Counted from the first letter of the stretch, positions 1 to 64,000 are shown. The stretch is DNA of 64,000 nucleotides from Catalimonadaceae bacterium JC749 (GCA_021730635.1 JAJNNC010000005.1:310001-374000); one strand, 5' to 3'. The notes: a model not told the origin generated them from the sequence alone. Numbers and translations: made by a program.

Positions 1-1
1 C

Positions 2-478
2 CTGCTGATAGCCTATTTGCTGATATTGAGTATATCCACCAATAGTATGATAGATCTTTCGCTGGTAGTGGATCAACCTCAGGCCTTTTCAGAGTTTATC
101 ATTACTTGGCTCAAACTCTCCCTGTTTGTATTTATGGTGATTTGGCTGAAATATATGGTTGTGATGATGTTCGGTGCACTGTTTGGGTTAAAGAATTTGA
201 AATATATTCATGTGTTTGATTTCATGCGTATGTCTCTGATTTTCTGGAGCGTGATTTTTACTTGCATAGTCCTTATTTTTTCAATGCTTTCCATCAACAA
301 TTCCCTGTATTTAAATCTATTGATTTATATATTTATTGCTTTTGCAACAGTCAGGATTGTGATACTTTATTACCGACTCTTCACTGGGTCTATATTTAGA
401 AATGTGTATTTATTTTCATACATTTGTACTTCAGAAATTATACCACTACTCGTTGGGCTTGAACTGTTCATTGATTAA
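2..478 (+). CDS. DUF4271-type membrane protein, 5' end cut by window
   Basis: The reading frame is open from the first complete codon at base 2, so the true start lies upstream and only the C-terminal part (about 158 residues) is here. The visible protein is very hydrophobic, with about four or five membrane segments separated by short basic loops. This composition, and its place directly before a hemD gene, match the DUF4271 family, whose members sit next to uroporphyrinogen-III synthase in many Bacteroidota. The family has no established biochemical function; a link to heme synthesis rests only on neighbourhood. An alternative TTG start at 17 would fall inside a membrane segment and is unlikely. 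Confidence 0.8.
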   Translation: MLIAYLLILSISTNSMIDLSLVVDQPQAFSEFIITWLKLSLFVFMVIWLKYMVVMMFGALFGLKNLKYIHVFDFMRMSLIFWSVIFTCIVLIFSMLSINNSLYLNLLIYIFIAFATVRIVILYYRLFTGSIFRNVYLFSYICTSEIIPLLVGLELFID

Positions 479-611
479 TTACCATTTCAATATTGTTTGT
501 TAAATTTGCGTTTTAGCTGAAGAAAAGCCTTCAGTTTTCGTAACAGGTAAGTTATATACCTTTATAAAACTAGTAGAAAGTATTAAATTGAATTGTTAAA
601 CGGGTATCTGT

Positions 612-1397
612 ATGAGTGAAAGTTTAATTAAAGCATCGAAAGATAGGTTGTACAAAGTAAATAGTATTTTGGTTTCCCAACCCAAACCTAAGGATGACAA
701 ATCACCCTACTTTGACTTGGCTGAAAAATACAAGTTGAAAGTTGATTTTAGACCATTTATTGAAGTAAAACCTGTAAACGCAAAGGATTTCAGAAAGCAG
801 AAAATAGATATTCTGGATCATACGGCTGTTATTTTCACCAGTCGTAATGCAGTAGATCATTTTTTTAGTATTTGCGCTGAGTTGAAAATTGAGATGCCTT
901 CAGACATGAAATACTTCTGTATTTCAGAGCAAACAGCCAATTACCTGCAGAAATACATCGTTATTAGGAAGAGAAAAATTTTTACTGGCTTCAGAACGGC
1001 ACAGGATTTATTGGAGATTCTCAAAAAGCACAAGAATGAGAAATATCTTTTTCCATGTTCCAGCATCAGAAAAAATGATATTCCTGATTTTTTGAAGGAT
1101 AATGGCTATAAATATAGCGAGGCAGTAATGTACGAAACAGTAGCTGCTGACTTGTCTGATCTAGCCGATGTAAATTACGATATCATAGCATTTTTCAGTC
1201 CTTCAGGAATCAACTCTTTGTTTGTAAATTTTCCTGATTTTACGCAAAACAAAACCAGAATTGCTGCCTTTGGGCCCACCACAGCTCAGGCGGTGAGAGA
1301 TGCTGGCCTGATTCTTGACATTGAAGCTCCTATGCCAAATGCACCCTCTATGACAGGAGCTTTAGAAGTTTATATTAAAGCAGCTAACAAAGAGTAA
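612..1397 (+). CDS. hemD: uroporphyrinogen-III synthase (HemD family)
   Basis: This enzyme closes and inverts ring D of hydroxymethylbilane to give uroporphyrinogen III in cytoplasmic heme/siroheme synthesis. The 261-residue length fits the family. HemD proteins are weakly conserved, but typical landmarks are visible: TSRNAVDHFF near residue 75, a central SSIRKNDIPDFL segment near 155, SPSGINSLF near 195, and the phosphate-binding-like FGPTTAQAV near 220. The gene starts with ATG 133 bp after the DUF4271 gene in the same direction, a conserved Bacteroidota pairing. The other tetrapyrrole genes are not in this window. Confidence 0.9.
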   Translation: MSESLIKASKDRLYKVNSILVSQPKPKDDKSPYFDLAEKYKLKVDFRPFIEVKPVNAKDFRKQKIDILDHTAVIFTSRNAVDHFFSICAELKIEMPSDMKYFCISEQTANYLQKYIVIRKRKIFTGFRTAQDLLEILKKHKNEKYLFPCSSIRKNDIPDFLKDNGYKYSEAVMYETVAADLSDLADVNYDIIAFFSPSGINSLFVNFPDFTQNKTRIAAFGPTTAQAVRDAGLILDIEAPMPNAPSMTGALEVYIKAANKE

Positions 1398-1533
1398 AAA
1401 GGGTTATATTTTATAATTATTTTGGGCTGTGCAATTAGAATTATAATTGTACGTTGTATGGAAAAGGTTTAAATCAGTAAAAATTTCAGTATGTAAAAAT
1501 ATACTTTTGGCTGAGTTTGAGAATTTTGCTTAT

Positions 1534-2499
1534 ATGAAGAATCAGTTTTTCCTAATTTTTGTCATTCTGGCCTTAACAAGCACTTACCCACTTTTTGGAC
1601 AGCAAAATGCCCAATTTAGCCAATACATGTTTAATAATTTATATTATAACCCTGCCTATGCTGGAGTTGAAGGGGTTACTACCCTTACAGCTTTTCATCG
1701 TTCTCAATGGGCAGGCTATCAACCAACATCAGGAGATCCGGCTGGAGGAATAAATTCGCAGGTTATTAGTTTAAACACTCCTATCCTAAGACTGAGAAGT
1801 GGTTTTGGACTTCATGTTGTCAACGATCGTTTGGGACCTCTTACTAATTTAGACGCACAGATGTCATTTGCTTATCATTTGGGGATGGGCAATTCAAAAT
1901 TAAGCATTGGTATCAGAGCAGGAATATATTCTCAAACTGTAGATTTCGATCAATACCGATGGGTGGATGATAATGATCCGTTGAAGGAATCTAACCGTGT
2001 TTCACAATTAAGGCCTGACTTTTCTGCAGGGGTTTTCTATAGAGCCAGACAGTACTATATAGGAGTAGGTTTTCAACATTTAACGGATGTAAAGTTTGAC
2101 GCATTTGGAAATTACGATGAGCTAAATAACCCTTTAGTCAATCATATAATATTTTCAGGAGGTTATGATTATGATTTAACTTACAAAGTGAGGCTTACCC
2201 CTTCCTTTTTAGTCCAAACAGACTTAAATACCTACTCCTTTGATATAGGTGCAATGGCAACTTATAACGAAACTATGTGGGGAGGAATATCTTTCCGACA
2301 GCAGGAAGCTATAGTAGGAATGTTAGGCTATAGCTTTTTTAAAGAGAAATCATTAAAATTAGGTTATGCATTTGATTATGTTGTAGTTGCTCAGCTAGCG
2401 AAAGCGGCTGCTTCCCATGAAGTAATGGTGACTTATAGTTTGCCTATTTCATCAGCAAATGAGAAGAAAATAATACGAACTCCTAGATTTAGACAATAA
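1534..2499 (+). CDS. PorP/SprF family type IX secretion membrane protein
   Basis: This is an outer-membrane beta-barrel of the PorP/SprF family, which helps the type IX secretion system present or retain surface proteins. I start it at ATG 1534 because the sequence from there is a clean signal peptide ending in an FGQQNA cleavage region; the frame is open upstream to 1447 but those residues are not signal-like. The mature N terminus shows the family hallmark QFSQYMFNNLYYNPAYAG-type motif, followed by alternating aromatic strands to the end. It lies directly before gldKLMN, so a role in the same secretion apparatus is likely. Which paralogue it is cannot be told, as these genomes usually carry many. 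Confidence 0.92.
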   Translation: MKNQFFLIFVILALTSTYPLFGQQNAQFSQYMFNNLYYNPAYAGVEGVTTLTAFHRSQWAGYQPTSGDPAGGINSQVISLNTPILRLRSGFGLHVVNDRLGPLTNLDAQMSFAYHLGMGNSKLSIGIRAGIYSQTVDFDQYRWVDDNDPLKESNRVSQLRPDFSAGVFYRARQYYIGVGFQHLTDVKFDAFGNYDELNNPLVNHIIFSGGYDYDLTYKVRLTPSFLVQTDLNTYSFDIGAMATYNETMWGGISFRQQEAIVGMLGYSFFKEKSLKLGYAFDYVVVAQLAKAAASHEVMVTYSLPISSANEKKIIRTPRFRQ

Positions 2500-2618
2500 T
2501 TGAATTAGATTATTAATAAATTTTATGTGTTTAGTTATATTTTTTATCTCATTTTATTAAAAATATTACAGCGCTACAATTTATTTATTTTTTGGTGGTT
2601 GAAATAGAACAGCATTTA

Positions 2619-2627
2619 CAATATTTG
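2619..2627 (+). promoter_or_regulatory. possible promoter -7 element before gldK
   Basis: An AATATTTG-type sequence about 20 bases before the gldK start resembles the Bacteroidota -7 element TAnnTTTG with one mismatch, and a TTG about 20 bases upstream could serve as the -33 element. The match is imperfect and the surrounding DNA is AT-rich, so this is only a candidate for the start of the gldKLMN transcript. Confidence 0.3.
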
Positions 2628-2644
2628 TGTTCATATAATCGTGT

Positions 2645-3712
2645 ATGTATAAAATTATTTGTGTTATGTGCAAAACTTCTAGATGCGGAAGCGTCATGCT
2701 ATCCGTAATAGTGCTCTTTGCTCTCCAGGGTTGTGGTCTTTTTGGTGGAAACGGTGAGGATTATGGGCAACTTGTAGGTGTCCAGGGAAGAGAATACGAT
2801 GGTATGCCTACACCTTACGGAATGGTACAAATTCCAGCAGGTACCTTTCATACAGGCCAATCTGATGAAGATCCTATTGCTACCCAGATCAGTTACAACA
2901 AGCAGGTCACCATCGGAGCGTTTTATATGGATGATACGGAGATTACTAATAACGAGTATCGTCAATTCATCTATGAGCTTCAGGAAGGTGAAGGCGAATA
3001 TGAATTTATGGTTGGCCGCGGTGCTAATTTTCTGATGGATGAACTCTATCCTGATACTACTGTTTGGTCTAGGAATTATACGCATCACATGGGTGATCCT
3101 CTCGTACAGTACTATTGGTCTCACCCTGCCTTTGACAACTATCCTGTAGTAGGCGTTGATTGGGAAGCTGCTAAAGTTTTCTGCCTTTGGAGAACTGCTT
3201 ACCTTAACAATTACAGAGAGAGCAATGGAGAAGTGCCTATGCCAAACTTTAGGCTTCCTTCTGAAGCGGAATGGGAGTATGCTGCTAGAGGCGGAAGGGA
3301 CATGGCTAAATTTCCCTGGGGTGGCCCTTATATTCGTAACTCTAAAGGGTGTATGTTAGCCAATTTTAAGCCTGGCCGAGGTAATTATTTTGATGATGGG
3401 TTTGCATATACCGCCCCGGTAGCTTCTTACTTTGCCAATGATTTTGGTTTATATGACATGTCTGGAAACGTAGCCGAATGGTGCGAAGACGCATATAACC
3501 CTGCAGCAACCGCCATTGTGTGGGATTTAAACCCAACCTACAATGACCCTAACGAACCTAGAAAAGTAGTTAGAGGTGGTTCCTGGAAAGATATATCTTA
3601 TTTCCTGCAAACAGGAAGTAGAACCTATGCACATAAAGACTCTACAACTGCTTACACTGGGTTCAGATGTGCAATGACTTATATCGGTAGGTCATCAGGA
3701 AATGAATTTTAA
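2645..3712 (+). CDS. gldK: gliding motility / T9SS lipoprotein GldK
   Basis: GldK is an outer-membrane lipoprotein that forms a periplasmic ring with GldN in the type IX secretion system. The N terminus has a basic stretch, a hydrophobic core and the lipobox LQGC near residue 30. The rest is a formylglycine-generating-enzyme-like (FGE-sulfatase) fold: YMDDTEITNNEYRQF, FRLPSEAEWEYAARGG near 202, GNVAEWCEDAY near 274, VVRGGSW and TGFRCA at the end. At 355 residues it is shorter than the Flavobacterium protein. The start is uncertain: ATG 2645 or the in-frame ATG 2666 both leave a workable signal peptide. It is the first gene of the gldKLMN block; gldL follows after 62 bp. Confidence 0.95.
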   Translation: MYKIICVMCKTSRCGSVMLSVIVLFALQGCGLFGGNGEDYGQLVGVQGREYDGMPTPYGMVQIPAGTFHTGQSDEDPIATQISYNKQVTIGAFYMDDTEITNNEYRQFIYELQEGEGEYEFMVGRGANFLMDELYPDTTVWSRNYTHHMGDPLVQYYWSHPAFDNYPVVGVDWEAAKVFCLWRTAYLNNYRESNGEVPMPNFRLPSEAEWEYAARGGRDMAKFPWGGPYIRNSKGCMLANFKPGRGNYFDDGFAYTAPVASYFANDFGLYDMSGNVAEWCEDAYNPAATAIVWDLNPTYNDPNEPRKVVRGGSWKDISYFLQTGSRTYAHKDSTTAYTGFRCAMTYIGRSSGNEF

Positions 3713-3774
3713 CAATCAATCGATTATCAAATCTTTTTACAATCTAAATCAACAACAAATTAAAATTTTAAAAA

Positions 3775-4578
3775 ATGAGCAAGAAAAAAGGTGGATTTAC
3801 AGAACTTTTGTATAGTACCATCATGCCCAAAATTTATGGTATAGGTGCTTCAGTCGTAATCGTTGGTGCAATGTTTAAAATTCTGCACTTACCAGGAGCC
3901 GGTGTTATGTTGGGAGTAGGTCTCACAACCGAAGCAATTATATTCTTATTTAGTGCATTTGAGCCAAAACACCAGGAATATGATTGGTCTTTAGTGTATC
4001 CTGAACTAGCTGGTGATGCACCACCTGCTACTAGAAAGCAAATTTCAAACGGTAATGGAGATTCAGTTACCCGTAAGTTAGATGCTATGTTGGAAAGTTC
4101 AAAAGTTGGTCCTGAATTGATAGATAGCCTTGGAAGAGGTATGAAAAATCTTTCTGAGTCTGTATCTAAAATGGGTACCTTGACAAGTGCTGCGGTTGCT
4201 ACAGATGAATATGCTAAAAATGTTCAGCAAGCGTCGCAATCCCTTTCCAATATGAACAAGTCTTATGCTAATTCCATGACCGCTATGGCTACTTTTACTG
4301 ATGCTACAAAAGATGCCAAACAGTATCATGAGCAGGTTCTGACAGTAACAAAAAATTTAGCTTCTTTGAATGCTGTTTATGAAATGGAGTTACAAGATGC
4401 TAATAGCCATATTAAATCGATGAATAAGTTCTATTCAAACTTAAGCACCGCTATGGAGAATGTCTCTGAGGCTAGCAAAAATGCAGAACAGTTTAAAAAC
4501 AATTTTGCTTCTCTGAACACCAATATTGCTTCGTTGAATAGAGTTTATGGTAACATGCTAAGCGCCATGAAGGCCTAA
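3775..4578 (+). CDS. gldL: T9SS inner-membrane motor protein GldL
   Basis: GldL forms the inner-membrane proton-driven motor of the type IX secretion system with GldM. Two membrane helices lie at about residues 18-60 (IYGIGASVVIVGAMFKILHL, then VMLGVGLTTEAIIFLFSAF), and the acidic residue in TTEAIIF corresponds to the conserved membrane glutamate of the family. After an EYDWSLVYPEL segment comes a long cytoplasmic region rich in Ser, Ala and Asn, built from loose coiled-coil repeats of a SLxxMNKxYxN type. ATG start; 40 bp before gldM. Confidence 0.97.
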   Translation: MSKKKGGFTELLYSTIMPKIYGIGASVVIVGAMFKILHLPGAGVMLGVGLTTEAIIFLFSAFEPKHQEYDWSLVYPELAGDAPPATRKQISNGNGDSVTRKLDAMLESSKVGPELIDSLGRGMKNLSESVSKMGTLTSAAVATDEYAKNVQQASQSLSNMNKSYANSMTAMATFTDATKDAKQYHEQVLTVTKNLASLNAVYEMELQDANSHIKSMNKFYSNLSTAMENVSEASKNAEQFKNNFASLNTNIASLNRVYGNMLSAMKA

Positions 4579-4618
4579 GCATGAGAGCTAATTTTCTCAT
4601 TTACAAATAAAAGAAAAT

Positions 4619-6208
4619 ATGGCTGGAGGAAAAGAAACCCCAAGACAAAAGATGATCGGTATGATGTACCTGGTATTAACAGCACTACTGGCGCTGCAGG
4701 TAAGTAATACCGTTTTAGAGAAATTTATCTTTATCGATAATAGTTTAGAGCAGTCGGTCAATAATTCGAAACAAAAGAATAATGGTACTGTTGATCGTAT
4801 CAAAGCTGCTGTTGAAGATGCTGGTAACCGCAAAGAAGATTTAGCTGTACTTGAAAAGGCTAGAGAGGTAAGAGCTAAAACAAATGAGGTTCTCAATATT
4901 CTTGATTCTTTGAAAAACAAATTTGTAACCGTTACAGGTGGTGTTGAGGAAGATGGTACTTACAGAGGTGGAAAGAGTGAAGATGAAATAGCTGATTTAA
5001 TGGTAAGACAAGGCAATGGAGACAAGCTGAAAGAAGATCTAAATGGTTTTTCTAGTTATATTGCTAGTACTACCGGGCTTGATATTTCACCAATAGCTTT
5101 GGATGCCATTGATAACCCAACTTTCAAGGAAAATCCGGAGCAGAACATGAAAAGTTTTTCCGAATTAACTTTTCAAAATACTCCAATGGTAGCTGGGTTG
5201 GCATCTTTAAGCCAGTTGAAGACGGAAGTTTTGGCAAGGGAATCAACGGCATTAGATCATTTGGCCCGTCAAGTAGGAGCAGCTGACCTGAAATTTGATC
5301 AGATTGTGGCTATGGTGAGACCTGAATCTAATGTAGTGGCTGCCGGAACAAAGTACAAAGCGGATCTGTTTATCGCTGCTTCCTCTAGTGCTGTCAATCC
5401 GGTAATGACTATGAATGGTCAAGAATTGTCTGTAGAAGGTGGAATGGGTAAAATTGAATTTACTGCTAGCGCTGATAAATATGACGCTGATAACAGGGCT
5501 GAAAAAAGCTTTAAAGCAGCTATCAAAATTGCTCAGGGTGGTAAAGAAGAAACTTATGAGCAAACTTTTACCTACTTTGTAACTAAACCGGTGATTCAGG
5601 TGCAATCTCAATCTGTGCAAGCTCTTTACCTGAATTGTGGTAACGAGCTACAGATAAATGTGCCTGCTTTAGGGACTACCTATAATCCGTCATTCAAAGC
5701 AGATGGTGCCGTTACCTTAGAGGGTCAGAAGACTGGTGCTGTTACTGTGATTCCTAACAAGGCGAAGGTAAGTTTGTCTGTGAGCAGCAATGGATTCAAT
5801 ATCGGTACTGAGACTTTTACTGTGAAGCGTGTACCTAAACCTACGATCGAAGTTTTTGGTCCAGGGAACAAACCTGCAAACTTGAAGCAAGGAGAAGATA
5901 TTAGTCGTTTCCGTTCTGTAGCCGTGAAAGCTGTCCCTGACGAAGACTTTCTAAATTTCTTACCAAAAGATGCACGATACAGGGTAATGGAAGCTGATAT
6001 AATACTGGCTCGTGGTAGCAGACCTGCAGCTCCTACTGTTACATTAACAAATGAAACAGCCAATCTTAGTGGTTTAATGTCTAAGGCAAAACCTGGAGAT
6101 AGATTGGTGATTGAAGTTAAGAAAGTACAAAGAATGAATTTTAGAGGAGAAGTTGAGGATGTTAAAATCCCTGAATCCGACGCGATCAAAACTATATTCT
6201 TGAATTAA
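4619..6208 (+). CDS. gldM: T9SS periplasmic shaft protein GldM
   Basis: GldM is anchored by one N-terminal helix inside the GldL pentamer and extends through the periplasm to the GldKN ring. The start MAGGKETPRQKMIGMMYLVL is characteristic: a short cytoplasmic tail, then one membrane segment (about residues 13-30). A helical domain follows, then several Ig-like beta domains ending with KIPESDAIKTIFLN. The length of 529 residues is normal. It sits between gldL and gldN with short gaps (40 and 22 bp), consistent with one transcript. Confidence 0.97.
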   Translation: MAGGKETPRQKMIGMMYLVLTALLALQVSNTVLEKFIFIDNSLEQSVNNSKQKNNGTVDRIKAAVEDAGNRKEDLAVLEKAREVRAKTNEVLNILDSLKNKFVTVTGGVEEDGTYRGGKSEDEIADLMVRQGNGDKLKEDLNGFSSYIASTTGLDISPIALDAIDNPTFKENPEQNMKSFSELTFQNTPMVAGLASLSQLKTEVLARESTALDHLARQVGAADLKFDQIVAMVRPESNVVAAGTKYKADLFIAASSSAVNPVMTMNGQELSVEGGMGKIEFTASADKYDADNRAEKSFKAAIKIAQGGKEETYEQTFTYFVTKPVIQVQSQSVQALYLNCGNELQINVPALGTTYNPSFKADGAVTLEGQKTGAVTVIPNKAKVSLSVSSNGFNIGTETFTVKRVPKPTIEVFGPGNKPANLKQGEDISRFRSVAVKAVPDEDFLNFLPKDARYRVMEADIILARGSRPAAPTVTLTNETANLSGLMSKAKPGDRLVIEVKKVQRMNFRGEVEDVKIPESDAIKTIFLN

Positions 6209-6230
6209 GATTCTAGTAAAAATAGGTGTT

Positions 6231-7142
6231 ATGAAAACTTTAAGTAGTATTTTGAAAAATAGTTTAGGAACAGTTGCTCTCTCTTTCTGCGTTTCCTTTT
6301 CTATTCATGCGCAAGAAGAGCCTAGTGGATATAATCCTAATTCTCTTCGGCCAATTCATGAGTCGGATCAACTTTACAAATCCAGAGTTTGGCGTAGAGT
6401 AGACTTGAGGGAAAAGCAAAATAAACCTTTCTTTTCAGAGAATAGGCAGATTACTAAAGTTATCATCGATGCGGTAATGAATGGTACTTTGTATCCATAT
6501 ACAAACGATTCATTAGGTACCCGTATGTCAAAGGAACAATTTGTGGAAAATATGACTATTCCGACAGATGATACCGGCCCTACGGAGGATGAAATTGCAA
6601 TGGGATTTGGGCAGGAAACTCAAGAATCAAACTGGGGAGATGCCTGGGGTGATAGCAAAGGACAAGGGGCTGAAGGCACTAACAGTACTTCTTCTCCTTC
6701 TACTAATAATGCAGGACCACTCCTTTTCACTGCTAGAGATGTTACCGTATTGGAATTGATGGAAGATATCATCTTTGATAAAGAAAGAGGAAGGCAGTAT
6801 TATGATATACAGTCAGTAACGTTGGTTCTTCCTCCAGAGAATTTCCCGGAAACTGGTCTGTTAAAGTTAGTAGCTTCATTCAGTTACAAAGATCTTGTAA
6901 GAGTGTTTGAAGAGAACCCTGAAACAGCTGTGTGGGTAAATCCTCAAAACGATGCTAAACATCTTAATTTAAAGTATGCCTTTGATTTGAGATTATTTAA
7001 TGGTAGAGTCGTAAAATATTCTAATCCGGATGATGAGTATATCATTGATATGGTAGATGGTGACCGACGACAAGCTCTGCTGAAATCTTTAGATTACGAG
7101 CACAAATTATTAGAAAGAGAGCATGAACTCTGGGAATACTAA
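6231..7142 (+). CDS. gldN: T9SS ring protein GldN
   Basis: GldN (PorN) is a periplasmic protein that makes the ring with GldK and contacts GldM. A signal peptide ends near residue 27 (VSFSIHAQEE). The mature protein has the family's LYKSRVWRRVDLREKQNKPF region, an acidic/Gly/Ser/Asn-rich linker near residues 115-165, and the conserved LFTARDVTVLELMEDIIFDKERGR-like block, followed by a stretch on bodily basic and acidic helices to the end. At 303 residues it matches the family. It closes the plus-strand gld block and is followed by a hairpin terminator. Confidence 0.96.
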   Translation: MKTLSSILKNSLGTVALSFCVSFSIHAQEEPSGYNPNSLRPIHESDQLYKSRVWRRVDLREKQNKPFFSENRQITKVIIDAVMNGTLYPYTNDSLGTRMSKEQFVENMTIPTDDTGPTEDEIAMGFGQETQESNWGDAWGDSKGQGAEGTNSTSSPSTNNAGPLLFTARDVTVLELMEDIIFDKERGRQYYDIQSVTLVLPPENFPETGLLKLVASFSYKDLVRVFEENPETAVWVNPQNDAKHLNLKYAFDLRLFNGRVVKYSNPDDEYIIDMVDGDRRQALLKSLDYEHKLLEREHELWEY

Positions 7143-7165
7143 AAAGTTTTCATAACACAAGTAGT

Positions 7166-7195
7166 AAAAGGGAGTCTTTTAAAGATTCCCTTTTT
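7166..7195 (+). terminator. hairpin terminator after gldN, shared with uvrC end
   Basis: An AAAAGGGA arm and a matching TCCCTTTT arm with inner TCTT/AGA pairing flank a short AT loop, and the plus-strand side runs into a T stretch. It begins 24 bp after the gldN stop and overlaps the last bases of uvrC on the other strand, so it probably serves both converging transcripts. Confidence 0.75.
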
Positions 7196-8990
7196 GCTTT
7201 TCCTGGAGCGCATCTTTTAAGCTTCTGGCTTTTTGGGGGCCAACCAAATTTGATAATTCATCTAAAGATGCCTGTTGAATGTTTTTAATAGATTTGAAAT
7301 TCTTTAGTAAAGAAAGAGCAGTTTTTTTACCAATTCCTTTCACATTTTCCAGTTCACTTTTAAAAGTGTTATTAGATCGTTTTTTTCTATGAAAAGTAAT
7401 AGCGAAACGATGCGCTTCGTCACGGACTCGTTGAAGAAGTTTCAATGATTCGGATTTTTTGTCTATATGTAGTGGATAGGGATCTTCTGGAGTATAGATC
7501 TCCTCCAGACGCTTAGCGATACCAATAATAGGAACATCACCGTAAATTCCTAAATCTTTTAAGGCATTACAAGCTGCATTAAGTTGTCCCTTTCCTCCAT
7601 CTATTACAATAAGATCTGGTAAATCAATTTCCTCAGTGATGAGCCTCTTATATCTACGAAATACAATTTCATACATGGAGGCAAAGTCATCTGGTCCAAC
7701 CACTGTCTTGATGTTAAATTTCCGATAGTCTTTCTTAGAAGGTTTTCCATTCAAAAAGCTCACCATAGAAGCGACAGGGTTTGTGCCTTGGAAATTAGAG
7801 TTATCAAAACACTCGATCCGCATCGGTAATTTTTTTAACCTTAAATCTTCTTTAAGCTTAATCAGTACCCTGCTATCTTTTTGTTGTGTAGTGAGAGACT
7901 GATTATATCTTTCTTTTTTATAATACAGTGCGTTCTTAATGGAAAGGTCAATGAGCTTACGTTTATCACCAATTTTAGGAACGATGATAGTTACATTTTC
8001 AATGAGAGGAGGGAGCTCTATATTGGTTAGAATTTCTTTCGTATTGCTAAGATATCTATCACGCAATTCTATCATCATCAAAGCTAGAATATCTTCCTCA
8101 CTTTCATCCAGTTTCTTCTTGACTTCTATGGTTTTGGTTAATATAACCGCCCCATTATTTGATCTGAGATAGTTAATAAAAGCTACCTTTTCATCCGAAA
8201 CAATAGTAAATATGTCAGTATCCCCTAGCTGAGGATTGACAACAGTAGATTTTGCTTGGTACTTAGAAAGTAATTCTTGCTTTTCTTTATATACTTGAGC
8301 TGTTTCGAAATCCAGATTTTCAGCAGCTTCCTGCATTTTATGTTTAAAGAAACCTCTGGGTACGCCTAAATTTCCTTTCAGAATATTAGCAGCTTGTTCG
8401 ATATCTTTATTGTAATCTTCCTCGGTTTGTAAGGCTTCACAGGGACCTTTACAATTGCCAATGTGGTATTCCAAACAGACTTTGAACTTTCCTTGCTTGA
8501 TGTTTTTTTCAGATAAGTCGTAGCGACAAGTCCTGATCGTATAAAGGTTTCTTATAAGGTCAAGAATATTGTTCATTGCTTTGACACTGGCAAATGGACC
8601 AAAATACCTGCCGCTACCGGGAATCATCCGTCGTGTAGGAATAATGCGGGGAAACCGCTCGCCTGTTAGTAAAATATAGGGATAACTTTTGTCATCCTTT
8701 AAGAGTATGTTATACTTGGGTTGATTTTTCTTGATCAGACTGTTTTCAAGCAGTAGCGCATCGAACTCTGAACCAACCAACGTAAACTCTATGGTTTCAA
8801 TTTCACTTACCATTTTAACAGTCTTCCGGTTAGCATTCAAAGTCTTGTTGAAGTAACTGCTCACTCTTTTCTTCAGACTTTTTGCTTTACCTACGTAGAT
8901 CAGTTTGTTTTCTCTGTTATAAAATTTATAAACACCAGGCTCATCTGGTAATTTATTGTATTCATCTCTTTGATAGGAGGGTACTTCCAT
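7179..8990 (-). CDS. uvrC: excinuclease ABC subunit C
   Basis: UvrC makes both incisions around DNA lesions in nucleotide excision repair with UvrA and UvrB. The order of domains is complete: GIY-YIG nuclease at the N terminus (GVYKFYNRENKLIYVGKAKSLKKR, about residues 19-45, with its YVG), a Cys-containing linker, the UvrB-binding UVR motif near residue 210-245, the RNase H-like C-terminal nuclease (RIECFDNSNFQGTNPVASMV and LIVIDGGKGQLNAA), and tandem helix-hairpin-helix motifs at the end (VKGIGKKTALSLLKNF). 603 residues is standard. It is transcribed toward gldN and followed upstream by an unrelated small membrane protein gene. Confidence 0.97.
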   Translation of the reverse strand: MEVPSYQRDEYNKLPDEPGVYKFYNRENKLIYVGKAKSLKKRVSSYFNKTLNANRKTVKMVSEIETIEFTLVGSEFDALLLENSLIKKNQPKYNILLKDDKSYPYILLTGERFPRIIPTRRMIPGSGRYFGPFASVKAMNNILDLIRNLYTIRTCRYDLSEKNIKQGKFKVCLEYHIGNCKGPCEALQTEEDYNKDIEQAANILKGNLGVPRGFFKHKMQEAAENLDFETAQVYKEKQELLSKYQAKSTVVNPQLGDTDIFTIVSDEKVAFINYLRSNNGAVILTKTIEVKKKLDESEEDILALMMIELRDRYLSNTKEILTNIELPPLIENVTIIVPKIGDKRKLIDLSIKNALYYKKERYNQSLTTQQKDSRVLIKLKEDLRLKKLPMRIECFDNSNFQGTNPVASMVSFLNGKPSKKDYRKFNIKTVVGPDDFASMYEIVFRRYKRLITEEIDLPDLIVIDGGKGQLNAACNALKDLGIYGDVPIIGIAKRLEEIYTPEDPYPLHIDKKSESLKLLQRVRDEAHRFAITFHRKKRSNNTFKSELENVKGIGKKTALSLLKNFKSIKNIQQASLDELSNLVGPQKARSLKDALQEKQKGNL

Positions 8991-9009
8991 AAGATTAATG
9001 AGAAAAGGC

Positions 9010-9603
9010 TTATAAATCGAATGTGTATCCTATGCTATTGCTGCCGATACGAACCTTATTGAGGAAAATATCAAGTTTGCTGTTTTGAGCCCTTAAGATA
9101 AAATAAAGTATAGTATCAAACGTAAAAAGAAATGCTCCTTGCAGGAAAATTGATCTGCCATATCCTCTAAATCTCTCAGTTTGCCGGCTATTCTTCGCCT
9201 TCTCAAGTAGGTAAAAACTACTAGCAATGTAGGCAAGATCCAAACCAGCATTAAACAAAAGAATTTTTTGAAACTGATGATGCTTCCTCAAGCTAGACAT
9301 TAAAGATAAGTCGGATGAGTCTACTCGTTTTATGTTATAGTAACCGAATCCTGAAAGTCCCAAATTGACCAGATTCCAGAATAAATTCATTTGGTAAAAA
9401 TAATAAGACGTACCTTTTGCTTTTGGCATCATAAATCCACTGATAGCCATATTGCTGATGGCCCAACCTCCCAGGGTATACATTCCATGTTGTATGGTTT
9501 TTTTTCTTGCCTTATTAAAATCAGTCAGGTGTTGGCGATCCTGGCCATGTAAGAAACAGAAAGAGAAAAGTAGTGCAAATGCTGTGATAACACCTTTATA
9601 CAT
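9010..9603 (-). CDS. conserved membrane protein of unknown function (DUF6992-like)
   Basis: A 197-residue protein with an N-terminal signal peptide (cleavage region FCFLHGQD near residue 20) and about four further hydrophobic segments. The pattern FNKARKKTIQHGMYTLGGWAISNMAISG followed by MNLFWNLVNLGLSGFGYYN recalls the Bacteroidota DUF6992 family, but this is from memory and not searched. Its stop is 19 bp before the uvrC start in the same direction, so the two may be co-transcribed. No function can be assigned. Confidence 0.75.
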   Translation of the reverse strand: MYKGVITAFALLFSFCFLHGQDRQHLTDFNKARKKTIQHGMYTLGGWAISNMAISGFMMPKAKGTSYYFYQMNLFWNLVNLGLSGFGYYNIKRVDSSDLSLMSSLRKHHQFQKILLFNAGLDLAYIASSFYLLEKAKNSRQTERFRGYGRSIFLQGAFLFTFDTILYFILRAQNSKLDIFLNKVRIGSNSIGYTFDL

Positions 9604-9718
9604 GTGGCCAATTCATTGATTTTCTATAAATTTGGACTTTCAAAAAGAAAACTATGGCTTTGTTTAATTGTTCGCAAAGTCAGTAGGATAGCATCAAAGT
9701 TAATTTTGGCATCTTACA

Positions 9719-10390
9719 ATGAGCATTGCAGAAAAGATTAATTCTATACAAAATCAAATCAGAAACCATCACTGTCAGCTAGTAGCTGTGGGTAAGACAA
9801 AACCTGTTACCACCCTAATAGAAGCTTACGAAACTGGAATCAGAGACTTTGGTGAAAATAAGGTACAGGAACTGATAGATAAATATGAGCAAATGCCTAA
9901 GGATATTCGCTGGCATATGATCGGACATCTGCAAAGAAACAAAGTGAAATATGTAGTGCCGTTTGTCCACCTAATTCATGCGGTAGATAGTGTAAGATTG
10001 TTAAGTGAAATAGAAAAACAGGCCAGTAAAATAGAAAGACCTGTAAACTGTTTGTTGCAGATACATATCGCTGAAGAAGAATCTAAATTTGGCCTTTCAG
10101 AAGATGAGCTGTTTGAATTGTTATATAGCCAAGATTTTTTGCAGTGCCAGTATGTTAGAGTCATAGGTTTAATGGGGATGGCTACATTTACAAAGGATAC
10201 AAAACAGGTTAGAAAAGAATTCAGAACGTTAAAACAATTGTTTGAAAAAGTAAAGGAAAGAAAGGACCTGCCATCTCATGTTCAAATGCAGGAGCTTTCT
10301 ATGGGAATGAGTAGTGATTATTCAGTAGCTTTAGAAGAAGGTAGTTCGATGATAAGAATTGGTACTACTATTTTTGGTAGCAGAAATTAG
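9719..10390 (+). CDS. YggS/PROSC family pyridoxal-phosphate homeostasis protein
   Basis: This cytoplasmic single-domain TIM-barrel protein carries PLP and buffers its free level; no enzyme activity is established for the family. The PLP-lysine motif VGKTKP places the cofactor Lys at about residue 26, followed by the conserved FGENKVQEL and WHMIGHLQRNKVKYV signatures. SMGMSSDYSVALEEGSSMIRIGTTIFG at the C terminus completes the family pattern. 223 residues is typical. ATG start; the DUF423 gene follows after 8 bp. Confidence 0.95.
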   Translation: MSIAEKINSIQNQIRNHHCQLVAVGKTKPVTTLIEAYETGIRDFGENKVQELIDKYEQMPKDIRWHMIGHLQRNKVKYVVPFVHLIHAVDSVRLLSEIEKQASKIERPVNCLLQIHIAEEESKFGLSEDELFELLYSQDFLQCQYVRVIGLMGMATFTKDTKQVRKEFRTLKQLFEKVKERKDLPSHVQMQELSMGMSSDYSVALEEGSSMIRIGTTIFGSRN

Positions 10391-10398
10391 CTTTTAAT

Positions 10399-10773
10399 AT
10401 GCAAAAATTTATTTTAGTGACAGCCTCCGCTTTAGGAGCTTTTTCAGTGATGATTGGCGCTTTCGGTGCTCATATTTTACGTGAAATATTAGAGATGAAA
10501 GGTAGAGTGGGGACCTTCGAAACAGCCGTTCAGTATCAATTTTATCATTCTCTGGCTTTGTTAGGCATCGGGCTATTAATGTACAAGATTGAAGATAAGC
10601 TCTTACATTATGCTTCTGTTTCTTGGATGGCCGGTATTGTCGTTTTTTCCGGGTCTCTGTATTTATTGAGTGTTAGTGGTTACAGATGGTTGGGTATGAT
10701 TACTCCTGTAGGAGGATTACTTTTTATTGCAGGATGGATTCTCCTGTTTTACGTTACCTACAGAAATCTATAA
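10399..10773 (+). CDS. DUF423 small membrane protein
   Basis: A 124-residue protein with four membrane helices and the family's N-terminal GAFGAHILRE motif and FETAVQYQFYHSLALL segment. This fits DUF423 (YgdD-like) inner-membrane proteins, whose function is unknown. It starts 8 bp after the YggS gene and probably shares its transcript. It converges with recR with a 12-bp gap and no clear terminator. Confidence 0.93.
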   Translation: MQKFILVTASALGAFSVMIGAFGAHILREILEMKGRVGTFETAVQYQFYHSLALLGIGLLMYKIEDKLLHYASVSWMAGIVVFSGSLYLLSVSGYRWLGMITPVGGLLFIAGWILLFYVTYRNL

Positions 10774-10785
10774 GGTTACCGTTCA

Positions 10786-11397
10786 TTAGTGTTCATAAGC
10801 TTTCCGGCCTAAAATACTGCGGCCTAGGGTAATTTCATCTGTATATTCCAGTTCACTACCAATAGGGACACCCCGGGCGATGGTTGTAATTTTGACCGGA
10901 TAGTCACGTAATTTTTTGGTGATAAAAAAAGAGGTAGTATCTCCCTCCATGGTAGCACTCAAGGCAAGAATAATCTCCTTAATGTCCAGCGACAAGTCTT
11001 TTACCCGGTTGATCAGCGAATCAATGTTGAGGTCATGCGGTGAAACACCTTCTAAAGGAGAGATAACCCCACCGAGTACATGGTATAATCCGTTAAATTG
11101 AGAAGTGTTCTCGATCGCAATTAAATCGGTAGTATTTTCCACTACACAAACAGTCTGCTTATCTCTTTTGCTGCTGCTGCAAATAGCACACACTGGTGCA
11201 TCTGCAATATTGTGGCAATGCGTACAGTATTGTGTCTTTGTCCGGAGATTTACCAGTGAATCAGCCAATAATTGGGTTCGTTCTTCATTAGCCCGTAGTA
11301 AATGAAGGGCCATGCGTAAAGCAGTTTTTTTTCCTATTCCGGGAAGCTTTGCAATTTCATTGACAGCATCCTCTATCAGTTTGGATGGATATTCCAT
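10786..11397 (-). CDS. recR: recombination mediator RecR
   Basis: RecR acts with RecO (and RecF) to load RecA on single-stranded DNA at gaps. Visible in order are a helix-hairpin-helix LPGIGKKTA near residue 18, the four-Cys zinc finger at about residues 58, 61, 70 and 73, and a Toprim domain starting CVVENTTDL with EIILALSATMEGDTT. 203 residues is normal. The start codon is fixed by the conserved N terminus. Confidence 0.97.
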   Translation of the reverse strand: MEYPSKLIEDAVNEIAKLPGIGKKTALRMALHLLRANEERTQLLADSLVNLRTKTQYCTHCHNIADAPVCAICSSSKRDKQTVCVVENTTDLIAIENTSQFNGLYHVLGGVISPLEGVSPHDLNIDSLINRVKDLSLDIKEIILALSATMEGDTTSFFITKKLRDYPVKITTIARGVPIGSELEYTDEITLGRSILGRKAYEH

Positions 11398-11454
11398 ATA
11401 CGTAATAATACAATATATAACCTACTTTTTAACCAGAAATGGAGGAAAAAAGTG

Positions 11455-11736
11455 CTATTTAATTTCTGCTCCGATGCCAGCATCATGGATGGCATCACAC
11501 ATGGGTTTTAGCTCTTCAAAAGTACCCTTTTTCACAGAGCATTTTCCCTTGTAGTGAATAATTAAGGTACACTGCTCAGCCTGCTCCTGGGTGTGTTTGC
11601 AGATCCGGATCAGGGTATTGATGACATGATCGAAAGTATTGTAATCATCATTCAATACTATGAGGTCCTTACTTTCATTTAGTGCTTCATCTGTGATAAC
11701 CTCTTCTAAAATTTCCTCTTGAAATGCGTATTTCAT
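11455..11736 (-). CDS. clpS: ATP-dependent Clp protease adaptor ClpS
   Basis: ClpS delivers N-degron substrates to the ClpA/ClpC unfoldase. The 93-residue protein has the flexible N-terminal tail and then the conserved LNDDYNTFDHVINTLIRIC block that forms the substrate pocket, ending with the CDAIHDAGIGAEI strand. It lies 57 bp upstream of recR in the same direction. Confidence 0.93.
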   Translation of the reverse strand: MKYAFQEEILEEVITDEALNESKDLIVLNDDYNTFDHVINTLIRICKHTQEQAEQCTLIIHYKGKCSVKKGTFEELKPMCDAIHDAGIGAEIK

Positions 11737-11805
11737 AGTTTTGAACGTTCTTTTGGCAAAATTAAAAAAAAAGCTTCAAATTCGCTGCCTATCTAATTAT
11801 AACTT

Positions 11806-13290
11806 ATGTCGCCACTGTTAGTTTTCTTTGTCATCGTTGGATATTTTTCTCTTTTGTTAGGGATTTCATATTTTACTTCACGCAATGCAGATAACCAGAC
11901 ATTTTTTACAGGCAATCGTCAATCTCCCTGGTATTTGGTGGCTTTCGGCATGATTGGCGCTTCCCTCTCGGGTGTGACATTTATTTCAGTCCCGGGAGAA
12001 GTAGGCAATTCTCAGTTTTCTTATTTTCAAGTTGTATTGGGTTACGTACCGGGATATGCCTTCATCGCTCTGGTTTTGATGCCGCTGTATTATAAATTAA
12101 ACCTGGTTTCTATTTATGGATATCTTAAACAACGGTTCGGATACAGTTCGTATAAAACAGGTGCTACTTTCTTTCTGGTTTCCCGGCTGATCGGTTCGGC
12201 GGCCCGTTTGTTTCTGGCAGCCAGTGTCCTGCAAATAGCCTTTTTTGATAATTTCGATCTGCCCTTCTGGTTTACCGTGCTAGTCACTATTTTGCTGATA
12301 TGGCTTTACACTTTTCGGGGGGGCATCAAAACTATCGTTTGGACGGATACCCTGCAGACTTTCTTTATGCTGAGTGCAGTGGGGATCAGCATTTATCTGA
12401 TTGGCGACGAGCTTAATCTGGCACCGGGAGAAATGATCAGTGCTGTGGAAAGTAGTAACCTGTCGAAAATTTTTTATTGGGAATGGGACAGTGGGGTTAA
12501 TTTTTTTAAACAGTTTATTTCCGGTGCCTTTATCGCCATTGTCATGACAGGATTGGATCAGGATATGATGCAAAAAAACCTGACATGCAAAAACCTGGGG
12601 GAAGCACAAAAGAACATGAAATGGTTTACCATCATTTTAGTATTTGTTAATTTATTCTTCTTGACTTTAGGGGCACTATTGTATCTCTATGTCAGAGAAA
12701 AAGGAATACAACTCCCTGACCGATCCGACGAATTATTTCCTATGCTGGCGGTCAACCATTTTAGTGCACTGGCAGGAATTGTTTTTCTACTTGGCATTGT
12801 CGCTGCTGCTTACTCCAGTGCTGATTCGGCCCTGACAGCCCTGACAACTTCTTTTTGTGTGGATATCTTAGGGTTGGGAAGTTCCAAACCGCAACAAACT
12901 CAGGCGGAAAAGGCCAGCGATATTGAAAAAAGTACCAGAATGCGGGTCCACCTTATGTTTTCCATCTTACTGTTTGTGGTCATCCTGGTCTTCAGAGCTA
13001 TCAACAACGAAAGTGTAATTGTCGCAGTGTTTAAAATAGCAGGTTATACATATGGCCCTCTTTTAGGATTGTATAGTTATGGACTGTACACTAAACTGGA
13101 AGTAAAAGACCGATTGGTACCTCTCATCTGTGTTGCTGCGCCAGTGATCAGTTTTATACTGGATATCAAATCAGCAGATTGGTTTAACGGATTCCAATTT
13201 GGATTTTTTATATTAATCATCAATGGTGCGCTTACCTTTCTGGGATTGCTTTTGATCAATAACGGAGTTCGGAAAACGGCTAAAGCCTGA
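11806..13290 (+). CDS. sodium:solute symporter (SSS family)
   Basis: A 494-residue inner-membrane transporter with about 13 predicted helices. Family landmarks are the N-terminal SRNADNQTFFTGNRQSPWYLVAFGMIGAS-like segment, FRGGIKTIVWTDTLQ in helix 5-6, and the signature VAAAYSSADSALTALTTSF near residue 335. It would couple sodium entry to uptake of an organic solute; the substrate cannot be told from sequence. It ends one base before the stop of the convergent ArsR gene, with no spacer. Confidence 0.93.
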   Translation: MSPLLVFFVIVGYFSLLLGISYFTSRNADNQTFFTGNRQSPWYLVAFGMIGASLSGVTFISVPGEVGNSQFSYFQVVLGYVPGYAFIALVLMPLYYKLNLVSIYGYLKQRFGYSSYKTGATFFLVSRLIGSAARLFLAASVLQIAFFDNFDLPFWFTVLVTILLIWLYTFRGGIKTIVWTDTLQTFFMLSAVGISIYLIGDELNLAPGEMISAVESSNLSKIFYWEWDSGVNFFKQFISGAFIAIVMTGLDQDMMQKNLTCKNLGEAQKNMKWFTIILVFVNLFFLTLGALLYLYVREKGIQLPDRSDELFPMLAVNHFSALAGIVFLLGIVAAAYSSADSALTALTTSFCVDILGLGSSKPQQTQAEKASDIEKSTRMRVHLMFSILLFVVILVFRAINNESVIVAVFKIAGYTYGPLLGLYSYGLYTKLEVKDRLVPLICVAAPVISFILDIKSADWFNGFQFGFFILIINGALTFLGLLLINNGVRKTAKA

Positions 13291-13695
13291 TCAGTCCTGG
13301 ATCCACTTTTTCTGATGTAATTTACAAACAGCCAGTTCACGGTTAGAATATAGAATCTGATATGTCTCCAGATCTTTGAGCAACAGCACATCTTTGTTCA
13401 TGTATTGAAAGAGTTGGTGGATGATATCTTTCGCCTGTAATTTAATCCGGTAGTATACAAATTGATCTACCTTGCGGTCGCTTACAAGATTGGCGTGTTT
13501 CAGATATTGTAAATGACGGGAAGTTTTGGTTTGAGTAAAATCAAGAACATGCTCAAGGTCAGTAATGCACATCTCTTTCTCCTTATACAATAAAAACAGA
13601 ATCCTTATTCGGGCTTCTTCAGAAAAAGCTTTAAATAATTGTAAACCAAACGTAAGGCTGAAGTTTTTAACGCGCATATTATCAGGTTGTATCAT
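13291..13695 (-). CDS. ArsR-family winged-helix transcriptional regulator
   Basis: A 134-residue DNA-binding repressor-type protein. FKAFSEEARIRILFLLYKEKEMCITDLEHVLDF and QTKTSRHLQYLKHANLVSDRK form the helix-turn-helix and wing typical of ArsR proteins. No metal-binding ELCVCDL-type Cys pair is seen at helix 3 (the place reads MCITDLEHV), so a metal sensor role is not supported. It faces the symporter tail to tail; it may regulate something else. Confidence 0.88.
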   Translation of the reverse strand: MIQPDNMRVKNFSLTFGLQLFKAFSEEARIRILFLLYKEKEMCITDLEHVLDFTQTKTSRHLQYLKHANLVSDRKVDQFVYYRIKLQAKDIIHQLFQYMNKDVLLLKDLETYQILYSNRELAVCKLHQKKWIQD

Positions 13696-13956
13696 ATTGA
13701 AAAACAGGACACTGTTGTAAAAGTACAGCTTATCTCTATGATCTGGAAAATTTGAATGTAGAAACCTGTGCTAATTATTTTCATTAGGGGAACAATTCAT
13801 CTTTGGAAAATCTTATATTTTGGAAGCGAAAACAAAAAACATGGTAAATTGTGTTTTTTGGATTTTTTATTGCATATAATATTATAAATATTCACCAAGA
13901 CTGACTATTTTAGCAGTTACGACGTTAATCAAACTTGAGTATAAGCCTTATCTCCT

Positions 13957-14598
13957 TTGAAATTGTATTATAAAATATCGTTTCTTTTGGTCTTCAGTCT
14001 GACCCTATTTCTGACACAGGAAAGTCGGGCGCAAGGTAAATCAAGTGTGATCCAGCTTTCAGGTCTGGTATTGGGGGAAGATAGTACGAGTGCTTTGGCA
14101 GGGGCTAACGTCTATGTGCCTGCTGCTGGCAGAGGCACTTCCACAAATCTATATGGCTATTTTTCTTTGCCAGTATTACCGGGCGACAGTGTCTTGTTTA
14201 GTTCCATAGGTCATAAAAGGCAGTACTATCTGGTGCCCGAAGATCAGCGGGAGAGTCTGACCGTAATTGTAGAACTGAGTACAGATACTACCTACCTGCC
14301 TGCCGTGGAAGTGTTTCCTTACCCTTCCGAAGAAGTTTTCAAAGAGGCTATTCTGGCTTTAAAATTACCTGATGAAGACCAATATGCGAACATGCGAGAA
14401 AATCTGGCAGAAGATCTGTTGGCCAAAATGTTTGAAGCAATGCCTATGGATGGTAGTATGAACTACCGGTATTTTATGAATCAGCAATTTGACAGGGTAC
14501 AGTATGCAGGTCCACGATCGAATCCCCTGTTGAATCCTTTTGCCTGGGCCGAGTTTATCAAATCTATTAAAAGGGGTGATTTTAAGAAGAAAAAATAG
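13957..14598 (+). CDS. secreted protein with carboxypeptidase-like regulatory domain
   Basis: A 213-residue exported protein. From a TTG start it has a signal peptide (LVFSLTLFLTQESRAQG), and no better ATG exists. Residues about 33-110 form a CarboxypepD_reg-like beta domain: LSGLVLGEDSTSALAGANVYV, TSTNLYGYFSLPVLPGDSV, FSSIGHKRQYY. The C-terminal part (VEVFPYPSEEVFKEAILALKLP and an FDRVQYAG segment) is common in Bacteroidota surface proteins of unknown role. It stands 95 bp before nuoM; a link is not evident. Confidence 0.85.
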   Translation: MKLYYKISFLLVFSLTLFLTQESRAQGKSSVIQLSGLVLGEDSTSALAGANVYVPAAGRGTSTNLYGYFSLPVLPGDSVLFSSIGHKRQYYLVPEDQRESLTVIVELSTDTTYLPAVEVFPYPSEEVFKEAILALKLPDEDQYANMRENLAEDLLAKMFEAMPMDGSMNYRYFMNQQFDRVQYAGPRSNPLLNPFAWAEFIKSIKRGDFKKKK

Positions 14599-14692
14599 TC
14601 TTAACACTATTTGTTAAGTAATCGTTAAACTTTTCACCTGATATCCTTGTACTTTTTCTTTAAGTCAGCAAAATTTGGGCTTTTTAAGCCTT

Positions 14693-16441
14693 ATGCAAAA
14701 CCATCTGCTCACTTTTATCATTTTTGTGCCCGTTGTAGTGGCGGCATTGCTGCTGTGCATACCTGGCAGATTCAAGCCAGTGTTTAAAATTGCCACGATT
14801 ACGGCTACCGCTATTCAACTGCTGCTCGCTATTTTAATTTTCCAGTCGTTTAACACTAGTCCTGCGGTCTCTTCTGCCATTCAACCCGGTTTTGTCTTCC
14901 AATATGTGGAAAAATTAGACTGGATTAACCTTGATTTAAATACATTCGGTAAGCTATCCATTGACTATTTTGTAGCGGTTGACGGTTTGAGTGTGACATT
15001 GGTGGGGTTAGCCGCCTTGGTGCTGCTGGTAGGAGCTATTTCTTCCTGGACTATTCAGGACAATACCAAAGGGTATTTTCTGCTGTATCTGTTACTCTGT
15101 GCCTCAGTGGTTGGATGCTTTGTGGCGCTGGATTTCTTTCTGTTTTATCTCTTTTTTGAATTTATGCTGCTTCCCATGTATTTCCTGATCGGAATGTGGG
15201 GCGGGCCCAGAAGAGAATATGCGGCGATAAAATTTTTCCTTTACACTTTGGCAGGGTCCATTTTTATTCTGATTGTCATGATCGGGCTGTATACCAGCGT
15301 GATGGATCCCATAGAAACAGGTATTCAGGCAGGCATCCTTAACGATGCAGAAACCGTAACCCAAGCGCAAATAACAGAGGTTCAACAGCGTATCCAGGAA
15401 AATACGATTCCTAAAAATCAGATCGTGAAAACCTTTAACATGGTAGCCATGATGGATCGTGCTAATTACTTGCCGGATACCTTGTTGGAGGTTAACAACA
15501 ATGCTGGTATTTTTGGTTTTTCTGCTCGTCTGATCGCTTTCATGGCCCTTTTTATTGGTTTTGTCATCAAATTACCAGCCGTGCCTTTGCATACCTGGCT
15601 GCCCGATGCGCACGTGGAAGCGCCGACTCCCATCTCTGTAGTCTTAGCAGGTATTTTATTGAAAGTGGGAGGCTACGGTCTGGTGAGAGCGACGTATAGT
15701 ATTTTTCCGGATGGCGCTGTCTTTTTTGCCTGGTGGATCGGCTTATTGGGTGTGATTGCCATTATTTATGGCGCTATGAATGCACTGGCCATGAAAGACC
15801 TGAAGAAGTTGATTGCCTATTCTTCCGTGTCGCACATGGGGTTCGTATTGTTAGGGCTGGCATCACTCACTTCTGAAGGAGTCAGTGGCGGACTTTTCCA
15901 GATGTTTAGCCATGGTATCATCACCTCTATGTTGTTTTTGATTGCTGGCGTGGTTTATGACCGTACAGGAGACCGTATGATTGCGCATTATGGAGGATTA
16001 TCCGTTAAGATGCCTTCCTACACCACACTGGTGGTGATTGCCTTCTTTGCTTCTTTAGGGTTACCGGGTTTTTCCGGATTTGTGGCTGAAATCATGGTCT
16101 TCCTGGGAAGTTTTAATGCGGCTACCATCAACCAGTTACTGCCCAGGTGGATGGCTATAGTGGCGACGGTAGGTCTGATTTTAGGAGCCGCCTATTATCT
16201 ATGGACGTTGCAGCGAATGTTTTTCGGTCCCTATTATTTGTTGAAAGATCAGTGGAATGGGCAAATGATAGATTTGAATCTTCGTGAGTATGTTATGTTG
16301 ATACCACTGGCGTTGGCTACGCTTGTTTTTGGTATTTTTCCTTCCTTATTTTTAAATATGGTCAATGCATCGGTCAGTAGTTTCGTGCATTTTGTCAATA
16401 CCGTTGGCGAGGAAAATTTAAGATTGATTCTTGGAAAGTAA
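14693..16441 (+). CDS. nuoM: NADH-quinone oxidoreductase subunit M
   Basis: NuoM is one of the antiporter-like proton-pumping subunits of respiratory complex I. I place the start at ATG 14693; a TTG at 14675 is also in frame. Key pieces are FFEFMLLPMYFLIGMWGG with the conserved membrane Glu, the LPAVPLHTWLPDAHVEAPTPISVVLAGILLKVGGYG block, and MKDLKKLIAYSSVSHMGFV. At about 582 residues it is longer than the usual 500; the extra length is a hydrophilic insertion (about residues 205-275) between two helices. nuoN follows after 6 bp. Confidence 0.96.
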   Translation: MQNHLLTFIIFVPVVVAALLLCIPGRFKPVFKIATITATAIQLLLAILIFQSFNTSPAVSSAIQPGFVFQYVEKLDWINLDLNTFGKLSIDYFVAVDGLSVTLVGLAALVLLVGAISSWTIQDNTKGYFLLYLLLCASVVGCFVALDFFLFYLFFEFMLLPMYFLIGMWGGPRREYAAIKFFLYTLAGSIFILIVMIGLYTSVMDPIETGIQAGILNDAETVTQAQITEVQQRIQENTIPKNQIVKTFNMVAMMDRANYLPDTLLEVNNNAGIFGFSARLIAFMALFIGFVIKLPAVPLHTWLPDAHVEAPTPISVVLAGILLKVGGYGLVRATYSIFPDGAVFFAWWIGLLGVIAIIYGAMNALAMKDLKKLIAYSSVSHMGFVLLGLASLTSEGVSGGLFQMFSHGIITSMLFLIAGVVYDRTGDRMIAHYGGLSVKMPSYTTLVVIAFFASLGLPGFSGFVAEIMVFLGSFNAATINQLLPRWMAIVATVGLILGAAYYLWTLQRMFFGPYYLLKDQWNGQMIDLNLREYVMLIPLALATLVFGIFPSLFLNMVNASVSSFVHFVNTVGEENLRLILGK

Positions 16442-16447
16442 ATATTA

Positions 16448-18031
16448 TTGCCGTTGGAAAAATCCATAGAGGTTCATTCACTAGGTACTCAATTGTCTGA
16501 AATAGTAGAGAGTGCCTTCTTTGTCTTTCCAGAAATTTGTCTGCTAGCTTTTCTGCTTTTGATTCTCATCTTTGATTTGATTTTCAGGCAGAAGCTCCTT
16601 TGGTTGTTCACTATTACGGCCCTGTTGGGATTATTCCTTACGACAGGGCTGCTGTTACAGCAATGGAGTTTGACTGCAGAAAGCAGTGAAGGGCTATCCT
16701 TGTTTTCACGAATGATACAACTCGACAGGCTGGCTATCTACTTCAAGATACTGATATGTGTATCCGCCGTGTTTACCGTTCTCATTTCAGTAAATTACAA
16801 AAGCCGGGCAGGCAGCTTTCATCTGAGGTCTGTCAAACGCATTGGAGAGTATTATACTGTGCTTTTTGGTTTACTGTTGGGTGCGATGCTTTTATCGATG
16901 AGTACCCATCTGCTCATCATTTACCTGGCCATTGAATTGATTTCTATCAGCTCTTATATCCTTACTAATTTTAATTTTGATGAGAGAAGTACTGAGGCCA
17001 GCATTAAATATATTTTATATGGTGGTGTTTCTTCAGGAGTCATGTTATATGGAATGTCTCTGTTGTACGGGCTGACCGGTACTTTAGACATGACCCATCC
17101 TTCCTTTCAGGAGAACATAGCAGCGGCTCCCATGATACTGGTTCTTTTTGCTGGGCTGTTTACTTTAGGGGGTTTTTTGTTTAAAATCTCTTCGGCTCCC
17201 TTTCATCTGTGGGCACCCGACGTGTACGAAGGGGCGCCAACACCCGTAGTGGCCCTTTTCTCAGTAGTGCCCAAAGCTGCCGGTTTTGTGGTTTTGATGC
17301 GGTATACCGCTCACTTCTTTAGTCAGGTTAGCTTTGATTTTCCCTGGCAGACCTTATTGGCAGTGATCGCTATCATTACACTGCTCCTGGGAAATTTTGC
17401 GGCCCTCTGGCAAAAAAATGTGAAGAGAATGATGGCCTATTCTTCAATTGCGCATTCCGGATTCATACTGATAGGGGTTTTGTCCACTTCTTCTTTTGGT
17501 ATGTTAAGTGTTTTGTTTTATGTAAGTGTTTATGCATTGATGAACCTGGCTGCTTTTCTGATCATCATCATGATCAGCAGAGAAACCGGCAGTGAGGAGA
17601 TTAGTCAATATCGTGGTTTGGGAGAGCAATACCCTTTGATAGGCGTTTTAATGCTGATAGCCATGATCTCACTGACCGGATTGCCGCCTACCGCAGGTTT
17701 TACCGCTAAATTGTTCATTTTCTCTTCTCTTTGGGAGGCTTACCAAAGCTCGGATAATTTGATGCTTTTATTGTTATTGGTTTTCGGCTTATTTAATACG
17801 GTCGTTTCACTTTTCTACTATCTAAAAATTCCTTATTTCATGTTTTTTAAAAAAAGTGAAACTACTTTTGTAGCCGACAGGTTCTCTCATCAAAGGACAG
17901 GACGGCGGCATGATAAATTTTATCTTTTTGATAAGATTTTAGCAATCGTGTTAATTTTTCCGCTACTTATTTTGTTCTTTAAGTCGAACTGGTTAATTGA
18001 TTTTATTCATACAATTCCGTTTGAATTTTAG
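16448..18031 (+). CDS. nuoN: NADH-quinone oxidoreductase subunit N
   Basis: NuoN is a second antiporter-like proton-pumping subunit of complex I. The 527-residue, about 14-helix protein shows LLIIYLAIELISISSYILT with its conserved Glu, SSAPFHLWAPDVYEGAPTPVVALFSVVPKAAGF, and KRMMAYSSIAHSGFILIG. The start is a TTG at 16448, 6 bp after nuoM. No further nuo gene is present on either side. Confidence 0.96.
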   Translation: MPLEKSIEVHSLGTQLSEIVESAFFVFPEICLLAFLLLILIFDLIFRQKLLWLFTITALLGLFLTTGLLLQQWSLTAESSEGLSLFSRMIQLDRLAIYFKILICVSAVFTVLISVNYKSRAGSFHLRSVKRIGEYYTVLFGLLLGAMLLSMSTHLLIIYLAIELISISSYILTNFNFDERSTEASIKYILYGGVSSGVMLYGMSLLYGLTGTLDMTHPSFQENIAAAPMILVLFAGLFTLGGFLFKISSAPFHLWAPDVYEGAPTPVVALFSVVPKAAGFVVLMRYTAHFFSQVSFDFPWQTLLAVIAIITLLLGNFAALWQKNVKRMMAYSSIAHSGFILIGVLSTSSFGMLSVLFYVSVYALMNLAAFLIIIMISRETGSEEISQYRGLGEQYPLIGVLMLIAMISLTGLPPTAGFTAKLFIFSSLWEAYQSSDNLMLLLLLVFGLFNTVVSLFYYLKIPYFMFFKKSETTFVADRFSHQRTGRRHDKFYLFDKILAIVLIFPLLILFFKSNWLIDFIHTIPFEF

Positions 18032-18060
18032 ATTTTGAACCTTAACTAACACTTAACTAT

Positions 18061-19965
18061 ATGAGCGACCAGATCAAGCACGAATGTGGAATTGCCCTGA
18101 TTCGTCTGCGTAAACCACTACAGTACTATATTGACAAGTATGGTACACCGCTGTATGCTGTCAACAAACTTTATTTGTTGATGGAGAAACAACATAATCG
18201 TGGACAAGATGGGATTGGTGTGGCCAACATAAAAATCAATGTGAGTCCTGGATCGAGGTATATCAGTCGCTATCGTTCTATCTCTGATAGCCCCATTTCT
18301 ACGGTATTCAAGAAAATCAATAAAAAATTTAAAAAAGTAAAAAAGCAGCATGGTTCAGTCAGACTGAAAGATGCTGCCTGGCTTCAGGAAAATGTAGCTT
18401 TTAGCGGTGAAGTGTGGTTGGGTCATTTGCGCTATGGAACGCATGGAAAAAACTCAGTAGAATATTGTCATCCTATGTTGCGTCAGAATAACTGGCGTAG
18501 CCGCAATCTGGTCGTGGCAGGTAATTTTAATATGACCAACGTGGATGAGCTTTTTGATATCCTGGTCAGCCTGGGGCAGCACCCCAAAGAAAAAGCTGAC
18601 ACCGTCACGGTGATGGAAAAAATAGGACATTTTCTGGATCAGGAAAACCAGGATTTGTTTGACGAATATAAATTCACGCATACCAATCAGCAGATCACAG
18701 AAATCATAGAAGAAAACCTGAATCTGCAAAGAGTACTGCAACGATCCTGTAAAGATTTTGATGGAGGATATGCGATGGCAGGGCTCATAGGGAGTGGCGC
18801 TTCATTTGTCGCCCGTGATCCGGCAGGTATCCGTCCGGCCTACTACTACGCCGACGATGAGGTGGTCGTGGTTGCTTCCGAGAAACCTCCTATTAAAACA
18901 GCCTTTAATGTACCCTATGATGAGATCAAGGAAATTGAACCTGGCCATGCCCTGATCATCAAGAAAAATGGTGAGTATTCTCAGCAACAATTTATTGAGA
19001 AACTGGAGAAAAGGTCCTGTAGCTTTGAGCGTATTTATTTCTCCAGGGCTTCCGACCCTCACATTTATCATGAGCGTAAACAATTGGGCAAGTTGCTGAT
19101 CCCTCAACTGCTCAAGTCTATTGATTATGATCTTCAGAATACGGTATTTTCTTATATTCCTAACAGTGCAGAAACCTCATTTCTGGGTATTTTGCAAGGC
19201 TTGGAAGACCATCTGAGCAATGAGCGGATTCAGGCTATCCGGGAAACGCACGAAAAAGGGGGTAAGATCGATGAAGCCTATATCACACGTATGCTTTCCT
19301 TCCGACCCCGGGTAGAAAAGTTGGTCATTAAGGATGCCAAACTCAGAACATTTATTACGGATGATGTTCATCGTGAAGACCTGGTAGCGCACGTATATGA
19401 TACCACCTACGAAGTGATCCGGAAAAAGGTAGATAACATTGTTGTCATAGACGACTCTATTGTGCGGGGTACTACGTTGGAAATGAGCATACTTCGTATG
19501 CTGGATAAGCTTGATCCTAAAAAAATCGTTATTGCCTCTTCAGCACCTCAGATTCGTTTTCCGGATTGTTATGGCATTGATATGTCTAAAATGGGAGATT
19601 TTGTGGCTTTCAGGGCTGTTTTACAACTGCTCAAGGAAAGTGGATTAGACAATATGATCGATGATGTTTATGAACAGTGTGTGGCAGAAGGTCAGAAAAA
19701 AGAAGCCCCCAATTTTGTCAAACATCTGTACGAACCCTTTAGCTATGAGCAGGTTTCTGAGATGATTACTAAAATCTGTAGACCGGCAGACCTGAAAGCT
19801 GATATGGAGATTGTTTATCAGACAGTTGAGAACCTCCATAAAGCTTGTCCGGATCACACAGGCGACTGGTATTTTACAGGCAATTATCCAACGTCGGGCG
19901 GAAACCGGGTGGTGAATAAAGCTTTCGTGAATTTTATGGAAGGAAAAACAGTAAGAGCTTATTAA
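18061..19965 (+). CDS. long amidophosphoribosyltransferase-type protein (PurF paralogue)
   Basis: A two-domain cytoplasmic protein of the PurF type: glutamine amidotransferase class II then phosphoribosyltransferase. The nucleophile Cys is at residue 9 (HECGIAL) after a short propeptide-like start, with QHNRGQDGIG and WLGHLRYGTHG following. The PRPP motif VVIDDSIVRGTT is at residue 461. At 634 residues it is well over the about 470-500 of classical PurF, with an extra segment in the glutaminase half (around residues 75-110) and a C-terminal extension. Bacteroidota often carry such a long form beside a normal purF, so I do not claim that this one makes phosphoribosylamine. It is followed by two hairpin terminators. 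Confidence 0.85.
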   Translation: MSDQIKHECGIALIRLRKPLQYYIDKYGTPLYAVNKLYLLMEKQHNRGQDGIGVANIKINVSPGSRYISRYRSISDSPISTVFKKINKKFKKVKKQHGSVRLKDAAWLQENVAFSGEVWLGHLRYGTHGKNSVEYCHPMLRQNNWRSRNLVVAGNFNMTNVDELFDILVSLGQHPKEKADTVTVMEKIGHFLDQENQDLFDEYKFTHTNQQITEIIEENLNLQRVLQRSCKDFDGGYAMAGLIGSGASFVARDPAGIRPAYYYADDEVVVVASEKPPIKTAFNVPYDEIKEIEPGHALIIKKNGEYSQQQFIEKLEKRSCSFERIYFSRASDPHIYHERKQLGKLLIPQLLKSIDYDLQNTVFSYIPNSAETSFLGILQGLEDHLSNERIQAIRETHEKGGKIDEAYITRMLSFRPRVEKLVIKDAKLRTFITDDVHREDLVAHVYDTTYEVIRKKVDNIVVIDDSIVRGTTLEMSILRMLDKLDPKKIVIASSAPQIRFPDCYGIDMSKMGDFVAFRAVLQLLKESGLDNMIDDVYEQCVAEGQKKEAPNFVKHLYEPFSYEQVSEMITKICRPADLKADMEIVYQTVENLHKACPDHTGDWYFTGNYPTSGGNRVVNKAFVNFMEGKTVRAY

Positions 19966-19985
19966 GAGTACGAAAATATTAAGAG

Positions 19986-20017
19986 AGCACAGATGGGTTG
20001 TCTATCTGTGCTTTTTT
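19986..20017 (+). terminator. Rho-independent terminator after the PurF-type gene
   Basis: Arms AGCACAGAT and ATCTGTGCT pair perfectly around a 9-base loop and run straight into six T residues. It begins 21 bp after the stop codon. A strong canonical intrinsic terminator. Confidence 0.9.
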
Positions 20018-20027
20018 ATTAGCCGGG

Positions 20028-20054
20028 TGCCTGCAAACAAATGCAGGCATTTTT
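20028..20054 (+). terminator. second hairpin, possible backup terminator
   Basis: Arms TGCCTGC and GCAGGCA pair perfectly around AAACAAAT and are followed by TTTTT. It lies just 10 bases after the first terminator, making a tandem pair. Its position also argues that the next gene starts at 20101 and not at the in-frame ATG 20041, which sits in this hairpin. Confidence 0.7.
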
Positions 20055-20100
20055 GATTTTATGGGTAAGGGGTTTCAATTTTTATAGCTCGAAGAAAATT

Positions 20101-20604
20101 ATGGATAAGACAACGATAACACCAATAAAAACATCTGCCCAGCTACCCGATATGAAATGGGTAGATAGAATTTCTCATCTCATGGATTCCCGGTTTAGAA
20201 TACCAGGTACCCGTTTTCGTTTTGGATTGGATCCGATTCTGGGCCTCTTACCAGGTGTAGGCGATGCAGCCTCCCTGGCCGTGTCAGGCGTTTTAATCTA
20301 TCATATGGCCAGATTCGGTGCCAGTCGTAAACTCGTGATAATGATGGCAGGGAATGTAATGCTGGACGCACTCCTGGGTAGTATTCCCATTTTGGGAAAC
20401 ATCTTTGACTTCTTCAGTAAAGCCAACGAAAGAAATATCCGTCTGCTGAAACGACATTATCAGGAAGGTAAATACCAGGGCAGTGGCACGGGAATCCTGG
20501 TGGTAGTGGGTATCATATTAATAGCGCTCATTGGCCTGATCGTGTATGGAACCTGGGAGCTTATAGATTATTTATTTGGCTTAGCGATGCAAAATAATTC
20601 GTAA
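20101..20604 (+). CDS. DUF4112 membrane protein
   Basis: A 167-residue protein with the DUF4112 signature: MDSRFRIPGTRFRFGLDPILGLLPGVGDAASL, then a membrane helix, then MLDALLGSIPILGNIFDFFSKANERN. A second hydrophobic helix is near the C terminus (GILVVVGIILIALIGLIVYG). The family's function is unknown. The start at 20101 is chosen because the frame upstream crosses a terminator hairpin and an unconserved stretch. Confidence 0.9.
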   Translation: MDKTTITPIKTSAQLPDMKWVDRISHLMDSRFRIPGTRFRFGLDPILGLLPGVGDAASLAVSGVLIYHMARFGASRKLVIMMAGNVMLDALLGSIPILGNIFDFFSKANERNIRLLKRHYQEGKYQGSGTGILVVVGIILIALIGLIVYGTWELIDYLFGLAMQNNS

Positions 20605-20643
20605 GGCCTGCCCATCGAAATGTATTAAGCAAAGAGCCTGTGT

Positions 20644-20667
20644 GGCCTGTCATCAGGCCTAGATTTT
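20644..20667 (+). terminator. GC-rich hairpin after DUF4112 gene
   Basis: GGCCTG and CAGGCC pair around a TCAT loop, followed by TAGATTTT. This is a weak candidate terminator, because the T run is short and interrupted. Confidence 0.4.
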
Positions 20668-20760
20668 CCTGGAACGCCCTGGAAGGGTGACCCCGGTGGA
20701 AACAAGTCGTTGGTTAAGGGGTTTAATGGGTAAAAGAAACATTTTTAAAGCTAATTTTTA

Positions 20761-21297
20761 ATGATGATGGATAGAGAAAGAAAAGTAAAAAAGACAGACA
20801 AACTTTCGCAAGCGCTGAAAAAGATCACTTATGGATTCTACATTGTGACGACACGGAAATCCGGAGAAGAAATGTCAACACGTGAAGCGGATTATATAGC
20901 GGCAGGTACTGTGAGCTGGGTTTCTCAAGGTTCCTTTGAGCCTCCTTTGGTGACCGTAGCGATTATGAAACATACAGATCTTCACGAAACGGTTGAAAAG
21001 TCAAGAGTTTTTGCTGTGAATATTGTAGGCAAAGACCAGCAGGATATGCTCTCTCCTTTTGCCAAAGAAAGTAAAGTAGAGGGTCATACTATCAATGGGT
21101 ATTCTTTTCAGCCTGGAGAAGCCACAGGTGCCCCTATCTTGGATAATGTACCGGCATATTTTGAATGCAAGGTGGTAGAAGATATTACCCTGGGTGACCA
21201 TAGTATTTTCGTGGGTGAGGTAGTAGGAGGCAATACCCGTGATGAAAATGCTGTCCCGTTATTTGAGTGGGAAACCAATTTACACTATGGGGGATAA
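20761..21297 (+). CDS. flavin reductase-like domain protein
   Basis: A 178-residue protein of the flavin reductase/FMN-binding split-barrel family, which binds FMN and uses NAD(P)H to reduce flavins for partner oxygenases. The fold's pattern is visible: LSQALKKITYGFYIVTTRK, AAGTVSWVSQGSFEPPLVTVAI, SRVFAVNIVGKDQQDM, then DHSIFVGEVVGG near the end. No oxygenase partner is adjacent, so the acceptor is unknown. The start could be any of the first three Met codons. Confidence 0.9.
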   Translation: MMMDRERKVKKTDKLSQALKKITYGFYIVTTRKSGEEMSTREADYIAAGTVSWVSQGSFEPPLVTVAIMKHTDLHETVEKSRVFAVNIVGKDQQDMLSPFAKESKVEGHTINGYSFQPGEATGAPILDNVPAYFECKVVEDITLGDHSIFVGEVVGGNTRDENAVPLFEWETNLHYGG

Positions 21298-21315
21298 ACT
21301 TTTCAGAGAAGGGGA

Positions 21316-21357
21316 AAGAGCTAGCTGGGTGAAACCAGTAGCTCTTATTTTATATTA
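21316..21357. terminator. bidirectional terminator between convergent genes
   Basis: AAGAGCTA and TAGCTCTT arms, with inner CTGG/CCAG pairing, enclose a small loop; the plus side continues ATTTTATATTATTTTT and the minus side leads from a purine stretch. It lies in the 57-bp gap between the flavin reductase gene and the convergent zf-HC2 gene. Confidence 0.65.
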
Positions 21358-22218
21358 TTTTTCAAGATTCTTGATTTCCTGAGACGCTGGTAAAGTCATC
21401 AGCTTGGTGTTGTCTTCCTCTTTTTCTACCTTCTGAATATCAAGTTTTTCCAGAACAGGCAGTGACTGAATTTGTGTATCCTCCTCTGAAAATTGTTCTT
21501 CGTTTTCCTCCGGCGATTGCTCTTCAGCTATGTTCATCTCCTTGGTATTTCTCACCACTGGTTTGATTTCTTCTGCCGCGGTTTTTTCTTCACCTAATGT
21601 ATTTTGCTTTTTAGCAGCAGGTTTCACCACTGTTGGATTCTCCTGCTGGACAGGCGTGGGTTTTACTTCCTTGCTGCGCTTGTGAACTGATAAGTTGGTT
21701 TCCGCACTTTGCATAGCCAGGGCCGACTGGGGTTCTTTGTCAGAAATACTTGATTCTGTCGGATGAGGGTCATTGATCTTTTGTTCTTTGGGAAGGGTTT
21801 TGGATTCTGCCTTTTTTGTATTAGGGGCAGTTTTATCCTTTGTCTGGATTTTTGTTTGACCTTCTGTAAAATGATTTTTATTGATAACGGTCTTTACGGC
21901 AAAAAAAGAAAATACAACCATGAGGAGCAGGGCTGCTGCAGCTCTCAGTATTTTCACCTGGGTGGTGGAAAGCTTTCTACTTGTCGCATTTTCCTTTGTC
22001 TTTAATTTACCTTTCAGCTGTTTGTGATGTACTTTTAGTTGCTGTGGTTCTTCCGATTGGATAAACTGAAGTATTTCATTGGAACAACGTTCGCAGTGTG
22101 CCAAGTGTAATTCTACTTCTTTGATCTCCTGGGCGCTGAGTTGCTGCTGCAGGTAACGACCCATTCTAGATCTGGAAAGATGAGCACTGAACTCTGTGGC
22201 TTTTAACTTGTGATCCAT
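21355..22218 (-). CDS. zf-HC2 anti-sigma-like membrane protein with long acidic tail
   Basis: A 287-residue protein. The N-terminal domain has the zinc-binding anti-sigma pattern H-x3-C-x2-C (His 38, Cys 42, Cys 45, in HLAHCERC). A basic linker leads to a single membrane helix around residues 87-110 (LRAAAALLLMVVFSFFAV). The rest is a low-complexity periplasmic tail rich in Glu, Lys, Pro and Thr. Such proteins bind and hold ECF sigma factors at the membrane, but no sigma gene is adjacent: the upstream side is a 428-bp AT-rich gap. An anti-sigma role is therefore inferred from the domain only. Confidence 0.8.
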   Translation of the reverse strand: MDHKLKATEFSAHLSRSRMGRYLQQQLSAQEIKEVELHLAHCERCSNEILQFIQSEEPQQLKVHHKQLKGKLKTKENATSRKLSTTQVKILRAAAALLLMVVFSFFAVKTVINKNHFTEGQTKIQTKDKTAPNTKKAESKTLPKEQKINDPHPTESSISDKEPQSALAMQSAETNLSVHKRSKEVKPTPVQQENPTVVKPAAKKQNTLGEEKTAAEEIKPVVRNTKEMNIAEEQSPEENEEQFSEEDTQIQSLPVLEKLDIQKVEKEEDNTKLMTLPASQEIKNLEK

Positions 22219-22646
22219 CGCTTCTGTGTTTAAAAATTTACAAATAATCTACAAATAAGACAAATAATTGTCTACTCAGTTTCCTTCAACTTCCATACCT
22301 GATCTAGTAAATTTTTAGCAAGAGAAAGCTTGGATTTTAGAATTTATTGTAAGTATATTATATAATATTGAATTTTATTTATATAAAACTTATTAAAATT
22401 CATGTAAGAGGTTAAAATATAATTTTTATAGGAGGGGTTCTCAGAAAAATAGAATAAAGAAAAAGAGTCAATGAGGCCTAAAGATAGGGATCATACACGG
22501 CATTTAACGCGATAAGTACTGTTGAAAGTAAACGATTTAATGAAATTTCGAATTGGTTACCTCTACAAATGAAAATAAAAGACAGATGTAATATTTTGGG
22601 CTTACTTTGTCTAATTTAAAAAAGAACCAGGGTAGAAGCCAGAAAA
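22219..22646. other. AT-rich noncoding gap
   Basis: About 430 bp, strongly AT-rich, with runs of short A/T tracts and no convincing reading frame, RNA gene or long inverted repeat. It presumably holds the promoter of the minus-strand zf-HC2 gene. I see nothing else. Confidence 0.6.
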
Positions 22647-23030
22647 TTATCGCCTGGGAGTAGCTTTCAGATAATCGTGATTGAGCAAACGACTAAGGGT
22701 ATTCACATGTTCCTCCGGGTTTATACGCTGCAGGACTGATTCTATTTTTTCATCATGGCCTAGGATCATCGCCTGCATAATGTTGCCCGGACTATCATCT
22801 TTGGTGTAATATAAAGCGACATAGTCCTCTGTTCCAATGCTTATATTGTGGAGAACTTCCCGGATTTGATCCTCCACTCCAGCTCTTTCTCTGTCGACAA
22901 AGCCAAAATATTTGATTCCGTCAGCCTGATCTTCCAGATTTCTCGGAAAGCGTGCCTGTAATTCTCTGTGAAAATAGTCCGCCTCTTCTTCGTTGGCAAA
23001 GTGGGGGATAAGTACATAATTTGTCATCAT
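22647..23030 (-). CDS. hypothetical protein, 127 residues
   Basis: I do not recognise this protein. It is soluble, acidic, without signal peptide or membrane segment, and has a plausible alpha/beta pattern: NYVLIPHFANEEEADYFHRELQ at the start, GTEDYVALYYTKDD in the middle, and a basic C terminus. Two Met codons open it. It lies 76 bp downstream of the SDR gene in the same direction and may be the last gene of that transcript. Confidence 0.7.
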   Translation of the reverse strand: MMTNYVLIPHFANEEEADYFHRELQARFPRNLEDQADGIKYFGFVDRERAGVEDQIREVLHNISIGTEDYVALYYTKDDSPGNIMQAMILGHDEKIESVLQRINPEEHVNTLSRLLNHDYLKATPRR

Positions 23031-23106
23031 ACTCCGGTTAATAAATGATCGTCCTCCTTTCTTTTAGAAACATAGACGACAGGCAAATGTTATGGTGTGA
23101 AGAAAT

Positions 23107-23877
23107 TCATTCTTCATAGATCATTTTGACAGTCATTCCTCCGTCGATGACCAGATTTTGCCCGGTAATAAAGGAGGATTCTCCTGAACATAAAAAAACA
23201 GCTGCCCTGCCAATATCTTCCGGAACACCCACACGGCCTACCGGATGTTGTTGTTTGTCCTGTTCGCGGTGATGTACTTCTTTTCTTTCAGAGGCCTTTT
23301 TCCAATCCTGAATCTCAATCCATCCGGGACTGATAGCATTTACTCTGACCGCTGGGCCCAGACTAATGGCTAAGGCATGGGTTAAGGCCAGAATCCCACC
23401 TTTGCTGGCAGCATAGGCTTCACTATTGGGTTCAGACATCAACGCCCGTGTGGAAGCAATATTGAGAATACACCCTTTCCCGTTCTTTTTCAGAGAGGGA
23501 GCCGCTAATTTAGAAGTGATAAATACACTTCTCAGGTTAATAGACAATACTTCATCAAATTCATGGACTGTCAATTCTTCCAGTGGTTTAAAACGGGAGA
23601 CGCCCGCATTATTGACCAAAATATCGATGCGTCCCAGCGTATCGACCACTTGTTGAATCATAGACTGTATAGAAGACTCTTCACTCACATCGCAGGGAAT
23701 ATAAGTGGCTTGTCCTCCTTTCTCCTGAATCCAGGACTGGCACTCCATGCCTGCCTCTTCGTCAAATTCTGCAATCACCACATGCACTCCCTGGTGAGAA
23801 AAAGCCTGAACGATGGCTTTGCCAATCCCTTGGCCACCACCGGTTACGATTGCTACCTTGTTGTAAAACGGGTTCAT
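23107..23877 (-). CDS. short-chain dehydrogenase/reductase
   Basis: A 256-residue classical SDR. The NAD(P)-binding TGGGQGIG lies at residues 12-19, NNAG at 89-92, and the catalytic Ser 142, Tyr 155 and Lys 159 (YAASK) are all present. An acidic residue at the end of strand 2 (AEFDEE) suggests NAD preference. PGWIE and a VIDGG tail complete the family pattern. Substrate is unknown. It starts 30 bp after the TonB-dependent receptor stop, so read-through from that cluster is possible. Confidence 0.93.
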   Translation of the reverse strand: MNPFYNKVAIVTGGGQGIGKAIVQAFSHQGVHVVIAEFDEEAGMECQSWIQEKGGQATYIPCDVSEESSIQSMIQQVVDTLGRIDILVNNAGVSRFKPLEELTVHEFDEVLSINLRSVFITSKLAAPSLKKNGKGCILNIASTRALMSEPNSEAYAASKGGILALTHALAISLGPAVRVNAISPGWIEIQDWKKASERKEVHHREQDKQQHPVGRVGVPEDIGRAAVFLCSGESSFITGQNLVIDGGMTVKMIYEE

Positions 23878-23907
23878 ACTCCATAAACTCAGCTCCCTGG
23901 TATCTGT

Positions 23908-26358
23908 TTAGAACTCCAGTCGATAGTTGAGGACAGGAATGAGCCCTAACTGATAGCTATTCTCTACTTTTTGGGTAACGGAGTCAAAGTAACGGCTGTA
24001 GAGGTTCTGGCGCCCTGTCACGTTCTGGATATCCAGGGAAAGGATGCTGGAATATCGGGGCTTATTACGACGGTAACTAATCCGCAGGTCGGTTCGAAAA
24101 TAAGTACCTATTCTGTCTGAATACCTTTGATCCCAACGGTAGATGCCCCATCCTTCCCGTTGAGAGGCTGCCAGGTCTAAAGGGGTATCACGGTTTCCAC
24201 CAGCCAGCAGGGTTCGTGTGTTAATCCCTAACAGGTTGTCTTTATTTTTCCCCATGGAAAATTCTTTTCCCAGTAAAAGATTAACAATATAATTGCCATT
24301 GAACCGGGTATTGTATTCTTTACCATCCAGAGGGGTATATTTGGATTGATATAAAGAGGTGGTTAGCATGTAGTAATACTGATTGGTAAAGAATTTCTCA
24401 AGGGTAAGCTCTACGCCATAATTACGCCCGGTACCCTCACTGACCAGGGGTATATTGACTACCCCTTCCTCATAATTAAGCATAGAATAGGTAGGATACC
24501 AGGGAAAGGGCATACCTCCCTGTATACCAATGGGAATATCATGCAGATACTGGTAATAGGCTTCTATTTTCCAGTGTAAATCTTGCCGGAGGAGCTGATC
24601 GTAGCCCAGCACAAAATGGCGTGCTTTGGGCAAATCCAGTTGTTTATTGGGCTGCGAATAAGCTACTTCCGGGTTCAGTCTGAATTTAGCAAAATAAGTC
24701 GTCAGAGGGTCCAGCCGGCTGTGCATACCAAAGCCAATGTTAAACGATTGGGTAGGGGTAATCATCCATTGTACCCCTAACCGGGGTTCCAGCGACTGCG
24801 CTTGGTTGAGAGCAAAATACATGTGATGTGCGCCGGTATGAAAGGTTACCTTTTCATTGAGTCTGTATTTCCATTGCACAAAACTTTGTAACAATTGGGT
24901 GCTGCCTTCATTATCTACTTCAATGGTGGTCGTATCCAGGCGTGTAGAAGCTGAAAACAGATCAAACTGTAAATGGCTGATAATCAGTCCTGTTCTCAGG
25001 GTATGCTTTGCATTGAACTTATGATTTAGCAAAACTGTGCCTCTCAGGTCCGTCTTATCAAATTTCTGATGATATCCGTATCTGATTTCCGGTTCATCAT
25101 CCTGAAAGCTGTTGAGGCTGTTGGAAACGGAAAGAATACTTTCCAGATAGGTTTTATCGCTCAGAAAATAGGTATGCGATAAGCCTCCTACACCCATCCG
25201 GTAGCGAAAAACCTCCTGGCCCAAGTCCTCTCTGACATTCTCTCGACTTAAGCCTCCCAAACCCCATACAGAGAATATTCCTGCCTTCTGAGAGGGTATC
25301 ATCACCTTAAAGGCAAGATCCTGAAAATCAGGAACGGCATCCCCGTCAATGGAAACCCCAATTTCATTGAGTATTGCCAGGGTAGAATAACGATAGTTCA
25401 CCAGATAAGAAGCGCTGGCATCCTGACGAAAAGGACCTTCCGCGGCAAAATCCAGTCCCAGGAAGCCTGCTTGGAAAGCATATTCTCTCTTTTCATTATT
25501 TCCTTTTCTCAACCTGATATCAAAAACACCAGAGGCTGCATTGCCATATTCAGCCGGAAAAGCGCCGGTATAAAAATCAGAATTATCCAACATGTTGACA
25601 CTCAACATGCTGACAGCCCCTCCGGAGGCACCTTCATCGCCAAAATGATTAGGGTTGGGCACTTCTATGCCTTCTACTTTCCAAAGAATTCCACGGGGCG
25701 AGTTGCCACGAATTACAATTTCATTGGTACCATCGTCGGTAGAGGCAACTCCGGCAAAGGAAAGGGCCATCCGGGCAGGGTCGTTGACACTGGCAGCATA
25801 CCGTTTGGTTTCTTCCACGGTGAATGAGCGGGCACTCACAAAGGCCATGTCATTATTGGGTTTGCCTTTTTCCGGTTCTGCGGTGATCACGATTTCTTCC
25901 ATGCTGAGCAGCGATTCTGTCAGGCGGACGGTCAGCACTACCTCTTTCCCGGAACCTACTTCCAGTTCAGAAATCAGTGCTTCCTGGTACCCTATGGAGG
26001 TTATCTGCACATGACGCCGGCCTACCGGCACGTTCTCAATACGGAATCTGCCTTCTGCATCTGTACTGCTGCCCAATACCGGTTCGGTATGTAACACAAC
26101 TACGTTGGCTCCTGTCAAAGGGATTTGCGATTCCTGATCAATCACTGTGCCCCGGATCGTTTGGGTAAGTGCTTGTGCCCACAGCAAAGAGACAGGAAAG
26201 AGAAAGACAATGCTCAAAGCTACCGCTTTATGTTTGATTTTTGGGGTTGTTTTCTGTTCCCGTTGCTGTTCATCGTACAATTTGACTGACATTGCCCAGC
26301 CTCGGGCATAACTCTGGTGGATACGCAACAAATAGTTGCGTAGAGAAGAATTTCTCAT
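23908..26358 (-). CDS. TonB-dependent receptor with carboxypeptidase-like N-terminal domain, no STN domain
   Basis: An outer-membrane receptor of about 816 residues. I start it at ATG 26358, because the frame above this overlaps the upstream gene without a homologous look. After a basic N-terminal stretch and signal anchor (SIVFLFPVSLLWAQ) comes a CarboxypepD_reg domain (IRGTVIDQESQIPLTGANVVV to SIGYQEAL), a plug domain (NDPARMALSFAGVASTDDGTNEIVIRGNSPRG), and a long barrel ending in LGLIPVLNYRLEF with the terminal Phe. No STN signalling domain is present, although the gene lies in a sigma/FecR cluster; the STN is on the preceding protein. Ligand is unknown. Confidence 0.92.
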   Translation of the reverse strand: MRNSSLRNYLLRIHQSYARGWAMSVKLYDEQQREQKTTPKIKHKAVALSIVFLFPVSLLWAQALTQTIRGTVIDQESQIPLTGANVVVLHTEPVLGSSTDAEGRFRIENVPVGRRHVQITSIGYQEALISELEVGSGKEVVLTVRLTESLLSMEEIVITAEPEKGKPNNDMAFVSARSFTVEETKRYAASVNDPARMALSFAGVASTDDGTNEIVIRGNSPRGILWKVEGIEVPNPNHFGDEGASGGAVSMLSVNMLDNSDFYTGAFPAEYGNAASGVFDIRLRKGNNEKREYAFQAGFLGLDFAAEGPFRQDASASYLVNYRYSTLAILNEIGVSIDGDAVPDFQDLAFKVMIPSQKAGIFSVWGLGGLSRENVREDLGQEVFRYRMGVGGLSHTYFLSDKTYLESILSVSNSLNSFQDDEPEIRYGYHQKFDKTDLRGTVLLNHKFNAKHTLRTGLIISHLQFDLFSASTRLDTTTIEVDNEGSTQLLQSFVQWKYRLNEKVTFHTGAHHMYFALNQAQSLEPRLGVQWMITPTQSFNIGFGMHSRLDPLTTYFAKFRLNPEVAYSQPNKQLDLPKARHFVLGYDQLLRQDLHWKIEAYYQYLHDIPIGIQGGMPFPWYPTYSMLNYEEGVVNIPLVSEGTGRNYGVELTLEKFFTNQYYYMLTTSLYQSKYTPLDGKEYNTRFNGNYIVNLLLGKEFSMGKNKDNLLGINTRTLLAGGNRDTPLDLAASQREGWGIYRWDQRYSDRIGTYFRTDLRISYRRNKPRYSSILSLDIQNVTGRQNLYSRYFDSVTQKVENSYQLGLIPVLNYRLEF

Positions 26359-26393
26359 TGTTCTGGAAGGTTTGGTGTAAGAAAAGAGAAGCG

Positions 26394-26414
26394 CAGACGG
26401 CCACAGGCCGTCTG
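26394..26414. promoter_or_regulatory. perfect 9-bp hairpin between STN-repeat gene and receptor gene
   Basis: CAGACGGCC and GGCCGTCTG pair around ACA in the 62-bp gap. On the minus strand the hairpin is followed by a pyrimidine stretch with scattered T. It could attenuate transcription into the receptor gene or protect the upstream mRNA end; a full terminator is not evident. Confidence 0.55.
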
Positions 26415-26420
26415 AAATGG

Positions 26421-28280
26421 TCAGAAGCGCAGACCCACCTGGAAACCAGGCCACATTTTCACATTTGTTCTCTTATTGGGAAAGTCATTTCCCAAATGGG
26501 GACTCTGTTTGGTAAAGGTTCTATCATAGACAGTCCAGGGAGCCAGGTCTGAGCCAATAGAATTGTTCTCCGTATTCGTCAGTTGCGACACCATGACATT
26601 GAAAGTAGGGGCGACAAACAGGCCAAAGTGTTCCGAAAACTGTTTGCTGAATCCTATTCGAACTACATTCAGCAGGTTCAGTTCTTCATTGTCAAACAGT
26701 CGGTTGTCTTCTTCAAAAATGTTGTATGAAATCAGGTCCAGGTTCATATGGAAAGTAGAGGAGGAAGGAAATTGAGTGCCTATGCCATAGCCCAGCCCCC
26801 AGCGGAAGGTAGCATCGGTAAATTGAGTGCCCACTGCAAAAATGTTGTAAAACCTTTCCACCCCAATCTTAAAGCCTACATTCGCATGCAGGGACTCACT
26901 GCCCCATACTTCTAGCGCACGATACCCGTTCTTCCTCACAATACTTAAAAAGCCAATAGGCACCCCGTCGACACTGTCCGCTACATTGAAGACGGATAAC
27001 TGCACACCTTTCACGTTGCGGGCAATATTGATAAATCCACTGCCCTGGAAGCCCTCCACATCACCGGAAGTGACATTGGCAAATCCTGCCAGCTGAATGC
27101 CATTGACATTTTCTGCCACATTGGCAAAGCCCGCCATTTGTCCTCCGTCTACAGAGTCTGTCGCAATATTTAAAAAGCCTGCCCCTTGCACACCATCCAG
27201 CTTACCGGCGGCTGTGTTCATGAAACCGGCAAACTGGGCTCCGTGCACATTCCCGCCACTGACGTTCAGAAAACCTGCCATTTGAGCGCCCTCTACATTC
27301 TCTCCACTGATGTTGAGAAAGCCGGCCATCTGTGCCCCATCCAGGCGGCCACCATTGATATTTAAAAAGCCTGCTCCTTGTACGCCATCAACCTCATTCT
27401 TCACCAGATTAAAAAAACCAGCAAACTGAGCCCCGTGCACGAAATCGTTTTCCAGGTTGCCAAAGCCGGAAGCCTCAAAACCTTCCAGACCTGCGGCATA
27501 TCCCACCAGAAAATGTAAGGAAATTTCATTCACGTATTTACCGGCGGACACTCCATTGGTACTGATAGGGTAGATCAGGCCAAAGTGAAAAGGTCTGGTT
27601 TCATAATCCGATTCTTCAGGAAGATGGTGAAACAAAAGTTCGTCGAGTCCCTGTTTGATTTTTTCTGACAAGGAAATGCCTGAAGCACGGCTCACGGTTG
27701 CCTCTTCCTCTGGTTGCTCATTGGTCTCAGCCTGGTTGGTTACTGGTTCTATAGGTTCCACTTTCTCCCGGACTGGTTCAGCAGTGACGGTGGGTTCTTC
27801 CGTAATTTCATCAGTAGTTTCAGAAACAGTGGGCTGTTCGTCTTCTTTACTTTCCTTTTTGACACTTTCAGGAGTTTTGCTAGCCTTACCGGGAGAATCG
27901 GTGGCTGGTGGCGGAGCAGGGGCTGTTTGCTGGCTTTGTTCCTTTTCGGGTTCTGCTTTTATCGCTTTGTTAGCATCCTTTTTCAACACGATCTGTCCGC
28001 TCACCAGCTGATAGGAAAGGTCGGTATCCTTTAATATTTCATCGAGCGCCACATACAAGGGTTGGTTCTCTATATGAATCGTGAGGGACAGGTCGTCCGG
28101 TATCTCATTATTCAGGTAAGAAAAGTTGACACCATATTCCTGATGAATGTTCTTAAGAATCTGCTCTATCTCTGCATTCTGATAATGGAAAGATACAATC
28201 TGATCCAGGATATTGTTCTGTGTGATCAGGGTAAAATTCAGGCATAACAATGCCATGATGAGTATTTTTATGAATCTCAT
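26421..28280 (-). CDS. STN-domain protein with 16-residue surface repeats (LA_2272-like)
   Basis: A 619-residue exported protein that I place in no single named family. Residues 1-20 are a signal peptide. Residues about 24-101 form an STN domain (AEIEQILKNIHQEYGVNFSY to GQIVLKK), the type that signals to FecR. A Pro/Glu/Thr-rich linker spans about 105-200. From about 283 to 441 there are about ten 16-residue repeats of the form G-x-Q-x-A-G-F-x-N, like the LA_2272-type surface repeats. The C-terminal 170 residues look barrel-like and end GFQVGLRF. It sits between fecR and the TonB receptor, which lacks an STN domain. Confidence 0.85.
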   Translation of the reverse strand: MRFIKILIMALLCLNFTLITQNNILDQIVSFHYQNAEIEQILKNIHQEYGVNFSYLNNEIPDDLSLTIHIENQPLYVALDEILKDTDLSYQLVSGQIVLKKDANKAIKAEPEKEQSQQTAPAPPPATDSPGKASKTPESVKKESKEDEQPTVSETTDEITEEPTVTAEPVREKVEPIEPVTNQAETNEQPEEEATVSRASGISLSEKIKQGLDELLFHHLPEESDYETRPFHFGLIYPISTNGVSAGKYVNEISLHFLVGYAAGLEGFEASGFGNLENDFVHGAQFAGFFNLVKNEVDGVQGAGFLNINGGRLDGAQMAGFLNISGENVEGAQMAGFLNVSGGNVHGAQFAGFMNTAAGKLDGVQGAGFLNIATDSVDGGQMAGFANVAENVNGIQLAGFANVTSGDVEGFQGSGFINIARNVKGVQLSVFNVADSVDGVPIGFLSIVRKNGYRALEVWGSESLHANVGFKIGVERFYNIFAVGTQFTDATFRWGLGYGIGTQFPSSSTFHMNLDLISYNIFEEDNRLFDNEELNLLNVVRIGFSKQFSEHFGLFVAPTFNVMVSQLTNTENNSIGSDLAPWTVYDRTFTKQSPHLGNDFPNKRTNVKMWPGFQVGLRF

Positions 28281-28311
28281 TGCTCTTTTTGATTTTAAAA
28301 TTCAATGTTAT

Positions 28312-29331
28312 TTACCGGCAACCTTCTCCAGAAAGGATATAACGGTTGCCTGATTGTTCCAGTGTTAAATTGCCGGTAACGGTCAGTACGTTTAAAATTT
28401 CTGATAAATGGGCCCCTCTGAAGGTAGCTGTGTATCGGCAATTGGCAAGCTCGGCATTGGCTAACGCTATGTCTACGGCATAATGTTCTTCTAAGGTCTG
28501 TATGACCTGCGCTAAACTCGTATTGTTAAATACAAACTCCTGATTTTGCCATGCCCTGAAGTTGGGATCACTGATTTTTTCCCGGGTCATATTGGTCTGG
28601 TCTTCCTCCAAGACCGCTTCCATGCCAGGAGTCAGGAAGATAGAGTTATCTTCACCTGCGGGTGAAAAAGCTACTCTTCCTGTGACGACCTGCACTTTGA
28701 CAGGTTCTCCTTCATAAGCTCTGATATTGAAGGAGGTACCAATTACTTCCGTTTTGGCGCCACCGCTGTATACGGTAAATCTCCTGCCTTCCGCCTTTTT
28801 TACTTCAAAAAAAGCTTCGCCTTCCAGGTAAACAATCCTGTTTTCCAGATTAAAATCTTCAGCATAGGAAAGCCTGGTATTTTCGTTAAGCCATACCTGG
28901 CTACTATCGGGCAGGAAGTGAGATACCTTCTCCTCTTCATAGGTTGCCAGCAAAATCATATTCTCTTGTTGTACCATTTGCCAAATAAAAAAGCCTACTC
29001 CAAAAACTAGTATTACCGAAGCTGCGAGGGCCCACCACTTACGATACAAAGGAAGTTTTCGTTCTTTGGGTGAATCGCCTTTCAGATGATAAAGTCCTTG
29101 TTCACTGTCAATGCTGAACCGGAAACGTTGCCAGCCGCGATCTACGTCCGGAGCGTAGTGTTGGCTGGGGGCTGTGGTCCGGTGCCACATGGTTTCCATC
29201 TGTTCTACCGCAGCTTTATTGTCAGTGGAGCTTTCTTTCCAGCGATCCAGTGCGCGCTTCTCACTTTCTGAAAGCTCTCCTTTCAAATGTTTGGCTACTA
29301 ATATCCAGATTTCATCATCAGCATGTTTCAT
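28312..29331 (-). CDS. FecR-family anti-sigma regulator
   Basis: A membrane-spanning regulator of about 339 residues that binds an ECF sigma factor in the cytoplasm and receives a signal in the periplasm. In order: N-terminal DUF4880-like cytoplasmic helices (LKGELSESEKRALDRWKES), one membrane helix (ALAASVILVFGVGFFIW), the FecR domain (VYLEGEAFFEVKK, TEVIGTSFNIRAY, VQVVTGRVAF), and a C-terminal DUF4974 domain (FNNTSLAQVIQTLEEHYAVDI). It lies directly downstream of the sigma gene (about 155 bp) and 31 bp before the STN-repeat gene. Confidence 0.94.
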   Translation of the reverse strand: MKHADDEIWILVAKHLKGELSESEKRALDRWKESSTDNKAAVEQMETMWHRTTAPSQHYAPDVDRGWQRFRFSIDSEQGLYHLKGDSPKERKLPLYRKWWALAASVILVFGVGFFIWQMVQQENMILLATYEEEKVSHFLPDSSQVWLNENTRLSYAEDFNLENRIVYLEGEAFFEVKKAEGRRFTVYSGGAKTEVIGTSFNIRAYEGEPVKVQVVTGRVAFSPAGEDNSIFLTPGMEAVLEEDQTNMTREKISDPNFRAWQNQEFVFNNTSLAQVIQTLEEHYAVDIALANAELANCRYTATFRGAHLSEILNVLTVTGNLTLEQSGNRYILSGEGCR

Positions 29332-29498
29332 TGACCTTACCAACTATAGTGAATACAGATAACAGAAATGATACCCTACCCTGGGTTAAAAATTTTTAGA
29401 ATATTTTTGTACAATCCCTTCACAAAAGGAGATAGAAGTTGCCGATGGCACTGGTGGAGGCTGGAAACCACAGGCAGTTTCGCCCAAAAGAACAGGGA

Positions 29499-30206
29499 TT
29501 ACACACTTTTTGTGTCATTGGTAAACGTTTTTAAATGTTCCCGTAAAATCCGGAGGGCTTTACTCATATGTTTTTCCACAGCCTTCTGGGAAATGTCCAG
29601 GGTTGTTGCTATTTCCGCATAACTCATTTCTTCATACCGGCTCATGGAGAAGACCATTTTGCATTTGGGCGGTAAGGCGTTGAGGGCTTCCTGGATTTTA
29701 ACATGCATCTCCCTGGCATCCAGGTCTTCCTGAGTCGTATTAGCACTGAAAGCATTGGCATAGATGCTGTCTTCATCCATAGAAGTGTTCTTCTTATGTT
29801 TCTCCAGATAGTTGAGCGCCGTATTCATACAAGACCGGAAGAGGTAGGATTGTATAGACCGGGATGCATCCAAATGCTCTTTTCTGCGCCAGACTTTGAT
29901 AAAGACATCCTGCACAATATCTTCGGCTGCATCGGTATCGCGTACGATATTATTGACAGACTTACAGAGAGAAGCATAGTAGGTGTGGAAAAGATATTCT
30001 ATAAATTTCTCTTCATCCGTTTCTTTTAGCTTTATAAGATACGCTTGTTGGTCCAGGGAGCGGGAGTGTTCGGAAGCGCTATCATGAATTTTTGCAAATA
30101 ACCAGCGAAATAATAAAGGAATAAAAGGGGAAATAGTCGGATCAGCTGACTGATTGCCTTTGAGGGGTAGGGAGGGTGCATCTAAGGTTAGATGACTGTA
30201 AAGCAT
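29499..30206 (-). CDS. ECF RNA polymerase sigma factor
   Basis: A sigma-70 family factor with only regions 2 and 4. Region 2 is EEKFIEYLFHTYYASLCKSVNNIV through AEDIVQDVFIKVWRR; region 4 is LPPKCKMVFSMSRYEEMSYAEIATTLDISQKAVEKHMSKAL. It is 235 residues from the first possible Met, about 45 longer than usual; no later Met precedes region 2, so the real start may be a non-ATG codon near residue 50-60. With FecR and the STN/TonB genes downstream on the same strand it forms a cell-surface signalling cluster. Confidence 0.92.
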   Translation of the reverse strand: MLYSHLTLDAPSLPLKGNQSADPTISPFIPLLFRWLFAKIHDSASEHSRSLDQQAYLIKLKETDEEKFIEYLFHTYYASLCKSVNNIVRDTDAAEDIVQDVFIKVWRRKEHLDASRSIQSYLFRSCMNTALNYLEKHKKNTSMDEDSIYANAFSANTTQEDLDAREMHVKIQEALNALPPKCKMVFSMSRYEEMSYAEIATTLDISQKAVEKHMSKALRILREHLKTFTNDTKSV

Positions 30207-30352
30207 GGTATCTTCAGGGTTTAGCCTTGATTTATTTTTTACTGCTCATTATCAATATATATGCCACGCACAAAATCCGCCCTAATGCCTAACAAATATA
30301 GAAAAGGATAGAGAGGAATGTTCGAAACTGATCAAATATGTACGGATACGGA

Positions 30353-30381
30353 CAAAAAAAATAGCAGCCTACGCTGCTATT
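30353..30381 (-). terminator. terminator of the coiled-coil/Nif3 operon
   Basis: AATAGCAG and CTGCTATT pair around a 6-base loop; on the minus strand the hairpin runs into eight T residues. It lies 26 bp after the stop of the minus-strand gene at 30407. Confidence 0.9.
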
Positions 30382-30406
30382 CCATACTATCAAGTCGGGT
30401 GAAAGG

Positions 30407-31204
30407 TTACACACTTCTCCGGCCTCTTCTGCCTTTTGGTTCTTCCTCCTCCTCTTCGTCGTCTACATCCGCTAAGATACGGCCAGAGTATTCGTCGAAA
30501 ATGATACGCTTTTTTTCTCTGATTTCAACAATTCGTTGGGGAGGGATAATGATATTACAACCTTCGGCAGCCCCTCTTTTTACCTTCACCACAGCCAGAC
30601 CGTTGGAAAGGCTGTTTCTAAGTTTTTCGTAATATTTGTAGAGTTTATCGTCTACTTTGCTGATTTGAGACACTACATCATCTCTTTCTTTCATCAGGTT
30701 GTCTTCCTCTTCCTTACTCTCTGCAATGATTTGCTCCAGCTCTTTTCTTTTGCTTTCCAAATCCTTGCCCCGCTGGTCAATCAAATTTTTGGTGACATCT
30801 ACTTCCTGGTTCTTGGCTTCTATCTTGGCATAATGCTCTTTAATTCTCTTCTCAGAAATCTGAATCTCCAGATTTTGTAACTCGATTTCTTTGGTGATGG
30901 CGTCATACTCCCGGTTGTTTCTGACGTTCATCTGCTGTTCAGAATATTTTTTAATCAGGTTTTCCGATTCCTTGATAGCTGCTTTATTCGATTCAATTTC
31001 TTTTTGCATGCTTTCCACGTCGCCTTCGTATTTCTCAAGACGGGTTTGATAACCGGCAATTTCGTCTTCCAGATCACTAACTTCTTCTGGTAATGCCCCG
31101 CGGATTTTCATAATTTCATCTAAATCCAAATCAATAGTCTGCAGCCTTAAAAGAATATCTAGTTTTTCGGCGACAGACTTGGGTTGTGAGGTCGTACTTT
31201 CCAT
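30407..31204 (-). CDS. coiled-coil protein with degenerate C4 zinc-ribbon
   Basis: A 265-residue protein of the CT398/'zinc ribbon domain' family. I start at ATG 31204, 7 bp after the Nif3 stop; the frame upstream overlaps Nif3. Residues about 20-200 are a long antiparallel coiled coil rich in Glu and Lys. The ribbon region that normally carries two CxxC pairs here keeps one Cys (216, in AAEGCNIIIPPQ); the other three positions are Ala, Phe and Ser (IIFDEYSGRIL), so zinc binding is unlikely. A charged tail (poly-Glu, then Arg/Gly) ends it. The biochemical role of the family is unclear. Confidence 0.9.
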   Translation of the reverse strand: MESTTSQPKSVAEKLDILLRLQTIDLDLDEIMKIRGALPEEVSDLEDEIAGYQTRLEKYEGDVESMQKEIESNKAAIKESENLIKKYSEQQMNVRNNREYDAITKEIELQNLEIQISEKRIKEHYAKIEAKNQEVDVTKNLIDQRGKDLESKRKELEQIIAESKEEEDNLMKERDDVVSQISKVDDKLYKYYEKLRNSLSNGLAVVKVKRGAAEGCNIIIPPQRIVEIREKKRIIFDEYSGRILADVDDEEEEEEPKGRRGRRSV

Positions 31205-31211
31205 ATGTTGA

Positions 31212-32309
31212 TTAAAAGTAAAAAACAGGATTTGTATTGGCTTTTGCCAAATGGACTGCAAAGTTAACAAATTTTTCAGATAATAATTCCCATAATAAAT
31301 CTTTTGTAAAGACTTCACTCTCGTAGTGCCCGATATCTGCTACCAGAATGCGCCGGTCGGCCTCAAAAAATTCATGGTATTTAAAATCGCTGGTAATGAA
31401 AACGTCTGCTTTTTGCCGGATGGCTTTTCCCAGTAAAAAACTACCCGCTCCGCCACAGACGGCTACGGTTCGGATGGGTTGACCCAGCCACTGCGTATGG
31501 CGGATGACCTGTACCTGCATGGCGTCTTTGAGAAATTGCAGGAAAGCCTTTTCCTCCATAGGCTTCGGTAAGGTTCCCACCATGCCGCTGCCTACTTCCT
31601 GGTTGTCGTTGACGAGCGTCTGTACGTAGTAAGCCACTTCTTCGTAAGGGTGAGCTTCCCGCATAGCGGCTAACACTTTGGCAGTTAGATAAGCCGGGAA
31701 GATCACTTCTATTCTCTTTTCTTCCACCTGTTCTAACTTGCCTCTTTCTCCGATATGGGGGTTGGCCTGTTCATTGGGCTGAAAGGTGCCTGTGCCGGTC
31801 ACCTGAAAACTACAATTTTGATAATTCCCAATGTGGCCGGCCCCTGCCTGGCTGAGTGCATGCAGCAGGCTTTCTGCCTGAGGCAGCGGCACAAAGGTGA
31901 CGAGTTTGTGCAGCGTGGCAGGTTTGGGGTCTAAAATCCGGAGTTCCTGTAACCCTAAGCGCTGCGATATTTTATGATTTACCCCCCGATACACATGGTC
32001 CAGGTTGGTGTGGATGGCATAGATGGCTATATCCTGCTTGATGGCTTTGATCACCGTTCTTTCCACATAGTGCTTGCCGGTCAGGCTTTTCAGTCCCCGG
32101 AAGACAATGGGATGATGTGCCACAATCAGGTTGCAGTTTCGTTGAATTGCCTCTTCCACCACGGATTCAATGGCATCCAGGCTGATCAGTATGCCGCTAA
32201 CCTCCTGTTCGGGATGGCCGGTGATCAGCCCTGAATTATCGTAGCTCTCCTGGTAAAAAGGGGGAGCGATTTGCTCCAGATAGGCGATGACTTCTTTTAT
32301 TTTAGGCAT
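31212..32309 (-). CDS. Nif3-like dinuclear metal centre protein (YqfO type)
   Basis: A 365-residue NIF3-family protein. The metal-binding motif IVAHHPIVF and the GHYESE segment near the C terminus supply the His/Glu ligands of the two-metal site. The central insertion with a CutA-like fold (LHKLVTFVPLPQAESLLHALSQAGAG to AHPYEEVAYYV) is typical of the YqfO/long form. The start is at ATG 32309, the fourth codon of the open frame; KIKEVIAYLEQIAPP is the usual N terminus. Its gene ends 7 bp before the coiled-coil gene, a pairing conserved in Bacteroidota. The enzymatic activity of the family remains debated. Confidence 0.94.
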   Translation of the reverse strand: MPKIKEVIAYLEQIAPPFYQESYDNSGLITGHPEQEVSGILISLDAIESVVEEAIQRNCNLIVAHHPIVFRGLKSLTGKHYVERTVIKAIKQDIAIYAIHTNLDHVYRGVNHKISQRLGLQELRILDPKPATLHKLVTFVPLPQAESLLHALSQAGAGHIGNYQNCSFQVTGTGTFQPNEQANPHIGERGKLEQVEEKRIEVIFPAYLTAKVLAAMREAHPYEEVAYYVQTLVNDNQEVGSGMVGTLPKPMEEKAFLQFLKDAMQVQVIRHTQWLGQPIRTVAVCGGAGSFLLGKAIRQKADVFITSDFKYHEFFEADRRILVADIGHYESEVFTKDLLWELLSEKFVNFAVHLAKANTNPVFYF

Positions 32310-32378
32310 AAGCTTCACACATTTGGGTATACAACAGCTTTTGATTTATTTCGCATCCTGTAAGCCGATTTATATATT

Positions 32379-33482
32379 TTGTCTGAAACAAGCAATTCTT
32401 CCACCGATTTAAAGCAAAAGACATTTGCCTTTTCGGGATTCATCCTGTGGCCACTGGGCGTCGCCTACCGGCTGCTCACCCGTTTTCGTAATCATTTATA
32501 TGATATTGACTATAAGAAATCGCAGGCTTTCACTCCCTTTCTGATCAGTGTGGGCAACCTGAGTGTAGGAGGCACCGGAAAGTCGCCGATGATAGAGTAT
32601 CTGACCCGCTGGCTATCCCCTTCCTTCTTCCTGGCTATTCTAAGCCGGGGATACAGGCGGCAAACTCATGGCATTCGTCTGGCCAGTCCTGAAGATACCG
32701 CCGCCACCCTGGGTGATGAGCCGTTTCAGTTTTATCGTAAGTTTTCCAGTACCCAAAAAGTAGTGGTGGCAGTAGGAGAGGAGCGGGTTGCGGCAGTGCC
32801 GGAGATTCTCTTTCATCATCCGGAAACGCAGCTGATTTTACTGGACGATTCCTTCCAGCATCGGGCGATCGCCGCCGACTTTCAGATTTTACTGACGGCA
32901 TACCAAAGACCTTTTTATCAGGATCACATTCTGCCCGTAGGCCGGTTGCGGGAAGGTCGGAAGGGGGTTCGGCGGGCCGATGTAGTGCTGGTCACTAAAT
33001 GCCCGGATACCCTCTCTCCGGAAAAGCAGCAACAGATGCGCCACCGCGTACAACAGTATGCCGGAGAACACATGCCTGTTTTTTTTACCGGTACTCGATA
33101 TCAACCTCCGGAACCTGTTTTCGATCAGGCTACGGTGTGGAAGCCCAAAGTCATCTTATTTTCAGGTTTGGCCGATGCTTCCGTTTTTGAAAACTATGCC
33201 CGCAGTCAATATGAAGTGCTGGATCATATAAGTTTTGGGGATCATCACCGTTATGGTAGCAAGGATTTTCAGAAACTTCAACAAAGGTATCTGCAGGCAG
33301 GAAATGAAGCCTGTTTGTTAACGACGGAAAAAGACATGGTAAAATTAATCAGTGCAGACCATGCGGCTCTCTGGAAAGCGCTGCCTCTCTTCTATCTGCC
33401 CATACAAACTTACTTTTTAGAGGAGGAAGATACTTTTAAAAATGTAATTTTGCGGCGTATTGATCAATATCAAAAGCAGTGA
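32379..33482 (+). CDS. lpxK: tetraacyldisaccharide 4'-kinase
   Basis: LpxK phosphorylates the 4'-position of the lipid A disaccharide at the inner membrane. The 367-residue protein starts at a TTG, has a membrane-associated helix (FILWPLGVAYRLLTRFRNHLYD), then the Walker A-type GGTGKS at residues 64-69, LSRGYRR, LLDDSFQHR, and the LTTEKDMVKL segment near the C terminus. Presence of lpxK means that lipid A is made. The next gene overlaps its stop by 4 bp. Confidence 0.95.
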   Translation: MSETSNSSTDLKQKTFAFSGFILWPLGVAYRLLTRFRNHLYDIDYKKSQAFTPFLISVGNLSVGGTGKSPMIEYLTRWLSPSFFLAILSRGYRRQTHGIRLASPEDTAATLGDEPFQFYRKFSSTQKVVVAVGEERVAAVPEILFHHPETQLILLDDSFQHRAIAADFQILLTAYQRPFYQDHILPVGRLREGRKGVRRADVVLVTKCPDTLSPEKQQQMRHRVQQYAGEHMPVFFTGTRYQPPEPVFDQATVWKPKVILFSGLADASVFENYARSQYEVLDHISFGDHHRYGSKDFQKLQQRYLQAGNEACLLTTEKDMVKLISADHAALWKALPLFYLPIQTYFLEEEDTFKNVILRRIDQYQKQ

Positions 33483-35527
33483 GCGATTTCATGAAGGAAG
33501 CATTGACCAGCATTTTACTTATATGGGGCCTGTTATTCTGCCTTTCCCTTTCCAACACGTATGGGCAGGGCAGGGTCGGTATTCCCAGAGATACGACCGG
33601 ACAGACGAAAAAGGATTCTGTGGTCTATGGTCCGAATACCACCCAATATATTTACGAGAATGAGCTGAAATACAATAGAGTAACATACAAGACAGTAGAT
33701 ACGCTGCTGAATGGCACGCACAACTACAGCCGGGTGGAGCAGTTTGGCAATGGGCTTCAGTATTTGGGGACGTTGGGTACCGCCAGCACCTCTATTTTTC
33801 CGCAACCTCCGGCCGTCATCGGGGCTACCTCCGGCTTTGATGCCTTTGATATTTATTATACTTCTCCCAAAGACAACAAATTTTATAATACCAAATCTCC
33901 CTATACCCAACTGATCATCACATTCGGAGGCAACGGCAGATCGATGGTGGATGTGACCTTCAGCCGGAATGTGACCGCCAACTGGAACCTGGGTGCTAAT
34001 GTACGCACGCTTTCTATAGACAAACAGTTGGGCTCCTCCCGTAGCCGTGGCGATAAACAGGTGCAGTCTTACTTTTTTGATTTTTTTACGCATTACCGTA
34101 CTAAAAACCAGAAATACAACCTGATGGCGATGGTGTCCCGTCTCAACCATGAGGTACAGGAATCAGGAGGGGTGATTGAAGACAATTCCTCCAGTTTTCC
34201 GGGTTTATCGGAATTTTACCAGTACGAAAATTCAGATGTCTGGCTGGGCGACGGTGAGTTAGGCAGTGCTTCCGACCGCGAATTCCGTTTTCATTATCAT
34301 CTGTATCACCAGTATGAGCTGAATGATTTCTTGCAGGTCTATCATGAATTTAACCTGTATCATCAGCATAACTATTTCTTTTATGAGCCAACCGGTGTCA
34401 TCAGTAACTATTTTTTAAGAACGCTGCTGGACTCTGCCCGAACGTCGGACCTTACTAAATTTAAGGTCATGGAGAATGAAACAGGATTCAAGGGAAAGCT
34501 GGGAGCGCTGTTTTATAATGTTTATTTCAAACACCGGAATCCCCGGATGGAATATCCCAGCGATTCTGCCATAGTGCAAAGAGATACTTTCAATGTCAAA
34601 AACAATGAAGTGTACGGAGGCTTCAAGCTCCGGCTCGACCTGGGAGAAAAAACCTATTTCAGCGGAGGGGCAGAATATCTGAATCCCAACAGTTACCGCC
34701 TGGAAGCCGAATTTATCAACCCTATTCTTAAAGCTTCCTATGTAAGAGCCAGGGCTTTGCCTTCCTACCTGGAGCAAGGCTATTCGGGCAACCACAACCG
34801 CTGGAAAAATAATTTTGGCTCAGTGGCTTATGACCAGATCAAGGGGTCGCTGGAATATCAGTTTGGAAATTTCTACCTGCGACCTTTCATGACCGCCACC
34901 AATGTGAACCAGCCCATCTATTTCAGGCGCGATACGGTGTTTGTAGATGTAGAAATGCCTGATGGGACCATACGAAAGGCCTTGGCACCCAGCAGACAGG
35001 CTTTTCCGGAACAGGCCAGCGGCGCGGCGCAGATCTTATCGCCCGGCTTTGAATTTCATGTGGATTTTCTGCAGAAAATGCATCTGGAAAGCAACGTAAC
35101 CTATTCGCTGGTCAGTGGCAGAGCGAAAAATGCTTTTCCTATTCCTGACTGGTATATTTCTTCCCGTCTGTATTTTATGAATCAATACATACAGGATAAA
35201 ATTACCATACAGCTGGGAGCTGATATACAATACACCAGCGCCTATCTGGGCTACGATTATGATGTGGCGACCCAGCAATTCTTCATTCAGCAGCAGATGT
35301 TTGGCAACGAAGTGCTGCTCGATAACTTTGAACTATTTCATCCGGAATTCCCGGCCTATCCCATTGTAGACTTCTTCTTTGTGATGAAAGTGCGTAAGGC
35401 CCGTCTCTATGTGAAGGTGCCTCAGCTTAACCAGGGTATTCCGGAAGATGGATATTTTGCCTCACCTTTTTACCCCGGGCAGCGCCGGGTTTTGGATATA
35501 GGCATCAACTGGATGTTTTTTGACTAA
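33479..35527 (+). CDS. putative outer-membrane porin
   Basis: A 682-residue beta-barrel protein of the Bacteroidota 'putative porin' family. A GTG start overlaps the lpxK stop (GTGA), with an in-frame ATG at 33491 as alternative; both give a signal peptide (LLFCLSLSNTYGQG). The mature start FDAFDIYYTSPKDNKFYNTKSPYTQLIITFGG is the family signature, followed by about 14-18 amphipathic strands to RVLDIGINWMFFD. Coupling to lpxK suggests joint expression of outer-membrane genes. Solute specificity is unknown. Confidence 0.9.
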   Translation: MSDFMKEALTSILLIWGLLFCLSLSNTYGQGRVGIPRDTTGQTKKDSVVYGPNTTQYIYENELKYNRVTYKTVDTLLNGTHNYSRVEQFGNGLQYLGTLGTASTSIFPQPPAVIGATSGFDAFDIYYTSPKDNKFYNTKSPYTQLIITFGGNGRSMVDVTFSRNVTANWNLGANVRTLSIDKQLGSSRSRGDKQVQSYFFDFFTHYRTKNQKYNLMAMVSRLNHEVQESGGVIEDNSSSFPGLSEFYQYENSDVWLGDGELGSASDREFRFHYHLYHQYELNDFLQVYHEFNLYHQHNYFFYEPTGVISNYFLRTLLDSARTSDLTKFKVMENETGFKGKLGALFYNVYFKHRNPRMEYPSDSAIVQRDTFNVKNNEVYGGFKLRLDLGEKTYFSGGAEYLNPNSYRLEAEFINPILKASYVRARALPSYLEQGYSGNHNRWKNNFGSVAYDQIKGSLEYQFGNFYLRPFMTATNVNQPIYFRRDTVFVDVEMPDGTIRKALAPSRQAFPEQASGAAQILSPGFEFHVDFLQKMHLESNVTYSLVSGRAKNAFPIPDWYISSRLYFMNQYIQDKITIQLGADIQYTSAYLGYDYDVATQQFFIQQQMFGNEVLLDNFELFHPEFPAYPIVDFFFVMKVRKARLYVKVPQLNQGIPEDGYFASPFYPGQRRVLDIGINWMFFD

Positions 35528-35631
35528 TCCCTGAAGCCACCTCAAAGGCCAGCCTAAGCTTCAGATTCATAAAAATGAATGTTACCTTTGTCAGAAAGGA
35601 GCGATCATATCCTCTTACAATTAATGTAGCA

Positions 35632-36234
35632 ATGACCACGGAAAAGGCAACCATATTAAAATTACAGCTACCCACAGACCCCCGTTGGGTCAGGCTGGTG
35701 GATGAAAACCTGGAAGAAATTCTGACCGACCATGCGTATTGTGAGCAGAAAGCAGCTTCATCCTGCATTTCGCTCATCATTCAGTTTCCGGAGCGGCAAG
35801 AGCTGGTAGATGTGCTGACCCCTATCGTGGCTGAAGAATGGGAGCATTTTCAGCGGGTAATTGCCCTGATCCGAAAGCGTGGTTTCCAGTTCGGCAGGAA
35901 AAGAACCGATGAATATGCTGTGGCGCTGGGCAAACTGGAACGCAAAGGAGATAAGATAGAAAGACAACTGATGGATAAGTTACTCATCAATGCATTGATA
36001 GAAGCCCGTAGTTGTGAGCGGTTTAAGATCCTCTGGAAAAATTTGCAGGATGAAGAGCTAAAACAATTCTATTATGAACTAATGGCTTCAGAAGCCGGGC
36101 ACTATGTCACCTTTGTGAAACTGGCCAAAGCGTATATGCCCGAAGAAACGGTGAAAGCCCGGTGGGAAGAGTTGTTGCGCCAGGAGGCTGACATTATTGC
36201 AAATCTGAAAGTACGTCCTGACAGGATGCATTGA
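35632..36234 (+). CDS. miaE: tRNA-(ms2io6A)-hydroxylase
   Basis: MiaE is a non-haem di-iron hydroxylase that modifies the ms2i6A37 base of certain tRNAs. I start at ATG 35632; the open frame upstream does not look like the family. The 200-residue protein has the expected ferritin-like ligands: EILTDHAYCEQKAAS, EEWEHF, EARSCERF and SEAGHY. The spacing of Glu and ExxH fits the di-iron site. It is 105 bp after the porin gene. Confidence 0.93.
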   Translation: MTTEKATILKLQLPTDPRWVRLVDENLEEILTDHAYCEQKAASSCISLIIQFPERQELVDVLTPIVAEEWEHFQRVIALIRKRGFQFGRKRTDEYAVALGKLERKGDKIERQLMDKLLINALIEARSCERFKILWKNLQDEELKQFYYELMASEAGHYVTFVKLAKAYMPEETVKARWEELLRQEADIIANLKVRPDRMH

Positions 36235-36325
36235 TGTAGGGTTACAACGTGTTTTTGTTTCCCGCTTGTCAATTTTTTACTGAAATTAGGCGTTTCTTTT
36301 ATAGCTGTACCAAAAGAAGGGTGTT

Positions 36326-38200
36326 TTGAAAATCATTCGTTTACTGATCCTCCCGCTGGGAATTTTTTGGTCCTGTTGGGCTATGGCTCAGGAAGAAATC
36401 ACACTGTATTATGATCAGGAAGAGCAGATTCCCAAAGAAACCTTCCAGGTAAGCCAAACCCAGCCTCAGGTACTTCACGGTGCCTATACGGCCTACTATG
36501 CCAGTGGGAAGATCAAAACAAAAGGTATGTACCAGCACAATGTGGCTTCAGGCAGGTGGGAATATTTTTATGAAAATGGGAAGCCGAAGATGAGAGGAAC
36601 ACTACAGGATAATGTGAACCATGGCCTGTGGGAATATTTTTTTGAGAACGGAAACCTGCAGATGAAAGGGGCGGTGTACGACAGCATCCGGCAGGGACCC
36701 TGGCAGTATTTTTTTGAAAAGGGTATCTTAAAAAGTGAGGGAAATTTTGTGGATGGAAAGAAAGAAGGCGTTTGGAATTATTATTATGAAGATGGCAAAC
36801 TCAAGGCCGAGGAAGACTTTCAAGGAGATTCCAGCGCTTATCGTGAATATTATGCTTCAGGAAGTGTAAAGCTCACAGGTAGCCGGGTGAAAGGAGAGAG
36901 TGAGGGCGTATGGACGCAATATTATGAAAATGGACAGGTAAAGGCAGAAGGAACTTATAACAAGGGGGTTCGTCAGGGCACCTGGCGCTTTTATCATGAA
37001 AACGGCAACTTGGCTTCTCAAGGTGATTTTTTAGACGGAGCCACCCTGGGTACATGGACCTACTATCATAAAAGTGGTCAGGTCAGCGCTGAAGGCGTTG
37101 AAGATAAAGGGCTCAAAGAAGGATACTGGAAATTATATCACAGCAATGGTGATTTTAAAGGAGAAGCCATTTTCACCAGGGGAAAGGGTGTCTACCAGGA
37201 ATTTTATGACAATGGCACGCTTAAAGTAAAGGGAAATATGGACAATGGTGTCCATCAGGGAAAGTGGCAGTATTTCTATGAAGACGGGACCTTGGAAGGA
37301 GAGGCTATCTTTAAAAACGGAAAAGGAAAATACCAGGGCTATTATCAGGATGGTTCTTTAAAAATGGAAGGAACCATTGAGAACAGTGAGCGCACCGGCG
37401 TCTGGAAGCTGTACAAACCCGACGGGCAGCTGGCCGGCTATTATACCAGTGTCTATGAGAATAATGAACCGGTCTTTAAAGCTCTCAACAATACTTTGGA
37501 AGCGCCTAAAACGGAACCCGCTAAAACAGCCGCTTTGAATCCGGAATACCTTTACCGGCAGAAATCATGGCGTTATTTCAAACCCAGGATCAATGAACTC
37601 AAAAGTATCATCCTTGGCATCAATCCGGTAGGGCTGATTCTGAACCGTTTGCCGGTTAGTGTGGAGTATTATATGCAGGAACGTTTAGGGTATGAGTTTG
37701 AAATTGGTATTGAAAGGAGTCCTTTTTTCCTGTTGAGCAAAGACGTAGAGGTGAACACCGCTTACCGCCGTGGCCTGTTTTTAGCGTTGAAACAAAAGTT
37801 TTACCACAACGATACCCGCTCCGGTATGTTCTATTTTGGTCACCGGCTCGGCATGGACTACCTCAACCATATTGCCAATATCGCTGAAGTGAGCCAGCTA
37901 GATGGTTCGCTGCTGTCAGAACCTACCCATACCGTGATGGCTACAGAGCAAAGGGTTTCTTATGGTATTCTGGGGGGCACCCGGCTCATGAAAGATTCGG
38001 ACATTATCAACACGAGAGTTACCAAAGATTCGCCTTCCCATGGGCTCACTTTTGACCTTTACCTGGGGCTGGGCATCGGTTACCGTTTTGTTCAGGAAAA
38101 CAATACTCCCGGAAAGTATGGCAAGCTCATGAATGATCTTCCTCATTCAGGCTTTTATTTCCCTCTGCAAATAGGTGCCACGGTAGGTTATGTTTTTTGA
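36326..38200 (+). CDS. exported MORN-repeat protein with barrel-like C terminus
   Basis: A 624-residue exported protein from a TTG start with signal peptide (LLILPLGIFWSCWAMAQE). Residues about 48-385 contain some 14 repeats of about 22-23 residues of the MORN/YwqK type (G-x-W-x-Y-Y-E-N-G-x-L-K). The last about 220 residues switch to a different composition, with alternating aromatic strands (FELEIGIERS, GLFLALKQKFYH, FDLYLGLGIGYRF) ending GATVGYVF, which resembles a small outer-membrane barrel. Databases may label the repeats 'toxin-antitoxin YwqK antitoxin', but no toxin is near and the export signal argues against that. Confidence 0.85.
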   Translation: MKIIRLLILPLGIFWSCWAMAQEEITLYYDQEEQIPKETFQVSQTQPQVLHGAYTAYYASGKIKTKGMYQHNVASGRWEYFYENGKPKMRGTLQDNVNHGLWEYFFENGNLQMKGAVYDSIRQGPWQYFFEKGILKSEGNFVDGKKEGVWNYYYEDGKLKAEEDFQGDSSAYREYYASGSVKLTGSRVKGESEGVWTQYYENGQVKAEGTYNKGVRQGTWRFYHENGNLASQGDFLDGATLGTWTYYHKSGQVSAEGVEDKGLKEGYWKLYHSNGDFKGEAIFTRGKGVYQEFYDNGTLKVKGNMDNGVHQGKWQYFYEDGTLEGEAIFKNGKGKYQGYYQDGSLKMEGTIENSERTGVWKLYKPDGQLAGYYTSVYENNEPVFKALNNTLEAPKTEPAKTAALNPEYLYRQKSWRYFKPRINELKSIILGINPVGLILNRLPVSVEYYMQERLGYEFEIGIERSPFFLLSKDVEVNTAYRRGLFLALKQKFYHNDTRSGMFYFGHRLGMDYLNHIANIAEVSQLDGSLLSEPTHTVMATEQRVSYGILGGTRLMKDSDIINTRVTKDSPSHGLTFDLYLGLGIGYRFVQENNTPGKYGKLMNDLPHSGFYFPLQIGATVGYVF

Positions 38201-38423
38201 ATTATAATACATCGCATAGGTCCGTTCCCTTATCATTTATTTTGACTGTCAGAAGTTTTTTTAGCTTATGCTTTTTGCTATTCCTAAATTCCATTCATCG
38301 CGAGTGGTCCATACAAAAGCATACTGGTAGATTTTTTCCAAAAATAATAGGGCCGTTTTTTATTTTTATGATAACAATATGCCTTGTAATTGATTTATCC
38401 CTTCATGACTCAACATACAATTT

Positions 38424-39071
38424 ATGGCGGACGAGGGTAAATCTGAAATGACATTGCCAGCAAGTGATGATCATAAAAAATACAACGAAACACGGCGGAC
38501 ATTCTTGAAACAATCATCCCTGTTGACTGCCGTGGCTCTAACACCTCCTGGCATGTTACAGATTGTGGAGCTGGAAGAAAAAGTGGACGAGCAATTCGAA
38601 AGCGTCAAAGTAACCTTGGAGATCAATGGAGAAACGAAAGAGTTGTCAGTAGAGCCTAGGGAGACATTACTGGATTTGTTGCGTGAACGACTGGATCTGA
38701 CAGGGACTAAGAAAGGATGTGATTATGGCCAGTGTGGTGCCTGCACAGTTCATGTAGATGGGCAGCGTATCAATGCCTGTCTGGCGTTCGTCATCATGCA
38801 GGAAGGAAAAAAGATCACGACCATTGAGGGGCTGAGCAAAGGAGCTACCTTACATCCTATGCAGGAAGCTTTTATGAAACACGATGGATTCCAGTGCGGC
38901 TATTGTACCCCAGGCCAGATCATGTCGGCAGTTGCTTGTATTCAGGAGGGGCATGCCAATTCAAAAGAGGAGATTCGTGAGTATATGAGTGGCAATCTCT
39001 GCCGGTGTGGGGCTTATCCTAATATCGTGAAGGCCATTGAAGAAGTGAAAAATGGAGGGGCAAAGGGATGA
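38424..39071 (+). CDS. Tat-exported 2Fe-2S subunit of PaoABC-type aldehyde oxidoreductase
   Basis: The small iron-sulfur subunit of a xanthine-oxidase-family enzyme, 215 residues. A twin-arginine signal is visible (RRTFLK at 24-29, then a hydrophobic stretch), as in E. coli PaoA/YagT. The plant-ferredoxin cluster motif GCDYGQCGACTVHVDG and the second cluster GFQCGYCTPGQ plus NLCRCGAYPN are complete. It overlaps the FAD subunit by 4 bp (ATGA). Only this subunit has a Tat signal, so the folded complex is likely exported as a whole. Confidence 0.93.
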   Translation: MADEGKSEMTLPASDDHKKYNETRRTFLKQSSLLTAVALTPPGMLQIVELEEKVDEQFESVKVTLEINGETKELSVEPRETLLDLLRERLDLTGTKKGCDYGQCGACTVHVDGQRINACLAFVIMQEGKKITTIEGLSKGATLHPMQEAFMKHDGFQCGYCTPGQIMSAVACIQEGHANSKEEIREYMSGNLCRCGAYPNIVKAIEEVKNGGAKG

Positions 39072-40051
39072 AAAATTTTCAGTATGTCAGACCTACCCAG
39101 CAGCAAGCAGCCCTGGAAACACTTGCCCAGGATGATAAAGCAATGTTCATTGCCGGAGGCACCAACCTGATCGATCTAATGAAGCGAAATGTGGTGTTGC
39201 CGGAAAAGCTGGTAGATATCAACAGGCTGCCCTTAAGAAAGATAGAGCCAACCAGCAAAGGTGTCCGCATCGGCGCCTTGGCTTCCAACAGTGAGGTGGC
39301 CGAGCATCCATTGATAAGGGAAAAGTTTCCACTGCTTTCTCAGGCACTGATCTCAGGGGCTTCGGCACAGTTGCGTAACATGGCTACCGTAGGGGGCAAT
39401 ATGATGCAACGCACCCGCTGCTATTACTTTTATGATGCCGCTCTGCCTTGTAATAAGCGTCAGCCGGGCTCAGGTTGTGGAGCACTGCAAGGCATTAATA
39501 GCAAGCATGCCATTTTTGGCTTTAGCGACAAGTGCATTGCCGTACACCCCAGTGACATGTGCGTGGCACTGGTTGCTTTAGAGGCTACAGTGCTGGTCAC
39601 CGGCCCTAAGGGTGAGCGCCAGGTTCCCTTTAAAGATTTTCACCGCCTGCCGGGGGAACATCCTGAAAGAGATACCAACCTGGAAAAAAACGAGTTGATT
39701 CTGGCAGTTGATATTCCTGCTTCTTCCTTTACCCAAAATGTGCATTACCTGAAAGTGCGTGAGCGTGCTTCCTATGCTTTTGCCCTGGTGTCGGTGGCGG
39801 CTGCCCTGGACCTGGATAAGGGCACCATTCGGAATGCCCGACTGGCGATGGGCGGCGTAGCGCATAAGCCCTGGCGTCTGATGGAAGCGGAGAAAGCACT
39901 GGTTGGTAAACCCGTTTCTGAAGAGACATTTCAGCAGACAGCAGCCCTGGCCATGCAGGGAGCCAAAGCCTTTGAGCACAATGCCTATAAGCTGAAACTG
40001 GCCCCCAATGCCATTACACAAGCCTTGAAAACAGCAGCAGGTTTATCTTAA
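39068..40051 (+). CDS. FAD-binding subunit of PaoABC-type oxidoreductase
   Basis: A 327-residue FAD-binding subunit of the molybdopterin oxidoreductase. It has the flavin-binding GGTNLIDLM and GASAQLRNMATVGGNMMQRTRC segments. Four cysteines at residues 118, 128, 137 and 156, with CNKRQPGSGC, match the extra 4Fe-4S site described for E. coli PaoB. The gene overlaps the 2Fe-2S subunit gene and is followed by the large subunit after 9 bp. Confidence 0.93.
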   Translation: MKNFQYVRPTQQQAALETLAQDDKAMFIAGGTNLIDLMKRNVVLPEKLVDINRLPLRKIEPTSKGVRIGALASNSEVAEHPLIREKFPLLSQALISGASAQLRNMATVGGNMMQRTRCYYFYDAALPCNKRQPGSGCGALQGINSKHAIFGFSDKCIAVHPSDMCVALVALEATVLVTGPKGERQVPFKDFHRLPGEHPERDTNLEKNELILAVDIPASSFTQNVHYLKVRERASYAFALVSVAAALDLDKGTIRNARLAMGGVAHKPWRLMEAEKALVGKPVSEETFQQTAALAMQGAKAFEHNAYKLKLAPNAITQALKTAAGLS

Positions 40052-40060
40052 CCTTAAGTT

Positions 40061-42286
40061 ATGGAAAAAGCATCTTTACAACAGATACAGATCGGTGATC
40101 CGCTGAACCGTGTAGAAGGACAGCTCAAAGTGACCGGGAAGGCTAAATATGCAGCAGAATACAACCTGTCTGGAGTAACCTTTGGGGTGATGGTGACCAG
40201 CACTATTGCTAAGGGGCGTATCAAAAGTATGGATACAAAACTGGCCAAGAAAGCTCCGGGAGTGCTGGCGGTGATTACTCATAAAAATGCCCCTGAAGTG
40301 CCTGGTTATAAGGCTGCTGTCAACAATGAAGGAGCTAGAGTTTACGGACAGGAATTTCGCTTGTTTTATGATGATCAGATTCATCATAACTACCAGCCCA
40401 TAGCCTTAGTGGTTGCCGATACCCTGGCAAGGGCTAATGAGGCCGCCTCAATGGTGAAAGTGCAGTATGAACAAGAAACGCACCATACGGATATAAGTCG
40501 TAACCTGGATCAAGCCATTCAACCAGCCCGCCCTGAGGATTATAGCAGAGGCGAAGAGGATGCTTATCTCACGGCTCCGGTGAAGGTAGTGCACGAATAC
40601 CATACGCCTATTCAGGTGCATAATCCTATGGAGACGCATGCCACTACAGCTGTCTGGGAAGCGGACAATAAAATCACGGTATACAATAAAACGCAGGCTA
40701 CCAAGATTTCTCAGCAAGAAATCATGAAGGCTTTCGACCTGAAAGAAGAAAACGTGCAGGCTCATTCTCCATTTGTAGGAGGCGCTTTCGGAAGTTCTTC
40801 CAGGCTCTGGCCACAGGAGATGGCAGCCATCTTGGGTGCCAAAGTGGTTGGCAGACCCGTGCAGGTAGTACTGAAACGCGATCAGGTATTTAATATGGTG
40901 GGCTATCGTCCACCATCGAGGCAGAAGGTAGGGATCGGCGCCTCCGCAGAAGGAAAGCTGATCGGGATCACCCATGAAGGATACGGAATTACCTCCCGGT
41001 ATGAGCAATTCACAGAGCGGATGATGGATCCTACCAAATCTATGTATCATTGCCCGAACCTGAATGCCAAATACAGACTGGTACCACTCGATATGAGCAC
41101 GCCTTGCTGGACAAGAGGTCCCGGCGAAACCAGTGGCTCTTTCGCCTTGGAATCGGCGATGGATGAGTTGGCTTATGCCTTGAACATGGATCCTTTGTCG
41201 TTACGGATGAAAAACTATGCGGACAAGGATCCTGAAAATGAGCTACCATGGTCGAGCAATTATTTGAAAGAGTGTTATAAACAGGGCGCAGAGCGTTTTG
41301 GCTGGCAAAAACGTAATCCTACCCCTCGCTCTATGCGATCCGGAGAATGGCAGGTAGGAATGGGGATGGCTTCAGGGATTTATAAGGCCGTACGCGATCG
41401 AGCGGTAGCCAGGGCAAAACTGCTTTCAGATGGTTCTGTGCTGGTACAGAGTGCTGTAGCCGATGTAGGCCCAGGTTCTGCCACCATCTTTACACAGATT
41501 GCCGCTGATGTGATGGGTACCAGTATAGAAAAGACACGTTTTGAATGGGGGGATTCTTCCTTACCGCATGCACCGGGTCAGTTTGGTTCCCACACCACTG
41601 CTTCTGTGGGTTCAGCGGTTTATGATGTCTGTACGGCTTTAAAGCAAAAGATACAGGAACTGGCCGTAAACCAGAAGGGCTCATCGCTGCAAGGGGCACA
41701 AGCCACTAATGTAGTGTTTGAGAACGCATCCATCCGTTTGAAAAACGGGACAACCAGTCTCACCTATAGTGATTTTCTCCAACAGCAACAGTTACCATCA
41801 CTAGAGGTAATCAAAGAGTCTGATGGAGGGCCATTATTAGAAAAGTATTCCGGTAAATCGTTTTGTGCCAATTTTGTGGAAGTGCGTGTCCATTCAGTTA
41901 CCGGAGAAGTGCGGGTACAAAGGGTGGTGTCGGCAGTGGATGCGGGAAAGATTATGAACCACAAAACAGCTCAGAGTCAGGTATATGGAGCCGTCGTCTG
42001 GGGTATCGGTATTGCGCTGATGGAAGAAGGCCTCATAGACCATCGCTACGGGCGGCATGTAAACAATGATTTAGCGGAGTACCATGTGCCGGTGCATGCC
42101 GACGTTCCTGATATTGAGGTCATTCTCATCGATAAGGAAGATCCTGTGATCGACCCCATGGGTGCCAAAGGGATAGGGGAAATTCCATTGGTCGGATTTA
42201 CGGCTGCGATTGCCAATGCGGTGTATCATGCAACTGGCCAGCGGATACGGAACCTGCCGATTACACCCGCAAAACTAATATCATAA
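40061..42286 (+). CDS. molybdopterin-binding large subunit of PaoABC-type oxidoreductase
   Basis: The 741-residue catalytic subunit of a xanthine-dehydrogenase-family enzyme, likely oxidising aldehydes in the periplasm. N-terminal GKAKYAAEYNLSG and the FVGGAFGSSSRLWPQE, RGPGETSGSFALESAMDELA and GSHTTASVGSAVYD segments bind the cofactor; the catalytic Glu is in MGAKGIGEIPLVG near the C terminus. It has no signal peptide of its own, as in PaoC, and is presumably exported with the Tat-signal subunit. A dedicated maturation gene is not adjacent. Confidence 0.93.
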   Translation: MEKASLQQIQIGDPLNRVEGQLKVTGKAKYAAEYNLSGVTFGVMVTSTIAKGRIKSMDTKLAKKAPGVLAVITHKNAPEVPGYKAAVNNEGARVYGQEFRLFYDDQIHHNYQPIALVVADTLARANEAASMVKVQYEQETHHTDISRNLDQAIQPARPEDYSRGEEDAYLTAPVKVVHEYHTPIQVHNPMETHATTAVWEADNKITVYNKTQATKISQQEIMKAFDLKEENVQAHSPFVGGAFGSSSRLWPQEMAAILGAKVVGRPVQVVLKRDQVFNMVGYRPPSRQKVGIGASAEGKLIGITHEGYGITSRYEQFTERMMDPTKSMYHCPNLNAKYRLVPLDMSTPCWTRGPGETSGSFALESAMDELAYALNMDPLSLRMKNYADKDPENELPWSSNYLKECYKQGAERFGWQKRNPTPRSMRSGEWQVGMGMASGIYKAVRDRAVARAKLLSDGSVLVQSAVADVGPGSATIFTQIAADVMGTSIEKTRFEWGDSSLPHAPGQFGSHTTASVGSAVYDVCTALKQKIQELAVNQKGSSLQGAQATNVVFENASIRLKNGTTSLTYSDFLQQQQLPSLEVIKESDGGPLLEKYSGKSFCANFVEVRVHSVTGEVRVQRVVSAVDAGKIMNHKTAQSQVYGAVVWGIGIALMEEGLIDHRYGRHVNNDLAEYHVPVHADVPDIEVILIDKEDPVIDPMGAKGIGEIPLVGFTAAIANAVYHATGQRIRNLPITPAKLIS

Positions 42287-42392
42287 ACACAGGGATTGAT
42301 TCAAATGAATTTTTCTCACCAAGCATTTTCAAAATTATTTGTCTATACAATCAATAATTATTTTTCAACCATACATTTAAAATAAAGCAAAA

Positions 42393-43703
42393 ATGAACAG
42401 GTATAAAATGAAAAAAGGTACCATAAAATGGTCAGCTTTCCTATTGGTAACAGGCGCTATCCTGACTGCTTGTGGTTCCTCGCAAAACAATGAGGAGGCC
42501 AACGATGCCGTCGCTCAAAACAGCCAGGCTGTGGATACCTTGGAAACACCCGTAGGACAGTTGGTCACACTTCCCGCACCTGATACGACCCATAACGCTG
42601 AGAAACGCAGTGATGCCATCGGATGGTCTGAGGGTCAAATGCCGCAGGCACCGGAGGGATTTACAGTCAGTAAATATGCGGAAAATCTCAAGCATCCACG
42701 CAACATGTTCGTAGCCTCCAACGGCGATGTGTTTGTGGCCGAGTCTGATGATGAAGGCAAAAGTGCCAATCAGATTACCTTACTGAGAGATACCAATCAG
42801 GATGGACAACCAGATGTACAGGAAGTTTTTCTTTCGGATCTGAAACAGCCTTATGGAATGCTTGTCCTGAACAATTATTTCTATGTAGGCAATACCGACG
42901 GTTTGGTTCGATATCCCTACAAAGAAGGGCAGAACAAGATCACGGCAGAAGGGGAAAAAATACTGGAGCTGCCCGCCGGCGGGTATAACCACCATTGGAC
43001 CCGCAACCTGCTGGCCAGTCCTGATGGCGCTAAAATTTATATATCCGTAGGCTCAGCCAGCAATGTTGGAGAATATGGGATGGAGGAGGAAGAGCGTAGG
43101 GCTAATATCCTGGAAGTAAATCCTGATGGCTCTGGTGAACGCGTTTATGCGAGCGGACTGAGAAATCCTGTGGGCATCGACTGGGCCCCTACTACCAATG
43201 TGCTTTGGACCGCTGTGAACGAACGGGATAAAATAGGAGACGAACTGGTGCCTGATTACCTGACCAGCGTTCAGCCAGAAGGCTTCTATGGCTGGCCATA
43301 CAGTTACTTTGGTCAGCATGTGGACCCACGCATGGCAGGGCAGCGACCGGAACTGGTAGAGAAAGCCATTGTGCCGGATGTGCCGCTAGGCGCGCATACC
43401 GCTTCATTGGGGCTGGCTTTTTATGAAGGCGATGCTTTTCCCGCCCAGTACAAAAATGGCGCTTTCATCGGACAGCATGGTTCCTGGAATCATTCTGAAT
43501 TTGTAGGTTATAAGGTGGTGTTTGTACCGTTTCAAAATGGAAAACCCAGTGGTGAGCCGGAAGATTTCCTCACAGGGTTTATTGCCAATGCTGAGCAGAA
43601 TGAGGTCTATGGCCGGCCAGTAGGTATCGCTATGTTGCCCGATGGCTCCATGCTGGTGGCGGATGATGCGGGTAACACCATCTGGCGGGTGAGTGCCCAG
43701 TAA
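42393..43703 (+). CDS. lipoprotein PQQ-dependent sugar (sorbosone) dehydrogenase-type protein
   Basis: A 436-residue lipoprotein: hydrophobic start and lipobox LTAC with Cys 27. The mature domain is the beta-propeller of the glucose/sorbosone dehydrogenase family: HPRNMFVASNGDVFVAES, GGYNHHWTRNLLASPDG, YASGLRNPVGIDWAP, GSWNHSEFVGYKVVFVPF, and RPVGIAMLPDGSMLVADDAGNTIWRV. It follows the PaoABC-type genes after 107 bp on the same strand. Whether it uses PQQ or only has the fold cannot be decided here. Confidence 0.88.
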   Translation: MNRYKMKKGTIKWSAFLLVTGAILTACGSSQNNEEANDAVAQNSQAVDTLETPVGQLVTLPAPDTTHNAEKRSDAIGWSEGQMPQAPEGFTVSKYAENLKHPRNMFVASNGDVFVAESDDEGKSANQITLLRDTNQDGQPDVQEVFLSDLKQPYGMLVLNNYFYVGNTDGLVRYPYKEGQNKITAEGEKILELPAGGYNHHWTRNLLASPDGAKIYISVGSASNVGEYGMEEEERRANILEVNPDGSGERVYASGLRNPVGIDWAPTTNVLWTAVNERDKIGDELVPDYLTSVQPEGFYGWPYSYFGQHVDPRMAGQRPELVEKAIVPDVPLGAHTASLGLAFYEGDAFPAQYKNGAFIGQHGSWNHSEFVGYKVVFVPFQNGKPSGEPEDFLTGFIANAEQNEVYGRPVGIAMLPDGSMLVADDAGNTIWRVSAQ

Positions 43704-43784
43704 TAAAAGGGGTTGACTGTAGGGTGACAATGAGGAAAAGCACGACCAATTAATTTCTTCTGGACGGCCTTGGTTTGCCAAAAA

Positions 43785-43812
43785 AAAGGGTTACCGATGG
43801 ATGTAACCCTTT
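43785..43812 (-). terminator. terminator of the telA operon
   Basis: AAAGGGTTAC and GTAACCCTTT pair perfectly around an 8-base loop. On the minus strand the hairpin is followed by a run of T, so it ends transcription from the telA-type gene, which stops about 20 bp before it. Confidence 0.85.
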
Positions 43813-43833
43813 ACCATAATTCTATGATTTACC

Positions 43834-45036
43834 TTACGAATTGGTATCGGTAATATCCAGAATGACCGCTTCTTTGATGGCATTGCCTCTCTCCATACGG
43901 GCGATGGTAGCGGAAGCTTCATCGGTCAGTCGCTGAAACTTCTCTACCTGCTGGCGCATCATAGGAATGGATTCTCTCCGGAAAGTGGAGATCTCATCCA
44001 TAGCCTGATTCAAGGTATTGAAGGCAGCGGTGAGTTTTTCTACATCCAGCGTAGAAGCTGTCGCCTGCTTTTGTATCTCCATTCCCTGAGTACGAAGGAC
44101 GCGAGCATTGTCTTCAATCAGATCCGTTGTGGTCTGATCTACTTTCCGCTTCGCATCGAGTACCCTGCGCTGGTTGTTCAAAGCAAGACGGGTAGTGACA
44201 GCTACGCGCAGCGCACTGGCCGTGATAGTAATGGTCCTGTTGATCCCTGTGATCAGCTCACGGTTATTACGGATCAGCATATCATAGGAGATGACCCCCT
44301 GCTGGTTGACGGCCAATGAGGTTTGCAGGTCCAGGATACGCTGGTTCAAAGGAAAAAGCAGTTCTTCTTCCACAAAGCGTTTTTCATCACTGTCGGGCTC
44401 CATTTGCCTTGCTTTCTCTTCCAGTTTTTCATACAGGCTTTGCCCCATGACAATGGCCCTCCGGAGTCCATCCAGGGTATCCCTCATGTGCTGTTTATCA
44501 ATCTCCAGCGTCTTGTTATCATCGCTGAGTTGTTGTCGACCTGCTTCCAGGCTTTTGATAATATCGGCAATCACTGCAGAAGAGGCTTCGTATTTTTCCA
44601 GGTAGCGGCTCACTGCATTTTTCTTACCCAATAAACCTCTGAAAAAACGGGAACCCGCACTGCTGGGGCTGTTGAGATTATAATGTTTAGGATTAATCTC
44701 TTCCACCTGTTTACGCAGGTCCAGCAGCGAGTTAGCCACTTTGCTACCATCCTGTGAATGGGACAGCGTCCGGACCGACTGATCCAGGATTTTAGAGTGA
44801 TGAGCCATGGCCGTCTGATGCTTCATGCCCATTTCATTGACATATCTTTTCTTGGTCAGATCTTGTAAATCAGTAGAGAGCAGCTCTTCAGCCAGTTGGC
44901 TGGTTTTCTCTTCCACTACGGGATCTTTCTTCGGTTTCTTTTCAGAGTCATTTAATGATAATTCTTCCAGCACCACTGATTCCGTCACAGGCTTGAGAGA
45001 AAGGCCTTCCTGGGTAGTTGTTTTTTTTGTTTCCAT
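43834..45036 (-). CDS. TelA-family toxic anion resistance protein
   Basis: A 400-residue cytoplasmic helical protein of the TelA/KlaA family, which is linked to tellurite and membrane-stress resistance; its exact mechanism is unknown. Characteristic parts are the coiled-coil core (SRYLEKYEASSAVIADIIKSLEAGRQQL, DNKTLEIDKQHM), the DTLDGLRRAIVMGQSLYEKLEEK segment and the TASTLDVEKLTAAFNTLNQAMDEISTFR C-terminal block. It is downstream of a membrane XpaC-like gene, a common pairing. Confidence 0.9.
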   Translation of the reverse strand: METKKTTTQEGLSLKPVTESVVLEELSLNDSEKKPKKDPVVEEKTSQLAEELLSTDLQDLTKKRYVNEMGMKHQTAMAHHSKILDQSVRTLSHSQDGSKVANSLLDLRKQVEEINPKHYNLNSPSSAGSRFFRGLLGKKNAVSRYLEKYEASSAVIADIIKSLEAGRQQLSDDNKTLEIDKQHMRDTLDGLRRAIVMGQSLYEKLEEKARQMEPDSDEKRFVEEELLFPLNQRILDLQTSLAVNQQGVISYDMLIRNNRELITGINRTITITASALRVAVTTRLALNNQRRVLDAKRKVDQTTTDLIEDNARVLRTQGMEIQKQATASTLDVEKLTAAFNTLNQAMDEISTFRRESIPMMRQQVEKFQRLTDEASATIARMERGNAIKEAVILDITDTNS

Positions 45037-45052
45037 TGTGTTAGGATTAAAG

Positions 45053-45769
45053 TTATTGTTTCAAAAATTTATAAATAAAGGAATCCTGCACGGGCAGCAG
45101 ATGCTGATACTTTCCCGACAATATTTCGTAATTCTCCCGGTTCAGCACGATGATAGCTTCATCCATTTGTGCCAGCAGCTGATCATTTTCAGAAAGCAGT
45201 TCCTTGCATTGTTTGCCCATGCTTTCATAGGTCTTGAGGTTCTGCTGTAAGTCATGGAAAGCCGTATGGCTGGTAGATACTCCCAGGCGCTGTAGTTGCC
45301 GGAGCTGATCCTGCCATAGGCCGGGATTGACAGAAGATAACGATTCTTTGTGATACGCAATTTGCCCCAGGTTCTGGATAATCTTTTGTGCACAGGATTC
45401 TACTTCTTCCCGGAACCGCAGGGCTGTCAGGCTTTGTTCGGCGAAGCGTTGGCGGATCAGACGCAGTAAAAGCTTTACCTTTTTTTCTACAGCATGCAGC
45501 TGTTTTACACCCTGGGATACGTTCACCTTCTCCAGTCGGTAAAACAGATTCAGCGAGGTAAACGCTTTGTGGCTTTCCCTTTTCAGCATCCTGGTCGCTT
45601 TGGAAGTAACCCGGTAAACCTGGCGGAACAGAAAATAAAAGCTTAACAGCCCTACCATAATACTTCCTGACAAAAATAAAAGTATCATCAGGAGGGAGGG
45701 GAGCTTCCATCCAATCACAACCATACAGGCAGCCCACAGTATTAATGCGATAATGATTCCTTTTTTCAT
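45053..45769 (-). CDS. XpaC-like membrane protein upstream of telA
   Basis: A 238-residue protein with two N-terminal membrane helices (IIIALILWAACMVVIGW and LMILLFLSGSIMVGLLSFYFLF) and a long helical cytoplasmic tail. The order and the tail resemble the XpaC (5-bromo-4-chloroindolyl phosphate hydrolysis) proteins that accompany telA in other bacteria. Its stop lies 16 bp before the TelA start, so the two are probably co-transcribed. No enzyme activity is claimed. Confidence 0.8.
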   Translation of the reverse strand: MKKGIIIALILWAACMVVIGWKLPSLLMILLFLSGSIMVGLLSFYFLFRQVYRVTSKATRMLKRESHKAFTSLNLFYRLEKVNVSQGVKQLHAVEKKVKLLLRLIRQRFAEQSLTALRFREEVESCAQKIIQNLGQIAYHKESLSSVNPGLWQDQLRQLQRLGVSTSHTAFHDLQQNLKTYESMGKQCKELLSENDQLLAQMDEAIIVLNRENYEILSGKYQHLLPVQDSFIYKFLKQ

Positions 45770-46443
45770 GTTTCAAATAGTTTAGCGCTTGGTGTATAGC
45801 TTATTTTTCGTAATAATAGATATTACGTAAAGCTAATATTTTTAGTTATGCTAATTTTATTAACATTTAAATTTTCTTGGAAAAACAATAATATACTAAA
45901 GAAATTATAAATACTATATTTATAATTAGTTATCCAAGTACGCTATGCGGCTATTTTTTTTAGCAAGTAGGGGTCACCATGCCCTTACCTGAAGTTGTTT
46001 TCTGCAACCTTCAGCTTTTATAAGTGGCCTTATCCACTTGTGGGCATTGTCGACCATAAATTACAAAAAATTCGGCAGGGTTCTAGGCTGTGTCTGATAT
46101 ATATCCTTTGATCCTAAAAGACGCTCTTTTGCCCTTATACTTCCTGTCTTTTTTCCACCATAGCTCTGGCTATGCCGTCAAAAAGCACACTCGTCTAAGA
46201 ACAAAATCTTTCGCTTTTCAAATTCAAAAATATTGATCAGACACAGCCTAGTCTTTGTATACTTTAACGCTAATTTCAGTAAAGTAGCCATCATTTTCAG
46301 CGGTTCTTAGAAGAATCAGTATCATTTCAGCCTGTCCTTTAGTATATTGAAAGTACCTTTCCAGACATTAGCAGGCCAGCAGGCACGAGATCTGGAAAGC
46401 ACTCATACGAAATTCACCTCAAACAACCATCTGAAACATTACC
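45770..46443. other. noncoding gap between xpaC-like and mannonate dehydratase genes
   Basis: About 670 bp. The first part is very AT-rich. Near 45960-46060 several small hairpins are seen, including AAGTGG-CCTTAT-CCACTT. A MITE-like element with 16-bp inverted ends occupies 46083-46251 (listed separately). The remainder should hold the promoter of the plus-strand gene at 46444. Confidence 0.6.
46083..46251. mobile_element. MITE-like element with 16-bp perfect terminal inverted repeats
   Basis: CTAGGCTGTGTCTGAT at 46083-46098 is the exact reverse complement of ATCAGACACAGCCTAG at 46236-46251. The 169-bp interval has no open reading frame and includes an internal palindrome CATAGC-TCTG-GCTATG. 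Because the outer CTAG is itself palindromic, a TA or CTAG target duplication is possible but cannot be proven. It fits a miniature inverted-repeat element or the joined ends of an insertion sequence; no transposase is present. Confidence 0.6.
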
Positions 46444-47613
46444 ATGGATAACCAACGCAGAGACTTCATCAAAAAAAGTGCTTCCCTGGCAGCACTCTCC
46501 GTCACAGGAGCGGGCAGCACACTTATACCCTCGAGTCAGCCCACTGACAAAAAACTTTCAGTTTCTGAAAAGAAATCAACGGATCGAATAGACTTTGTCA
46601 GGGATGCCGGCATGCAGATGTGTCTGGCTTACTTCTGGGGAATAGAACCCCGCAAGGTCGCTTTGGCCAGGCAAATGGATGTTCTGGGAGCGGTGGGTGG
46701 TATCAATCCTCAGATGGTGGGTATGGATCAGGCCAACAACTGGGAATTTCAGGTGATCAAAGCGGTGAAGGAGGCTTGGGAAAAAGAGGGGTTGCAGCTC
46801 AGCGTCATAGAAGGGCCACCCTCCCTGTATACCAAAACGAAACTGGGGCTGGAAGGCCGGGATGAAGAAATTGAGCACTTTATCACTTTCATGGAAAATA
46901 TTGCCAGGCTGGGCATCGATACGGTCTGCTACAACTGGATGCCGGTCATCAGCTGGGCCCGTACGACGATGGACCGACCTAGCCGCGGAGGTGCTCTGGT
47001 CAGTGCTTTTGATATAGAAGATATCAAAGAGGAAGCCCCTATTAAAGAGTATGGTGAACTGACGCATGAAGGGATGTGGGACAATATCACTTACTTTCTC
47101 AAGGCGGTGGTGCCGGAGGCTGAAAAAAACGGTGTGAAACTGGCGCTGCATCCCGATGATCCTCCTATTGACAGTATCCGAGGCATTCCCCGCATTATGA
47201 CCTCGGTGGACGCTTTCAAACGCCTGATAGAAATTGTGCCCAGCTCCAGCAATGGTCTTACCTTTTGTCAGGGCAGTTTTGCCTCTATGGGTGGCGAAGG
47301 AGAAGGGGTGGATATTCCGGCAGCCATTGAGTACTTTGGAAAGCGGGGTAAGATCCATTTTGTGCATTTCAGAGATGTGCGGGGTCACAAAAACAATTTT
47401 GAAGAGACTTTTCATGATGCCGGTAAAACGGATATGTACAAAGCCATGCAGACTTATTATGATGTGGGGTTCAGAGGGCCTATCCGGCCAGACCACGTAC
47501 CGACCATGGCAGGGGATAGCAATGAACATCCGGGGTATAGTACTATCGGGACCTTGTTTGCCCTGGGCTATATGCGTGGACTCATGGAAGGGGTTGTGAA
47601 AAGCAGAGCTTGA
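46444..47613 (+). CDS. Tat-exported mannonate dehydratase-like protein
   Basis: A 389-residue TIM-barrel protein resembling UxuA mannonate dehydratase, which turns D-mannonate into 2-keto-3-deoxygluconate in hexuronate breakdown. Visible are YNWMPVISWARTT, KLALHPDDPPID, FCQGSFASMGGEGEGVD, HFVHFRDVRG and RPDHVPTMAGD, which hold the metal-binding His/Cys/Asp residues. Unlike the cytoplasmic enzyme, it opens with a twin-arginine signal (RRDFIK at 5-10 and a short hydrophobic stretch), so it is likely periplasmic. No other hexuronate genes are adjacent, so the substrate is uncertain. Confidence 0.88.
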   Translation: MDNQRRDFIKKSASLAALSVTGAGSTLIPSSQPTDKKLSVSEKKSTDRIDFVRDAGMQMCLAYFWGIEPRKVALARQMDVLGAVGGINPQMVGMDQANNWEFQVIKAVKEAWEKEGLQLSVIEGPPSLYTKTKLGLEGRDEEIEHFITFMENIARLGIDTVCYNWMPVISWARTTMDRPSRGGALVSAFDIEDIKEEAPIKEYGELTHEGMWDNITYFLKAVVPEAEKNGVKLALHPDDPPIDSIRGIPRIMTSVDAFKRLIEIVPSSSNGLTFCQGSFASMGGEGEGVDIPAAIEYFGKRGKIHFVHFRDVRGHKNNFEETFHDAGKTDMYKAMQTYYDVGFRGPIRPDHVPTMAGDSNEHPGYSTIGTLFALGYMRGLMEGVVKSRA

Positions 47614-47638
47614 TTGAAGGATGGAAGGAGTGAAGGAC

Positions 47639-47812
47639 TGAAGGATTGGTAGAGTGGGGGAATGGTGAAATGTTGAGGGTTGAATGAGGTATGTTGAATG
47701 TTTAATTTTGAATGTTGAGTGAGGAAGGTTGAATTTTGAATGATAAATGATAAATGTTGAATTGGGGGGATGGTGTGTAGTTATGTGGATTGGGTGGAAG
47801 TAAAGAAATAAA
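47639..47812 (+). repeat. 174-base cytosine-free degenerate repeat tract
   Basis: From 47639 to 47812 the plus strand contains no C at all. The text is built from degenerate TTGAATG/TTGAGTG/GGAAGG-type units, seemingly an expanded and decayed simple repeat. It follows the mannonate dehydratase-like gene and ends just before a terminator hairpin. Confidence 0.8.
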
Positions 47813-47817
47813 CGAAA

Positions 47818-47877
47818 AAAAAACCTTCTGTTATTGAGGGAGAGTCATTCTCTATTCCTCGTCACAGAAGGTTTTTT
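47818..47877. terminator. bidirectional terminator between convergent genes
   Basis: AAAAAACCTTCTGT and ACAGAAGGTTTTTT are exact reverse complements (14 bp) around a 32-base loop. The A/T ends give a T run on both strands. It lies between the convergent mannonate dehydratase-like gene and the M16 peptidase genes. The loop is long for a terminator, but the arms are strong. Confidence 0.75.
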
Positions 47878-47921
47878 GTGGTATTCCAACAACTTTCTTT
47901 GGGTGTAAAGATGCCAGTGGC

Positions 47922-49307
47922 TTACCTGGGTTGCAGTTGGGCTCCTTCTATTTGCTGTTCTATCTTGTTTTTGTCTCCTACAATCACCAAAGTCATATCG
48001 TCGGTTTTTAAATACTTCTGCGTCATTTCCTGTATCTTTTCCGGACTCACAGCATAGATATTCTGCACATAGTTGGTCAGAAAGGTATCTGGCAGATCGT
48101 GAAGGTCCAGGAAGTTTAGCTGCCCGATGATGCCGCCGGGAGAAGAGTTTTGCAACACAAAAATGCCTGCCTGGTAGTTCTGAATCCCTTCCAGTTCTTC
48201 CGGAGCGGGTGGTTCTTGTTGCAGCCGTTCAATTTCTTTTTTGATTTCATCTAACGAGGCCTGGGTGTATTCCGTGGTCACGTCTGCCTGCTCATACCAG
48301 AGAGCTGTCCCTTTTTCTATATCGATGGTACTGGAAGGGGAGTAGGTGTAACCTTTATCTTCCCGAATATTACTGGTGATGCGGGAAGCAAAAGAACCGC
48401 CCAGCAGGGCATCCATCACGTCCAGAGAAATATAATCCTGGTTGGTAGGGTCTGGCACGGGTAAGCCGATCATCAGGGTAGATTGCGGGGCGTCCGGACG
48501 GTCAATAATTTCCATTTCTTTGGTAGATTGTGCCGTTGCTTCCGGGTAGACAGGCGCCGGTCCTTTCGTCCAGTTCTGAAAGCTTTCCTGAATGGCGTCG
48601 GTAACCGCATCCTTGTCAAACTTACCCACCACATACAGCACACTGCGCTGCGCGCCAAAATTACCCTGATAAAACTGCTTTACCTGTTCTAGCGTATAGC
48701 TGCTAATCATCTCCTGGGTAGGGAAAATCCGGCCATAAGGATGATCCCCATACATGATGGCAAAGAACTGGGATTGTGCCTGTGCCTGAGGGGTGTTGCT
48801 CTGTACACTCAACTGCCGTTGCAAATCGTTCTTCAGCCGGTCCAGTTCGGAAGCAGGAAAAGCAGGTTGTTGCACTACTTCAGCAATCAGGCGAATCAGT
48901 TCGGGCGCAAATTCTGACAATACATTGCCGGAGATTGTGGTGAAGTTACCACTCACATTGATATTAAGTTCGCCTCCCATCCGGGCCATTTTCACCGACA
49001 GTTCTTTGCTGTTGGTACTGGTTGTGCCTTCTTTCATCAGGTTGCCTGTGAGATCCGACAGCCACACCTGATTTTTTTCCTCATGAATATTCCCGGTCTT
49101 CACAATGAGGTTGATCTGTACTTTAGGAATCGCGCCATAAGGCACCAGTGTATAGCCCATCCCGTTCTCCAGGGTTGCTTCTTCTTTATTGGGTAAGGTA
49201 AAATCCTTGGGCTCTCCGCCTGCGGGAGGGGTCTGTTTCTGGGTATATCCCCAGTGAAAGCTGCCCAAGAGCAAAAAAAAGAATAAAAATATATGGGTGT
49301 TTTTCAT
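47922..49307 (-). CDS. M16-family peptidase homologue without active site
   Basis: A 461-residue exported protein of the M16 (pitrilysin/insulinase) family. Signal peptide at residues 1-22. Where active M16 enzymes have HxxEH, this one has DLTGN: Asp 85, Gly 88 and Asn 89 replace His, Glu and His, so it cannot bind the zinc. The substrate-holding R/Y-type region (NIREDKGYTYSPSSTID) is kept. It starts 10 bp after the active M16 gene in the same direction and likely forms the non-catalytic half of a pair, like the MPP alpha/beta arrangement. Confidence 0.92.
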   Translation of the reverse strand: MKNTHIFLFFFLLLGSFHWGYTQKQTPPAGGEPKDFTLPNKEEATLENGMGYTLVPYGAIPKVQINLIVKTGNIHEEKNQVWLSDLTGNLMKEGTTSTNSKELSVKMARMGGELNINVSGNFTTISGNVLSEFAPELIRLIAEVVQQPAFPASELDRLKNDLQRQLSVQSNTPQAQAQSQFFAIMYGDHPYGRIFPTQEMISSYTLEQVKQFYQGNFGAQRSVLYVVGKFDKDAVTDAIQESFQNWTKGPAPVYPEATAQSTKEMEIIDRPDAPQSTLMIGLPVPDPTNQDYISLDVMDALLGGSFASRITSNIREDKGYTYSPSSTIDIEKGTALWYEQADVTTEYTQASLDEIKKEIERLQQEPPAPEELEGIQNYQAGIFVLQNSSPGGIIGQLNFLDLHDLPDTFLTNYVQNIYAVSPEKIQEMTQKYLKTDDMTLVIVGDKNKIEQQIEGAQLQPR

Positions 49308-49317
49308 CTCTAATGAA

Positions 49318-50736
49318 TTAGTTGGTAGGGGCTTGAGGGTCTATAATCAGTACGGTACTGTTCGTAGGGCGCAGGTACTCCCGCGCTGTTTCCTGAATCA
49401 GTTGCGGAGTCACCTCCCTGAACTTTTCTTCCAACTGGTTGATCTTCTCCGGATTATCATCAAACAAGGCAAAGCTGGCCAGCAGGTCGGCCCGGCCAAA
49501 GCCAAAAAAGCTGCTGATATTGTCGTAGAAGTCGGAGCGAATTTTAACTAGTGCCAGGTCCAGGGTTTCCTGACTGACAGGTTGTTGCTGCAGGCTATCG
49601 ATGGTTTGTTGGATGACAGATTGTATGGTATCAGCGGGCGTGCTGCCATCGTAGATCAGACTGGCCATCCACAGCATAGGGCCATTGTAGTTATACATAT
49701 TACCTAGGGCTGCATTGATGCCGCCACTCACATCGCCAGTCAGCCCCCGGTCCTGCACCAGCTTCTGGTAGAGCCAGGCATCATCTCCCTGCAGCAGGAT
49801 CTGGTCTATCATGCCCATGGCATAATACTCAGGAGTACCCCGTTCCGGCATGTGATAAGCAATCGCCAGAGCAGGTCTGTTAGCCAGTTTATCTTCTTTG
49901 ACAAAGCGCTTCGCTTCTTCCTGACGTGGCTCCAGGATATCAGGCTGCTGCGGGAGGTTGACAGAAGGAATCCCGGCAAAATATTGTTCAATATACTGTT
50001 TGGCTTTTGAGGGTTCAAAATCGCCTACCACAACCAGGGCTGCATTGTTTGGTGAATAATAGGTGTCAAAAAACTGTTGTACATCATTGAGGGTGGCAGC
50101 GTCCAGATCTTCTAGGTCACCATAGAAGTTATGGGCATTGTACCAGTTTTCGTTGGCATATTGGGGCATATCCAGCCAGGGAAAACCGCCATAAGGCTGG
50201 TTGAGCACATTGACTTTCACTTCATTTTTCACCACTCCCTGCTGGTTGGTCAGGTTCTCCTGGGTGATGTCGAGTCCCCGCATACGGTCTGCCTCAGCCC
50301 AGAGCGCTGTTTCCAGTTTATGAGCAGGCAGGATCTCGAAGTAATTGGTATAGTCGAAACGGGTAGAACCATTGAGGACACCCCCGTTCTGTTGCACCAA
50401 CTTGACAAACTCCATTTTGCCCAGGTTTTCAGACCCCTGAAACATCATATGTTCAAAAAGGTGGGCAAAACCTGTACGGTCGCGGGGTTCGATACGAAAA
50501 CCGATATTATAATAAACAGCTACGACTACCGTAGGGGAAGTTTGATCGGGAGAAAGCACGACTTTCAGTCCGTTATCAAGTTTGTAATACTCTACAGGCA
50601 CGTGAAACCCGGCGGTATCTCCCCCTGCAAGGCCTTCTTCCGTACCAGTGGTTTCCAGGGTACTGCAGCTTGACAGCCAGCTACTGGCCATCATGCCACT
50701 CAGAAACAGAAGTAAAATAGGAAAACGATGTAGCAT
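49318..50736 (-). CDS. M16-family zinc peptidase, lipoprotein, catalytic subunit
   Basis: A 472-residue M16 metallopeptidase. The zinc motif HLFEH is at residues 92-96 and the distal ligand Glu 172 lies 76 residues after (VVKNEVKVN), the family's spacing. A lipobox LSSC with Cys 24 indicates a lipoprotein in the periplasm or outer membrane. It precedes the inactive homologue by 10 bp; together they make a two-subunit protease. The substrate is unknown. Confidence 0.94.
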   Translation of the reverse strand: MLHRFPILLLFLSGMMASSWLSSCSTLETTGTEEGLAGGDTAGFHVPVEYYKLDNGLKVVLSPDQTSPTVVVAVYYNIGFRIEPRDRTGFAHLFEHMMFQGSENLGKMEFVKLVQQNGGVLNGSTRFDYTNYFEILPAHKLETALWAEADRMRGLDITQENLTNQQGVVKNEVKVNVLNQPYGGFPWLDMPQYANENWYNAHNFYGDLEDLDAATLNDVQQFFDTYYSPNNAALVVVGDFEPSKAKQYIEQYFAGIPSVNLPQQPDILEPRQEEAKRFVKEDKLANRPALAIAYHMPERGTPEYYAMGMIDQILLQGDDAWLYQKLVQDRGLTGDVSGGINAALGNMYNYNGPMLWMASLIYDGSTPADTIQSVIQQTIDSLQQQPVSQETLDLALVKIRSDFYDNISSFFGFGRADLLASFALFDDNPEKINQLEEKFREVTPQLIQETAREYLRPTNSTVLIIDPQAPTN

Positions 50737-50959
50737 AAATAAAAGAAAAATGGTGTAGGGTAACGCTTGCTATTTTTCCTGGAAATATAAGGATTATTCA
50801 GCATGATCAATAAGAAACGGAAAGCGGAAATAGGATACGCCCAGGAAATCCCCCAAATTGGGGGGAGATGGGTTCTAATTTTTGTTAGATTCGTTAACTT
50901 TTAACGACGCTGCTTTCATCCAATTCAGCAGATTTCAAACGGAGATAGCACCTGTTGGT

Positions 50960-51742
50960 TCAGGAGAAAAAGAGCAGGTAGGCGGTGATTAAAGACAACA
51001 CCACACAAACCACACCACAGTTAAAATTCAGCTCAGGATACCCTTTGATAAACGTACCAATGGTAGAAATAATGAGCAGTATCATGGGCATGAAAATAAA
51101 AGTGCTGTAGATACTATAATAGGGTTCGGCCTGAATATTCGGACGATCTGCTCTTTCAATACGGGCTATGTGCGAAAAAATCCGGGTTCTGTAAATATTC
51201 ACCCAGGGGTAAGGCGCATAGTAGCGCGTAAAATCGGTAGAAAGGGATACCTTCTGCTGCTGATTGGTGATGAGGATAAAATCGCCGGGTTGTTCTACGC
51301 CCTGGTTCAGTACAAAGAATTGTATTTGTTCCTGACTAACTTTTTGTGGCAGGAAAAAATCAAGGAAGATCAGCAGGGTAAAGACAAAAGAGGCTCTGGA
51401 GATCCAGTGGGCATATTTGAGGTAAGGCCTGATCTGTTCTACCGTATTTTCGGAAGTTCTACGGGCTGCATAGGGCTGGGTGTTTGTCTCAGCGACCGGA
51501 GGGGTATAGGTGGAGGTTTCAAAAGTATATTGATGGAGTCGGTGATAGTAATCATAGGAGGCCCGTTTTAGCGGATCGCCCAGGATCTGATAAGCTTCGT
51601 TGACTTCATAAAAAAGGGTATGATCTGTCCCCTGTACATTTTTGTCGGGATGATATTGAGAAGCCAGATGCCGGTACGCTTTTTTTATTTCATAATGGGT
51701 GGCATGGGAGGGCACACCCAATATCTGATAGTAGTTTTTCAT
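50960..51742 (-). CDS. membrane-anchored J-domain protein
   Basis: A 260-residue protein with an N-terminal J domain (NYYQILGVPSHATHYEIKKAY, HPD at residues 31-33, NEAYQILGDPLKRASYD) that would stimulate an Hsp70. The rest has three hydrophobic segments (one near residue 115, two near the C terminus), so it is an inner-membrane co-chaperone-like protein, not classical DnaJ; no Gly/Phe or zinc region is present. A compact hairpin CCCCC-AAATT-GGGGG lies about 100 bp downstream of its stop. Confidence 0.88.
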   Translation of the reverse strand: MKNYYQILGVPSHATHYEIKKAYRHLASQYHPDKNVQGTDHTLFYEVNEAYQILGDPLKRASYDYYHRLHQYTFETSTYTPPVAETNTQPYAARRTSENTVEQIRPYLKYAHWISRASFVFTLLIFLDFFLPQKVSQEQIQFFVLNQGVEQPGDFILITNQQQKVSLSTDFTRYYAPYPWVNIYRTRIFSHIARIERADRPNIQAEPYYSIYSTFIFMPMILLIISTIGTFIKGYPELNFNCGVVCVVLSLITAYLLFFS

Positions 51743-52133
51743 GTACCCAAACTTTATCTGATATAACCAGGCGACAGCTTACTTGGTTTTGGCAGCTTTG
51801 GTCACAAGCGTGGGAAGAAAGCAGCAGCGTTCCGATTTTGCCCTATCGCTGTGCGTTGCCTATAATAAATAACGGCAATTTTCAGCATTTTCACATAGTT
51901 GCCTACATAAATTTACGAATCTCTCCGGTGTAGGTTAGTGAATTTTCTGGTTGATTATGAGGACGATAGAAAAGACTATAGACAAATTTATTAAAAGTAA
52001 GAGTAGTATAGGAGGGGGGGGTATTTTAGATAGAACCAGACAGCCTTTGGTGTGCATTTAAAATGCAGTTTGGACTGACAGGGGAAAAAATATTAAGAAT
52101 AGGAGGTGTACCAAAATAGGTTATTAAGTAGAA
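51743..52133. other. noncoding gap upstream of the J-protein gene
   Basis: About 390 bp without a convincing reading frame. It contains a run of eight G at 52014-52021 and AT-rich stretches. It should include the promoter of the minus-strand J-protein gene. The neighbouring structured region is listed separately. Confidence 0.55.
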
Positions 52134-52512
52134 TAGAAAAGAAAAACCCATGAGGACAGGCCACGTCAGGGAAGCCGTTTCTGACTATGGTTGTACAACA
52201 TGTAGGAGCCGCTAGACTACAACACGCTCATGGGTTTTATAAACAGGTATAAGGTTTATTCAGGTTATTAATTATATCTTTCAGGCCGTTGCCATCTTAG
52301 AGGTTGAGTAACTCAATACTACTCTGGACTAATAAAAGCATCTTTCAACACAATTGGGTTATTAACTACCCATGTGATAACGCCAATTTCGGGACACAAT
52401 AGTTTATTGACAGCAACAATCAGGAGCCACTCCTGACGCCAGAAAACCTACGCCAGACTATTGCCTAGATGTGTAAATTGTAGAAATTACGGCTATGTTT
52501 CTTTCAGCCTTT
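52134..52512 (-). ncRNA. candidate structured noncoding RNA
   Basis: No reading frame is supported here, yet perfect or near-perfect stems follow one another: AAAACCCATGAG/CTCATGGGTTTT (52143-52238) enclosing GTCAG/CTGAC and GTTGTA/TACAAC; TTGAG/CTCAA (52304-52316); AATTGGGTTAT/ATAACGCCAATT (52352-52388, one bulge); CAATAGT/ACTATTG (52397-52463) enclosing TCAGGAG-CCA-CTCCTGA. On the minus strand the last stem ends in GTTTTTCTTTT, a terminator-like T run, and a promoter-like TACATTTG lies upstream. I do not recognise a known class; tmRNA, RNase P and SRP motifs are absent. Confidence 0.45.
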
Positions 52513-52519
52513 TGTTTAT

Positions 52520-52550
52520 CAAATGTATAGACAGGTATTTAATAATACAA
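52520..52550 (-). promoter_or_regulatory. promoter-like TTG / TACATTTG pair
   Basis: On the minus strand TTG (52548-52550) is followed after 20 bases by TACATTTG (52520-52527), matching the Bacteroidota -7 consensus TAnnTTTG and a -33 TTG. It would start a transcript near 52512 that covers the hairpin-rich region. Confidence 0.4.
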
Positions 52551-52700
52551 CACCTCTTTGAGGTATTTTTTAAATATTTTTTAAACGGGAAATCTGCTTA
52601 TCAGGGGTAGGTTGAATGACTTAGAAAGAGACCAACAGGTTGGGAGGAAAACCGACCTCAGCAGCCGGATACGATAAGCCAGCCGTACTGTGTCCTTAAG

Positions 52701-52745
52701 CTAAGGGATATCCTTTAAGAAGCTATTGTCAAAAGTAACATTCAT
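52701..52745 (-). pseudogene. 14-codon remnant of a RelE/ParE-type toxin gene
   Basis: Immediately after the TAA of the small antitoxin-like gene is an ATG opening MNVTFDNSFLKDIP and a stop. The first 13 residues look like the start of RelE/ParE toxins that follow such antitoxins in Bacteroidota (T/V-F-D-x-S-F-x-K-D pattern), but nothing toxin-like follows in any frame. The gene appears cut off after about 40 bases and replaced by the noncoding DNA downstream. Recognition is from memory of the family and only moderate. Confidence 0.5.
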
Positions 52746-52940
52746 TTAAGAAAGAGCTTTTATAATCTCTTCTTTACTGACTTGTTTGCCTGTCCGGCCT
52801 GTTAACATGGCACGAAGCAATGCAGCGTCTTCTTTGTCTTCATCATTGAGGATGGTAATTTTAATCCGCATTTGTTTAGCGAGTTTTTCTAATAATTTTA
52901 CCTCTTCTTTAGTCTTTGGAGAAAATAATACTGATTCCAT
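52746..52940 (-). CDS. small antitoxin-like protein without intact toxin
   Basis: A 64-residue highly charged protein (KTKEEVKLLEKLAKQM, then TGRTGKQVSKEEIIKAL) of the kind found directly before RelE/ParE toxin genes in Bacteroidota. ATG start, no signal peptide. The adjoining toxin gene is reduced to 14 codons, so this would be an orphan antitoxin. Function by context only. Confidence 0.65.
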   Translation of the reverse strand: MESVLFSPKTKEEVKLLEKLAKQMRIKITILNDEDKEDAALLRAMLTGRTGKQVSKEEIIKALS

Positions 52941-53565
52941 ACTTCTTTTATAAGTTTACGTTATTTGCTTCCTGTTACTACAAAATATTAAAGATAAATA
53001 ATTTTAAAAAATCAAACAATGTAGTCAAGAGTAGTGATTGCTATGGGATAGTGAAAAAAATTGCCATATAACTTCCAGCTTCCATTGAATTTTCTTTTCA
53101 TCGGACTGCTTCCCTTGTCATTTCGAGAGAAAACACTTGAGGCAAGTATCACAAATCCTTTTTGACTATCATGCGGACGGTCTGCGGCCAGGAGGCCTCT
53201 TTGCCATTCCTACCATCACTTGTCATAGAGATACCGAAAGTATTTAAAATACCTGTTAATCAATAAACGGCTACCTTTAAGAGAGAAATCGAGTTCATCA
53301 CTATATTGACTTTACAGGAAAGCATACCCAAATATTTTTTTAAGATTCCGCACCTGCATTCGGGATGACATAAAAATCAGTAATGAGAATAGCCTTGATC
53401 TGAGGTGATTAAAGGTTTTATTTTTCTTTATATCTTCCATTAAAGTCTTAATTTACCCTGAATGAGTGCTACCTTAAGTCGTACTCCTTGATCCTTGGTT
53501 ATGTATATGATTAAAAACTGAAATAATACACAGATTGATCTGTCCGTGGTATAGAAAGGAAATTG
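52941..53565. other. noncoding gap with first copy of a dispersed repeat
   Basis: About 625 bp, AT-rich with scattered homopolymer runs. Repeat blocks at 53068-53102, 53125-53156 and 53170-53196 recur in diverged form at 54410-54689 (listed as repeats). No gene is supported. Confidence 0.6.
53068..53196 (+). repeat. dispersed intergenic repeat, copy 1
   Basis: Three blocks recur in the same order and direction on the other side of the PIN toxin-antitoxin pair: a 35-bp block ending in CATTGAATTTTCTTTTCATC (33/35 identical to the second copy), a 32-bp block starting GAGAGAAAAC (29/32), and a 27-bp block containing GGTCTGCGGCCAGGAGGC (25/27). Confidence 0.75.
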
Positions 53566-54048
53566 CTAAAACATAGACTTTTTAACTGAAGATAACTTCA
53601 GACAGGTTATTTGAGGGAAATTTACAGTTCTTAAAATATTAAAATGCCTGTCGTTACTTATCACATAATCGGCATTTGAGGCTATGGCACAGTCAACATA
53701 CTTATCATCGTCCGGATCATCTCTGATTAATAACCACTTATAGCTTGGATCTATTTTTCGTGTATCAGGCAACTCAAGTAAAACCTTTATGATGTTTTCT
53801 GCTATCAAGGCATTAGTCCTTTGTTCCAAAATTTCTCTATACTCCAATATGATTTCAGAAGATAAGGCTAAGTGCACTCTGCCTTGCAAAATTAAGTCAT
53901 AAAGCCAACGCTTAGGTGCTTTTCTGGGTAGTATTTGCAATAGGCAATTGATATCTAGCACAATGACTTTCCTAGCAGATGCTTCCCCACCGGGGTGCCG
54001 ACTACTGGACATTGCCCCAGTGGATACTGCCCCAGTGGACACTGTCAT
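53566..54048 (-). CDS. PIN-domain toxin with repeat-extended N terminus
   Basis: A 160-residue PIN-fold protein of the VapC-like 'toxin component, PIN family'. The metal-binding acidic residues are present: Asp 32 (VIVLDINCLL, with Ile where most have Thr), Glu in LEYREIL, and DDDKYVDCAIASNADYVISNDRHF. The ATG overlaps the antitoxin stop (TAATG), which fixes the start. Residues 2-26 are an unusual extension (VSTGA twice, then a Gly/Ser/Arg stretch) coded by three 15-bp repeats; PIN proteins normally begin at the VIVLD strand. Predicted ribonuclease; whether active with the extension is open. Confidence 0.88.
   Translation of the reverse strand: MTVSTGAVSTGAMSSSRHPGGEASARKVIVLDINCLLQILPRKAPKRWLYDLILQGRVHLALSSEIILEYREILEQRTNALIAENIIKVLLELPDTRKIDPSYKWLLIRDDPDDDKYVDCAIASNADYVISNDRHFNILRTVNFPQITCLKLSSVKKSMF
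54004..54048 (+). repeat. three 15-bp tandem repeats inside the PIN toxin start
   Basis: Units at 54004-54018, 54019-54033 and 54034-54048 share the pattern A(C/G)TGGA(C/T)A(C/T)TG followed by CCCC or TCAT. Being 15 bp long they keep the frame and add V-S-T-G-A-like residues to the toxin's N terminus. Confidence 0.8.
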
Positions 54049-54311
54049 TATTTACTTTTTTTGCGGTAATGACCTTCTCCCCATTCTTTAACCTTTTCCT
54101 GAACATCCCAACCTTTTTCTTCAAATAAACGGTCCATCGCTTCATCAGCCTTTTGTGCGTAATAGTTGGCAATGAGCAATTTAATATCTCTTAGTTCTTC
54201 TGGGGTCATTTTTCGGGAAGAAAACATTTCCAGTAGTTCCAGTTGTAAAGGGTCTATCTTTTGCGAAGGCTGAGGCTTTTTACCTCCTGGAAATTTATTT
54301 GTGATTGACAT
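54048..54311 (-). CDS. antitoxin partner of the PIN toxin
   Basis: An 87-residue charged protein whose stop codon overlaps the PIN toxin start by one base, the usual antitoxin-toxin coupling. The N-terminal half is flexible and Pro/Lys-rich; the C-terminal half has helices (PEELRDIKLLIANYYAQKADEAMDRLFEEKGW) and a basic end. I do not recognise a DNA-binding fold with confidence. Antitoxin assigned by position. Confidence 0.8.
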   Translation of the reverse strand: MSITNKFPGGKKPQPSQKIDPLQLELLEMFSSRKMTPEELRDIKLLIANYYAQKADEAMDRLFEEKGWDVQEKVKEWGEGHYRKKSK

Positions 54312-54726
54312 GACAGTGGTAGATTTTATTTACTCGAGACACACTTGAAAAGTTGAGGTATTCTCTAATAGGAATACTTTAAGATAATAAAAAAAGTTTA
54401 TCCGGCTTGATAACTTTCAGCTTTCATTGAATTTTCTTTTCATCTGAAAGTAGATCAGCAGCAAATCTTATAATGTAAAGCAGCCTTTCAGCAATGTAAT
54501 AGTGCTTGACTGCCTCCTGAAAATATAAAACGGAGAGATATGCATAGCTATTCACAGCATGATTGACTATCTAACGCCCCTTTACTGACTCCCCTATCAT
54601 TATGAGAGAAAACAATTGAAGCAAGTATCCCAAATTTAGAATCACAGAGCCTCTCTTATTGTCATGCCGATGGTCTGCGGCCAGGAGGCATGCTTGGCAA
54701 CCATTAATGATTAGGAGATAAATTTA
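54312..54726. other. noncoding gap with second repeat copy
   Basis: About 415 bp, AT-rich, without a supported gene. It contains the second copy of the dispersed repeat in blocks at 54410-54444, 54604-54635 and 54663-54689, with about 140 bp more between its first two blocks than in copy 1. The antitoxin promoter is probably here. Confidence 0.6.
54410..54689 (+). repeat. dispersed intergenic repeat, copy 2
   Basis: The same three blocks as at 53068-53196, in the same order and direction, but interrupted by an extra stretch after the first block. Together the copies bracket the PIN toxin-antitoxin pair. Confidence 0.7.
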
Positions 54727-55188
54727 TTAATGACAAATAGCAGTCCTTTGTGTTCTATTTACCCATTCTTGCCACACCACAAAACCTATTAGGGTGCCGG
54801 TAGTATTCCAAATAATATCGTCCACATCAAAATTGCCTACATAGGTAAGAATCTGAAGACTCTCTATGATAAAGCTGCACAATAAGCCAGTGAGGAAAGC
54901 TTTGGGCCTGTTTTGTACTCCTATATTGAAAAGTATTATGCCAAAAGGTACGAAAAGCATAATATTGCCCCCTACGTTCGCTAGCAATTCCAGAAGATTT
55001 CTAGAATCAGGATGCTGCCAGGCGTTTTGAATATAATGAAAGGTATTCTTAAAGGGTGTTAAGGTAATATACCGCTGTGCATCAGGGTTAAGGCGAGAGG
55101 CATGGGTAAATGGAAAAAAGAATAACAGCCATATAGCAGTGACGAAGTAAACAGATGTTATGATATGTTTAAAGCTTTTTATATTCAT
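54727..55188 (-). CDS. VanZ-family membrane protein
   Basis: A 153-residue protein with four membrane helices and the VanZ-like pattern: FTHASRLNPDAQRYITLTPFKNT, NVGGNIMLFVPFGIILF, SFIIESLQILTYVGNFDVDDIIWNTTGTLIGF. VanZ proteins are known from teicoplanin resistance in Gram-positives, but in Bacteroidota their role is unknown, and resistance should not be inferred. It precedes a polysaccharide locus on the same strand. Confidence 0.88.
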   Translation of the reverse strand: MNIKSFKHIITSVYFVTAIWLLFFFPFTHASRLNPDAQRYITLTPFKNTFHYIQNAWQHPDSRNLLELLANVGGNIMLFVPFGIILFNIGVQNRPKAFLTGLLCSFIIESLQILTYVGNFDVDDIIWNTTGTLIGFVVWQEWVNRTQRTAICH

Positions 55189-55714
55189 AATAAATAGACT
55201 ACAATAGTTTACTTTAGTAAATACTGCTTTGAACCACTAGCTAATGTATCAAAAAACTCATAAGTCATTGATAGCACCAATGTACAGTTTTGATTTTATT
55301 GATGTACACAAAACATTGATCATGCTTCATACAGCGTAAGATTCTGACCAAGCGCTGAGGAAAAAAACAGGGATACACACTTTTATCAGTAAATATTCTT
55401 TTACCCCTAGTCCACCCAAAGTACCTATTCTTTAGGAGGTACTTTTTTTGATTTCACCCCGACGGTAAAAGGAATCCTATCACTCACAACATAGTAGTAT
55501 TTTCTTTAGCCCTACATAGTGAAAGTAAACTCTACAATAGAATATTCTATTTTTCTTGTTACAAATGCATGCCCAAACAATTGGATTATTATCTTAGCCT
55601 ATCTGTAAATTACAGCGCATTAAGTTCAAAATTCTATAGATTATCAACTTAATTACGACATACAAAAGCCCAGGATAAAGCTTTTATACTGTAATTCCTT
55701 TTATAACTATCATC
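55189..55714. other. noncoding region upstream of the Wzi-like gene
   Basis: About 525 bp without a supported gene. The only clear structure is a canonical plus-strand terminator at 55418-55447. The DNA after it (about 270 bp) should contain the promoter of the plus-strand Wzi-like gene, and the part before it that of the minus-strand VanZ gene. Confidence 0.6.
55418..55447 (+). terminator. orphan intrinsic terminator
   Basis: AAAGTACCT and AGGTACTTT pair perfectly around a 10-base loop and run into a stretch of T on the plus strand. No plus-strand gene lies upstream, so it may end a small RNA or an untranslated leader. Confidence 0.75.
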
Positions 55715-57115
55715 TTGAGAATTTATATTATTTCCATGGCATTGATAAGCCAGTGCTGGAGTAAAGTGACTCTTGCACAAAAAGATACTTTAACCTTTGC
55801 GGCAGGTATTTATACTTCTTATGCTACCAAACCCTACCAACCCTTATGGATAGTTTCCAATCAGTACGATCTGATCCCTGATAACCCTCAAGATATAATT
55901 TTGGATGTATCGGGTAAGTATAGCCTGAAATTTAAATCCTTTAAGCTGGAAACAGCGGCAGAACTGGTTGGTAACCTCTTCGCAGAACGCTATTGGGTAC
56001 AGGAATTCTATGGGAAAATGAAATTTAAAACCTGGCAGATTACAGGAGGGAGAGAAAAGGTTAGGGTAGGAGAGGTTGACTCACTATTATCCAGTGGTTC
56101 TCTAGCCATTAGTGGTAATGCACGCCCCATTCCTAAAGTAGGCGTCCAATCTAATGGATTTGTGCCTGTACCAATATTGCAATGGCCTTGGTTGCAGATA
56201 AAGTTTTCCTTGCTACATGGCTGGATGGGACAGGAAAGAGTAGTAAAAGGATCCTATTTACATGAGAAATCACTATATCTAAAAGTGGGTAAGGAGGCTA
56301 TAAACTTATATGGGGGTATGGCTCACTTTGCTATCTGGGGAGGGCAAAAGCAGAACAGACAGCTTCCCCACCAATTATCAGATTATTTCCAGGTGGTTAT
56401 AGCAGCTTCCAGTAAAAGTAAGTACGGACATCAAGGATTAGGAGACCATATGGGTGTATGGGATTGGGGAATGAATTATCAGATTTCTCAATTTCACGTG
56501 AGGTTGTACACACAATCAATTTTTGAGAGAGGCTATGTGCCTCTAGCGCAAGAACCTGCTAAGAGTAAAGGAATGATGCTTTTAAGCCGTGATCGGCTGG
56601 TAGGAGCATCTTTTCAGAGGCATAACAAAAAGTGGATCGATCATATGGTGTTGGAATACATTAGTACCCAATACCAAGGGGGACTCAAGGCAACTGATGG
56701 AAAATATAACTATTATAATGATGCCACTTATGCCTCCGGTTGGACTTACTATAACCAGATCATAGGTACTCCTTTATTTATTAGCAGAAGGCAGGCCTCT
56801 AATTACTTTATTGGTGAAAACAATTCAAATAATTGGAGAAGTATTATGAGCAACAGAATTCAGGGTTTCCATGTGGGATTGTCTGGTATTATTACCCAGC
56901 CATTAACCTACAAAACACTGATTACCTATACCAAACATTATGGTAATTTTCATAATGATGAGCTTTTTACCCCATCAAAACGGCAGATGAATGCTTTGCT
57001 GGAACTCAGTTGGAAGCTTTTCTCTCGTTTATCAGTTAAAGGGATTTTTGGAGTAGATAGAGGAAAACTTTCTAATAATCAAGGTCTATTACTTGGGGTA
57101 GAATGGATCTACTAA
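55715..57115 (+). CDS. capsule assembly Wzi-family outer-membrane protein
   Basis: A 466-residue outer-membrane barrel of the Wzi capsule-assembly family, thought to bind capsular polysaccharide at the cell surface. A TTG start gives a signal peptide ending VTLAQKD. Family features: FAAGIYTSYATKPYQPLW, then the strand-rich body with GNARPIPKVGVQSNGFVPVP, and the terminal LGVEWIY. It is the only plus-strand gene of the locus and faces the acyltransferase tail to tail. Confidence 0.9.
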   Translation: MRIYIISMALISQCWSKVTLAQKDTLTFAAGIYTSYATKPYQPLWIVSNQYDLIPDNPQDIILDVSGKYSLKFKSFKLETAAELVGNLFAERYWVQEFYGKMKFKTWQITGGREKVRVGEVDSLLSSGSLAISGNARPIPKVGVQSNGFVPVPILQWPWLQIKFSLLHGWMGQERVVKGSYLHEKSLYLKVGKEAINLYGGMAHFAIWGGQKQNRQLPHQLSDYFQVVIAASSKSKYGHQGLGDHMGVWDWGMNYQISQFHVRLYTQSIFERGYVPLAQEPAKSKGMMLLSRDRLVGASFQRHNKKWIDHMVLEYISTQYQGGLKATDGKYNYYNDATYASGWTYYNQIIGTPLFISRRQASNYFIGENNSNNWRSIMSNRIQGFHVGLSGIITQPLTYKTLITYTKHYGNFHNDELFTPSKRQMNALLELSWKLFSRLSVKGIFGVDRGKLSNNQGLLLGVEWIY

Positions 57116-57152
57116 TATTAGGAAACAATTTGGCTTATATTAAAAATATGTT

Positions 57153-58244
57153 TTAAGCATAAGTACTATCATGTTTTCTTTGTGACAAATAACTGAAATG
57201 TTTTTTCAGAACAAGAAATCTTTTTTCAATGAGTATATAGGAAAGCCAAGAAATTAGCAATAACAAAAGTGCACTTTGTAGCAAAAACAACTTCACCCAA
57301 TAGCTATCAACACCTGCTTCAGGCAAGATGCGACTTAAAATTTTGTAATAGAATGAAGGTATAATAAGATGATAAACGTAAATACCATAACTAATTTTTC
57401 CTATAAAAATCAAAATTGGGTTGTTCAATATGAATTTGAATTTAAGTTTATTTGTCTGCTGGTGCTGCATGATATAAGTTACTACCCACAGAGCAATTAT
57501 AGATACGATGGTTCTGAATGGAACATAGGATATCATACCTAATCTATCTAAAACAAATATGACCAAAGCTAAAGAAGCGATTATGGTTAAAATTGAGTAA
57601 AATTTATTAAGACCTTTCTTTTTTTGTGTGATTTGCCATGAAAGTAATGCACCTAAACCAAAAGAATCGAAGCAGGTGAAAGTTAATCCAAAGCCCATTT
57701 CTATATTAAGAAATATGATCTGAGATATAGTACCAATTAGGATAAAACATACAATCACAGGCAAAAAATACTTTTTATTAATAAATAAGATAATCCAAGG
57801 CCATATCAAATAAAACTGCTCTTCAACTGCTAAGGACCAAAAATGGGAAAGCATTCCATCCCAAGCTTGCATTTTATACAAATAAAAGTTTGAAGTGTAG
57901 GTTAAATAATACAGAAATGCAGATTGAATATTTGTATCTGTACTTTTGTGAAAAAGTAGCAATACGAAAATTGTAAGATAATAAATGGGAAAAATTCTCA
58001 GAGTTCTTCTGAAATAAAAGTTTTTTAATACTGCAGTCTTTGATGAATGAAGAGATTCTGCTTTATCTCTGTACTCGAATAATATCCAAGTTATTAGAAA
58101 ACCGCTAAGTACAAAGAAAATATTTACCCCTATGGGCCCTATTTGAAATTCATTTATAACATTTTCTTCTGCAGTCCAATGACTGATAATGACAAAGATA
58201 ACTGCTATTGCTCTTATTGAATCTAACTGCTTAATGTACTTCAT
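57153..58244 (-). CDS. acyltransferase family 3 (OafA-type) membrane protein
   Basis: A 363-residue inner-membrane acyltransferase with about ten helices. The N-terminal LDSIRAIAVIFVIISHW holds the conserved Arg 11 and His 22; FFVLSGFLITWILF and NFYFRRTLRIFPIYYL follow, and the central FWSLAVEEQFYLIWP is the family signature. It likely acetylates or otherwise acylates a surface glycan. The start is the MKYIKQ ATG. It lies at the far (downstream) end of the minus-strand polysaccharide genes, 217 bp from the glycosyltransferase. Confidence 0.94.
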   Translation of the reverse strand: MKYIKQLDSIRAIAVIFVIISHWTAEENVINEFQIGPIGVNIFFVLSGFLITWILFEYRDKAESLHSSKTAVLKNFYFRRTLRIFPIYYLTIFVLLLFHKSTDTNIQSAFLYYLTYTSNFYLYKMQAWDGMLSHFWSLAVEEQFYLIWPWIILFINKKYFLPVIVCFILIGTISQIIFLNIEMGFGLTFTCFDSFGLGALLSWQITQKKKGLNKFYSILTIIASLALVIFVLDRLGMISYVPFRTIVSIIALWVVTYIMQHQQTNKLKFKFILNNPILIFIGKISYGIYVYHLIIPSFYYKILSRILPEAGVDSYWVKLFLLQSALLLLLISWLSYILIEKRFLVLKKHFSYLSQRKHDSTYA

Positions 58245-58461
58245 GATTTCAAGATTTCTAAAGATTTTTCTAATAGGATTTATTTTACACTAAAAGAGGG
58301 CACTTCAATTCAGTTCTGACAGCTATTAATTTTATAACTAAACTTTTTTGTATTTATAGCCTTCATATTGCTAGAAAAATAACAGTGTTTATCTTTACCA
58401 AATTAATTTTAGGGCTCTTTATCTCTCCATGATTAATTATTTTTGAGACAATCAATGTATG

Positions 58462-59370
58462 TTAAATCATTACAATTTTTGACAAAATTTTCATGTAGAG
58501 TTTTTTAGTATTTGATGAAACAGCATCAAGTATACTGAAGAGAAAAGGATGATTATACGGAAATAATGCTCTATTAATTAGTCTTGAAATTGTCAAACTT
58601 TCAATTTGATGAGTTTTGACATATTGTTTAAGAAACTTTAAAAATCGGCTTCTTTCATCATGATATTTCCCATTAAGAAATGAGTTACTTACAATGGAAC
58701 CTTCTCTTTGTCTATAGCGATTATGGCAAGATGAAGAAATATATATGTTTTCATTCAAGTAAAATTTGCTTAGAAAAGCCTGATCCTCATATACAGAGAA
58801 GGCTTCATTAAATCCTCCATGTTTTTTTAATTTAAACTTATTCATGATAATAGCACATGGACAAGGTGCTGCCCCTTTCCCTAATGGATATAAGTCTATC
58901 ATCAATTCTGGAGGTGTACAAACTCTATCTTCTTTTGTACCAATGGGTATAACTGAATTTATCATCTCTGGATATTCCCAATTATACCAGTATTCACTAG
59001 CCTCACAAATCATCGCCACATCATACCTTCGCATAATTTCAAATTGGTGCGTTAAATAATTAGGAAACCACATGTCATCTGCATCTAATAATGCAATAAA
59101 TTCACCTGATGCTATTTTTAGAGCGCAATTTCTACTAGCACTCAGCCCTTTGTTAATGTGTCCAGGATGATCTTTATATATTATTTTTTCAGGATATTCT
59201 GCAGCATATCGCTTTGCTATAGTAGTGCTATTATCGGTCGATCCATCATCAATTAAAAGTAGTTCCCAATCCTGGAACTCTTGATTCAATACACTTTGTA
59301 TTGCCTCATCTAAAAAACGAGCTTCGTTATAGAAGCAGGTGAGAATTGATACTACAGGTTTTACACTCAT
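58462..59370 (-). CDS. family 2 glycosyltransferase
   Basis: A roughly 302-residue GT-A fold transferase. VVSILTCFYNEARFLDEAIQSVL, LLIDDGSTDNS, and the metal-binding ALLDADDMWFPN are all present, and a C-terminal helical part follows. I start at ATG 59370 (SVKPVVSIL); two earlier Met codons exist. It would add a sugar from an NDP-sugar to the growing polysaccharide. The deacetylase gene lies 15 bp upstream. Confidence 0.93.
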   Translation of the reverse strand: MSVKPVVSILTCFYNEARFLDEAIQSVLNQEFQDWELLLIDDGSTDNSTTIAKRYAAEYPEKIIYKDHPGHINKGLSASRNCALKIASGEFIALLDADDMWFPNYLTHQFEIMRRYDVAMICEASEYWYNWEYPEMINSVIPIGTKEDRVCTPPELMIDLYPLGKGAAPCPCAIIMNKFKLKKHGGFNEAFSVYEDQAFLSKFYLNENIYISSSCHNRYRQREGSIVSNSFLNGKYHDERSRFLKFLKQYVKTHQIESLTISRLINRALFPYNHPFLFSILDAVSSNTKKLYMKILSKIVMI

Positions 59371-59385
59371 AAACATCAATTAACG

Positions 59386-60402
59386 CTACAGCCAATCTGC
59401 TAAAATTTCTCTAAATTCTTCACCCGTCCAATCATCCACTTGAAACCTACCCAGTTGATATGGGTCATTGTTACCATCAATTGTTCGTGGTTGTGTGGTA
59501 AAGGCTACTTTATAATTAAGCTCCTTAAGCACTTTTATAGTGATTTCATCATAAACACCTGAGGGATAAGCAAAAGAGGTAACTTCAGTCCTTATAAGGG
59601 TTTCCAGGAAGTTTTTATTATTATTAATTTCTTGAAATTGCATAGCTTCTGAATGACATGACAGGGCAGGATGGGTTACTGAGTGCCCGCCAATTGAAAA
59701 TAAATTGTGATTAGCTAACTGTTCTACATGTTCATCTGTCATACAGGTATATTCACTTCTACTTGACGCTTCTAAACCTGCCCATTCTCTAAGATTATTG
59801 ACAATTTGTTGCTGTACTTCGTAAGTTAATGGGCTTAGCATTTCCCAAAGTTGTAGATAAAGTTGTGCTCTTAATGTTGGTGGAGCTTGTTCGTATCGCC
59901 AATGATGATGTTTTTCATCTAACTCTTCATCTAAAATTTTCTCATTATTTAAATCATAAGTTATAATATTCTTATTGATTTCTAATGACAGAATTCTAGG
60001 AAGTACTTTTACATGTAATACAATATTCGCTAGCTCATCCCACCAATATTCCTTTTTGACACCTAAATGTTTGGAACATATAAAAAAGGTAGCAGGTATT
60101 TGATACTGTTCTAACATGGGTTTGGCGGTAGAATAATTGTCTATGTATCCATCGTCAAAGGTTAATACGATATAGCGTTGATTGAGCTTTCTCTTTTCCA
60201 CCTGTTGAAGCAACTCTGCCATTGAAATGACACTACCTGTTTCTTTAAGGACTTGAAGCTGCTGTTGAAAATTATCAGGGCAAACAGCTAGATTCCAGGG
60301 GTCTGAAAGAGGAGTGGCTATTCTATGGTACATCAAAACCAGAGGCTTTGGATTATTAAAAATCCTTTTTCTAATATTCTGAATTTTTCGATAGAGAGCC
60401 AT
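59386..60402 (-). CDS. polysaccharide deacetylase (NodB-type)
   Basis: A 338-residue NodB-homology protein. KPLVLMYHRIA, IVLTFDDGYIDNY (catalytic Asp and metal-binding Asp) and GGHSVTHPAL (metal His pair) are present, then FAYPSGVYDE. No clear signal peptide, so it may act in the cytoplasm or on the inner leaflet; deacetylation of an N-acetyl sugar is the family reaction. I start at ATG 60402, overlapping the upstream gene by 32 bp, because the frame above that is inside the fusion gene. Confidence 0.93.
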   Translation of the reverse strand: MALYRKIQNIRKRIFNNPKPLVLMYHRIATPLSDPWNLAVCPDNFQQQLQVLKETGSVISMAELLQQVEKRKLNQRYIVLTFDDGYIDNYSTAKPMLEQYQIPATFFICSKHLGVKKEYWWDELANIVLHVKVLPRILSLEINKNIITYDLNNEKILDEELDEKHHHWRYEQAPPTLRAQLYLQLWEMLSPLTYEVQQQIVNNLREWAGLEASSRSEYTCMTDEHVEQLANHNLFSIGGHSVTHPALSCHSEAMQFQEINNNKNFLETLIRTEVTSFAYPSGVYDEITIKVLKELNYKVAFTTQPRTIDGNNDPYQLGRFQVDDWTGEEFREILADWL

Positions 60403-62080
60403 TCTTATTTTCAGGTTTAGTTGCAGTGGCAGTGATAATGACTGGAAAGCTTGGGTCAAAGTATTCCATATCCTCTTTCTTCATCTCCGGTAATCCCATT
60501 CCATATAAAAAGGCTGTTGCAACTAATACATTACCAAATGAATTCACCTCGATCTGGTGAATAGGAAATACTTCATGTAATATCTTTTCTATCGATAAGG
60601 CTGTAAAAGACCATAACCAACTCTTTTCCCATTCGCCACAATCAATAGGGGTGATTCCAGGAACAGTTAGTAATAATTTTCCTCCGGGCTTTAGGACACG
60701 AAAACATGTTTCTATAACTGCTTTGTAATCATAAATCAGGTGGAGTGTCTGAGTCAATATAATGCAATCAAAAGAGTTGTCAGGAATGTGTGGTGCATGG
60801 CTCAGATCGGCAACAATGGTGGCATTAGGATTACTATCATCAACATGTAGTATATCGCTTTGTGTTACTTTTTCTGCTCCAAAACGGAGTGTATAATCAT
60901 TGTCACCAATTTCTAACACATGTCCATAAATATTGTCAGCTTCCTGTTGCAGAAAATTCTCAATATAATAGCGATCTACAGGCCCCCCTCTGTCGTATCC
61001 AAACATGGTACTAAAGGGTGTGTTTCTTCCCAAATCTCCAAATTTTACCTGAGTACTCTTAGGGGTGTAGTTGTGATAGATTCCAAGTTTATGTAAAACC
61101 TGAAATACAAAATCTGGTGCTAATTTTCTTAACTTCATTTTTCTTAAAATCAGATCAGCGGCCGTGTATAAATAATAATATTTAGGTTTGTATTTGCGCA
61201 AAGTGTTAATCATATCCTTAGATGGCTTAATATTTCCTACCCTTAAGACATTGAAGAGATGCCTGCAGTAATAATCTATAAACGCTTGAACTCCTACTTC
61301 ATGCGCTTTTCTTTCCTCATCAGACTGCAACAATGGCTCATGGTTTTTCAATACTTTCAAGGCTTGTGCAAGCATCATTGGAACATTACTCGACATATTG
61401 CTGGAATGCATTCGGTAGGCAGCCATCCTTTTAGTATGATGGACAACCGGATAATAGCGGGTTACCTTAAGATAGATGTCATAGTCTTCACAGGCCTGCA
61501 GCGAAGTATCAAACAAAAACTCATTAAACACAAAACGCCTGTACATCACAGTGCCATGCATTCCTATGTAATTACCTTTTAAGGTATGTAGATAATGATC
61601 CGATAATATTACATTTCTATCTAAATCTATATTCCTCTTATCGTGTGTGACTACCTCATAAGCGCCAGAGACAAAAGCTGCATCAGTGTAATAACTTAAG
61701 TATTCCACATTATAAGCAATCGCATAGTCATATAATAGATCATCAGCATCTAGAAAAACTAAAAACTCACCCTTGCTATTTGATATTCCGGTATTCCTGG
61801 CTGCAGAAAGCCCTTGATTTTGCTGAAACACATATTTTACATGTGGATATTTCTGCATAATAGACTTAGTGTTGTCTGTAGAACCATCATCCACTACGAT
61901 AATTTCAATATTCGGATAAGTTTGTTTGCGGACGCTCTCTATCGCATCTGACAAATAGGCAGCATGATTATAAGAGGGTATAACAACAGAGACTAAAGGA
62001 ATATTTTGGGTCATCTCCATTTTCGTGGGCTGAGACAATTTCAACTCAGTTTTTCTGCTTATTTTTTCCGGGGCACACAT
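60371..62080 (-). CDS. glycosyltransferase-methyltransferase fusion
   Basis: A 569-residue two-domain protein. Residues about 27-290 are a family 2 glycosyltransferase (VSVVIPSYNHAAYL, IIVVDDGSTDNT, VFLDADDLL). After a linker, residues about 375-510 form a class I SAM-dependent methyltransferase (GHVLEIGDNDYTLRFG, SFDCIILTQTLHLIYDY, LKPGGKLLLTVPG). One protein could thus add a sugar and methylate it. In-frame ATG codons at 62020 and 62014 are alternative starts. The 3' end overlaps the deacetylase start. Confidence 0.92.
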   Translation of the reverse strand: MCAPEKISRKTELKLSQPTKMEMTQNIPLVSVVIPSYNHAAYLSDAIESVRKQTYPNIEIIVVDDGSTDNTKSIMQKYPHVKYVFQQNQGLSAARNTGISNSKGEFLVFLDADDLLYDYAIAYNVEYLSYYTDAAFVSGAYEVVTHDKRNIDLDRNVILSDHYLHTLKGNYIGMHGTVMYRRFVFNEFLFDTSLQACEDYDIYLKVTRYYPVVHHTKRMAAYRMHSSNMSSNVPMMLAQALKVLKNHEPLLQSDEERKAHEVGVQAFIDYYCRHLFNVLRVGNIKPSKDMINTLRKYKPKYYYLYTAADLILRKMKLRKLAPDFVFQVLHKLGIYHNYTPKSTQVKFGDLGRNTPFSTMFGYDRGGPVDRYYIENFLQQEADNIYGHVLEIGDNDYTLRFGAEKVTQSDILHVDDSNPNATIVADLSHAPHIPDNSFDCIILTQTLHLIYDYKAVIETCFRVLKPGGKLLLTVPGITPIDCGEWEKSWLWSFTALSIEKILHEVFPIHQIEVNSFGNVLVATAFLYGMGLPEMKKEDMEYFDPSFPVIITATATKPENKNGSLSKNSEY

Positions 62081-62096
62081 AACTTAATGATATATC

Positions 62097-63419
62097 TTAA
62101 GCATTCTTTAAAACTAAAGGACAGGTGTTCCACTCCAGTTTAGGCCGTATAACTCCCTCGAAGCTTTCTTTAAACTCTTTTCGCATATCTCCAGAGTCTT
62201 CAACAGTGAAAGAAACCGCTTCTCCAGTATCGGCAACATAAACAGTTGAATTCTGTAGGAATACAACATTGACTATATAGTATCCTTCGTTCAAGAAATA
62301 AGCAGGAATTTTTACTCTGGATCGATAAGTTCCTTTGCCAAATTTGGAGCCAGAAAATGGATCAATGTTGGCCGTGGTAGAAGGCCAGTTGCCGGAGGAT
62401 AATACAAAGATGCCCTGTTGGTTGAATAATTGAATACTACTAGTCAAACACACACCCTCTGCTTCAGCACAAAAGTCTATCTCAATATATATATCTTCAT
62501 TGTCTAATAAAGTATTAGTCACCTGATGGGCTTGATTTAATGCTCTAACCGCCATTAGCCGTACTACTTTGTTGCCTGGAGCTTGCGCTTGATTATACCA
62601 GAATACTTCTGGTTTTCCTTTATAAAAGGTTATATCCTCGTAAGTTTTTAACACCTCCTTTGCTGTGCCCTTCAAATAAATTTTACCTAAATCAAGTAAG
62701 ATAGCATGTGTACATAGATTTTTTATGGTTTCCATACTATGACTGACGAAGAGAACAGTCTTACCTTCTCTGGCTATCTGGCTCATTTTTTTCATGCACT
62801 TTCTTTGGAATTCGATATCACCTACCGACAAAGCTTCGTCAATGATTAAAATTTCCGGATCAAGATGGGCTGCCACAGCAAAGGCTAGTCGAACATACAT
62901 TCCGCTACTGTACCTTTTGACAGGTGTTTCTATATATCGTTCTACACCGGAAAAGGCAATAATTTCATCTAGTTTGCTTTTGATTTCTCGTTTGGTCATC
63001 CCTAGGATAGCTCCATTCAGGAAAATATTTTCTTTACCGGTGAGGTCTGGGTGAAACCCCGTGCCTACCTCGAGCAGACTGGCAATATGACCTTTTACTT
63101 TGATTTGACCAGCAGTAGGTAAAGTAATTCTGGATAATATTTTTAATAGCGTGGATTTTCCTGCTCCGTTCTTGCCGATGATTCCTAAAACCTCGCCCTT
63201 TTTTACTTCAAAATTAATATCTTTGAGTGCCCAGAAATCTCTATCTTTCAAAGCTTGTTTTTCTTCTTCCTCCTCTGTTTCATCCACGATAATAGATTGA
63301 CCTTTCTTGGTGACTCTCATCCACCATCGGTTTACATCCTGTAGTAAGATACCCGTATTGATACTGCCTAATTGATATCTTTTGCTTAAGTTCTCTACTT
63401 TGATTACTACTTCTGACAT
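62097..63419 (-). CDS. polysaccharide ABC transporter ATP-binding protein, Wzt type
   Basis: A 440-residue ATPase of the O-antigen/teichoic-type exporters. Start at ATG 63419 (SEVVIKVENLSKRYQLG). Walker A GKNGAGKST at about 82-90, signature YSSGMYVRLAFA, Walker B ILIIDEALSVGD. The last about 180 residues (from KVVRLMAVRALNQ) are a Wzt C-terminal glycan-binding beta-sandwich, which selects the finished polymer. A hydrophilic acidic insert (about 44-60) precedes the Walker A. The gene begins just inside the permease stop and ends 16 bp before the fusion gene. Confidence 0.95.
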   Translation of the reverse strand: MSEVVIKVENLSKRYQLGSINTGILLQDVNRWWMRVTKKGQSIIVDETEEEEEKQALKDRDFWALKDINFEVKKGEVLGIIGKNGAGKSTLLKILSRITLPTAGQIKVKGHIASLLEVGTGFHPDLTGKENIFLNGAILGMTKREIKSKLDEIIAFSGVERYIETPVKRYSSGMYVRLAFAVAAHLDPEILIIDEALSVGDIEFQRKCMKKMSQIAREGKTVLFVSHSMETIKNLCTHAILLDLGKIYLKGTAKEVLKTYEDITFYKGKPEVFWYNQAQAPGNKVVRLMAVRALNQAHQVTNTLLDNEDIYIEIDFCAEAEGVCLTSSIQLFNQQGIFVLSSGNWPSTTANIDPFSGSKFGKGTYRSRVKIPAYFLNEGYYIVNVVFLQNSTVYVADTGEAVSFTVEDSGDMRKEFKESFEGVIRPKLEWNTCPLVLKNA

Positions 63420-63429
63420 ACCTATAATA

Positions 63430-63999
63430 CTACACAATATCCATATAACTTTTCTCAGACTTATTAAATATCAAGATACCAATAAACAGCGAGATGCATG
63501 TAAAAACAATGCTGTAACCAACCTGCCATACATTAAACTCTCCTTGACCAACCAAAGAATATCTGAACATTTCTACAATAGGAGTAATAGGGTTGATAAG
63601 TATCAGAATTTTATACCTTGCCTCAATAAAAGAAAGGGGATAAATAATTGGGGTTGCATACATGAGAAGCTGTAGTCCAAATGAAACAAGAAAAGATAAA
63701 TCCCTGTATTTAATGGTTAAAGTAGAAACAATAAGTCCCCATCCTAAGCCTAAAGCACCAATAATAGATACTAATATAGGTAAGAAAAATATATAGCTAT
63801 TTACCCCAATATTGCTATTGAAATAATAAATGTAGTAACCAAGGATGACTAGTAAGATAGCCAATTGAATGCCGAATTTAATCAAAGCAGAAATGATACT
63901 GGATATAGGCACGATCATTCTGGGGAAATATACTTTTCCAAACAGATCAGCGTTTTCTGTTAATGTATTGGATGTATTGATAAGGCAGGTAGAAAAGTA
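63430..63999 (-). CDS. polysaccharide ABC transporter permease, Wzm type, 5' end cut by window
   Basis: The C-terminal about 190 residues of an ABC-2 type export permease; the frame stays open to the window edge (TSNTLTENADLFGKVYFPRM), so the gene begins outside. Several membrane helices (IISALIKFGIQLAILLVILGYY, LPILVSIIGALGLGWGLIVST, YATPIIYPLSF) and the NPITPIVEMFRYSLVG motif are typical of Wzm/TagG permeases. It overlaps the ATPase start region and forms its export channel. Confidence 0.92.
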   Translation of the reverse strand, partial: YFSTCLINTSNTLTENADLFGKVYFPRMIVPISSIISALIKFGIQLAILLVILGYYIYYFNSNIGVNSYIFFLPILVSIIGALGLGWGLIVSTLTIKYRDLSFLVSFGLQLLMYATPIIYPLSFIEARYKILILINPITPIVEMFRYSLVGQGEFNVWQVGYSIVFTCISLFIGILIFNKSEKSYMDIV

Positions 64000-64000
64000 G

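Follow-up and report, generated by a model that had tools for sequence, protein, structure and literature searches.

An STN domain on a tethered solenoid-barrel protein in a sigma/FecR gene cluster of Bacteroidota: a probable variant of FecIRA-type signalling

Gene cluster and genomes sampled

The locus described here lies at positions 23,908 to 30,206 of a 64,000 nt stretch of DNA (the window) from Catalimonadaceae bacterium JC749 (GCA_021730635.1 JAJNNC010000005.1:310001-374000). It holds four genes in series on the minus strand, for an ECF sigma factor, a FecR-type anti-sigma factor, a repeat protein with an STN domain, and a TonB-dependent receptor (TBDR). A preliminary description of the window had given the genes in this order and on one strand, and the coordinates confirm it (Table 1). 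Two short gaps, of 31 bases between the FecR and repeat genes and of 62 bases between the repeat gene and the ATG of the receptor, make an operon likely.

Homologues are present in 39 of the 59 related genomes searched, and a profile of the repeat-barrel matches in 78 of 296 genomes across the phylum Bacteroidota. Phage and plasmid collections gave scattered matches only. Gene neighbourhoods were examined around 40 repeat proteins, at 20 loci found by the phylum search, and around 60 FecR genes. The counts given below rest on a simple ORF picker and on a set of neighbourhoods that come from related genomes and were partly selected by FecR.

Table 1. Genes and protein features of the cluster, in window coordinates
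Feature	Positions	Strand	Basis
ECF sigma factor	29499..30206	-	TIGR02985, Sigma70_r2, Sigma70_r4_2
FecR-type anti-sigma factor	28312..29343	-	Pfam FecR and FecR_C, AF2 model, PupR match
STN-like C-terminal domain of FecR, residues 269-339	28327..28539	-	Pfam, AF2 model, PupR match
STN-tether-solenoid-barrel protein, 619 aa, proposed outer-membrane transducer	26421..28280	-	Pfam, AF2, VIA
Signal peptide of the repeat protein, residues about 1-22, preceding the STN domain			
STN domain, residues 26-103	27972..28205	-	Pfam FecR_C/STN, pLDDT about 95, PupB match
Disordered Pro/Glu/Thr-rich tether, residues 109-200	27681..27956	-	pLDDT under 50, composition
Beta-solenoid, ten 16-residue GxQxAGFxN repeats, residues 226-452 (repeats 267-433)	26925..27605	-	Repeat register, 3p4g, LA_2272 model
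C-terminal eight-stranded OmpA/NspA-like beta-barrel ending in Phe, residues 453-619	26424..26924	-	VIA matches, strand list
TBDR with CarboxypepD_reg, TonB-box-like MEEIVITA, Plug and barrel, without STN	23908..26358	-	Pfam, comparison of 58 members

The sigma factor and its FecR protein

The ECF sigma gene adjoins the FecR-type gene on the same strand, as in FecIRA systems. The sigma factor scores 162 bits with NCBIfam TIGR02985, whose cut-off is 126.4, which places it in the Bacteroidota Sig70_bacteroi1 subfamily; it contains the Pfam domains Sigma70_r2 and Sigma70_r4_2. The FecR protein matches Pfam FecR (6e-16) and FecR_C (8.6e-18). Its AF2 model (pLDDT 88.5) consists of N-terminal helices, a helix at residues 102-124 and a periplasmic part. 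The helix at 102-124 coincides with a hydrophobic stretch, and is taken as the single transmembrane helix, which would leave the preceding helices in the cytoplasm. In a structure comparison, residues 128-340 superpose on the PupR chain of its complex with PupB (6ovk_R, Z 21.1, rmsd 3.6, 206 residues), and the periplasmic part also matches the Parabacteroides anti-sigma factor BDI_1681 (4m0n, Z 22.9). As modelled, the periplasmic region has the two-part PupR-type fold, with a FecR fold followed by a C-terminal STN-like domain. The latter is expected to be the docking site for the STN domain of the repeat protein.

Domain make-up of the repeat protein

The AF2 model of the repeat protein was built from 43 homologues and has a mean pLDDT of 84.8, with values of about 95 in the STN domain, under 50 at residues 109-200, and about 97 in the C-terminal half. 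The STN domain, Pro/Glu linker, about ten 16-residue repeats and barrel-like end that had been read from the sequence earlier are all recovered, by Pfam, the AF2 model, the repeat register and VIA, respectively. A Foldseek search with the whole model, which was later matched by VIA, gave no match at E < 0.001.

Residues 31-101 match FecR_C (3.2e-6, 27.5 bits against a cut-off of 24.4) and, overlapping with it, STN PF07660 (4.1e-5, 23.7 against 28.4 bits). Among the 43 homologues, 24 have STN matches at E up to 0.1, the best at 4.5e-19. With VIA, residues 26-108 match the signalling domain of PupB (6ovk_B, Z 9.8, rmsd 2.4, 80 residues). The Pfam score just under the STN cut-off could mean that the domain is a remnant or a passenger, in a cluster that does not signal through STN. 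This is very improbable, because STN/FecR_C matches recur in many members of the family, because the region is modelled at such high confidence, and because the presence of STN tracks adjacency to FecR almost perfectly, as detailed below.

The 92-residue tether contains 20 Glu, 13 Pro and 12 Thr. The solenoid that follows is made of ten units of the GxQxAGFxN type at a spacing of 16 residues (15 in two cases); the protein has 11 copies of the core repeat motif, where shuffled sequences would lead one to expect 0.67. Residues 226-452 match the beta-helical antifreeze domain 3p4g (Z 20.3, rmsd 2.5, 219 residues). The earlier suggestion that the repeats are LA_2272-like holds for the family: NF047436 (LA_2272) scores the window protein at 14.8 bits against a cut-off of 25, and matches 36 of the 43 homologues at E up to 0.1, the best at 3e-26. 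NF047437 (VC2662) matches 33/43 family members. The LA_2272 and VC2662 families share the 15-16 residue repeat with the window family, but their descriptions make no link to STN or FecR, and a literature search on LA_2272, by title and abstract, returned nothing on signalling. CarbopepD_reg_2 is matched by 18 of the 43 solenoid proteins, which then contain a pair of an STN and a CarboxypepD_reg-like domain.

The C-terminal part of the protein (residues 449-619) matches the eight-stranded barrels 6x9z (Z 13.9), OprF N domain (4rlc, 13.2), NspA (1p4t, 12.8) and OmpA (1qjp, 12.2), and is predicted by the model to be an outer-membrane barrel of the eight-stranded OmpA/NspA type. The C-terminal residue in the family is Phe in 25 and Leu in 8 of 40 proteins, a pattern that one expects of outer-membrane barrels. 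In a barrel of eight strands, a periplasmic C terminus implies a periplasmic N terminus. For the modelled strand number, the solenoid, the tether and the STN domain are thus expected on the periplasmic side. The preliminary description had called the protein a surface-repeat protein. This is probably wrong, since the model places the solenoid ahead of an eight-stranded barrel with a C-terminal Phe and a periplasm-facing N terminus, and surface display of the repeats was rejected as the likely reading. The word "surface" in the name of the LA_2272-type repeats is likewise unsupported by the topology predicted here.

Conservation and placement of the STN domain

Among 74 proteins of the repeat family, 41 have an STN domain, and 40 of these are encoded directly after FecR on the same strand, compared to only one of the 33 proteins without STN. 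The association between STN and FecR adjacency (Fisher p = 1e-18) is stated with too much certainty by this value, because the sampled genomes are related and the counts are not independent events. Nevertheless, the conservation of the arrangement excludes chance, and sequence comparison indicates that the STN-bearing repeat protein after FecR is conserved across many relatives. The possibility that the repeat protein might be unrelated in position to sigma/FecR, which had been raised with the preliminary description, is thus not what is found.

Two proteins depart from the pattern. For the STN-bearing exception (L060), search results place a FecR just upstream that was missed by the ORF picker. 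The STN-less exception (L073) starts inside an STN-like tail and looks frameshifted. In about ten cassettes, a short repeat paralogue without STN follows the STN protein.

The STN domain is not confined to the solenoid-barrel proteins. In 94 de-duplicated FecR/STN pairs, it is carried by a solenoid-barrel protein in 39 cases, by a TBDR in 47 (SusC-size in 32 and FecA-size in 15), and by other or broken proteins in 8. The other carriers include small barrel-like proteins without a solenoid (L161, L145, L162, L194). In a tree of FecR proteins, those with a solenoid partner fall into several groups and are mixed with those that have a TBDR partner. This is expected if either STN carrier works, and fits with repeated exchange of the carrier, although the branches are often long and weak. 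The tree gives no support for a single origin of the solenoid cassette: the FecR proteins with a solenoid partner require 11 changes of label in it, and well-supported branches force 3 of these. With so many long and weak branches, this is a soft result.

The TonB-dependent receptor

The receptor of the window matches Pfam CarboxypepD_reg (1.6e-16) and Plug (3.2e-5), and has the TonB-box-like sequence at residue 153. A comparison with PDB sequences gave no real match to solved relatives. An STN domain at its N terminus would have contradicted the preliminary description, according to which the receptor begins with CarboxypepD_reg and has no STN. The Pfam search found no STN domain up to E = 1, and there is no room for one, because CarboxypepD_reg starts at residue 67 of the 816-residue form of the receptor.

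The receptor subfamily was compared over 58 members. All 15 that lie beside a repeat protein lack STN, both of those directly after FecR (L147, L209) have it, and the orphans comprise one with STN (L051) and 40 without. Judged from the sequences, the placement of STN is complementary: the domain is on the receptor if this directly follows FecR, and on the repeat protein if that is the gene after FecR. The absence of STN is the usual state of the subfamily (55/58), mostly with no sigma/FecR nearby, and in the receptor tree the cassette members are spread over several lineages. The direction of the change is therefore not established, and the claim that the STN domain had moved from this very receptor to the repeat protein is unsupported.

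It is possible, but rather less than an even bet, that the TBDR is nevertheless the real sensor, and that the solenoid-barrel protein is an adaptor, which contacts the receptor from the periplasm and signals via the tethered STN to FecR whether the receptor is loaded or engaged with TonB. In this receptor subfamily, a TBDR with STN and a repeat protein with STN are mutually exclusive, which would agree with such a role, as would the predicted periplasmic location of the solenoid, which could contact the plug side of the receptor. About 17 cassettes, in several orders, are followed by a TBDR, which is usually a member of the window's subfamily, and no STN was found in these TBDRs. However, these are only about 17 of some 40 cassettes, so that more than half are without a TBDR in the next three genes, and 40/58 of the receptor subfamily occur without a repeat protein. 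In view of these numbers, the TBDR need not belong to the mechanism.

Discussion

The window system resembles the FecI-FecR-FecA and PupI-PupR-PupB systems in its ECF sigma factor, in a FecR protein with FecR and STN-like periplasmic domains, and in an STN partner that adjoins FecR and, as predicted from its barrel, resides in the outer membrane. In the known systems STN is located on the TBDR, whereas in the window it is on a tethered solenoid-barrel protein, and the TBDR is without it. The system is therefore best regarded as a variant and not as plain FecIRA, because it would work like FecIRA, but fails the usual defining feature, an STN domain on the transporter. We consider it probable that the cluster encodes a conserved variant of FecIRA-type cell-surface signalling that uses an outer-membrane protein other than the transporter as its transducer.

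A single solved complex supplies the matches to both the STN domain of the repeat protein and the periplasmic region of FecR, and the two proteins thus correspond to its PupB and PupR chains, respectively. In the PupB-PupR complex, STN binding requires both FecR subdomains (PMC7186176), and in the FoxA-FoxR pair STN holds off proteolysis of the anti-sigma factor for as long as no signal arrives (PMC11637429). By analogy to these pairs, the tethered STN domain should hold the window FecR and release it on a change in the outer membrane. The small barrel would anchor the 619-aa protein in the outer membrane, the beta-solenoid would lie in the periplasm, and the long flexible tether would cross the periplasm, with STN at the end of the tether. 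STN may then dock on the co-encoded FecR, at its STN-like domain in the periplasm, and stabilise it, so that the sigma factor stays bound, as in the PupB/PupR and FoxA/FoxR pairs. A change in the outer membrane would alter or withdraw STN, regulated proteolysis would cut FecR, and the freed sigma factor would activate the operon with its TBDR gene, in an auto-regulatory manner. Candidate signals are binding of a ligand to the barrel loops, the state of the TBDR nearby, or stress in the envelope that acts on the solenoid. Ligand sensing might have been handed to a separate repeat protein, as the preliminary description proposed. Alternatively, the solenoid and the barrel could be structural, with STN serving only as a stabiliser of FecR.

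The idea of a transducer apart from the transporter is less new than first supposed, since VreA and the Dma anti-sigma factors are precedents. In the PUMA3 system of Pseudomonas aeruginosa, STN is found on VreA, a separate protein of the periplasm, for the most part soluble, whose C-terminal domain is TolA/TonB-like (PMC2729926). Like the window repeat protein, VreA carries STN apart from any TBDR in a sigma/anti-sigma cluster, but it has no barrel, whereas the window protein is predicted to end in a beta-solenoid and an eight-stranded outer-membrane barrel. The Dma anti-sigma factors combine in one chain an anti-sigma domain, a transmembrane segment, a disordered tether and a C-terminal barrel (PMC13088901). 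Both Dma and the window system would link an outer-membrane barrel by a long disordered tether to sigma control, and both are found in Bacteroidota only. In the window, the transmembrane and anti-sigma parts are in FecR, the tether and barrel are in the STN protein, and the two would be joined by the expected docking of STN to FecR. The SusC receptors with STN, which act in anti-sigma signalling at ECF-controlled polysaccharide loci of Bacteroidota (PMC7782687), also aim STN at an anti-sigma factor, but there the carrier is a transporter. This SusC case was the only one returned by a literature search for STN domains, anti-sigma factors and the outer membrane in Bacteroidota taken together; key literature was covered in part, and an earlier description of the arrangement is possible.

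One protein encoded next to a sigma gene, L040_7 at L040 (G044), resembles a one-chain Dma-type form that ends in the same solenoid-barrel. It has a cytoplasmic-looking N terminus, a transmembrane helix, a long linker and the LA_2272 solenoid-barrel end. This chain, the make-up of Dma, and the presence of STN on small barrel-like proteins without a solenoid in some FecR clusters would all agree with a system that senses the state of the outer membrane or envelope and not a ligand. The barrel and the solenoid would then report assembly, stress or spacing, in a two-part counterpart of the one-chain Dma. We regard this as somewhat unlikely: for the L040 protein, no Pfam family was matched at the N terminus, and the match of the window sigma factor is to TIGR02985, which may or may not fall in ECF21, the group of the sigma factors that partner Dma.

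One receptor both signals and transports in the Fec, Pup and Fox systems, which makes it difficult to take the two functions apart. The arrangement in the window, read as a FecIRA-type variant with a transducer other than the transporter, suggests that sensing and uptake can be uncoupled. With the FecR partner domain on another outer-membrane protein, in a widespread group of bacteria, nature provides a setting in which to examine if signalling depends on TonB energy and on transport of the substrate. The STN domain may be a portable key for FecR in Bacteroidota, which is found on transporters, tethered solenoid-barrel proteins and small barrels. If so, there would be a large class of cell-surface signalling systems in which the sensor is not a TBDR, which may be free of TonB energy, and which would amount to a split, two-protein form of Dma; we put forward this generalisation tentatively, at close to even chances but not quite reaching them. 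The arrangement in the window would connect classical FecR signalling to the one-chain Dma anti-sigma factors described of late, and would give a testable role to solenoid-barrel proteins that have hitherto been annotated as hypothetical.

STN and repeat-barrel proteins outside the window

The STN domain encoded directly downstream of FecR has different partners among related Bacteroidota (Table). The fusions to a small barrel-like protein have 372-408 aa, and the C-terminal part of the CarbopepD_reg_2 protein has no Pfam match. On the Hymenobacter plasmid, the gene order is sigma, GIN-domain protein, FecR, STN part (195 aa, annotated as DUF4974), solenoid-barrel part (387 aa). The separate annotation of the last two genes reflects either a true gene division or a frameshift that arose in sequencing. 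Repeat-barrel homologues with 29-39% identity also occur in phage records MT835586.1 and MT837802.1, which are unannotated contigs labelled human faecal phage and are perhaps misassigned Bacteroidota DNA.

Features in the window and in neighbourhoods (L) of related genomes (G)
Feature	Location	Strand	Context
Hairpin, 9 bp, G+C-rich, CAGACGGCCTGTGGCCGTCTG	window 26394-26414	(-)	between STN-repeat gene and receptor start
zf-HC2 anti-sigma-like protein (Pfam)	window 21355-22218	(-)	
STN + small barrel-like protein, no solenoid	L161:2528-3646		directly 3' of FecR
Same	L145:3878-5017		directly 3' of FecR
Same	L162:2463-3629		directly 3' of FecR
Same	L194:2412-3638		directly 3' of FecR
STN + CarbopepD_reg_2 + C-terminal part, 468 aa	L057:7746-9152 (G014)		directly 3' of FecR
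STN part + solenoid-barrel part, two annotated genes	L237:5920-7724		Hymenobacter volaticus plasmid NZ_CP095062.1
Sigma gene, then single-chain protein	L040:6634-9190 (G044)		

Possible regulatory features

Because of the hairpin, less read-through may reach the receptor gene. In the aligned FecR set, two cysteines of the STN-like domain (Cys 302 and Cys 342, window numbering) are almost invariant, in the contexts NC... and terminal GxGC, and they possibly form a disulphide. Both are rarer in FecRs that adjoin SusC-size receptors. The zf-HC2 protein has a hydrophobic, TM-like stretch and a Glu/Pro-rich tail, and no sigma gene was seen directly flanking its gene.

The single-chain protein of L040 runs from a cytoplasmic-looking N terminus through a TM helix and a long linker to an LA_2272 solenoid-barrel end. 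With this architecture, and beside a sigma gene, it resembles a Dma anti-sigma factor.
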